This document shows, one piece after another, positions 1-32,292 of a DNA stretch of 32,292 nucleotides (positions within the stretch are counted from its first letter, which is position 1; each line of letters begins with the position of its first letter). Under the pieces are notes generated by a model. That model worked only from the letters and a program-made list of their open reading frames with translations. It did no database searches and was not told where the DNA came from. Both the position numbers and the translations under genes were made by a program. The stretch is from positions 1-32,292 of the forward strand of contig JABWAY010000004.1 in the NCBI GenBank assembly GCA_013360825.1, read 5' to 3'. The stretch comes from Candidatus Brocadiia bacterium (GTDB taxonomy: Bacteria > Planctomycetota > MHYJ01 > WSZJ01).

Positions 1-1464
1 GCTGCGATGGCTCGATCCACGCCGCACGCCGAACTCAAAATCATCGCCGATCCGGAACGACTGGGCCCCGCTGAACGGGCCGGTGAGGCCGCCGACGTCG
101 ATGAACTGGCAGCGCCAGTAGTACACCGTATCGCGCTGCAGGGAGATCAGGATCTGAAGGTCCGGACACCGGGCATCGTCCGGAAGCGGGGCCCCGAGCA
201 GGATCGTCCCCGAGTCGTAGTCGATGAGCGTGAAGGTGGGATCTTCGGACACCTGGAACCGGACCTGGCCTGCGAAGTCCGGCGCGACGTTGGCGTCGCG
301 GAAGATGGCGCTGAAGACCGGCTGCTCATCGATCACGGGGCTGACGAATCCTCCGTCTCCATTCTGGGCCCCGTTGTTCTGGGTGTTCACAAACAGCGTA
401 TCGGGAGCGAGCGGCGCCAGATTGGCCTCGACGGTGAACAGCTCGGCCGCCGTGAACGCGCTCAGGTTTCCGGCGCTGTCACGGGCACGGACCCGCCACG
501 AGTAGGCGCCGGGAACGAGCGCCTGAGTCACGCTCGACGGCGTCGGGGTCAGCGTCAAGTCGGGAGACGGGATGGTCCCGAGGTTGTCGATTTCGACCAC
601 GTACGTCACCGCGGCGGGGCCGCAGGGCCCCGTGTCGGTGGCATCGGTCCAGTCGAACGCGACCGGGGAGACGACTGTCGGCCCTCCGACCGGCGCGAGC
701 TGGGTCGGCACCGTCGGCGCGGCCAGGTCCGCCGCCGGGCAGGTGACCGTCAGATTGTCGATGAACCAGCCCGTCAGCTCCTCTTCGGCGTCAATCCCCA
801 AACCACCGACGTCGCCGAGGTACCCGGTGATCTGGACCCGGAACCTGACCTGCAGGTCGATCGCCGTAATGGCCGCGAACTCGGGGAGGAGGTCGAGGAA
901 AAACGTGATGATGTAGTGATCGTGCATGCCGGCGCCCTCGGCGATCGTGTCGGCGCTCGCCGGAGCCGTGTCCACGTTCGCAAACTGCCGGGTCATGACA
1001 ACGGATCCCGTCGACGCGTCGATGAAATCGACGAAGCGATTGTGGAACGCGGTCTCGTCGTTGCAGGAGTCCATCTCGTACATCTCCGTGAACGACAGCG
1101 TCACCCCGGTCAGCGTCGTCAGCGAGATGACCGGGCTGGTGACGCTCGACTCGAAGGGCGTCCCGGTCGCGGCACCGTAGGCGATCGCGACCCCGTCATT
1201 CCAGTTCAGGCAACCCGCGCCCGCAAAGACAGTCCCGACGAGTGCGACATCAGCCAGTCCGCAGCCATACATCCCGGAGGTGGTCGCAGGCGTCGCGTCG
1301 GCTGCCCACTGCACCCCCGGGGTCCCCACCGGCCCGTCCACGGACCAGCCGGCGGGAAGGGGAGCGTCGAACGTCTCGGAGTAAATGACCGACTGGGCCT
1401 GACCGGCGGACGCCACCACCAGCAGGATCAGCAGAGCCAGTCCTGACTTGAGATCACGCAACAT
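1..1464 (-). CDS. Secreted surface protein with FN3-like repeats (3' end beyond left edge of window)
   Basis: Reverse strand is open from ATG at 1464 to base 1: MLRDLKSGLALLILLVVASAGQAQSVIYSETFDAPLPAGWSVDGPVG... ends ...GAQSFRIGDDFEFGVRRGSSHRS. Signal peptide, then FN3-like segments (PTVPTQLAPVGGPTVVSPVAFDWTDA...YSWRVRARDSAGNLSAF). Absent from the ORF track because it has no stop inside the window. Confidence 0.85.
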   Translation of the reverse strand, partial: MLRDLKSGLALLILLVVASAGQAQSVIYSETFDAPLPAGWSVDGPVGTPGVQWAADATPATTSGMYGCGLADVALVGTVFAGAGCLNWNDGVAIAYGAATGTPFESSVTSPVISLTTLTGVTLSFTEMYEMDSCNDETAFHNRFVDFIDASTGSVVMTRQFANVDTAPASADTIAEGAGMHDHYIITFFLDLLPEFAAITAIDLQVRFRVQITGYLGDVGGLGIDAEEELTGWFIDNLTVTCPAADLAAPTVPTQLAPVGGPTVVSPVAFDWTDATDTGPCGPAAVTYVVEIDNLGTIPSPDLTLTPTPSSVTQALVPGAYSWRVRARDSAGNLSAFTAAELFTVEANLAPLAPDTLFVNTQNNGAQNGDGGFVSPVIDEQPVFSAIFRDANVAPDFAGQVRFQVSEDPTFTLIDYDSGTILLGAPLPDDARCPDLQILISLQRDTVYYWRCQFIDVGGLTGPFSGAQSFRIGDDFEFGVRRGSSHRS

Positions 1465-1636
1465 CGACACTCTCCCCTTTCGCGACTGCGAACCCTCAGA
1501 ACCGGCGCTCGACCGCACCCCGCCGGCACAGGCCGGAAGCCTACTGAATCGGCACGGCCTGAACAAGGTTCTTTCCGCCGTTTCTTTCCCCCCGGTTTGC
1601 TGCCCGCCGCGCCGATTTCTGGTACAACCCCGACCG

Positions 1637-2563
1637 ATGCCCTCCCCCTTCCCAGGCCCGGAACAATTCAAAGAAGCGCTTCCCTTCCCGATCCACTGGG
1701 TCTCCGACGCGGAGTCCGCGGCGCCGCTGCGGGAGCGTCTCCTGGCGAGGACGGAACCCTGGGGAATCGACATCGAGACGACGCTGACCGGGCAACACCA
1801 CTGCGAGGTGGCGCTGGTGCAGATCTCGGACGGGCGGGAAGCGTGGCTGGTCGACTCGCTCGCGTTCGACTACAAGCCCGTCATCGAGGCCCTGTACGCG
1901 AGTCCCCTGCACTTTGTCATCGTCCACGGCGGGATCGGCGACCTGGCCGTGCTGAAGCGGGTGCTGCGGGTGATGCCCGACCAGGTGTTCGACACCCTGG
2001 TCGCCGCGCAGGTGCTGGGGATCCCGAGTCCGAATCTCCGGGAGCTGGCGCGGGAATGCCTGATGGTGACGATGACGAAAGGCAGCCAGCAGTCGAACTG
2101 GCGCGTGCGCCCGCTGTCGCCGGGCCAATACCGTTACGGCGCCCTGGACGCCTGGGTTCTCCCCGGGATCGCCCGGGTTCTCAGCGCGCGGGTCGCGGCG
2201 GCGGGGAAGACCGAGGACACGCGGGAGGGGACCCGGGCGATGCTGGAGGCGGTCCGGACGTACGAGCCGCCGAAGATCCACCCCTACGAGGTCGGGTTCT
2301 CCCGGCGGACCCGGGACCGCGGGGCCCGCGCGCGGCTCCACGCCCTCCTCGACTGGCGCACGGTCATGGCGAACCGGGGGAACATCGCGCTCCTGATGTC
2401 GGTCGGGAACCGGATTCTCGGGACGCTGGCGGAGCGGAATCCGCGGAACGAGGCGGAGCTGGTTTCGGCCGGATTCCCGCGCGCCCTTGCCCGCCGGTAC
2501 GGGGACAAGATCCTGCGGGTGCTCGCTTCCGTCCACGAACCGGACGAGCCAAAGTCGCATTGA
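1637..2563 (+). CDS. rnd: Ribonuclease D-like 3'-5' exonuclease (DEDD family, C-terminal HRDC-like region)
   Basis: ATG at 1637 inside ORF 1448..2563; motifs GIDIETTLTGQHHCEVALVQIS, FVIVHGGIGDLAVLKR, VFDTLVAAQVLG, YRYGALDAWVLPGI match RNase D. Confidence 0.85.
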   Translation: MPSPFPGPEQFKEALPFPIHWVSDAESAAPLRERLLARTEPWGIDIETTLTGQHHCEVALVQISDGREAWLVDSLAFDYKPVIEALYASPLHFVIVHGGIGDLAVLKRVLRVMPDQVFDTLVAAQVLGIPSPNLRELARECLMVTMTKGSQQSNWRVRPLSPGQYRYGALDAWVLPGIARVLSARVAAAGKTEDTREGTRAMLEAVRTYEPPKIHPYEVGFSRRTRDRGARARLHALLDWRTVMANRGNIALLMSVGNRILGTLAERNPRNEAELVSAGFPRALARRYGDKILRVLASVHEPDEPKSH

Positions 2564-2588
2564 CAGGGTGGGGGGATGTCCGTAAGAT
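2560..2588 (+). promoter_or_regulatory. Sigma70-type promoter for tRNA-Val
   Basis: TTGACA (2560-2565), 17 bp spacer, TAAGAT (2583-2588), about 13 bp upstream of the mature tRNA. Confidence 0.7.
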
Positions 2589-2601
2589 CCCCCGCTCTTC
2601 G

Positions 2602-2675
2602 GGGCGGATAGTTCAGCTGGCTAGAACGCCTGCTCGACACGCAGGAGGTCACAGGTTCAAATCCTGTTCCGCCCA
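2602..2675 (+). tRNA. tRNA-Val (anticodon GAC), CCA not encoded
   Basis: Full cloverleaf: GGGCGGA TA GTTC-AGCTGGCTA-GAAC G CCTGC-TCGACAC-GCAGG AGGTC ACAGG-TTCAAAT-CCTGT TCCGCCC A. Confidence 0.93.
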
Positions 2676-2933
2676 TCCGGCCGCCGGGGATTCCCCCGTG
2701 CGGCGCGGCGTCCCGGGAGGGGCGATTCCTCCGGGGCTTGCGGTGGGCCTGTCCGGGCCCCCGGACCTCGGCCCGGATCGGGGTCGCCTGCCGGGGGACC
2801 GACATTCGACGTCCGGCATTGCCCCCAATGGGAACACCGGGAATTCTCATTGCAATTCCAATGCGATTCCCGTAGACCATGTGGCCGAACCATTGACCAG
2901 CCATTCTCATTGGACCATTCTCGGGGAGCCCAC

Positions 2934-3470
2934 ATGCCGGAGGTCGATCTGCACGCCGTCAAGGAGTACCTGAAAACACACCTGGCGCATTTCACGGAGC
3001 CGGCGCAGGTCCGGTTCCGGGAGATTCAGAAGCAGGTCAAGAGCCAGTTCGGGTACGGGATGTTCATGCCGCAGCTCTCCGCCCTGATCCGCGAAATCAA
3101 TCCGGCGCTCTCCAAGCCGCCGCGGAAGAAGGCCGGGAAGAAGAAGCCGGCCGGGAAACCCGGGCGGAAACCCGGGCGGAAGGCCGGACGGAAGCCCGGA
3201 CCGAAGCCGGGTCGGAAACCCGGACGGAAGCCGGGCCGGAAACCCGGGCGCCCCGCGGGCACCCGCCGTGGACCCGGTCGCCCCCGGGGAACCGGAAACA
3301 CGGCCGGCCAGTTCCTGATCAGGGTGGGACGGAAGCTCTCGTTCGCCCGCTCCCGGGACCACGTCCAGTCGATCATCGACAAAATGGTCGCCGCCGGACA
3401 GAGCCTCGGGCGCCTCAGGATTTTTTCGCTCTCCCCCGTCCGTGTCTCGACCCGGATCACGCTCGAGTAG
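2934..3470 (+). CDS. AT-hook / histone H1-like basic nucleoid-associated protein
   Basis: MPEVDLHAVKEYLKTHLAHF...; central Lys/Arg/Pro/Gly tract (PPRKKAGKKKPAGKPGRKPGRKAGRKPGPKPGRKPGRKPGRKPGRPAGTRRGPGRPRGTG); SD-like GGGGAG upstream; terminator downstream. Confidence 0.75.
   Translation: MPEVDLHAVKEYLKTHLAHFTEPAQVRFREIQKQVKSQFGYGMFMPQLSALIREINPALSKPPRKKAGKKKPAGKPGRKPGRKAGRKPGPKPGRKPGRKPGRKPGRPAGTRRGPGRPRGTGNTAGQFLIRVGRKLSFARSRDHVQSIIDKMVAAGQSLGRLRIFSLSPVRVSTRITLE
3124..3290 (+). repeat. In-gene tandem repeat encoding (G/P)RKPGRKP units
   Basis: Repeated CGGAAACCCGG / CGGAAGCCGGG units in the nucleoid-protein gene. Confidence 0.8.
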
Positions 3471-3490
3471 CCATCCCGACGACCTCCCGG

Positions 3491-3522
3491 CCCCGGCGAG
3501 ACCCGCCGGGGCTTCTTTTTTT
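3491..3522 (+). terminator. Rho-independent terminator of the nucleoid-protein gene
   Basis: CCCCGGCG-agacc-CGCCGGGG followed by CTTCTTTTTTT. Confidence 0.85.
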
Positions 3523-3546
3523 CCCCTGCGCACGCCCGCGCGGCCC

Positions 3547-3575
3547 TTGACGCCCCGCCCGGACCCCGATAGGAT
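3547..3575 (+). promoter_or_regulatory. Sigma70-type promoter for tRNA-Ala
   Basis: TTGACG (3547-3552), 17 bp, TAGGAT (3570-3575). Confidence 0.6.
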
Positions 3576-3606
3576 CCCCGCCCTCTTGACGGCGGCGCGT
3601 CGGCAT

Positions 3607-3679
3607 GGGGCTGTAGCTCAACTGGGAGAGCGCCAGAATCGCACTCTGGAGGTTGGCGGTTCGATCCCGCTCAGCTCCA
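3607..3679 (+). tRNA. tRNA-Ala (anticodon CGC)
   Basis: GGGGCTG...CCAGA-ATCGCAC-TCTGG...CAGCTCC A; acceptor stem has the G3:U70 alanine identity pair; CCA not encoded. Confidence 0.93.
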
Positions 3680-3853
3680 TCCCGACGCGCCGCCAACGAT
3701 CCGGATGACCTGCCCTTCGGGAAGTCAAGACATCGCCCGTCGCCCGCCCCCAGACCTGTCCGAAAGGATTTGACTTCGCCCCGCCGCAAGGGTTACAAGC
3801 CATATTCCAACCCGGGCGGCCCAGGACGGGCCCAGTGGAGGTAGACCCCAGGC

Positions 3854-4672
3854 ATGTGGATCGTCAAAAACGTCCTTCGCGGCTCGATCCAGATCGAAGA
3901 CCTCAAGGTCAAGATCCCCGCCAAGGACTATTTCGACCTGGATAAGATCGGCCGGGAGCGCGCGGAACAGTCGCGCCAGCTCAAGCTTGCGATGGAGGAA
4001 GGCTACCTCCAGAACGTCAAGAAGTCCGACCCCGGGACCAACGAGGCCGTGCTGGTCAAGGAGGAGACCCGGAGCGAGATCAAGTCGAAGATCGAGGAAC
4101 TGCGCGCCGCGATCGTCAAGTCTCCCGACAAGGAGACGGTCCTGAAGGCGATCGGGGATCTCCGCGGCGTCCTGGCGGGCTCGAAGGATGTGGAACAGAT
4201 CCGCGCCGACTTCGACGACCTGAAGAAGCTGGTCTCCTCCATGGACGGCGACGGCGGCTGGCTCAAGAAGGAATTCGAGAAGCTGCGGACCTCGTTCTTC
4301 GACAAGGAGAAGGACGAGAAGACCCTGATGAAGCGGGAGGTCCTGGAGCTCCGGAAGGCGGTGCTCGAGGAGCGCGGACGGTCCCAGGCGGTGCTCACGC
4401 AGTTCAACGAGTTCCGGGACACCCTCCTCAAGGAATTCAAGGGGCTGCTCACCGGCCTGGTCGCCGCGGGCCCCCGCATGTCGGCCACCGGCGAGGGCGG
4501 CGAGGCCGTCGGCGAGCGCGTGCGCATGACCGAAGTCGAAATCAAGGCCCGCCTCAAGATGCTGGACCAGCGGGAAAAGGAACTGCAGGCGAACTTCGAA
4601 TCCATCGGAAGGAAAGTCGAGGGCGACATGGGTGCGGCCAATCAGGCCGACCTCCTGTCGGACCTCGAGTAA
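3854..4672 (+). CDS. Coiled-coil protein of unknown function, first gene of a pair with an actin-like ATPase
   Basis: 272 aa, long charged helical stretches (SEIKSKIEELRAAIVKSPDKETVLKAIGDLRGVL..., MKREVLELRKAVLEERGRSQAVLTQFNEFRDTLLKEF); no family recognised by eye. Confidence 0.85.
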   Translation: MWIVKNVLRGSIQIEDLKVKIPAKDYFDLDKIGRERAEQSRQLKLAMEEGYLQNVKKSDPGTNEAVLVKEETRSEIKSKIEELRAAIVKSPDKETVLKAIGDLRGVLAGSKDVEQIRADFDDLKKLVSSMDGDGGWLKKEFEKLRTSFFDKEKDEKTLMKREVLELRKAVLEERGRSQAVLTQFNEFRDTLLKEFKGLLTGLVAAGPRMSATGEGGEAVGERVRMTEVEIKARLKMLDQREKELQANFESIGRKVEGDMGAANQADLLSDLE

Positions 4673-4753
4673 CATTGAGAACACGGTGCCGGCGCGGCGG
4701 CTGCGGCCGACCCGCCGGACCCATCGTCCACCTCTGGAAGAAAGGGGCCGGGA

Positions 4754-5836
4754 ATGTGCGCTAAGGGAGTCGACATCGGAACGTGCTTCCTTGTGGGAGC
4801 GGAGTTGAAAGACGGGAAGGAAGTGTTCACGATGGAACGTGACGCGTTCTTCTCGATGCCCAACGAGGACTTTGCAGAGGACATGCTGACGAAGTCGGGC
4901 GCCTTCTACATCATCAAGGGCGACCAGATCTACGTCGTCGGCGAGGACGCGTTGAAATTCTCGATGGTGACGGGAAATGCCAAGGACTATCGCCGCCCGA
5001 TGGCGAAAGGGGTGCTGAACCCCGGCGAGGAAGAAGCGATCTCGATGATGGAGGTGCTCCTCGAGGCCGTCGTCGGGAAGCCGAACTTCCCCGGTGAGAC
5101 CATCTGCGCGACGATGCCCGCGAACCCCGTCGACGCCGAATTCGACGTGACCTTCCACCGCATGGTGCTGGAGCGGTTCCTGAAGAAGATCGGGTACGAC
5201 GTGAAGTGCATCAACGAAGCCATGTGCATCATCTATGCCGAGAACCCGACCGTGACGATCAACAACGAGGTGCTGCCGTTCACGGGCATCGCGCTGTCGT
5301 TCGGGGCCGGCATGGTGAACCTCGCGGCCTCCTGGCGCGCGAAGAAGCTGCTCGAGTTCTCCTGCGGGCGTTCGGGAGACTGGATCGACCGGCAGGTCGC
5401 GAAGGTGCGGAGCGTGCCGGTGTCCAAGGTGCAGAGCCACAAGGAGAAGTACCTCAACTTCGACCGGATCGACCCGACCGACCAGCTCCTGGTCGCCCTC
5501 GAGATCTACTACGAGGACCTGATCCGCTACGTCATCGGGCACTTCCAGCAGCAGCTCAAGATGGCCAATGCGACGATCGACGAGCCGGTCGAGATCGTGA
5601 TCGCCGGCGGGACCTCCAAGCCGCCGGGATTCGTGGACCGGTTCAAGAACATCCTGCGCGAGATCGGTCTCCCGATCCCCGTGAAGGCCGTGCGCCATGC
5701 GAAGGACCCGCTGAAGGCGGTCGCGGCGGGCGCCCTGATCGCGGCGATTTCCGAGGAGAAGAAGCGCAAGGCCGCCTCCGCAGGCGAGGCAGCGCCGAAG
5801 GCTTCGGCCAAGAAGGACGTGCCGCTCATCAGCTGA
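4754..5836 (+). CDS. Actin-like ATPase (ASKHA fold; MreB/ParM/Hsp70-like)
   Basis: 360 aa with phosphate-1-like GVDIGTCFLVGAEL, phosphate-2-like GIALSFGAGMVNLAA, adenosine-type EIVIAGGTSKPPGFVDRFKNIL, and KAVAAGALIAA C-terminal helix. Confidence 0.75.
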   Translation: MCAKGVDIGTCFLVGAELKDGKEVFTMERDAFFSMPNEDFAEDMLTKSGAFYIIKGDQIYVVGEDALKFSMVTGNAKDYRRPMAKGVLNPGEEEAISMMEVLLEAVVGKPNFPGETICATMPANPVDAEFDVTFHRMVLERFLKKIGYDVKCINEAMCIIYAENPTVTINNEVLPFTGIALSFGAGMVNLAASWRAKKLLEFSCGRSGDWIDRQVAKVRSVPVSKVQSHKEKYLNFDRIDPTDQLLVALEIYYEDLIRYVIGHFQQQLKMANATIDEPVEIVIAGGTSKPPGFVDRFKNILREIGLPIPVKAVRHAKDPLKAVAAGALIAAISEEKKRKAASAGEAAPKASAKKDVPLIS

Positions 5837-5856
5837 TTCCGGACCTGAAGACACGA

Positions 5857-5890
5857 GAAGGGGCGGCACATGCCGCCCCTTCTTTTTTTT
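5857..5890 (+). terminator. Rho-independent terminator after the actin-like gene
   Basis: GAAGGGGCGGCA-CA-TGCCGCCCCTTC followed by TTTTTTTT; perfect 12-bp inverted repeat. Confidence 0.93.
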
Positions 5891-5935
5891 GGGGTGGGTC
5901 CGATGCGGGAGGGGGGAAAACAGGGCCGGGGAGCC

Positions 5936-6931
5936 ATGCGCCTGCTGGTGTCGGCGGGGGCGGGGCTGGTGGCGCTGTTGGTGCTGGCCTGGTGGGTGGA
6001 TCTCCCGGCGGCGGGGCGTGCGCTCGGGCGGGCCGGGATCGCGGGGGCCGGGTCGATGGGTCTCCTGTGTGCGGCGGCCCTGGGCCTGCATGCGGCGGCC
6101 TGGCACCTCCTGTTGCGGGCGCAGGGGGTGCGCACGGGGGCGGCGACGACGGGCGCTTCGTTCCTCATGGGAAACGCCGTGGCCTGGGCGACGCCCTCGC
6201 TTTACCTCGGCGGGGAGCCGATCCGGATCTGGCACATTGCGCGGGTGAGCGGTTCGCTGAAGCGGGACGTCGCGGCGACGGTGGTCGTGCACAAGTTTGC
6301 CGAGTTCGCCGGGTTCCTGACGGCGTTTCTTGTCTGCGCGGGGGCGATGGTGTGGAGCTTTGATCTGCCACCGGCGTTGAAATGGAGTGCGGTCGGCCTG
6401 TCGGGAGTGCTGCTGCTGGCGTTTCTGGTGCTGGCGGGGGCGCTGCTGAGGCGGTGGCCGCTGGTCTCGGGGCTGATAAGGAGGGCTGGGCCGCGATGGG
6501 CGGGGGCCCGGGACGCGGCGCGGGACATGGAGGAGCGGATCGGGGAAACGATGCGGGAGCGGCGTGGGGCTTTCTTCGGCTGCCTCGCGCTGGCCGGGGC
6601 GCCGATTGTGCTCGTGGCCGCGAAGCCGCTTGTGTTCTTCGCCTGCCTGGGCCGGACGCTGTCCTTTCCCGAGGTCGCGCTGCTGTTTGTCCTGACGCAG
6701 CTCGTCCTCGCCCTTCAGTTCACCCCCGGTGGCCTGGGGGTCTTCGAGGGCGGAGTGATCGGAGCGTTCGCCCTGATCGGGATCGGAGGGGCGGAGGCGA
6801 TGGCGTACGCCGCGGCGCAGCGGATTGCGGACGCGGTGCTGGTCGGGGGCGGCGTTGCGCTGGCGATCCGGGGTGGGGCCGGGGCGTTTCTCCGCGGAGG
6901 GCCCGACCCTTCCCCGCCTTCGGGTCCCTGA
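5936..6931 (+). CDS. Flippase-like / lysylphosphatidylglycerol synthase-type integral membrane protein
   Basis: Multiple hydrophobic helices; VWSFDLPP..., LALQFTPGGLGVFEGGVIGAFALIGI typical of the flippase-like family. The first in-frame ATG (5870) lies in the terminator, so 5936 or 5903 is the likely start. Confidence 0.75.
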   Translation: MRLLVSAGAGLVALLVLAWWVDLPAAGRALGRAGIAGAGSMGLLCAAALGLHAAAWHLLLRAQGVRTGAATTGASFLMGNAVAWATPSLYLGGEPIRIWHIARVSGSLKRDVAATVVVHKFAEFAGFLTAFLVCAGAMVWSFDLPPALKWSAVGLSGVLLLAFLVLAGALLRRWPLVSGLIRRAGPRWAGARDAARDMEERIGETMRERRGAFFGCLALAGAPIVLVAAKPLVFFACLGRTLSFPEVALLFVLTQLVLALQFTPGGLGVFEGGVIGAFALIGIGGAEAMAYAAAQRIADAVLVGGGVALAIRGGAGAFLRGGPDPSPPSGP

Positions 6932-6946
6932 ATACCTGCGGGCGGG

Positions 6947-7696
6947 TCAGCGGCCGGGGACGGAGTACTGCTCGGCGTGGAGGACGCGTTCGACGAACTG
7001 CCGCAGCCGGTCGCGCGCCCCGGGATCGAGATCGACGAAGGCGATCCCGAGATCCCAGCCGCCCTCCGGCGAGGGGACCTGCCGGACGACCTGGCCGCGG
7101 CCGCGGACCGGCGCGGCCCCCGGGAGGTCGAGTTCCATCTGGAGGACGTCGCGGGCGCGGACCTCGTCCGCGGTCCGGAGGCAGACGCCCGTTTCGCTCA
7201 GGTTCAGGACGGTCCCGGGCCGGCGCGCGGCGGCGGCGTCTCCGTCCTTGAGCCATCGGACTCCCAGCCGCCGGGCGATCCGCCGGGCGCGCAGGAAGAA
7301 CGGCATCGCGGGCCGGTCGGCGCTGACATGGTCGAACGCACGCAGGATCTCGTCCCGGAGGTACGGTTTCTCGATGTAGGCCTTCACGCCGGCCGCGAGC
7401 GAGGCGGGGACGAGATTCCGGGTCTCGACCGAGCAGGTCACGACCACCCGGACGGCGGGGGCGGTCTCGATCAGGACGCGCGCCGCGTTCACCCAGCCCA
7501 CGCCGGGAGTGCTCGGGTGGTCCGGGAGCCCCAGGTCCACCGTGACCGCCCACGGCCCCAGGCGGTGGACGGCATCCAGAAGCGCGCGCCCGTGGGCCAC
7601 CGACCCGACGAAAGTGTAGTCGCTTCCCCTCAACAGCGTTCCGAACGCGACGCTGGCGACGGGACGGGGGTCGGCCACGAGGACGGAGCGGGGCAT
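6947..7696 (-). CDS. Response regulator with C-terminal PilZ domain
   Basis: REC-like VLVADPRPVASVAF...VTVDLGLPDHP...KAYIEKPY; PilZ-like GTVLNLSETGVCLRTADEVRARDVLQMELDLPG...DLGIAFVDLD. Confidence 0.8.
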   Translation of the reverse strand: MPRSVLVADPRPVASVAFGTLLRGSDYTFVGSVAHGRALLDAVHRLGPWAVTVDLGLPDHPSTPGVGWVNAARVLIETAPAVRVVVTCSVETRNLVPASLAAGVKAYIEKPYLRDEILRAFDHVSADRPAMPFFLRARRIARRLGVRWLKDGDAAAARRPGTVLNLSETGVCLRTADEVRARDVLQMELDLPGAAPVRGRGQVVRQVPSPEGGWDLGIAFVDLDPGARDRLRQFVERVLHAEQYSVPGR

Positions 7697-8592
7697 CAGC
7701 CGCGGTGTGAGCCGCCGGGGGAGGCGATCCTGCCGGAGGAGAGGGCGCGGGCGGCGGAGTCGATGGCGGCGTCCAGGCCGCGCGAGGGGTCCACGTCCAC
7801 GATCCCGGCGCGCGCCGTCCCGCCGGTTTTCACGCCGGCGTCCGCCAGGCGTTTTCCGAGACTCACCTGCGCCTTGCCCGCCACCTCGCGGGCCGCATCC
7901 GGCGCGAGATTCACGCTGAGCGCGACGAAATCTCCGCCGCGGAGGCGGGCCAGGACGTCGGCGTCGCTGAATTCCCCGCGCAGCACGTCGGCGATTTCCA
8001 TCAGCAGCATGGAGCCGTCGTCTCCGCGCGCGCCGATCCGCGTGTCCGGAATCGCCTCAAACACGAGCCGCGTCAGCGTCGGCCGCCGCCCCAGCTGGGC
8101 CGCGAGCCGCATCACCTGCTCCCCGACCACGTTGAACCCGCGAAGGTTGTACAGCCCCGTCACCGCATCGATGATCGCCAGGCTTTTCAGCTCCGCCTGG
8201 AGTTTGTGGCGTTCGACGGCGTAGAGAAGCGCGCGGGCGAGGACGGCGTCGGTGGCCTGGCCCTTGACCAGGTAGTCCTGGGCTCCCTCCTCCACGGCGC
8301 GGACGGCGACCTGTTCGTCGTCGAGACCGCTCATGACCACGACGGGGGCCCTGGCGCCGGCGGTGCGGACGCGGATGAAGGTTTCGAGACCCCGGCTGTC
8401 CGGGAGGGTCAGGTCGAGGAGGATGACGTCCCAGGCATCGGCGGCGGCCAGCCGGGAGAGGGCGTCGGAGAGGCGTTCGACGAGGGTGATGTTGAAACGC
8501 GCGCAGGAGGCGGACTCCAGGAACTCACGGATGAGCCGCGCGTCCCCGGGATTGTCCTCAACGAGCAGGACCTCAAGGCATTTGATGTCCAC
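7696..8592 (-). CDS. Response regulator with degenerate GGDEF domain
   Basis: [22 protein letters not shown]...VILLDLTLPDSRG...DYLVKGQ; then AIIDAVTGLYNLRGF and RLRGGDFVALSV (degenerate GGDEF). Confidence 0.8.
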   Translation of the reverse strand: MDIKCLEVLLVEDNPGDARLIREFLESASCARFNITLVERLSDALSRLAAADAWDVILLDLTLPDSRGLETFIRVRTAGARAPVVVMSGLDDEQVAVRAVEEGAQDYLVKGQATDAVLARALLYAVERHKLQAELKSLAIIDAVTGLYNLRGFNVVGEQVMRLAAQLGRRPTLTRLVFEAIPDTRIGARGDDGSMLLMEIADVLRGEFSDADVLARLRGGDFVALSVNLAPDAAREVAGKAQVSLGKRLADAGVKTGGTARAGIVDVDPSRGLDAAIDSAARALSSGRIASPGGSHRG

Positions 8593-8623
8593 GGTGTTCC
8601 CTTTCTCAAATGGGAATCAGGGA

Positions 8624-9370
8624 TCAGGAATTCAGGGCGGGGAGGGTGAACCAGACCGAGGCGCCGCGTCCGGACTCGCCGGAGGCGCCGAGGGTGCCGC
8701 CGTGGCGCTCGACGACGCGGCGCACCCAGGCCAGGCCGGCGCCGATGCCGGGGGCTTCGGCGCGGGTGACGAGGCGCTGGAAGAGCCTGAAGAGGCGGCC
8801 GGACTCCTCGGCCGGGAAGCCGGAGCCGTTGTCGCGGACGATGAATTTCCGGAAGGCGCCGGCGGGCTCGGCCTCGACGCGGATGTGGAGGGGGACGTCG
8901 GGGCGGCGGAATTTCAGGGCGTTGTCGATGAGGGTGGAGAAGGTGCGGGTGAGCTGGGCGGGGTCGGCGTGGACGACCGGGAGGAGGCCGGCCTCGAGCG
9001 TCGCCCCGGCGGCCGCGAGGGCCGGCGCGTGCTGGCGGCGGGCTTCTTCGAGGCAGCGCGCGCTTTCGACCATCCGCATCTCGCCGCCGCGCGTCTGGAC
9101 GCGGGAGATATCGAGGATGGCGGCGAGCATCTTCGAGAGCCGCGAGGCGCCGTCGACGGCGAAGCCGATGAACTCATTGGCGGTCGGGTCGAGCTGGGCG
9201 GCGTAGCGGCGCTGCAGCAGCTGGGTGTAGCTCGCCACCATCCGCACGGGTTCCTGCAGATCGTGGGACACGACGTAGAGGACCTGCTGGAGTTCCTCCC
9301 GCAGGCGGCGGTTCTCCTCCTCGAGCGCACCGGCCCGTGCGGGGGGTTGCGCGGACCCGGTCGGCTCCAT
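8624..9370 (-). CDS. Sensor histidine kinase (HisKA + HATPase_c)
   Basis: VVSHDLQEPVRMVASYTQLL (H-box), TLIDNALKF (N-box), VRDNGSGFPAE, GIGAGLAWVRRVVERHGG. Confidence 0.9.
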   Translation of the reverse strand: MEPTGSAQPPARAGALEEENRRLREELQQVLYVVSHDLQEPVRMVASYTQLLQRRYAAQLDPTANEFIGFAVDGASRLSKMLAAILDISRVQTRGGEMRMVESARCLEEARRQHAPALAAAGATLEAGLLPVVHADPAQLTRTFSTLIDNALKFRRPDVPLHIRVEAEPAGAFRKFIVRDNGSGFPAEESGRLFRLFQRLVTRAEAPGIGAGLAWVRRVVERHGGTLGASGESGRGASVWFTLPALNS

Positions 9371-9382
9371 GGGCGCCTCCTC

Positions 9383-9829
9383 CTACTGCTGGGGCAGCTT
9401 GACGATCGACAGCCAGAAGTTCTCGATCGACTGCACGACCTTGACGAACTGGTCGAGGTCGACCGGCTTGGTGACGTAGCAGTTCGCGCTGAGGTCGTAC
9501 GCGCGCAGGACATCCTCCTCCGCCTCGGAGGTCGTCAGCACCACCACCGGGATCCGCCGGAGCTTCTCATCCGACCGGATCTCCGTCAGGACCTGCCGGC
9601 CGTCCTTGCGGGGAAGGTTCAGGTCCAGCAGCACCAGGTCCGGACGCGCGGCCTCCTTGTACTTCCCTTCCCGTCTGAGATATTCCATCGCCTCCACGCC
9701 GTCCGAAACAACCGTCAGCCGGTTGAAGACCTTGGCTTCCTTCAGCAGCTCGACGGCGAGCCGGGCGTCGCCCGGATTGTCTTCGACGAGGAGGATTTCG
9801 ATCGGCTCTCCGAGGACCCGCGTGCTCAT
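9383..9829 (-). CDS. Rcp1-like single-domain response regulator
   Basis: ATG at 9829: [57 protein letters not shown]...[17 protein letters not shown]...[34 protein letters not shown]. Confidence 0.92.
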
Positions 9830-9934
9830 GGTGTGCTCCCTTGTGTCTCCGCGGCCATTGTGCCGGTGGCGGCGCCCGGGTCCAAGGGACATTCCTGTAC
9901 CGCGGCGAGGGGCGGGGGTGTTGTAATCCGCGCG

Positions 9935-11407
9935 ATGCCTGACGCTCCGCCGGGAGGGGGAACCCCGGCCGTGCCGGGGGAAGGAGACCTGGTCCGGCTG
10001 AAGAAGCTGCTCGAACGCGAATCGCACCTGCGGGGCGAGGCGGAGTCGATGTCCGCGGCGGCGCTGCGCGGGCTGCAGCAGAAGTACGCCGAGCTGGTGC
10101 ACGCCAACGCGCAGCTCGACCTGTTTCACCGGGTGGCGACGGCGGCGAACGCGGCGACCACACCGGCCGAGGTCTTCATGGCGGCCCTGGAGACGATCTC
10201 CCGCCATTTCGCCTGCCCGGTCGGGCACGTCTTCCTGCCGGATGCCCACGATCCCCGCGTGTTCGTCCCCTCCGACTGGTGGCAGCTCGCCGACCCGGCG
10301 AAGTACGCGGAGTTCCGGCGCGAAACCATGGCGGTGACCGTGATGCGCGGGCGGGGCCTCGTCGGCCGCGTCGTCGAGTCGCGCCGGCCGGAGTGGCTCC
10401 TCGACGTCCCGGTGGAGGCGCAGTTCCAGAGGGCCGCCGCCGCCGCGCGCTGCGGACTCCGGGGCGCGCTGGCCTTCCCCGTGATCTCCCGCGGCGGCGT
10501 CTCCGCCGTCCTCGAATTCTTCGCCGACCAGCCCCGTGAACCCTCCCGCCGGCAGCTCGAGACATTCGCCTTCATCGGCATCCACCTCGGGCGCGTCGCG
10601 GACCTCCTCGCCGCCGAAGCCCAGATGAAGGAAAAAGACGCCGAACTCGCCCACCAGCTCATGGAAATCCAGCACCTCGCCACCCTCTCCGCGCACGACC
10701 TCCAGGAACCGCTCCGCATGGTCGTGAGCTACCTCGAGCTCCTCCAGCGCAGGTTCTCGGGCCGGCTGGACCCCGGCGCCGACGAGTACATCGCCTTCGC
10801 CACCGGCGGCGCCCTGCGGATGAAGGGACTGCTCGGCGACTTCCTCACCTACGCGCGGCTCTGGGCCCCGCCGTCGAGGCACGACACCGTCAGCCCGCAG
10901 GAGATCGCGCAGCAGGTCGTCGCACGGTCCTCCCACCGCATCCGGGCGGCCGGGGCGGAGGTCACCGTCGCCCCCGATCTCCCGCTCGTGCGCGGGGAAC
11001 GCGCCGAACTCGCCGAATTGCTCGACGCCCTCTTCGACAACGCGCTGAAATTCCGCGGCGACGCCCCGCCGGTGATCGCCCTGACCTGGGAACGGCGGGG
11101 CCCCCAGGCGGTCTTCACGCTGAAGGACAACGGCCCCGGAATCGACCCGAAATTCCACGACAACCTCTTCTGGCTGTTCCGCCGGCTCCATCGCGAGGAG
11201 GACCGCGGCCGCGGGCTCGGACTCGCCAAGTCGCGGCGGATCGTGGAACGGCACGGAGGGCGGATCTGGGTGGAGTCCTCCCCCGGCCAGGGAACAGCGA
11301 TCCGCTTCACCCTCCCCCTCGCATCCGAAACGCGGCGCGAACCCGCACCGGGGACAGGCTCCTCTCCCGCCGCGCCTGCGGCCGGGCCCGATCCTCTCAA
11401 GGACTGA
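9935..11407 (+). CDS. GAF-domain sensor histidine kinase
   Basis: ATG at 9935: [29 protein letters not shown]...; GAF-like middle, [64 protein letters not shown]. Confidence 0.9.
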
Positions 11408-11440
11408 CGTCGCGGCGACCGCCGCCCCCTACTCGGCGCT

Positions 11441-11614
11441 TCAGCCTTCCGGCCCGCATTCGGACCCTTCCCCGTCCTTCTTCTCGCCGCCGGACTTCTC
11501 CCCGTCTTTGCCGGAGCCTTCCGTGGCGGGAGCGTCGGACTTTGTGTCGGAATCGCTGGAAGCGCAGCCGGCGAGCAGCGCGGCGGCGAACAGGGCGGCG
11601 AGGAGTGTCTTCAT
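11441..11614 (-). CDS. Small lipoprotein, 57 aa
   Basis: MKTLLAALFAAALLAGCASSDSDTKSDAPATEGSGKDGEKSGGEKKDGEGSECGPEG; clear LLAGC lipobox. Confidence 0.75.
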   Translation of the reverse strand: MKTLLAALFAAALLAGCASSDSDTKSDAPATEGSGKDGEKSGGEKKDGEGSECGPEG

Positions 11615-11661
11615 GACGGAAATGTACGGCGGCGGCAGGGGGCGACTCAAGGAGAAACCGA

Positions 11662-12627
11662 TCAGACCCCCTTGCCGATATAGGACTTCCATGTGGAAAA
11701 TGCCGCTGCCGCCCCGAGGAAGACCAGCGGAAACACGAAGATCCCCGTCCATCCCAGCCAGGCCGGGGGCAGAAACTCCAGGCTCCCCTCGAAGAACCGG
11801 GGGACCGGATCGAGCGACCGGAGAGCCGCGGTGCGCACGAAGCGGCTGAGCACGTACAGCTTGATTTCCAGGCGCCCGATCGTCGCCTCGACGATGACGG
11901 CGTAGGCCATCGCAATGAGGTATGGCCGGCCGAGGATCGCCCCGAGCGAGAAGAACAGCGTGCCGTAGAGGACGGCGCCCGCGGCGGAGGCGAAAAGCGC
12001 GGCGAACAGCTCCCGGGGCTGCGCGGGCGCGCGGTGGCTCGGGCGCGTCATCGTGACGAACTTCCCGGGCGATCCCTCGCGCATGCCCGGGCGCCGCTCG
12101 CCGGAATCGTCGTCCACCGCCCCGTCCTCCCCGCGGGGGACTGCGGTCCCCGAAGGGTCCGCCACCCAGGTCGTCGTCTCGTACGGCTGCACCTGCTTGA
12201 GCGCCAGCGGCCACGCCGCCAGCACCGGGATCATCGTGATCAGGGCCAGCGGGACGATGCAGCCGAGCCACTTCCCCACCACGATGAACGCCCGGGGAGT
12301 GGGACGGCAGTACAGATAGACGATGGTCCCGTCCTCCACATCCGAGGAGAAGGCGGGGACGGCGCCGAGGAGTGCGATAAAGAGGATCGCCCCCTGGAGG
12401 TAGAGCTGGTCGAACAGCTGGAGAAACGGGTGGTTCATCCCCTTCGGCTCGAGGAACACGAAGACCGAGAGCAGGGCCGGGAAGACGGAGCCGGCGAGCA
12501 GGAGGAGCCACTTGCGCGGTCCCTGCAGGAACTGGCGGAAGGAGAGGTGCGCCGCGGTGATCAGGCCGGTGATCGGGGACGTCGGGGCGGCGGGGGGCGG
12601 GGGCGGTGCGGTGGCGGGAGAGACCAT
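11662..12627 (-). CDS. ABC-2 type transporter permease
   Basis: Several TM segments (WLLLLAGSVFPALLSVFVFL, AILFIALLGAVPAFSSDVEDGTIVYLYCRPTPR); adjacent to ATPase gene. Confidence 0.8.
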   Translation of the reverse strand: MVSPATAPPPPPAAPTSPITGLITAAHLSFRQFLQGPRKWLLLLAGSVFPALLSVFVFLEPKGMNHPFLQLFDQLYLQGAILFIALLGAVPAFSSDVEDGTIVYLYCRPTPRAFIVVGKWLGCIVPLALITMIPVLAAWPLALKQVQPYETTTWVADPSGTAVPRGEDGAVDDDSGERRPGMREGSPGKFVTMTRPSHRAPAQPRELFAALFASAAGAVLYGTLFFSLGAILGRPYLIAMAYAVIVEATIGRLEIKLYVLSRFVRTAALRSLDPVPRFFEGSLEFLPPAWLGWTGIFVFPLVFLGAAAAFSTWKSYIGKGV

Positions 12628-13551
12628 TTATCCCTCGGTGAGATAGCGGAAGACGGCGTCGAGGTTGTCGTCCGGGCTCTCGATCTCGTGCACCGGGAGG
12701 CCTGCGTCGAGGAGGACCTGGGGAAGCGCGGCGTAGAAGGCGTCCGGCTGCGGCGTGCGGACGGTGACGACTCCCTCGCCGATATGGAGTTCCGTGACGC
12801 GCGGATCCCTCGCGAGGACCGCGGCGAGGTCGCGGCCCCGCGGGGTGCGCAGGCGGACGGAGTGCGGGTGGCGGTCGATCATCCCGCGGATTTCGCGGAC
12901 CTCACCCGCGGCCATGACCCGCCCCTTGTGGAGCAGGAGCAGGTGAGGGGTCATGGCCTCGACCTCGTGGAGGACATGGCTCGAGATGATCACGCTCCGC
13001 CCCTCGCGGCCGAGGGCCTTCACCAGGTCGATGACGTCCCGGCGGATGATCGGGTCGGCGCCGTTGAGCGGCTCGTCGAGGATGAGGAGTTCCGGGTCGT
13101 GCGAGAGGGCCTGGGCGAGCTTGAGCCGCTGGCGCATTCCCTTCGAATACCCGTAGATCTTCCGGTCCGCGAATTCCGCCGCCTTCACGCGGTCCAGCGC
13201 GGCGGACGCCCGGCGCGCGCGTTCCGGCCCGGCGAATCCGTGGATGCCGAGGAGGGTTTCGACGAACTCCCGGCCCGTCATGAACTCGAAGAAGTTGTCG
13301 TGGTCCGGGCAGTAGCCGATCCGGCGGTAGAGGTCCGGGTTGCCGAAAGCATGGGCGCCGAAGACGAGCGCGACGCCCTTGGACGGGCGCATCGAGCCCG
13401 TGAGGATCCGGAGGAACGTGGTCTTCCCCGCGCCGTTCTGGCCGAGGAGCCCCACGACCCCGCCCTGGAAGTTGAGCGTGACGTCCCGGAGGGCGACCAC
13501 CTGCCCGTACCAGCGGGTGACGTTCTGGAACTGGACCGCGAACTGGCTCAC
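12628..13551 (-). CDS. ABC transporter ATP-binding protein
   Basis: GTG at 13551: MSQFAVQFQNVTRWYGQVVALRDVTLNFQGGVVGLLGQNGAGKTTFLRILTG...YSKGMRQRLKLAQAL...LLILDEPLNGADP. Confidence 0.9.
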   Translation of the reverse strand: MSQFAVQFQNVTRWYGQVVALRDVTLNFQGGVVGLLGQNGAGKTTFLRILTGSMRPSKGVALVFGAHAFGNPDLYRRIGYCPDHDNFFEFMTGREFVETLLGIHGFAGPERARRASAALDRVKAAEFADRKIYGYSKGMRQRLKLAQALSHDPELLILDEPLNGADPIIRRDVIDLVKALGREGRSVIISSHVLHEVEAMTPHLLLLHKGRVMAAGEVREIRGMIDRHPHSVRLRTPRGRDLAAVLARDPRVTELHIGEGVVTVRTPQPDAFYAALPQVLLDAGLPVHEIESPDDNLDAVFRYLTEG

Positions 13552-14426
13552 GCGCGCCTCTCCGCATCGGCCGTGCGCCAGACGACCACGGACAGCGACA
13601 GGACGCTCACGCCCGCCAGGATCGCCAGGCTGATCCAGGGGCTGAACGGCATCATCTCGTGCAGGTCCAGCCCGGGCATCTTCGGCATCCGCGCCCCCCC
13701 GGCGGGCATCTCCGGCATCAGCGACGCCGAGATTTTCAGGACGTTCCGGTTCAGCGAGAGCAGGTATCCCCACTTGAGCTTCGCCGCATCCGTCAGGATC
13801 AGCGCGATCGCCTCGAGCATCAGGTAGACGACCGCGAATCCGATCCCGGCCAGGAAAGTCTTCCGGGTGCACGAGGAGAACGCCATGACGAGCGCGATCG
13901 CCGGGATGACGGCGATCGGGACCGAGAGCAGCACGGCGCCGGACAGCTGGGCCCCGTAGGCGGCCGTCGCCTTGTCCCCGAGCGCGTAGGTGGAGACCCC
14001 GATGCTGACCAGCGGGGAGAGCACGGCGGGCAGGAGGACCAGGACGGCGGCGGCGGCGAGTTTCCCCACGATGTAGTCCGCACGGACGATCGATTTCGAG
14101 AAGTACATGAGGAGGGCGTTGTGCTTCAGGTCGCTCGCCACCAGCCCGCTTCCCGCGACGGGCAGCACCAGCAGGCAGGTCCAGGTCAGCGAGGTGCTGA
14201 GCGCCGAGGCGGCGATGTATCCCGGATCGATCCCCGAAATCATCAGGCCGACGAAGGCTCCCGGCAGGGTCATCAGCATGGTGAGCCCGCCCAGGAGGGA
14301 CAGGGCGAGGGTATGGCGCCGGAAGATGTTCTTCGCGGTGGCCGTGGCGATCGCCAGGACGCGGAACGGGTGAGGCTGGAAGGTCCCCGTCCACGGCTGG
14401 TAGCTCTGGTCGAAGAGGGCGCTCAT
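13548..14426 (-). CDS. ABC-2 type transporter permease
   Basis: 292 aa multi-TM protein between two ATPase genes; 4-bp overlaps on both sides. Confidence 0.85.
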   Translation of the reverse strand: MSALFDQSYQPWTGTFQPHPFRVLAIATATAKNIFRRHTLALSLLGGLTMLMTLPGAFVGLMISGIDPGYIAASALSTSLTWTCLLVLPVAGSGLVASDLKHNALLMYFSKSIVRADYIVGKLAAAAVLVLLPAVLSPLVSIGVSTYALGDKATAAYGAQLSGAVLLSVPIAVIPAIALVMAFSSCTRKTFLAGIGFAVVYLMLEAIALILTDAAKLKWGYLLSLNRNVLKISASLMPEMPAGGARMPKMPGLDLHEMMPFSPWISLAILAGVSVLSLSVVVWRTADAERRA

Positions 14427-15355
14427 TTTTCCGCTGCCTCGATCAGTCCGGAGAAGACGTCCTCGAGCGATTTCTGCGCCGGCGCGAGGTGGCGGACCTG
14501 TGTCCCGGTGGCCGCCGCGGCCCGGAGCACCGGCGCGGTCGCCTCGAGATCCTCCACCGGGATCACCAGCCGGTCCGCCTCCGCGACCTCCCGCGGCGCG
14601 AGACCCTCCGCGCGGAGGGCGGCCTGGAACCGGGCGCGGTCGCCCCGGAACCGGAGGTCGAGCGCCTTCTCCGCGTGGCCGATGATCGCATCGAGCGGGC
14701 CCGCGGCCGCGAGCCGCCCGCGATGGAGAACGACGACCTCGTCGCAGACCGATTCGACGTCGTGGAGGATGTGGCTGGAAAGGACGACCGAAATCCCCTT
14801 CCGCGTCGAGATGTCGCGCACCAGCGCCAGCATCTCCTCCCGCCCCTTCGGGTCCAGGCCGTTGGTCGGCTCGTCGAGAAAGAGGAGTTTCGGGTGGTGG
14901 ACGAGCGCCTGCGCGAGCTGCACGCGCTGGAGCATGCCCGTGGAGTACGTGTCGATGTCCCGGTACCGCGCTTCCCCCAGGTCCAGGGCGCCGAGGACAT
15001 CGTGGGAGCGGGCGAGGGCGTCGCCGGCGGACATGCCGACGAGGCGGCCGGCGAGGCTGACGTACTGGACGGCGCTCATCCTCGGGATCATGGACCCGGA
15101 CTCCGGCATGAACCCGGTGACCTGGCGGATCCGGAGGGCCGCGCGCCGCGAGTCGAGGCCGAGGACGCCGGCGGTGCCGGCCGTGGGGCGGATCAGCCCG
15201 AGGAGGATCTTGATGAGGGTGGACTTTCCCGAGCCGTTGGGGCCGAGCAGTCCGATGGCGCGGCCGCTGACGGACAGGGAGACCCCCGCCAGGGCGCGGA
15301 TGTTCCCGTAGACCTTGGAGAGATCGGCGACCTGCAGAAGCGGGGGTGCGGACAT
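14423..15355 (-). CDS. ABC transporter ATP-binding protein
   Basis: LLGPNGSGKSTLIKILLGLIRPTAG; TGMLQRVQLAQALVHHPKLLFLDEPTNGLDPKGREEML. Confidence 0.93.
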   Translation of the reverse strand: MSAPPLLQVADLSKVYGNIRALAGVSLSVSGRAIGLLGPNGSGKSTLIKILLGLIRPTAGTAGVLGLDSRRAALRIRQVTGFMPESGSMIPRMSAVQYVSLAGRLVGMSAGDALARSHDVLGALDLGEARYRDIDTYSTGMLQRVQLAQALVHHPKLLFLDEPTNGLDPKGREEMLALVRDISTRKGISVVLSSHILHDVESVCDEVVVLHRGRLAAAGPLDAIIGHAEKALDLRFRGDRARFQAALRAEGLAPREVAEADRLVIPVEDLEATAPVLRAAAATGTQVRHLAPAQKSLEDVFSGLIEAAEK

Positions 15356-15410
15356 CGCGGGGGATCTTATCCTCCGGCGCGGTGCGCGGTCGAGCGGGGA
15401 TTGCGCCGGG

Positions 15411-17147
15411 CTACATTTCTTCCGGCGCCTCGATCCCGAGGAGGTCGAGCCCGGTGCGGAGCGTGCGGCGCGCGGTCTGCACGAGCAGGATCCGGGCGTC
15501 GGTCAGCGCGGCGTCGTCGGACAGGATCCGCTGGTTCCGCCAGAAGCGGTTCACCTCTCCGCAGAGGTCGATCAGCGCGCGGCTCAGGAGCGAGGGTTCG
15601 TAGCGGGTCGTGGCATCGCGGATGATGTCGGGAAAGCGGCCGATCTGGCGCAGCACCGCGCGGTCCTCGTCCGTGGTCAGCAGGGTGAAGTCGACCGAGG
15701 CGGGCGGCTCTTTCCCGTACTTTCTCAGCGCGCTCGAGAGCCGGGCGTGCGTGTACTGGAGGTACGGCCCCGTTTCGCCCTTGAACGCCTTGGTCTCGGG
15801 GTCGAAATCGAGCATCTGCTGCAGGTTGAAGTCGATGTCGCGGGTCCGCGTGCGGGACAGGTCGTTGAAGATGACGGCGCCGATTCCCACCTGGTGTGCG
15901 ACGCGCGATTTCCGGGCCGCGTCCCATTCGCGGTCCGCGATGATCTCGTGGACGCGCTCGATCGCCGCCTGGAGCACGTCGTGCAGCAGCACGATCGTGC
16001 CCTTGCGCGTCGCCATCTTCTCGCGGACCCCCTCGGCGTTCACGATCCGCATCAGGCCGAACTCGACGTGCACCGGCTCGACGTCGACGCCGAGCAGCTC
16101 CGCCACCTTGAACAGCTGCCGGAAATGGAGCTTCTGGTCGGCCGCGACGACGTAGACCAGCGCCCGCGCCCCCAGATCCCGGCGGCGGTACAGGATCGCG
16201 GCAAGGTCGCGCGTGCCGTACAGACTCGCGTCGTCCGCCTTCCTCAGCAGGAACGGCTCCTTGAACCCGTGTGCGGTGAGGTCCACCACATAGGCACCCT
16301 GGCTCTCCGAGCAGAGCCCGCGCGCCTCCAGCTCCGCGATCGCCCCGGCCATCCGGTCCACGTACGCCGACTCACCGCTCCAGGAATCGAACTCGATCCC
16401 AAGAAGGGAATAGACGCGGCGGAACTCGGCCAGCGAGATGTCCCGGAAATGCTGCCAGACCTTTTTTGCCTCCGGGTCCCCCGACTCCAGCCGGCGGAAC
16501 CAGTCGCGGGCCTGCTGCCGGAACGCGGGATCGGCCCGCTCGGCCTCCGTGAAGCGGACGAGCAGGTCCTTGAGGAACTCGACGCCCCGCTCCTTCAGGC
16601 TCTCCTCGCTTCCCCACTTTTCCCACGCCGACAGCAGCTTCCCGAAATTGGTCCCCCAGTCGCCGAGGTGGTTCACGCCGATCGTCTTCCATCCGCAGAA
16701 GGCGTGGAGGTTCCGGATCGCGTTGCCGATCACGGTGCTGCGCAGGTGGGCGATCCCGAGCGGTTTCGCGATGTTCGGGCTGGAGAAATCGATGACCACG
16801 GTCCGGCCCTGGCCGAGGTCGGTTGCGCCCCAGCGCGCGCCGGCCGCGCGGGCGCTCTCGAGGACGGTGCGGGCAAGGACGGCGGGCTCGGCGAAGAAAT
16901 TCACGTACGGCCCGGTCGCCTCGATCCGGGCCACCGAGGCCGGTTTCCGGATCGCCGCGGCGAGTTGCCGCGCGACGGCCGGGGGCGGCGCGTTGTCGAA
17001 CCGGTCGCGGACCGCGAAGGTCGGAAAGGCGAAGTCCCCCATCGCGGAATCCGGGGGCGCCGTCAGCAGCTCCCGGGCGCGCTCCGCGGTCAGCCCCGGC
17101 ACCGCGGCGACCAGCGCGCCGATCACGTCCGTCCGTATCGTGTCCAT
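15411..17147 (-). CDS. argS: Arginyl-tRNA synthetase
   Basis: 578 aa; VVIDFSSPNIAKPLGIAHLRSTVIGNAIRNLHAFCGWKTIGVNHLGDWGTNFGKL is diagnostic of ArgS. Confidence 0.97.
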   Translation of the reverse strand: MDTIRTDVIGALVAAVPGLTAERARELLTAPPDSAMGDFAFPTFAVRDRFDNAPPPAVARQLAAAIRKPASVARIEATGPYVNFFAEPAVLARTVLESARAAGARWGATDLGQGRTVVIDFSSPNIAKPLGIAHLRSTVIGNAIRNLHAFCGWKTIGVNHLGDWGTNFGKLLSAWEKWGSEESLKERGVEFLKDLLVRFTEAERADPAFRQQARDWFRRLESGDPEAKKVWQHFRDISLAEFRRVYSLLGIEFDSWSGESAYVDRMAGAIAELEARGLCSESQGAYVVDLTAHGFKEPFLLRKADDASLYGTRDLAAILYRRRDLGARALVYVVAADQKLHFRQLFKVAELLGVDVEPVHVEFGLMRIVNAEGVREKMATRKGTIVLLHDVLQAAIERVHEIIADREWDAARKSRVAHQVGIGAVIFNDLSRTRTRDIDFNLQQMLDFDPETKAFKGETGPYLQYTHARLSSALRKYGKEPPASVDFTLLTTDEDRAVLRQIGRFPDIIRDATTRYEPSLLSRALIDLCGEVNRFWRNQRILSDDAALTDARILLVQTARRTLRTGLDLLGIEAPEEM

Positions 17148-17207
17148 GGTCCTCGGAACAGAAACAGGGCGCCGATGGCGGCCCCGGGAATCAGGTCCCG
17201 CGCGGGA

Positions 17208-17927
17208 CTACTTGCGCAGTTTCAGCGGCGCCAGCCGCTTCCCCCAGCGTTTCAGCGCCGCGGGAAGGAACCGCGTCTTCTCGCGCACTTCCTCCGGCCC
17301 CGCGGCGTCCTTGTGATTGACGCAGTAGAGGGTCCTCCAGAGCCCCAGGCGGTCCACCAGTTCCACCTTCTCCGGCTTCAGGTTCGTCATCCTCAGGAAA
17401 TCCGGCAGCTTCAGGTCGCTTCGCCATCCGGCCCGCCAGAAGAACGGGGCGAAAAAGCGTTCGATGTCGTTGATGAAGACGTTCGGCGCCATGAAGTGAT
17501 TGACGAAGACGATGCGGCCGCCGCGGCGGCAGACCCGTTTCATCTCCTGCACCACGGCGCGCGGGTCGGGAACGGTGGTGATGAAGTAGGCGGCGAGGAC
17601 GGCGTCGAAGGAGTCGTCCGGGAAATCGAGCTTCGTCGCGTCCATCTTGAACAGGCGGACGCCCTTCAGCCCGTGCTCGCGGACCCGCTTGTAGGCGCCG
17701 TCGAGCATGCCCTGGGAAAAGTCGATGCCGGTGAGGTCGACGCCGCCGGGGAACATGGGGAGGCAGGCACCGGTGCCGACGCCGACCTCGAGGATTTTCT
17801 CGCCCGGCCTGGGGGCCATGGCGGCCAGCGCCCGCCGGCGGCCGGATTCAAAGAACCGGTTGAAAACGAGGTCGTAGACTCCGGCGTAGAAGTTGTAGAC
17901 CCATTCGATGTGCCCGCCGCCCGCCAC
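17208..17927 (-). CDS. Class I SAM-dependent methyltransferase (phospholipid N-methyltransferase-like)
   Basis: ILEVGVGTGACLPMFPGGVDLTGIDFSQGML...MDATKLDFPDDSFDAVLAAYFITTVPDP; GTG start. Confidence 0.8.
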   Translation of the reverse strand: MAGGGHIEWVYNFYAGVYDLVFNRFFESGRRRALAAMAPRPGEKILEVGVGTGACLPMFPGGVDLTGIDFSQGMLDGAYKRVREHGLKGVRLFKMDATKLDFPDDSFDAVLAAYFITTVPDPRAVVQEMKRVCRRGGRIVFVNHFMAPNVFINDIERFFAPFFWRAGWRSDLKLPDFLRMTNLKPEKVELVDRLGLWRTLYCVNHKDAAGPEEVREKTRFLPAALKRWGKRLAPLKLRK

Positions 17928-18003
17928 CGGACCTCCGATCCGGGGACCCTTCCCCGGCAGGGCGGGATTTTCTCCGGAAAGTGCGCCGAAATGAAGGGAA
18001 AGT

Positions 18004-18992
18004 TCAGGCCATCCGGGAGGCGTCGCGGGCGTGGGCGATGACGCGATCCAGGATCTCGTCGATGTCGACGGTGGGCCTGTAACCGATGGCCTTGCGGGCG
18101 CGCGCGATCGACGGTACGCGCCTCCGCATGTCCTCGAATCCCTCCTCGTAGGCGCGGTCGTAGGGGATCTTGCGGATCGGGATGCGACCGCCGACGCGGG
18201 CTGCGATGAGGCGCGCGAGGGCCAGGATGGAGATTTCCCTGGTGGCGCCCAGGTTGAAGACCTGCCCGGCCGCGGCGGGCTGGTCCGCCAGGGCGGCGAT
18301 GCCGCGGACGACGTCCCCGACCCAGGCGAAGCACCGCGTCTGGCGGCCGTCGCCGAACACCGTGATCGGCCCTCCGGCGAGCGCCTGCTCGACGAACCGG
18401 GGGATGACCATCCCGTAGCGCCCCGTCTGGCGCGGCCCCACGGTGTTGAACAGCCGGGCGATCACGACCGGCAGGCCGCGCTCCTTGTGATAGGCGAGCG
18501 CGAGAAACTCGTCGACCGCCTTGCTGGCGGCGTACGACCACCGCGACTTGCTGGTCGGCCCGAGCACGAGGTCCGCGTCCTCCCGGAACGGCACGGCCGC
18601 CGATTTTCCGTACACCTCGCTCGTCGACGCCACGAAGACGCGCCGCCCCTTCTTCGCCGCCGCCCGCAGGACCATCTCGGTCCCCCGGATGTTCGTCTCG
18701 ATCGTGTGCGTCGGCTTCTCCACGATCAGCCTCACCCCGACCGCCGCGGCCAGGTGGAAGACGACGTCGGCGTCGTCGACCTGCTCCGCCAGGAGAGATT
18801 CATTGAAGATCGAGTCGATCGTGTAGCGGAACCGGGCTTCGGTCTTGAGGTGCTCGATGTTCGCGATCGCCCCCGTCGACAGGTCGTCGATCACGGAGAC
18901 CCGGTCCCCGCGCGCCAGCAGGAATTCCGCCAGGTGCGACCCGATGAATCCCGCGCCGCCGGTGATCAGCGCCCGGCACCCGCGTTTGAGCG

Positions 18993-18996
<4 letters not shown>
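18004..18996 (-). CDS. NAD-dependent nucleotide-sugar epimerase/dehydratase
   Basis: [46 protein letters not shown] (YxxxK); [16 protein letters not shown]. Confidence 0.88.
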
Positions 18997-22265
<3,269 letters not shown>

Positions 22266-22283
22266 GGGTGTCGTCTCCCGTAC

Positions 22284-22310
22284 AAAAAAAAAGCCCCGTC
22301 TCAGCGGGGC
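22284..22310 (-). terminator. Intrinsic terminator in the carB 5' leader (candidate attenuator)
   Basis: Minus strand GCCCCG-CTGAGA-CGGGGC followed by a 9-nt T run, ending 18 nt before the carB ATG. Confidence 0.85.
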
Positions 22311-22367
22311 CGCGTCGTTCAGGTCTTGTTGGCGATTCGGTGGCTCACATCTCGTTCCTGGGGCGGG

Positions 22368-22396
22368 ATATTAGCCAGCGGAGCCGCGTCGCGCAA
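22368..22396 (-). promoter_or_regulatory. Putative promoter upstream of the carB leader terminator
   Basis: Minus strand TTGCGC (22396-22391), 17 bp, TAATAT (22373-22368). Confidence 0.45.
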
Positions 22397-22482
22397 GAAC
22401 TGCAGGTCGCCCCTGGAAACCCGCCGCCCCCGCGGCAGCCGGCGGCCCCCGGCGGCGGACGGGCGCCCCCGCCGCGCCCTCC

Positions 22483-23043
22483 TCACTTGCGCTTCTCCTC
22501 AAGCTTCTGGATCTCCTCGTCCTTCGGAAACCCGTCCTTCACGATCCGGACCAGCGCCGGCCGCGCGGGGTCGAAATCCTCCCGGGCCGTTTTCGGCTCC
22601 CGCGCTCCCGGAGGCAGGTAGTGAACCTCGAGTTCGTCGCAGTGAAAACAGAGCAGCAGCTCGACATGCTCCTTCTCCCGGATCCAGAACCGGAAGCCCA
22701 CCCCCGGCTCGAACGCGCACCGCTTCGCCGTGTCGAACAGATACGTCCGCTCGTCGAACAGGATGTCGGCGATCGACCGCGCAAAGTCCGCCTTCCGCCC
22801 CTCCGCCGTCGCCGTGATCGGGTATCCGCCGCACTCCTTCCCCATCGGTTCCGGGGGTTTCTCGGGGTGGACGCGGAAGCACTCCACGCGGTCCGCGCTC
22901 CAGAGAATCGACACGACGGACTCCCCGCCGAGAAACGCCTTGACGCGGTCGGACGGCAGCGGGCGCTTGTCCTCGGCGCGCAGCCCCCGGATGAGGAGGG
23001 CGGCGGCGGCCAGCGTCAGCGCTGCGGTGAGAGGGGCGCGCAT
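22483..23043 (-). CDS. Secreted protein of unknown function
   Basis: MRAPLTAALTLAAAALLIRGLRAEDKRPLPS... signal peptide; FEPGVGFRFWIREKEHVELLLCFHCDELEVHY. Confidence 0.75.
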   Translation of the reverse strand: MRAPLTAALTLAAAALLIRGLRAEDKRPLPSDRVKAFLGGESVVSILWSADRVECFRVHPEKPPEPMGKECGGYPITATAEGRKADFARSIADILFDERTYLFDTAKRCAFEPGVGFRFWIREKEHVELLLCFHCDELEVHYLPPGAREPKTAREDFDPARPALVRIVKDGFPKDEEIQKLEEKRK

Positions 23044-23083
23044 GACCGGTGTCCTTTCAGAGAGGTGGGCCCGGATTGTAGCG

Positions 23084-25150
23084 TCACGACCAGTCGGAAT
23101 CCCCGTCCATCCACCGGTTGTCGTCGTCTTCGCCGGCCCCGGTCTCCGGGCGCCGCCCCCCCGGCCGGGAGGAATCTCCGCGGACGTCCACGGGCGTCGT
23201 CAGCCACGCCGGAAGTTCCTCCAGGAACCGGCTCTGCCGCTGGATGACCCCGCCGTACGCCCCCTCCCGCGCCATGACGGGAAGGCAGAGTTCGAGATGC
23301 ACACGGGCGCGCGTCGCGGCCACATAGAAGAGGCGGCGCTCCTCCTCCTCCCCGCCCTCGCCCAGCGCCCGCTGGTCCGGGAATCGCCCGTCCACGAGCC
23401 AGATCACGAAGACCGCCGCCCACTCCAGACCCTTCGCCTGGTGGACCGTGGAGAGCACGATCTTCTTCTCCGGAGTCCCGTCCCGGGCGACGTCCCCCTC
23501 CGCCCCCCCCGAGACGAGCGCGAGCTCCGAGAGAAACTCACCCGTTCCGGGAAACCGCGTCGCGTAGGACGCCAGGGTCCGCAGGTCCTGCACGCGGGCG
23601 TGCGCGTTCTCGTACGTGTCCTGCAGGTGCTGTTCGTACCCGCACGCCAGGACCGCCTCCAGCTGGCCGCATGGATTGTCCCGCTGCGACCGGACCGTCG
23701 CCAGCGCCCGCCCCAGGTCCCGGATCGCCGCGACCGATCCCTTCGGGACCCCGACGCGCCCCTCCGCCAGGTCCCCGACCGGGTCGGCCGAGGCGCACAC
23801 GCCCGCCCAGACCCGGTCGGCCGTGACCTTCCCGACCCCGGGCAGCAGCCGCAGCACGCGCTTCCAGGCGAGCTCGTCCTTCGGATTCGTGTCGATCCGG
23901 AGGTACGACGTGGCGTCCTTGACATGGGCCTGCTCGAAGAACCGCATGCCGCTCCGGACTTCGAACGGGATCTTCCTCCGGGCGAGTTCCATCTGGAGTT
24001 CCATGGAGAGGAAGTGGGACCGGTAGAGCACGGCGATGTCGTCGGGGGGGAGCCCGCCGGCCGCGAGGTTCCGGATGCGCTCCGCGACGTACCGGGCCTG
24101 GTCCTCCGGTCGCGGCAGGGCGACCAGCAGCGGCCTGGGTCCCGGCGGCTGCGCACTGAACAGTTCCTTGGCGTGCTGGGCCCGGTTCCGCGCGATCGAC
24201 GCGTTCGCCAGCTCGAGGATCTGGGGGGTCGAGCGGTAGTTCTGCTCGAGCTTGAAGATCTTCGCGTCGGGATAGCGCTCGTGAAACCGGAGGATGTTCG
24301 CGAAGTTCGCGCCGCGGAAGGAGTAGATCGACTGCGCGTCGTCCCCGACGACCATCAGGTTCCGGTGGCCGCCGGCGAGGAGGTCGACGAGTTCCGCCTG
24401 GAGGATGTTCGTGTCCTGGTATTCGTCCACCAGCACCCAGGCGAACCTCCGCTGGTACTCGAGCCGGATGTCCTCATTCTCCTTCAGCGCGCGCAGCCAG
24501 AGGGTCAGCAGATCGTCGAAGTCCACGATGCCGAGCGACTGCTTCCGGTGCGCATAGATCCCGGCGATCCGCTCGATCTCCCCGACCAGGTCGCCGTGGG
24601 ACGGATGCCTCTGCTCCACCACGTCCGCGATCGACCGGCCCGTGTTCGCCGCCATGGAGACGATGTCGAGCAGGACCTCCCCCCGGGGAAGCCCCTTTTC
24701 CTTCTTCCCGAACACCTCCCCGCCGACGGTGCCGATGAGGTCCGCCGCGTCCCCCCGGTCGGCGATCGTGAAGCCGCGGGGAAGCCCGACGGCGTGGCCG
24801 TGGCGCCTGAGGGCGAGCAGGCCGGCATGGTGAAAGGTCCCCCCGGTGACGGTGACGGCGCCGCCGAGAAGCGCCTCGGCGCGGTGGAGCATCTCCCGGG
24901 CGGCCTTGTTGGTGAAGGTCAGGAGGAGGATCGCCTGAGCCGGCACGCCGTTTTCGACCAGCCAGGCGACCCGGTACACCAGCGTCCGGGTCTTCCCGCT
25001 CCCGGCGCCCGCGATCACCAGCATCGGGCCGCCGCCGGCCCTGGCCACGGCCAGCTGCTGCGGGTTCAGCGCGCGCTCGTAGTCGATCCGCGCGGGCGCG
25101 TCGGGGGGGCGGAGGACGGACTCCTCCCGCGGCGGATCCGGCGGGCTCAC
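23084..25150 (-). CDS. UvrD/PcrA/Rep-family superfamily 1 DNA helicase
   Basis: MLVIAGAGSGKTRTLVYRVAWL, LTFTNKAAREML, VLVDEYQDTNILQ, VVGDDAQSIYSFRGA, LEQNYRSTPQIL, VHQAKGLEWAAVFVIWLVDGRFP, RLFYVAATRARVHLEL. Confidence 0.96.
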   Translation of the reverse strand: MSPPDPPREESVLRPPDAPARIDYERALNPQQLAVARAGGGPMLVIAGAGSGKTRTLVYRVAWLVENGVPAQAILLLTFTNKAAREMLHRAEALLGGAVTVTGGTFHHAGLLALRRHGHAVGLPRGFTIADRGDAADLIGTVGGEVFGKKEKGLPRGEVLLDIVSMAANTGRSIADVVEQRHPSHGDLVGEIERIAGIYAHRKQSLGIVDFDDLLTLWLRALKENEDIRLEYQRRFAWVLVDEYQDTNILQAELVDLLAGGHRNLMVVGDDAQSIYSFRGANFANILRFHERYPDAKIFKLEQNYRSTPQILELANASIARNRAQHAKELFSAQPPGPRPLLVALPRPEDQARYVAERIRNLAAGGLPPDDIAVLYRSHFLSMELQMELARRKIPFEVRSGMRFFEQAHVKDATSYLRIDTNPKDELAWKRVLRLLPGVGKVTADRVWAGVCASADPVGDLAEGRVGVPKGSVAAIRDLGRALATVRSQRDNPCGQLEAVLACGYEQHLQDTYENAHARVQDLRTLASYATRFPGTGEFLSELALVSGGAEGDVARDGTPEKKIVLSTVHQAKGLEWAAVFVIWLVDGRFPDQRALGEGGEEEERRLFYVAATRARVHLELCLPVMAREGAYGGVIQRQSRFLEELPAWLTTPVDVRGDSSRPGGRRPETGAGEDDDNRWMDGDSDWS

Positions 25151-25174
25151 CGCGTCGCGCGCTTCGCCGCCGGC

Positions 25175-25393
25175 CTAGCCCTTCTTCTCATCCCCGCCCG
25201 CCGCCTTCCGCTGGGCCGCGATCTTCTTCCCGGTCGCCAGTCTCCAGCGGCGCTGAAGCCGCTTGAGCTCCTTGCGGCTCTCGCGAAGTTTCACGTCCTT
25301 GCGCCGGTCCTTGGACGCCGTCCGGATCGCGGCAACCGCTTTCTTCTGGGCGTCCATGTCCTTCTTCAGCTCGTCCACGTTCAACTTCGCCAT
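25175..25393 (-). CDS. Small basic protein of unknown function (72 aa)
   Basis: MAKLNVDELKKDMDAQKKAVAAIRTASKDRRKDVKLRESRKELKRLQRRWRLATGKKIAAQRKAAGGDEKKG; start set at 25393 because the 25432 ATG overlaps the predicted -10 box. Confidence 0.65.
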   Translation of the reverse strand: MAKLNVDELKKDMDAQKKAVAAIRTASKDRRKDVKLRESRKELKRLQRRWRLATGKKIAAQRKAAGGDEKKG

Positions 25394-25427
25394 GTCGTCG
25401 TTTCTCCAGGTTTCCTCGGGGCGCGAG

Positions 25428-25505
25428 ACCATACCAGCGTACAGGCCGGGGTGTCAACGCCCCGCGCCCCATTGGTTGACACCCCCGGGAGCCCCCCGAT
25501 ACAGT
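25428..25505. promoter_or_regulatory. Back-to-back divergent sigma70-type promoters in an inverted repeat
   Basis: Plus: TTGACA 25476-25481, 18 bp, TACAGT 25500-25505. Minus: TTGACA 25457-25452, 18 bp, TATGGT 25433-25428. Arms GGGGTGTCAAC (25448-25458) / GTTGACACCCC (25475-25485) are perfect inverted repeats. Confidence 0.75.
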
Positions 25506-25527
25506 TCCGCGCCCTCACGGAGGAACC

Positions 25528-26004
25528 ATGCCGCCGCAGACTCTCGTAGACCTGACCGGAATCGACCTCGCACAGATCCAGATCCCCATCGAAGAAGTCC
25601 GGATCTACAACGCCCATCGCTTCGAAATGGAGCAGCTCGACGGGGTCATCTGGCTGGACCGGGAGACCAAGTCCGCGGTCGGCGTGAAGACGGTCCGGAA
25701 CGACGAATTCTGGGTCCGCGGCCACATCCCGGGACGCCCGCTCCTGCCGGGTGTGGTCATGATCGAAAGCGCCGGCCAGCTCTGCTCGTTCGTCTACAAG
25801 GCCTGCATGGCTCCGGACCCGAAAATCTTCCTCGGCTTCGCGGGGGTCAACAACGTCAAGTTCCGCCGCCCCGTCGTCCCGGGCGAGCGCCTCATCACGA
25901 TCGCCCGGCTCAAGGAGGCGCGCCGCCGCGTGGTGTTCGACACGCAGGGCCTGGTCGACGGCGGCATCGTCTACGAGGGCGAAATCATCGGCATGCCCGT
26001 CTGA
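25528..26004 (+). CDS. FabZ-like beta-hydroxyacyl-ACP dehydratase (hotdog fold)
   Basis: FWVRGHIPGRPLLPGVVMIESAGQLCSF...FLGFAGVNNVKFRRPVVPGERL matches the FabZ pattern. Confidence 0.85.
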   Translation: MPPQTLVDLTGIDLAQIQIPIEEVRIYNAHRFEMEQLDGVIWLDRETKSAVGVKTVRNDEFWVRGHIPGRPLLPGVVMIESAGQLCSFVYKACMAPDPKIFLGFAGVNNVKFRRPVVPGERLITIARLKEARRRVVFDTQGLVDGGIVYEGEIIGMPV

Positions 26005-26035
26005 TTCTCCGCCGTCCGATTCCCCGGAGGCTCCC

Positions 26036-26860
26036 ATCCGCTTTTCCAAGATGCACGGCATCGCGAACGACTATGTCGTCCTGAACGGCTTCCGGTCCGC
26101 GCCGCGGGACCCCGGCCGCCTCGCCCGCGAACTCTGCGACCGCCGGTTCGGCGTCGGCGCCGACGGGCTCCTCGTCGTGCTCCCGTCGCGGACCTCCGAC
26201 TTCCGCATGCGCATGTTCAATCCTGACGGCTCCGAAGCCGAAATGTGCGGCAACGGCATCCGCTGCTTCGGGAAGTACGTCTACGACCACGGGCTGACCG
26301 GGCGGAAGCGGATTTCCGTGGAGACGCCGGGGGGCGAGAAGATCCTCGAGCTGTCCGTCCGGGGGAAGACGGTGACCTCGGTCCGGGTCGACATGGGGGA
26401 ACCGGAGCTGGAGCGGCCGGGGATTCCGATGAAGGGAACGGGGCGCGCGGTGGACGAGGTGCTCAAGGTCGGCGGGGAGACGTACCGGTTCACGAGCGTG
26501 TCGATGGGAAACCCGCACTGCGTGATCTTCGTGAAGGACGTGGCGGCCTTTCCGGTCACGGAGGTGGGGCCGAAGATCGAGACGCACCCGTGGTGGCCGC
26601 GCCGGGTGAACGTCGAGTTCGTCGAGGTGACCTCCCGTCGCGAGGTGCGCCAGCGGACCTGGGAGCGCGGCGCGGGCGAGACCTGGGGCTGCGGCACCGG
26701 CGCCGCCGCGGTCTGCGTCGCCGGCGTCCTGACCGGGAGGACCGAGAGGAAGATCCTGAACCACCTGCTCGGCGGGGACCTGACGCTCGAGTGGGCGGCC
26801 GACAACCATGTCTTCAAGACGGGGCCGGCGGTCGAGGTCTTCCGGGGCGAGGTCGGCTGA
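26036..26860 (+). CDS. dapF: Diaminopimelate epimerase
   Basis: [I/M]RFSKMHGIANDYVVLN..., MFNPDGSEAEMCGNGIRCFGKYV, GNPHCVIFV, TWERGAGETWGCGTGAAA. Start placed at ATC 26036 (GGAGG 5 nt upstream); first ATG is 26051. Confidence 0.93.
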   Translation: MRFSKMHGIANDYVVLNGFRSAPRDPGRLARELCDRRFGVGADGLLVVLPSRTSDFRMRMFNPDGSEAEMCGNGIRCFGKYVYDHGLTGRKRISVETPGGEKILELSVRGKTVTSVRVDMGEPELERPGIPMKGTGRAVDEVLKVGGETYRFTSVSMGNPHCVIFVKDVAAFPVTEVGPKIETHPWWPRRVNVEFVEVTSRREVRQRTWERGAGETWGCGTGAAAVCVAGVLTGRTERKILNHLLGGDLTLEWAADNHVFKTGPAVEVFRGEVG

Positions 26861-26880
26861 GTCCGGCCGCGCCGGGGATT

Positions 26881-29043
26881 TCAGCCGACGAGTTTCTTCG
26901 ACAGCCATCCGCCCTTCTGCGCCCCCGTCAGGTCCTTCAGCATTTCGACCCCCTTCTTCCCGGCCACCCGGCCGTTCGAGATGTCGCGCATGACGACGCG
27001 GGCCCGATGGGCGCGCCAGATCGAGGCGAACGAGTCGAGGACGAGTTCCAGGGGGCCTGCGATCAGGCGCAGGACGCGTTTCCGCGGCCCCTCGGCCTTC
27101 GCGGCCTCCACGGCGGCCCCCTCGGCCGGGGCCTCCGGTTCCGCGGCGGAGGCCAGGAGGTCGTTGATGACCCGGCGCGTCCCGTAGTCGACGCTGGGGT
27201 TCTCGTCCAGGAACGCCTGCGCCTTCCGGCGGATCAGATCGCGTTCGAAGTCTTCCTGCTTCCCGCATTCCCGGATGAACGCCAGTCCCTTCTCCTGCAC
27301 CAGCGCGTCCCGGCTGCAGACGCGCTCGACGGCGCGGAGGAGGTCTCCCTGGCGGACCCAGCGTTCGGCGAAGTCGAGCCCCGTGCCCTTGATGTTCTGG
27401 ATCCCGAGCACGTGGACGCGCGCGTTGGGCGGGCACTGCGATCCGACCAGGCGGATCAGGTCCGGGCCCTTGATGTAGTAGTTCTCGACCGCCTGGACCG
27501 AGGAGAGGAACCACTGGCGGTACCAGGTCCGGTGGGAGTCCAGCCACGCCGCCAGCCCGGCGTCGCCGTCGGCGATCGCGGCTTCGAGGGCGCCGGCATG
27601 CGCGAGCACCGCGATGTAGCCCGTCACCGCGTCGCGCACCGCCCGCTCCTGCTCCTCCGTCGCGACCTGCCCGGCGGGAAGATGCGTCAGGACGAGCCCG
27701 ACCATCGCCTCCAGGTCCGGCGCGGCGGCCTCGATCGATGCCGCCAGCGCCTCCGGGTCCGCCTGCAGGATGTCCGCGCCCCGCCCGGCCAGCTCCCCGG
27801 GCGTCCGGCAGAGGAAGCGGAGCGCGGCCGTGTCCCGCCGCAGCACGCTCCGCAGGAATCCGGCCCGGTCTTCCGCCTTCGCCGGCAGGACCAGGCGGGA
27901 CAGACGCGCGTCCAGCGCCTCCTCGATGTACCCGCTCAGGCCGTTCAGGTTCGAGCCGATCAGGAAAATCCTGTGTGCGGCGAGGTCGTCGACCAGGATC
28001 GACGCGAAGACCTTGGACCGCGGCACGCGGTCCGCGCGGTTGTTCACGACCAGGACCGTCCACTCCCGCCGGTCCCCCTCCAGGTCGTCGAGCTTGAGGC
28101 GCCGCCAGTTGTTCATCGTCCCGGCCCGCTCGTTGGCCGAGCACCCGTTGGAGAATCGCAGGCGCCGGCCGCCGGCGACATGGATCTCCGGGTAGGTCTT
28201 GAGCACCCCGAGGTCGGGAACGACATGATCGGCGATTTCCTTGATCATGAAACCGTCCTGGAGCCCGAGGAGCATCCCCAGCTCGAAGGTGAGCGCGAGG
28301 TTCTTCGGGTGCACCGTGTACGGGAAACGCGCGAGCACGTCCGGAGTCATCAGGTCCGCCATGTCGGTGTCCGGCTCGATCAGGCGCGCCCCGCGCCGGC
28401 GCGCGAATTCGCGGAGGACGGGCTGGAAGTGCTGCTCGGTCTGGATCACCGTCGCGCCGAGGCCGACGAAGTTGGCGATCGCCTCGGAGACGTCGTGACC
28501 GGAAGGGCCCTGGATGTCCTCATGGTCCGGGTAGGTGTTGGTGATCGTGGAGATGTCGTCGGTCATCCAGGACTGCTGGAGGATGCGCACGTAGTCCGCC
28601 TGCAGCGCCATGCACTCCCAGAGCATGACGTCGGCCTGCATGTTCTCGGCGATCTCCAGGACGCTGCACTGTTCCCAGATCGTCGCCTTGTCGTGCGGGC
28701 GGAACAGGTAGTACTCCCGCGACTCCTCGTAGTCGTACGCCGTGACGAACATCGCCTCGCACCCCGTGGACTTGGAAAGCATCCGGTAGCCGAGCGCGTT
28801 GAACAGCGCCGCCTTCTTGCGCTCGCTTCCCGACTTTCCCCGCGTTCCCCACCCGCCGACGACGAGCGGGATCGCGCGGCGGGCGCGGCGGGCCCGCCAC
28901 TGGCGCCAGCAGCCGACGAAGACGAGGAACATCGTGACGCCGGCGACGAGGGCGAGAAGCTGGGGCAGGGTGTTTCCGCCCGGGCTGAACCACAGCTCGC
29001 CCCAGATCCGCCAGTTTTCGAGGAACCGGTCCCAGGTGTTCAT
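26881..29043 (-). CDS. PgsB/CapB-like poly-gamma-glutamate synthase ligase, enlarged form
   Basis: N-terminal TM segment; VVGGWGTRGKSGSERKKAALFNALGYRMLSKSTGCEAMF; LWECMALQADYVRILQQ; NTYPDHEDIQGPSGHDVSEAI; FSNGCSANERAGTMNNWRRL; LVVNNRADRVPRSKVFA; LGIQNIKGTG. These follow PgsB/CapB motif order. Confidence 0.85.
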   Translation of the reverse strand: MNTWDRFLENWRIWGELWFSPGGNTLPQLLALVAGVTMFLVFVGCWRQWRARRARRAIPLVVGGWGTRGKSGSERKKAALFNALGYRMLSKSTGCEAMFVTAYDYEESREYYLFRPHDKATIWEQCSVLEIAENMQADVMLWECMALQADYVRILQQSWMTDDISTITNTYPDHEDIQGPSGHDVSEAIANFVGLGATVIQTEQHFQPVLREFARRRGARLIEPDTDMADLMTPDVLARFPYTVHPKNLALTFELGMLLGLQDGFMIKEIADHVVPDLGVLKTYPEIHVAGGRRLRFSNGCSANERAGTMNNWRRLKLDDLEGDRREWTVLVVNNRADRVPRSKVFASILVDDLAAHRIFLIGSNLNGLSGYIEEALDARLSRLVLPAKAEDRAGFLRSVLRRDTAALRFLCRTPGELAGRGADILQADPEALAASIEAAAPDLEAMVGLVLTHLPAGQVATEEQERAVRDAVTGYIAVLAHAGALEAAIADGDAGLAAWLDSHRTWYRQWFLSSVQAVENYYIKGPDLIRLVGSQCPPNARVHVLGIQNIKGTGLDFAERWVRQGDLLRAVERVCSRDALVQEKGLAFIRECGKQEDFERDLIRRKAQAFLDENPSVDYGTRRVINDLLASAAEPEAPAEGAAVEAAKAEGPRKRVLRLIAGPLELVLDSFASIWRAHRARVVMRDISNGRVAGKKGVEMLKDLTGAQKGGWLSKKLVG

Positions 29044-31151
29044 GACGCGGGCGCCTCCTCCGGTGCCGCCGCCGGCTCCGCTCCCGCGAAGTAGGGCGCC
29101 GCCCAGGAGTGCTCCGGGGGCGCGTGGGGCTGGAACGCGACCGCGAATCCCAGCCGCCTCATTTCCTGGATGTAGGCGTTCGGAGGAATCTCGGCATTCC
29201 CGAACCGCGACTGCTCCCGCAGCGCCGCGAGAGACGCGTACGTCTTCGCGAACGCCCAGCGCAGCCTCCACCGCGCGCGGCGGTCCTGCGGGGGATCGAT
29301 CCGCACGACCCCCTCGCTCGAAAAGACCTTCACGCTTCCGAACTCCAGCGCGTCCAGGAAATCGTCGGGCAGGGGGAGGAAGCGCCGCCACCCGCCCTCC
29401 GCGGGCATCTGCACCGGCTCCCCCGGGACCTTGGTCGGCGACTCCTCGCCGAGCCCGAGCGGGTGGGCGCGGATCGTTCCCTCGTACCGGCGCGCCACGA
29501 CGTGAGAGTGGGCCTGCCGTTTGTCCGGCGCCGGATTCAGCGTCTCGTGGATCCACCGCCAGAGCCGCCACCGTTTCTGGTGCCCGACCGTCACGCGCCA
29601 GCCCCCGCCGGCGCCCCGGGGGAGGGCGTAGAGCCCGTAGGTCCTCCTCGAGAGCCAGGCCAGGAGCCGGCCGAGGACCTCTTCCTCCTCGGCGGAACCC
29701 GCCGCCTGGATGTCGACCTGTCCTTCCCGGTTCTGTTCCACGAGGAGGGGCATCACGGTCTCGCGGAAGCTGGCGAAGCCGGGGAGGGACGCGACGCGGA
29801 CGCGTTCGAGCAGGTCCTCGCAGGCGCTCCGGATCGTCGGGCTCCACTCCTTCTGGACGCCCTTCGCGACCAGCTCGAGCGCGAACTGTTCCGCGACGGC
29901 GCCGTCGAACTGGCCGACGGAGATGAGCTGCTCGAGCGCGTCTCCGGCATGGCGGATGGCGACGCGGAGGGGCATGGGGTCTTCTTCGCGTTCGAACAGG
30001 AGGCGCCACTCCTGGAATGCGATTTCCGCGCCGTGGGGCTGGAGGGCCCAGCGCCCGAGGGTGAGCGAGATGGCGGCGCGGACCTCCGGGACCGGGTCCC
30101 ACTCCTCCCTCATGAGGACGTACTCCCGCAGGAGCGGCCAGGAGCGGTCGGCGTCGCGGGCGCCGAGGGCGAGGATGGCGCCCTGCCGGACATACGGGGA
30201 CGGATCCGGGCCGGCCAGGACGGCCTGCACCAGGTCGAGGGAGGACACCTCGTCGAGGGCGTCGTTCCCGCGCTCGATGAGGAAGCGCCGCACGAAGATA
30301 TCGTCGGGGATGCGGGGATCGGGGTTGCGCAGGCGTTGCCGCGCGAGCCGCAGGGCGTCGACGGGGGAGGCGAGCAGCCAGGCCTGAAGCGCCGAGCACT
30401 GCACCCAGGTGTCGGCCCAGGGATTCTGCGCCCGCACGGCCAGCGCGTGGAGCGCGGCGGGGTCGATCACGATTCCCTGCTTCGGGTTGCGGTTCGCGCG
30501 GAGAATCGACACCAGGGCGTCGATCCACTCGCGCTCGAGGTGGACCGGCAGCCGCAGCTGCATCGCCCTGTGGAACGACTCCAGGAACCCGGTCTTCTCC
30601 ATCACGTCGGCCGGCGTGCGGCCCCGGTCGGGACCGCAGCGGGAGAGCGCGCGGGACGAGAGGAAGACGAGGGTCTGCTGGAAACGCCGGGCGGAGCGCT
30701 GGGCGCGGCGAGCGAGCTCGAGGATGGCCTCCCAGTCCATGAACCGCCCGAAGGCGGCGCGGTCCCCGCGCAGCTGCTCGGGGGTCCGGCGGAGGAACTG
30801 AAGCGTGTCGAGGTAGAGCGACTCGCGCTCGGCGGAGGTGGAGGCATACCGGAGCGCGGCCTCCTGGACCCCCAGGTGCGTGTCGATCTCCTGGATCCGG
30901 TTCTCCGCCCGCTCGATGCAGCGGACCGCCCCGCCGATCATCGCGAGGTACGGATCCCGCTTGAGCATCGGGTCGAGCCCCGGAAACACGGTGCGGACGG
31001 CCCCGACGGCGCGGGTCAGGTGGCGCGACATGAGCCGGCGCATCAGCGGCGGGACCGGGCGGAGGACGTCGTCGATCACGCCGTCCAGCGCCCGTCCGCT
31101 GACCTCGCGGGTGTCCGGCGCCCTCTCAAAGGACCGCGTTACTGTCGCCAC
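29040..31151 (-). CDS. HEAT-like repeat helical protein of unknown function
   Basis: GTG at 31151: MATVTRSFERAPDTREVSGRALDGVIDDVLRPVPPLMRRLMSRHLTRAV...; repeat-like helices (SSLDLVQAVLAGPDPSPYVRQGAILALGARDADRSWPLLREYVLMREEWDPVPEVRAAISLTLGRWAL). Confidence 0.75.
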   Translation of the reverse strand: MATVTRSFERAPDTREVSGRALDGVIDDVLRPVPPLMRRLMSRHLTRAVGAVRTVFPGLDPMLKRDPYLAMIGGAVRCIERAENRIQEIDTHLGVQEAALRYASTSAERESLYLDTLQFLRRTPEQLRGDRAAFGRFMDWEAILELARRAQRSARRFQQTLVFLSSRALSRCGPDRGRTPADVMEKTGFLESFHRAMQLRLPVHLEREWIDALVSILRANRNPKQGIVIDPAALHALAVRAQNPWADTWVQCSALQAWLLASPVDALRLARQRLRNPDPRIPDDIFVRRFLIERGNDALDEVSSLDLVQAVLAGPDPSPYVRQGAILALGARDADRSWPLLREYVLMREEWDPVPEVRAAISLTLGRWALQPHGAEIAFQEWRLLFEREEDPMPLRVAIRHAGDALEQLISVGQFDGAVAEQFALELVAKGVQKEWSPTIRSACEDLLERVRVASLPGFASFRETVMPLLVEQNREGQVDIQAAGSAEEEEVLGRLLAWLSRRTYGLYALPRGAGGGWRVTVGHQKRWRLWRWIHETLNPAPDKRQAHSHVVARRYEGTIRAHPLGLGEESPTKVPGEPVQMPAEGGWRRFLPLPDDFLDALEFGSVKVFSSEGVVRIDPPQDRRARWRLRWAFAKTYASLAALREQSRFGNAEIPPNAYIQEMRRLGFAVAFQPHAPPEHSWAAPYFAGAEPAAAPEEAPAS

Positions 31152-32292
31152 GGAAACCTCGCTTCCTGATACCGCTCGAACCGCTGCAGTTCCGGGTCGA
31201 TGTGTTCGTGTCGCGTGCCGTCGCGGCCGCCGAACCGGAAGGTGAGGGAGGCGCGCACCTCGCGTTCGTGGTCGTCGAAATCGTAGGAGAAGCCGGCGCC
31301 GGCGGACATCCAGGTGCCGCGTCCGAGCCAGGTTTCCCATGCGACGTCGAGGGCGGCGATGCGGGAGGACGTCCGCCGGGAACGGTGGTCGTCGTCGATG
31401 CGAAGGACGCGCACGACGGAGAACTCGGCGAAGAGATCCTCGTGGTGGGCCTGGACGTCGACGCCGTAGGTCCAGCGGTCGGGATCCCACGGGAGGAGGG
31501 AGCGGTTGGAGCGGGTGCCGGCGCGCATGTCGATGCGGACATTCTGCCACGGGATGGCGCGCAGGCGGATGTCGGCGGCAAGCCAGCGATCGTGGTCGTC
31601 GCGATAGTCGTTGTGGATGAGCGGGTGCGGCTCGATTGAGGCGGCGCGCCGGTCGCCCAGGGAGGACCACCAGGAGTTCATCGAGGCCGCGACGAACAGG
31701 ATCCACTGTTCGTCGAGGACCTGGCGCCATCGCAGGCGAGCATCGGTCTCGTAGGAGTAGCCGGTGTAGCCGTGGAGATTCTCCACCCACCCCTGGACGA
31801 TCACCCGCGCGCTGAGGTCGGGGCGCGTGCTGAACGTGTAGTTGGCGCGGATCTCGGCCCCGAGCAGAACCGGGTAGGTCGCGGCCTTCCGGGCCTCGAG
31901 GCTGAAGCGGGCGTAGAAGGGCGCCTCGAACGGCTTCCAGTGGAGGCGCGCACCGGAACGGATCTCGTCCACGTCGGCGTTGTCGCCGTCGCGGAATTCG
32001 CCCGCGTGCCGGAGGGCGCCCGCGACATTGAGTTCCAGGATGCCGGGGTACTCCACCAGCCGCCACTGCTCCCGCTCCCCTTCGCGCGGCCCCGGGATCC
32101 GGTCCGGTGCGGGCGGCGCGACGGCCTCGGCGGCCATATCGCCGCGGGGAACGGGGGGCGACACCGCCCGCGCGAGGGCCGCGCCGTCCACCGTGCGGAC
32201 CGCCAGGCGCACGAACGAGTCGCCGGGAATCTCGAACTCCGCTTCCCCCGCCCCCGCCCGGGCGACGCCGGACAGGAAGGTCCGCGAGATGG
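31139..32292 (-). CDS. Outer-membrane beta-barrel-like protein (5' end beyond right edge)
   Basis: Open through the right edge (...ISRTFLSGVARAGAGEAEFEIPGDSFV-RLAVRTVDG...); alternating amphipathic aromatic strands (FYARFSLEARKAATYPVLLGAEIRANYTFSTRPDLSARVIVQGWVENLHGYTGYSYETDARLRW); ends near ASLTFRFGGRDG. Confidence 0.65.
   Translation of the reverse strand, partial: ISRTFLSGVARAGAGEAEFEIPGDSFVRLAVRTVDGAALARAVSPPVPRGDMAAEAVAPPAPDRIPGPREGEREQWRLVEYPGILELNVAGALRHAGEFRDGDNADVDEIRSGARLHWKPFEAPFYARFSLEARKAATYPVLLGAEIRANYTFSTRPDLSARVIVQGWVENLHGYTGYSYETDARLRWRQVLDEQWILFVAASMNSWWSSLGDRRAASIEPHPLIHNDYRDDHDRWLAADIRLRAIPWQNVRIDMRAGTRSNRSLLPWDPDRWTYGVDVQAHHEDLFAEFSVVRVLRIDDDHRSRRTSSRIAALDVAWETWLGRGTWMSAGAGFSYDFDDHEREVRASLTFRFGGRDGTRHEHIDPELQRFERYQEARFPWRQ

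Follow-up and report, generated by a model that had tools for sequence, protein, structure and literature searches.

The locus considered here encodes a 272-aa helical protein directly upstream of a 360-aa actin-like ATPase, and raises the question of which actin family the ATPase belongs to and whether the upstream protein is its dedicated partner. The window is the whole stretch of DNA analysed (32,292 nucleotides), and all positions refer to it. A sequence-only reading had described the layout as these two genes separated by 81 bp and closed by a terminator; both open reading frames and the terminator fold were confirmed. The features of the unit are as follows.

3854-4672, + strand: partner gene (putative type A volactin adaptor), 272 aa
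3854-4027, + strand: N-module, residues 1-58, a small strand-helix-strand domain (AF2 pLDDT 83-88)
4043-4480, + strand: helical rod (AF2 helices in residues 64-209; alignment A1)
4532-4669, + strand: conserved C-terminal tail, residues 227-272, ending ..ADLLSDLE (invariant positions in alignment A1)
4754-5836, + strand: volactin-family actin-like ATPase gene, 360 aa
4766-4789, + strand: phosphate-1 loop (GVDIGTCF); D7, G9 and T10 invariant in 40 members
5294-5329, + strand: phosphate-2 loop (LSFGAGMVNLAA), residues 181-192; S182, G184, G186 and N189 invariant
5753-5833, + strand: basic C-terminal tail of the ATPase, ending PLIS, pI 9.7
5855-5884, + strand: intrinsic terminator at the end of the unit (13 pairs, 4-nt loop, T-run)

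The two-gene unit and its ATPase

The terminator has a folding energy of -30.6 kcal/mol (z -6.2). Four same-genus homologs of each gene were found in Planctomycetota MAGs, with identities of about 80% for the partner and 90% for the ATPase. Relative to three of the four, dN/dS was 0.17-0.21 for the partner and 0.14-0.21 for the ATPase. Both genes are under purifying selection, and from the homologs and the dN/dS values both are considered real.

The RNase D-like exonuclease, flippase and KPGRK-repeat ORF of the window were tested against Pfam and are ordinary chromosomal genes; no phage genes were seen adjoining the pair in the window using Pfam and NCBIfam. The KPGRK-repeat ORF (2850-3470) has a basic domain and is flanked by tRNA-Val and tRNA-Ala. 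The flippase, of the LPG-synthase type (5870-6931), lies 3' of the terminator; its true start is probably later, because the listed ATG falls within the terminator. A chromosomal role had been argued from a lack of plasmid and phage genes nearby. The observation holds for phage genes adjoining the pair, but the argument against a plasmid or phage origin is weakened because related actin-partner pairs sit in huge-phage contigs.

The ATPase is a clear Volactin and not a new family: residues 3-331 match PF25216 with E = 1.5e-71 (242 bits against a Pfam cutoff of 35). The earlier view that it is not MreB, FtsA, ParM or DnaK (nor PilM) and has an actin fold was borne out by family searches and AF2, whereas the view that it had no assigned kind was not. 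Its placement outside characterised families is in part contradicted, as Volactin includes a characterised archaeal member, the Haloferax volcanii shape actin (PMC10869688). Identity to the megaplasmid-borne haloarchaeal volactins is 38-39%. Salactin was rejected (PF25229, 21.4 against a cutoff of 27.1; NF053533, 25.6 against 400), as was MamK (NF040964, 26.6 against 400). No Pfam match at E up to 1 was obtained for MreB (PF06723), PilM, FtsA, ParM or sugar kinase, and the sole NCBIfam sugar-kinase match was sub-threshold (BglK, 15.2 against a cutoff of 550). A separate true MreB is encoded elsewhere in the genome (G000:C470).

The AF2 model, calculated with 40 homologs, has an actin fold (pLDDT 90.5, pTM 0.87). 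In Foldseek searches MreB and MamK were the best PDB matches by E-value, and BeeR had the highest TM-score (0.70) among the listed PDB matches. The DxGT, SxGxGxxN and GGT motifs are invariant in an alignment of 40 Planctomycetota members. The sequences previously cited for the phosphate-2 loop, the basic tail and the N-module are correct. The serine of the phosphate-2 loop, taken earlier as unusual, is no peculiarity, because it is invariant in 40/40 of these members and is also present in archaea (ISFGAGM in haloarchaeal volactins). The PLIS end was found in 5/5 members of the genus. Class relatives (L046, L048, L050, L053 and L051) carry tandem clade B volactins, of which the second copy carries a long domain at the N-terminus and, in 4/5, shares the PLIS end of the window protein.

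The partner and its distribution in Planctomycetota

The partner is modular. Its N-module was modelled by AF2 as strands with two short helices, the rod is variable in length and longer in the window genus than elsewhere (alignment A1), and the tails are conserved and end in ADLLSxL. We define the type A family by the N-module and the conserved C-terminal tail, and the window partner qualifies (alignment A1). The tail (residues 227-272) is proposed as the volactin-binding element. The partner had been described as a coiled coil; long helices are present in the AF2 model (including residues 136-209), but the heptad periodicity is not significant, with its peak at 3.6. The whole-partner model is of low confidence (pLDDT 68.5, pTM 0.27) and no structural relatives of it were found in the PDB using Foldseek. 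The protein is acidic overall (pI 5.75), is related to no curated family and matches no DNA-binding family over the cutoff in Pfam or NCBIfam.

A sample of 390 Planctomycetota genomes was surveyed. Volactin was over the cutoff in 133/390, about one third, and trees split these proteins into three clades: A, which includes the window protein, B, and the divergent C. With a profile built from 15 partners, partner homologs were found in 23/390 genomes, including 21/21 of those with a clade A volactin; the clade A genomes are related and the 21 are not independent events. The two genomes beyond the 21 have the N-module only. The partner lies immediately upstream of volactin in 18/21 and is unlinked in three (G178, G260 and G283), where it is encoded elsewhere in the genome with unchanged architecture. 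The pairing is thus conserved in clade A, as the sequence-only reading had supposed in treating the coding neighbour as a partner, and the contrary case, in which the two genes are not conserved together, is refuted.

In clade B the helical protein encoded upstream of volactin is a different one, with its own conserved N-module and C-terminal motif. Homology between type A and type B partners was rejected for the whole proteins (hhalign E = 0.09) and for the N-modules (E = 0.65). Clade C falls within the family of Planctopirus limnophila, and the phosphate-2 loop of this clade is degenerate; an SLBB domain is present in 2/3 of the clade C upstream proteins tested. The divergent PF25216 relative of P. 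limnophila lies at L128 (G318:C1:4826626-4827708). A22 blocks the P. limnophila delta-mreB mutant (PMC6952346), from which another actin target is conceivable. In two further planctomycete loci the volactin domain is followed in the same protein by a PilT-like ATPase at the C-terminus, as judged from sequence motifs (L044, 1224-4202, G023:C10; L124, 5128-8517, G054:C95).

Most clade A operons of genera other than the window's contain a third gene, for a TPR protein with a predicted TM helix and, at its N-terminus, a conserved motif (EIIIEPDVVPRGTVDL). Using a relaxed sequence pattern it was found in 9/25 genomes searched and was not recognisable in the window genus. In G009 an N-module protein is encoded directly 5' of the TM-TPR gene, without a volactin. 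FtsZ was not found in 40/40 nearest relatives, the same test being positive in 13/14 control genomes; MreB was present in 40/40.

Viral and archaeal relatives and the shared tail

IMG/VR was searched with the volactin alignment, giving 377 contigs with volactin relatives, of which 80 were kept, some of 200-375 kb. Pfam confirmed Volactin in four viral proteins: one is encoded by GenBank LR745208, a 485-kb uncultured phage, and the other three by IMG/VR contigs. In the huge-phage contig set the protein directly 5' of volactin has an N-module homologous to the planctomycete one: hhalign of type A with huge-phage partners gave E = 1e-7 with whole proteins and E = 2.6e-8 with the N-module, the two negative comparisons giving 0.65 and 0.06. 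In LR745208 a partner adjoins volactin (E = 1.1e-19, huge-phage partner profile). The viral contig L164 (350 kb), with a gene for a minor tail protein close by, encodes a type A-like partner (E = 2.4e-11) about 1.5 kb from its volactin, which groups with clade A (support 97, long branch); the remaining huge-phage volactins form a sister group to clade B. A contig binned with a Planctomycetota MAG (L105, G348:C252) carries an LR745208-like gene block that includes volactin and an N-module partner; phages of this kind may therefore infect Planctomycetota or be binned with them.

A second viral group, apparently T4-like, has a single-TM protein of about 100 aa 5' of volactin, ending DD(I/V)xxxxxKLAxLK. 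L174, L191, L226 and others of L162-L241 have volactin after such a protein with the shared tail, and one contig of L162-L241 has a DNA polymerase next to the volactin locus. Phage volactins and partners were not recognised by PHROGs, and no description of volactin-family actins in bacteria or phages was found in the literature searched.

A similar C-terminal tail is common to all partner types, including the volactin-upstream membrane proteins of two haloarchaea. The T4-like tail HMM was run on the C-termini of 3817 ORFs from planctomycete volactin loci, with column-permuted HMMs (n = 200) as the null. Of its ten best matches, eight were upstream ORFs (null 1.1, 1/200), and its best 30 included nine type A partners (null 0.6, 0/200). 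With the huge-phage tail HMM the number was 7 (null 1.0, 0/200). The phage-partner tail HMM recovered both type A (0/200) and type B (2/200) tails, and the huge-phage tail HMM matched the Natrinema protein 5' of the archaeal volactin, a DUF7139 protein according to Pfam, with 13.6 bits (0/200). Column permutation replaced a rank-sum test of tail scores, which was rejected since a reversed HMM also gave p of about 1e-13 from composition. The tails resemble each other over a short stretch of 15-34 columns, and profiles compared one by one give weak matches (P = 2.7e-4 to 0.01), so homology of the tails across partner types is likely, not proven. The two haloarchaeal volactins (L160, 4977-7032; L161, 4920-7023) lie directly 3' of the membrane protein (DUF7139 in Natrinema), which has tail-like repeats in its C-terminal region.

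Proposed function and comparison with known systems

The best explanation, which we consider probable, is that the locus is a two-gene cytoskeletal unit of an ATP-driven volactin filament and a dedicated modular adaptor. Volactin would bind ATP and assemble into a filament, on which the upstream protein, as its dedicated adaptor, would dock by the C-terminal tail. The helical rod may space or dimerise the molecule, and the N-module may hold a cargo or an envelope or assembly structure that the filament would position or scaffold. The predicted single-TM TPR protein of the third gene could supply an envelope anchor. Archaeal volactin, the only family member known to do so, forms dynamic, tip-anchored filaments in vivo (PMC10869688). 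The Volactin match, the identity to haloarchaeal volactins, the actin fold, the 21/21 pairing, the upstream partner of clade B, the TPR third gene and the shared tail favour the filament and adaptor, as do the retention of the partner in three genomes although unlinked and the N-module homology to phage partners, which was obtained with negative controls and reproduced in LR745208. The same three unlinked genomes also count against it, together with the shortness of the tail similarity, the low-confidence partner model, the partner's lack of a PDB relative and the window genus lacking a recognisable TPR gene.

The gene functions would be the same if the partner were anchored via another protein without direct filament contact and adjacency reflected co-regulation only. 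The G009 arrangement is consistent with this, but a C-terminal tail common to otherwise unrelated volactin-upstream proteins argues for contact, and we regard indirect anchoring as unlikely. A DNA-segregation pair like ParM/ParR, AlfA/AlfB or AlpC/AlpA, with a centromere-binding partner and a DNA-pushing actin, is suggested by the phage kin of volactin, by Salactin, which acts in DNA partitioning (PMC10746226), and by the known prophage actin AlpC (PMC4446434). Such a partition system is less likely because no iteron-like direct repeats were found in 3680-3860 or 4660-4760 and the partner has no DNA-binding family over the cutoff; with an acidic partner and neighbours of chromosomal type, it is judged quite unlikely.

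Volactin might instead be a platform like PilM or MglA that organises the machinery of type IV pili or surface motility. A link to motility is conceivable because two planctomycete proteins (in G023 and G054) fuse volactin to a PilT-like ATPase, and a gene beside one type B locus looks DUF4388-like by eye; the fusions are, however, long-branch outliers, no PilT homolog was seen near any other volactin locus and the ATPase has no PilM match, which makes a pilus platform very unlikely. A recent phage origin of the pair, as a remnant with no host role, is highly improbable. The closest partner N-modules outside clade A do sit in huge-phage contigs, and the viral volactin of L164 groups with clade A (97), but both genes are under purifying selection, the partner is kept in 21/21 clade A genomes of many families, unlinked cases included, and phage genes do not adjoin the pair in the window.

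The filament with its dedicated adaptor may be part of a wider scheme. We tentatively suggest, as something short of our favoured expectation, that bacterial, haloarchaeal and huge-phage volactins share one partner plan, with a common volactin-binding C-terminal tail and a swappable N-terminal anchor, which might be a TM helix, the N-module, the B-module or DUF7139. If this were true, the partners would represent a cross-domain, virus-shared filament-adaptor system with a docking code readable from sequence, and would be the volactin-binding factor still missing for archaea. Candidates suggested by the shared tail are the DUF7139-type membrane protein in haloarchaea and the upstream gene in phages. 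How Planctomycetota, lacking FtsZ, divide and shape their cells is not understood (PMC6952346). Volactin and its partner may have a role in the shape or division of such a cell, and the conserved adaptor offers a handle on the filament's job there. The pair, with side-by-side relatives in giant bacterial viruses, points to an unstudied modular filament-adaptor system.

Among known systems, MreB/RodZ shares the actin fold and the idea of an envelope-linked adaptor, but the window genome encodes a separate true MreB. ParM/ParR, AlfA/AlfB and AlpC/AlpA share the two-gene logic of filament and adaptor, and a ParR-type adaptor docks by a terminal element; searches of the window pair found neither centromere repeats nor a DNA-binding family. 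MamK with its MamJ or Mad coiled-coil partners likewise combines an actin with helical adaptor proteins and is the closest PDB profile match of the window ATPase (E = 2.6e-8), which nevertheless scores far under the NCBIfam cutoff given above and has a partner unrelated to curated families. BeeR, the Verrucomicrobiota actin (8r2n; PMC11929497), is similar in structure (TM-score 0.70), in its occurrence in PVC bacteria and in its unknown function; its sequence match to the window ATPase is weak (profile E = 0.027), and the latter lacks the disordered N-terminal extension of 30-50 aa, its first strand beginning at residue 4. Volactin itself (VolA, HVO_2015; PF25216) shares with the window ATPase the Pfam family, the level of identity given above for haloarchaeal members and the phosphate-1 and phosphate-2 loops including the serine; whereas the two archaeal loci examined have a membrane protein upstream (DUF7139 in Natrinema), the window pair is bacterial and has a putative dedicated adaptor with an N-module.

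Follow-up and report, generated by a model that had tools for sequence, protein, structure and literature searches.

Introduction

Amide-linked polymers are familiar chiefly from Bacillus-type PgsBCA. In this system (PgsBCA/CapBCA; TIGR04012, TIGR04011/PF14102 and PF09587) a ligase with Mur-ligase-type core motifs has a PgsC-family protein as its membrane partner. The known poly-glutamate-type loci of diderm bacteria are of the capBCA type, for example in Cloacimonadota (PMC13082233) and, as cited in PMC4497714, in Fusobacterium.

Here we analyze a stretch of 32,292 nucleotides (JABWAY010000004.1, the window hereafter) from a Candidatus Brocadiia bacterium (GCA_013360825.1). Three genes at its right end are the downstream end of a large gene cluster that is widely conserved in diderm bacteria. 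The cluster shares with the Bacillus system the core motifs of the ligase and the PgsC-family partner. On the other hand, its ligase is enlarged and tied to a HEAT protein, PgsC is doubled and has additional periplasmic sequence, PgsA is as a rule absent, and a two-component pair, large secreted proteins, a barrel and a putative amidohydrolase are added. Open-access literature searched for PgsB with HEAT, PgsB with the outer membrane, PGA in Planctomycetes and PgsC in diderms gave no description of this cluster; most subscription journals lie outside that literature, so the novelty is provisional. The 'CapC' of the lipocone paper, which came up as a candidate, is CapCone and is unrelated to the cluster.

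The truncated operon and its complete form

The window is the entire contig C23 of a planctomycete metagenome-assembled genome (4.25 Mb in 532 contigs, 87.8% complete) and, as a complete contig, leaves the operon truncated at the right end. Its three minus-strand genes (Table 1) overlap by 13 bp (HEAT and barrel genes) and 4 bp (ligase and HEAT genes), and the gene coordinates confirm the preliminary description on this point. The remainder of the window contains a minus-strand series of two-component signalling genes (receivers and kinase-like proteins, 6947-11254), unrelated to the cluster, and four minus-strand genes resembling two ABC transporter ATPases that alternate with two membrane proteins (11662-15355).

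Table 1. Features of the three cluster genes in the window, with the evidence for each.
Feature	Position	Strand	Evidence
Enlarged PgsB/CapB-type (Mur-ligase-like) amide ligase, 720 aa, one predicted N-terminal transmembrane helix	26881..29043	-	TIGR04012, homology
C-terminal tail QKGGWL of the ligase, in the extension missing from canonical PgsB	26902..26919	-	Retained in the majority of distant homologues
GIQNIKGTGLDF motif of the ligase	27370..27405	-	Aligns with GVGNIGGLG at the end of canonical PgsB; long insertion between motif and core
P-loop GGWGTRGKSG of the ligase	28828..28857	-	Invariant in nine-sequence alignment; GTRGKS also in canonical PgsB
Predicted transmembrane helix of the ligase, residues 26-44	28912..28968	-	Hydropathy scan
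HEAT-like protein, 703 aa	29040..31151	-	HEAT_2, E = 9.8e-5, below gathering
Best HEAT_2 match, residues 303-360 of the HEAT-like protein	30072..30245	-	Pfam
Last 383 aa of a large secreted protein with a C-terminal outer-membrane beta-barrel	31139..32290	-	5' part lost at contig end
14 predicted barrel strands, residues 83-353	31232..32044	-	AlphaFold2/DSSP

In a congener, a single contig (L024, L025) holds the intact cluster, with the genes in the order receiver (149 aa), histidine kinase (889 aa), tandem PgsC (1,049 aa), anchored protein (1,387 aa, with a single N-terminal transmembrane helix), secreted barrel protein (1,980 aa), HEAT (698 aa) and PgsB (725 aa), and a convergent dapF-like gene comes after PgsB, as in the window. 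Upstream of the receiver and kinase, the congeners examined have UbiB-type kinase-like and tetratricopeptide-like genes (L007:3311-5818). The left half of the cluster was found on contig C412 of the window genome, which terminates within the tandem-PgsC gene. The two flanks of the congener contig match C412 and C23, and the intervening ~9 kb are missing from the window genome; this stretch would contain the end of tandem PgsC, the 1,387-aa protein and the start of the barrel protein. No match to the 1,387-aa protein or to residues 1-1,598 of the barrel protein was found in the window assembly, nor was a bridging contig. Such an absence is expected from an assembly gap of ~9 kb, although the sequences may also be truly lost. 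The lack of PgsC remarked on in the preliminary description is therefore correct for the window but is an artefact of the contig edge, given the tandem PgsC in the congener cluster and on C412.

A second, canonical system in the same genome

Three matches to the CapC domain were found in the window genome, distributed over contigs C412 and C417. The latter contig encodes CapA (PGA_cap, E = 3.3e-50), a secreted barrel-like protein, PgsB (403 bits), PgsC (133 bits) and a TIGR04332 poly-gamma-glutamate system protein (304 bits), the last three all over the curated cut-offs. A further secreted protein also belongs to this canonical operon (L008:4001-11520), which is conserved in congeners. Like the cluster, it combines PgsB and PgsC with a barrel-like secreted protein but, unlike it, has CapA, a single PgsC and no HEAT protein. 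With a canonical operon present on C417, the window cluster is a second system, and the C417 operon is another amide-polymer locus, with a probable outer-membrane part of its own. Between one of its proteins and the very large barrel protein there is a weak similarity, which is only suggestive since the profile was iterated.

One could think of the cluster as an ordinary poly-gamma-glutamate capsule operon that has just diverged, being redundant with the canonical copy in the window genus. It does encode PgsB and PgsC homologues, and its accessory hydrolase, described below, has a PghP-like fold. We find this improbable, however: the canonical operon is separate and equipped with its own CapA, barrel-like protein, PgsC and TIGR04332 protein, and the tandem PgsC, the HEAT protein, the two-component pair and most of the secreted parts have no counterpart in pgsBCA. 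In addition, canonical PgsB occurs in all five genomes of the window genus but in none of the other four families with the window type, which hold the window type only. The preliminary description had set against its own reading a canonical operon elsewhere in the genome together with a scattered locus in relatives; the operon exists, but the locus is not scattered.

The ligase and its HEAT partner

The ligase matches TIGR04012 with E = 7.3e-55 over residues 33-375. It had been described as a clear PgsB/CapB homologue, and this match and its motifs agree with homology, although its score of 186.2 bits is below the equivalog cut-off of 222.7. The orthologues in relatives reach 179-218 bits, and identity with the canonical PgsB of the window genome is 30%. 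No meaningful match was obtained in a PDB sequence search with the ligase profile. In an alignment of nine sequences from five families, GGWGTRGKSG, K..GCEAM, ECMAL, PDHED.QGP, NG.SANER, NNR.DR and QNIKGTG are invariant, and the motifs GTRGKS, K(T/S)TG, ECM(A/G)L, TN..xDHxD..GP, ANxR and NI.G.G are common to the ligase and canonical PgsB. The window ligase therefore contains the Mur-ligase-type P-loop and the core ligase motifs. Aligned to canonical PgsB, it has matching core motifs and differs by a long insertion ahead of the last motif and by an extended C-terminus, for which QKGGWL is the usual end. As the core motifs are kept, while the insertion, the extension and the score set it apart, window-type PgsB looks like an active ligase beyond the curated PgsB group, and its substrate or product may differ. 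An alternative is that the ligase fold was co-opted for envelope sensing or scaffolding and makes no product. The histidine kinase, the receiver and the HEAT scaffold are always associated with it, as such a role would lead one to expect, but the nucleotide-binding and core ligase motifs are invariant across distant phyla, and we regard this explanation as highly improbable.

Neither a signal peptide nor a transmembrane helix is predicted in the HEAT-like protein. HEAT_2 scores above gathering in one of its homologues and, judging from these profile matches, the similarity of the window copy is weak but real, as the preliminary description had proposed for the middle gene. In most other lineages HEAT forms the N-terminal part of a HEAT-PgsB fusion (46 named loci), whereas in 4 loci it has a gene of its own next to that of PgsB, although L117, among these 4, may only reflect a split introduced by gene calling. 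The window belongs to the type with separate genes. The fusions place HEAT ahead of the single predicted transmembrane helix of PgsB, and the stand-alone HEAT protein has no signal peptide. These features suggest that the topology is unusual or, alternatively, that the PgsB helix is not membrane-spanning.

The barrel protein

The barrel fragment of the window shares 51% identity with residues 1599-1979 of the 1,980-aa protein of the congener and has no match in Pfam or NCBIfam. Its AlphaFold2 model contains 14 antiparallel strands of 10-17 residues each, with pLDDT > 90 over most of the barrel. The top Foldseek match is the 14-strand porin OmpG (E = 2.9e-11), and AlgE and the PgaA barrel (4y25) are also among the matches; identities of 9-11% indicate a fold class, with no family assignment. 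The product of the first gene, called beta-barrel-like in the preliminary description, thus does model as a barrel. Apart from the barrel, no recognized export domain was found with Pfam in the 1,980-aa protein, and neither this protein nor the 1,387-aa one belongs to a Pfam family. A TPR part was suspected in the 1,980-aa protein and was dropped, with no TPR match in Pfam.

Tandem PgsC and the putative accessory hydrolase

The tandem-PgsC protein, encoded in the same cluster as PgsB, has two PF14102 domains above gathering, and its 51 bits against TIGR04011 are below the PgsC equivalog score (at least 96.45). It carries ~600-680 aa of extra periplasmic sequence with regions similar to the accessory hydrolase, two of them in one relative. 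From their sequences, these regions appear to be devoid of the metal-binding histidines.

Most clusters add this secreted hydrolase, of about 250-365 aa, but no separate copy was found in the window genus (five congeners searched). It has no match in Pfam, nor a meaningful one when its profile was searched against PDB sequences. Its structure model (pLDDT 91.5) resembles, at 11-17% identity, Atu2144 (2odf, E = 3.5e-5), which has an N-formylglutamate-amidohydrolase-like fold, and the phage gamma-PGA hydrolase PghP (3a9l, E = 2.5e-4), a zinc enzyme related to carboxypeptidase A (PMC4497714). Aspartoacylase and succinylglutamate desuccinylase are further best folds. The residues P122, H123, T130, R153, D160, H189, G190, N249, E267 and R273 are invariant, and D127 and H265 nearly so. 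The protein models as an M14-like zinc amidohydrolase, H123, H189 and E267 being the putative metal ligands, and shares its fold and apparent zinc-site residues with PghP and with the N-formylglutamate amidohydrolase and aspartoacylase folds.

These observations could also be explained if short amide-linked amino-acid chains are put on an envelope component, or short periplasmic oligomers are made, with no secreted polymer, the hydrolase and the degenerate PgsC-fused copies balancing synthesis and removal, on the analogy of ligase/protease loci like rim and rlo. The ligase falls outside the PgsB equivalog, and the periplasmic domains fused to PgsC, homologues of the hydrolase, have apparently lost its metal-binding residues. 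Likewise, the rlo operon of P. aeruginosa pairs a cytosolic ligase-like protein with a secreted protease and a multi-pass membrane protein whose enzyme domain is inactive (PMC12239564). The rlo/rim systems of Pseudomonas share this layout with the cluster, but they have an ATP-grasp ligase, an inactive transglutaminase and an aspartic protease, with no barrel and no PgsB or PgsC. A large barrel protein in most clusters, and a separate barrel-like gene in alphaproteobacteria, instead point to passage or display at the outer membrane. We therefore hold the short-chain explanation to be unlikely, though less so than an ordinary capsule operon.

Distribution and variants of the cluster

The window-type ligase and the tandem PgsC were found in the same 9 of 99 relatives (window genome included), distributed over five families. 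In a scan of GTDB species genomes, 336 loci were confirmed as relatives. The best 80 of these come from Planctomycetota, Alpha-, Beta- and Gammaproteobacteria, Myxococcota, Acidobacteriota, Nitrospirota, Desulfobacterota, Verrucomicrobiota, Poribacteria and Wallbacteria, and no monoderm record was seen among them. From 30 named genomes with the ligase that were tested, 29 have tandem PgsC, usually just upstream (<3 kb from the fetched stretch in ~20 genomes by coordinate comparison), with a distance of ~23-92 kb in three Sorangium genomes. Among the 35 loci with enough upstream sequence, the barrel-protein family was found in 22, the hydrolase in 25 and the anchored protein in 25, the misses including poor gene calls as well as true absence. 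Low-GC loci, where gene calling fails, were left out of these counts and of those of fused and separate HEAT and PgsB. Half of the protein families of the cluster have no Pfam model.

Alphaproteobacteria have a short version with kinase, receiver, tandem PgsC, an anchored protein of ~255 aa, usually the hydrolase, and HEAT-PgsB, adjoined by a barrel-like gene. In five of them, a separate family of small secreted barrel-like proteins lies beside the cluster (L064:167-1015, L081, L103, L116 and L120). This small protein possibly replaces the large barrel protein. CapA/PgsA was not found in the congener clusters, and a homologue is near only two named loci: L106 (13209-15443) and L099 have CapA/PGA_cap homologues near HEAT-PgsB, unlike all other genomes examined. 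The lack of PgsA is no obstacle to synthesis, as B. subtilis with pgsBC alone produces abundant PGA (PMC6029982).

Proposed mechanism and implications

Taking together the gene set and order, the fusion, the co-occurrence, the conserved ligase motifs and the folds of the barrel and hydrolase, we suggest that the cluster is probably a trans-envelope system of diderm bacteria for the synthesis and export of an amide polymer. In the cytoplasm, the PgsB-type ligase, fused to or docked on the HEAT scaffold, would join amino acids by amide bonds with ATP. The substrate is probably glutamate or another acidic amino acid, considering the ligase family and the nearest folds of the hydrolase. The tandem-PgsC protein would be the partner of the ligase and carry the growing chain through the inner membrane, and the membrane-anchored periplasmic protein and the very large secreted protein would guide it to the C-terminal 14-strand barrel, which may let the chain pass or anchor it in the outer membrane. 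The secreted zinc amidohydrolase, lacking in the window genus but present in most lineages, would trim or release the product. The CHASE2-type histidine kinase and the stand-alone receiver would control the system. The central suggestion of the preliminary description, that PgsB-type amide ligation is coupled to the outer membrane in a diderm system, is strongly supported by the barrel model and by a cross-phylum cluster that includes a PgsC homologue; its interpretation as a whole is partly supported.

The layout is analogous to that of the Bcs, Pga and Alg exporters, with cytoplasmic synthesis, an inner-membrane partner, a periplasmic part and a dedicated barrel. However, an amide ligase takes the place of the glycosyltransferase, there is no sequence homology and no TPR match, and the top barrel match is OmpG. 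More tentatively, and with rather less confidence than in the export system itself, we propose that the cluster may represent a widespread class of trans-envelope machines moving an amino-acid polymer, possibly not polyglutamate, through their own outer-membrane pore, as the amide counterpart of cellulose, PNAG and alginate secretion. If the cluster makes an amide polymer, many Gram-negative groups, among them relatives of Marinobacter, Halomonas, Methylovulum, Sorangium and Erythrobacter, would carry a novel envelope polymer and a dedicated route for its export and, since cultured carriers exist, the question is open to direct test.
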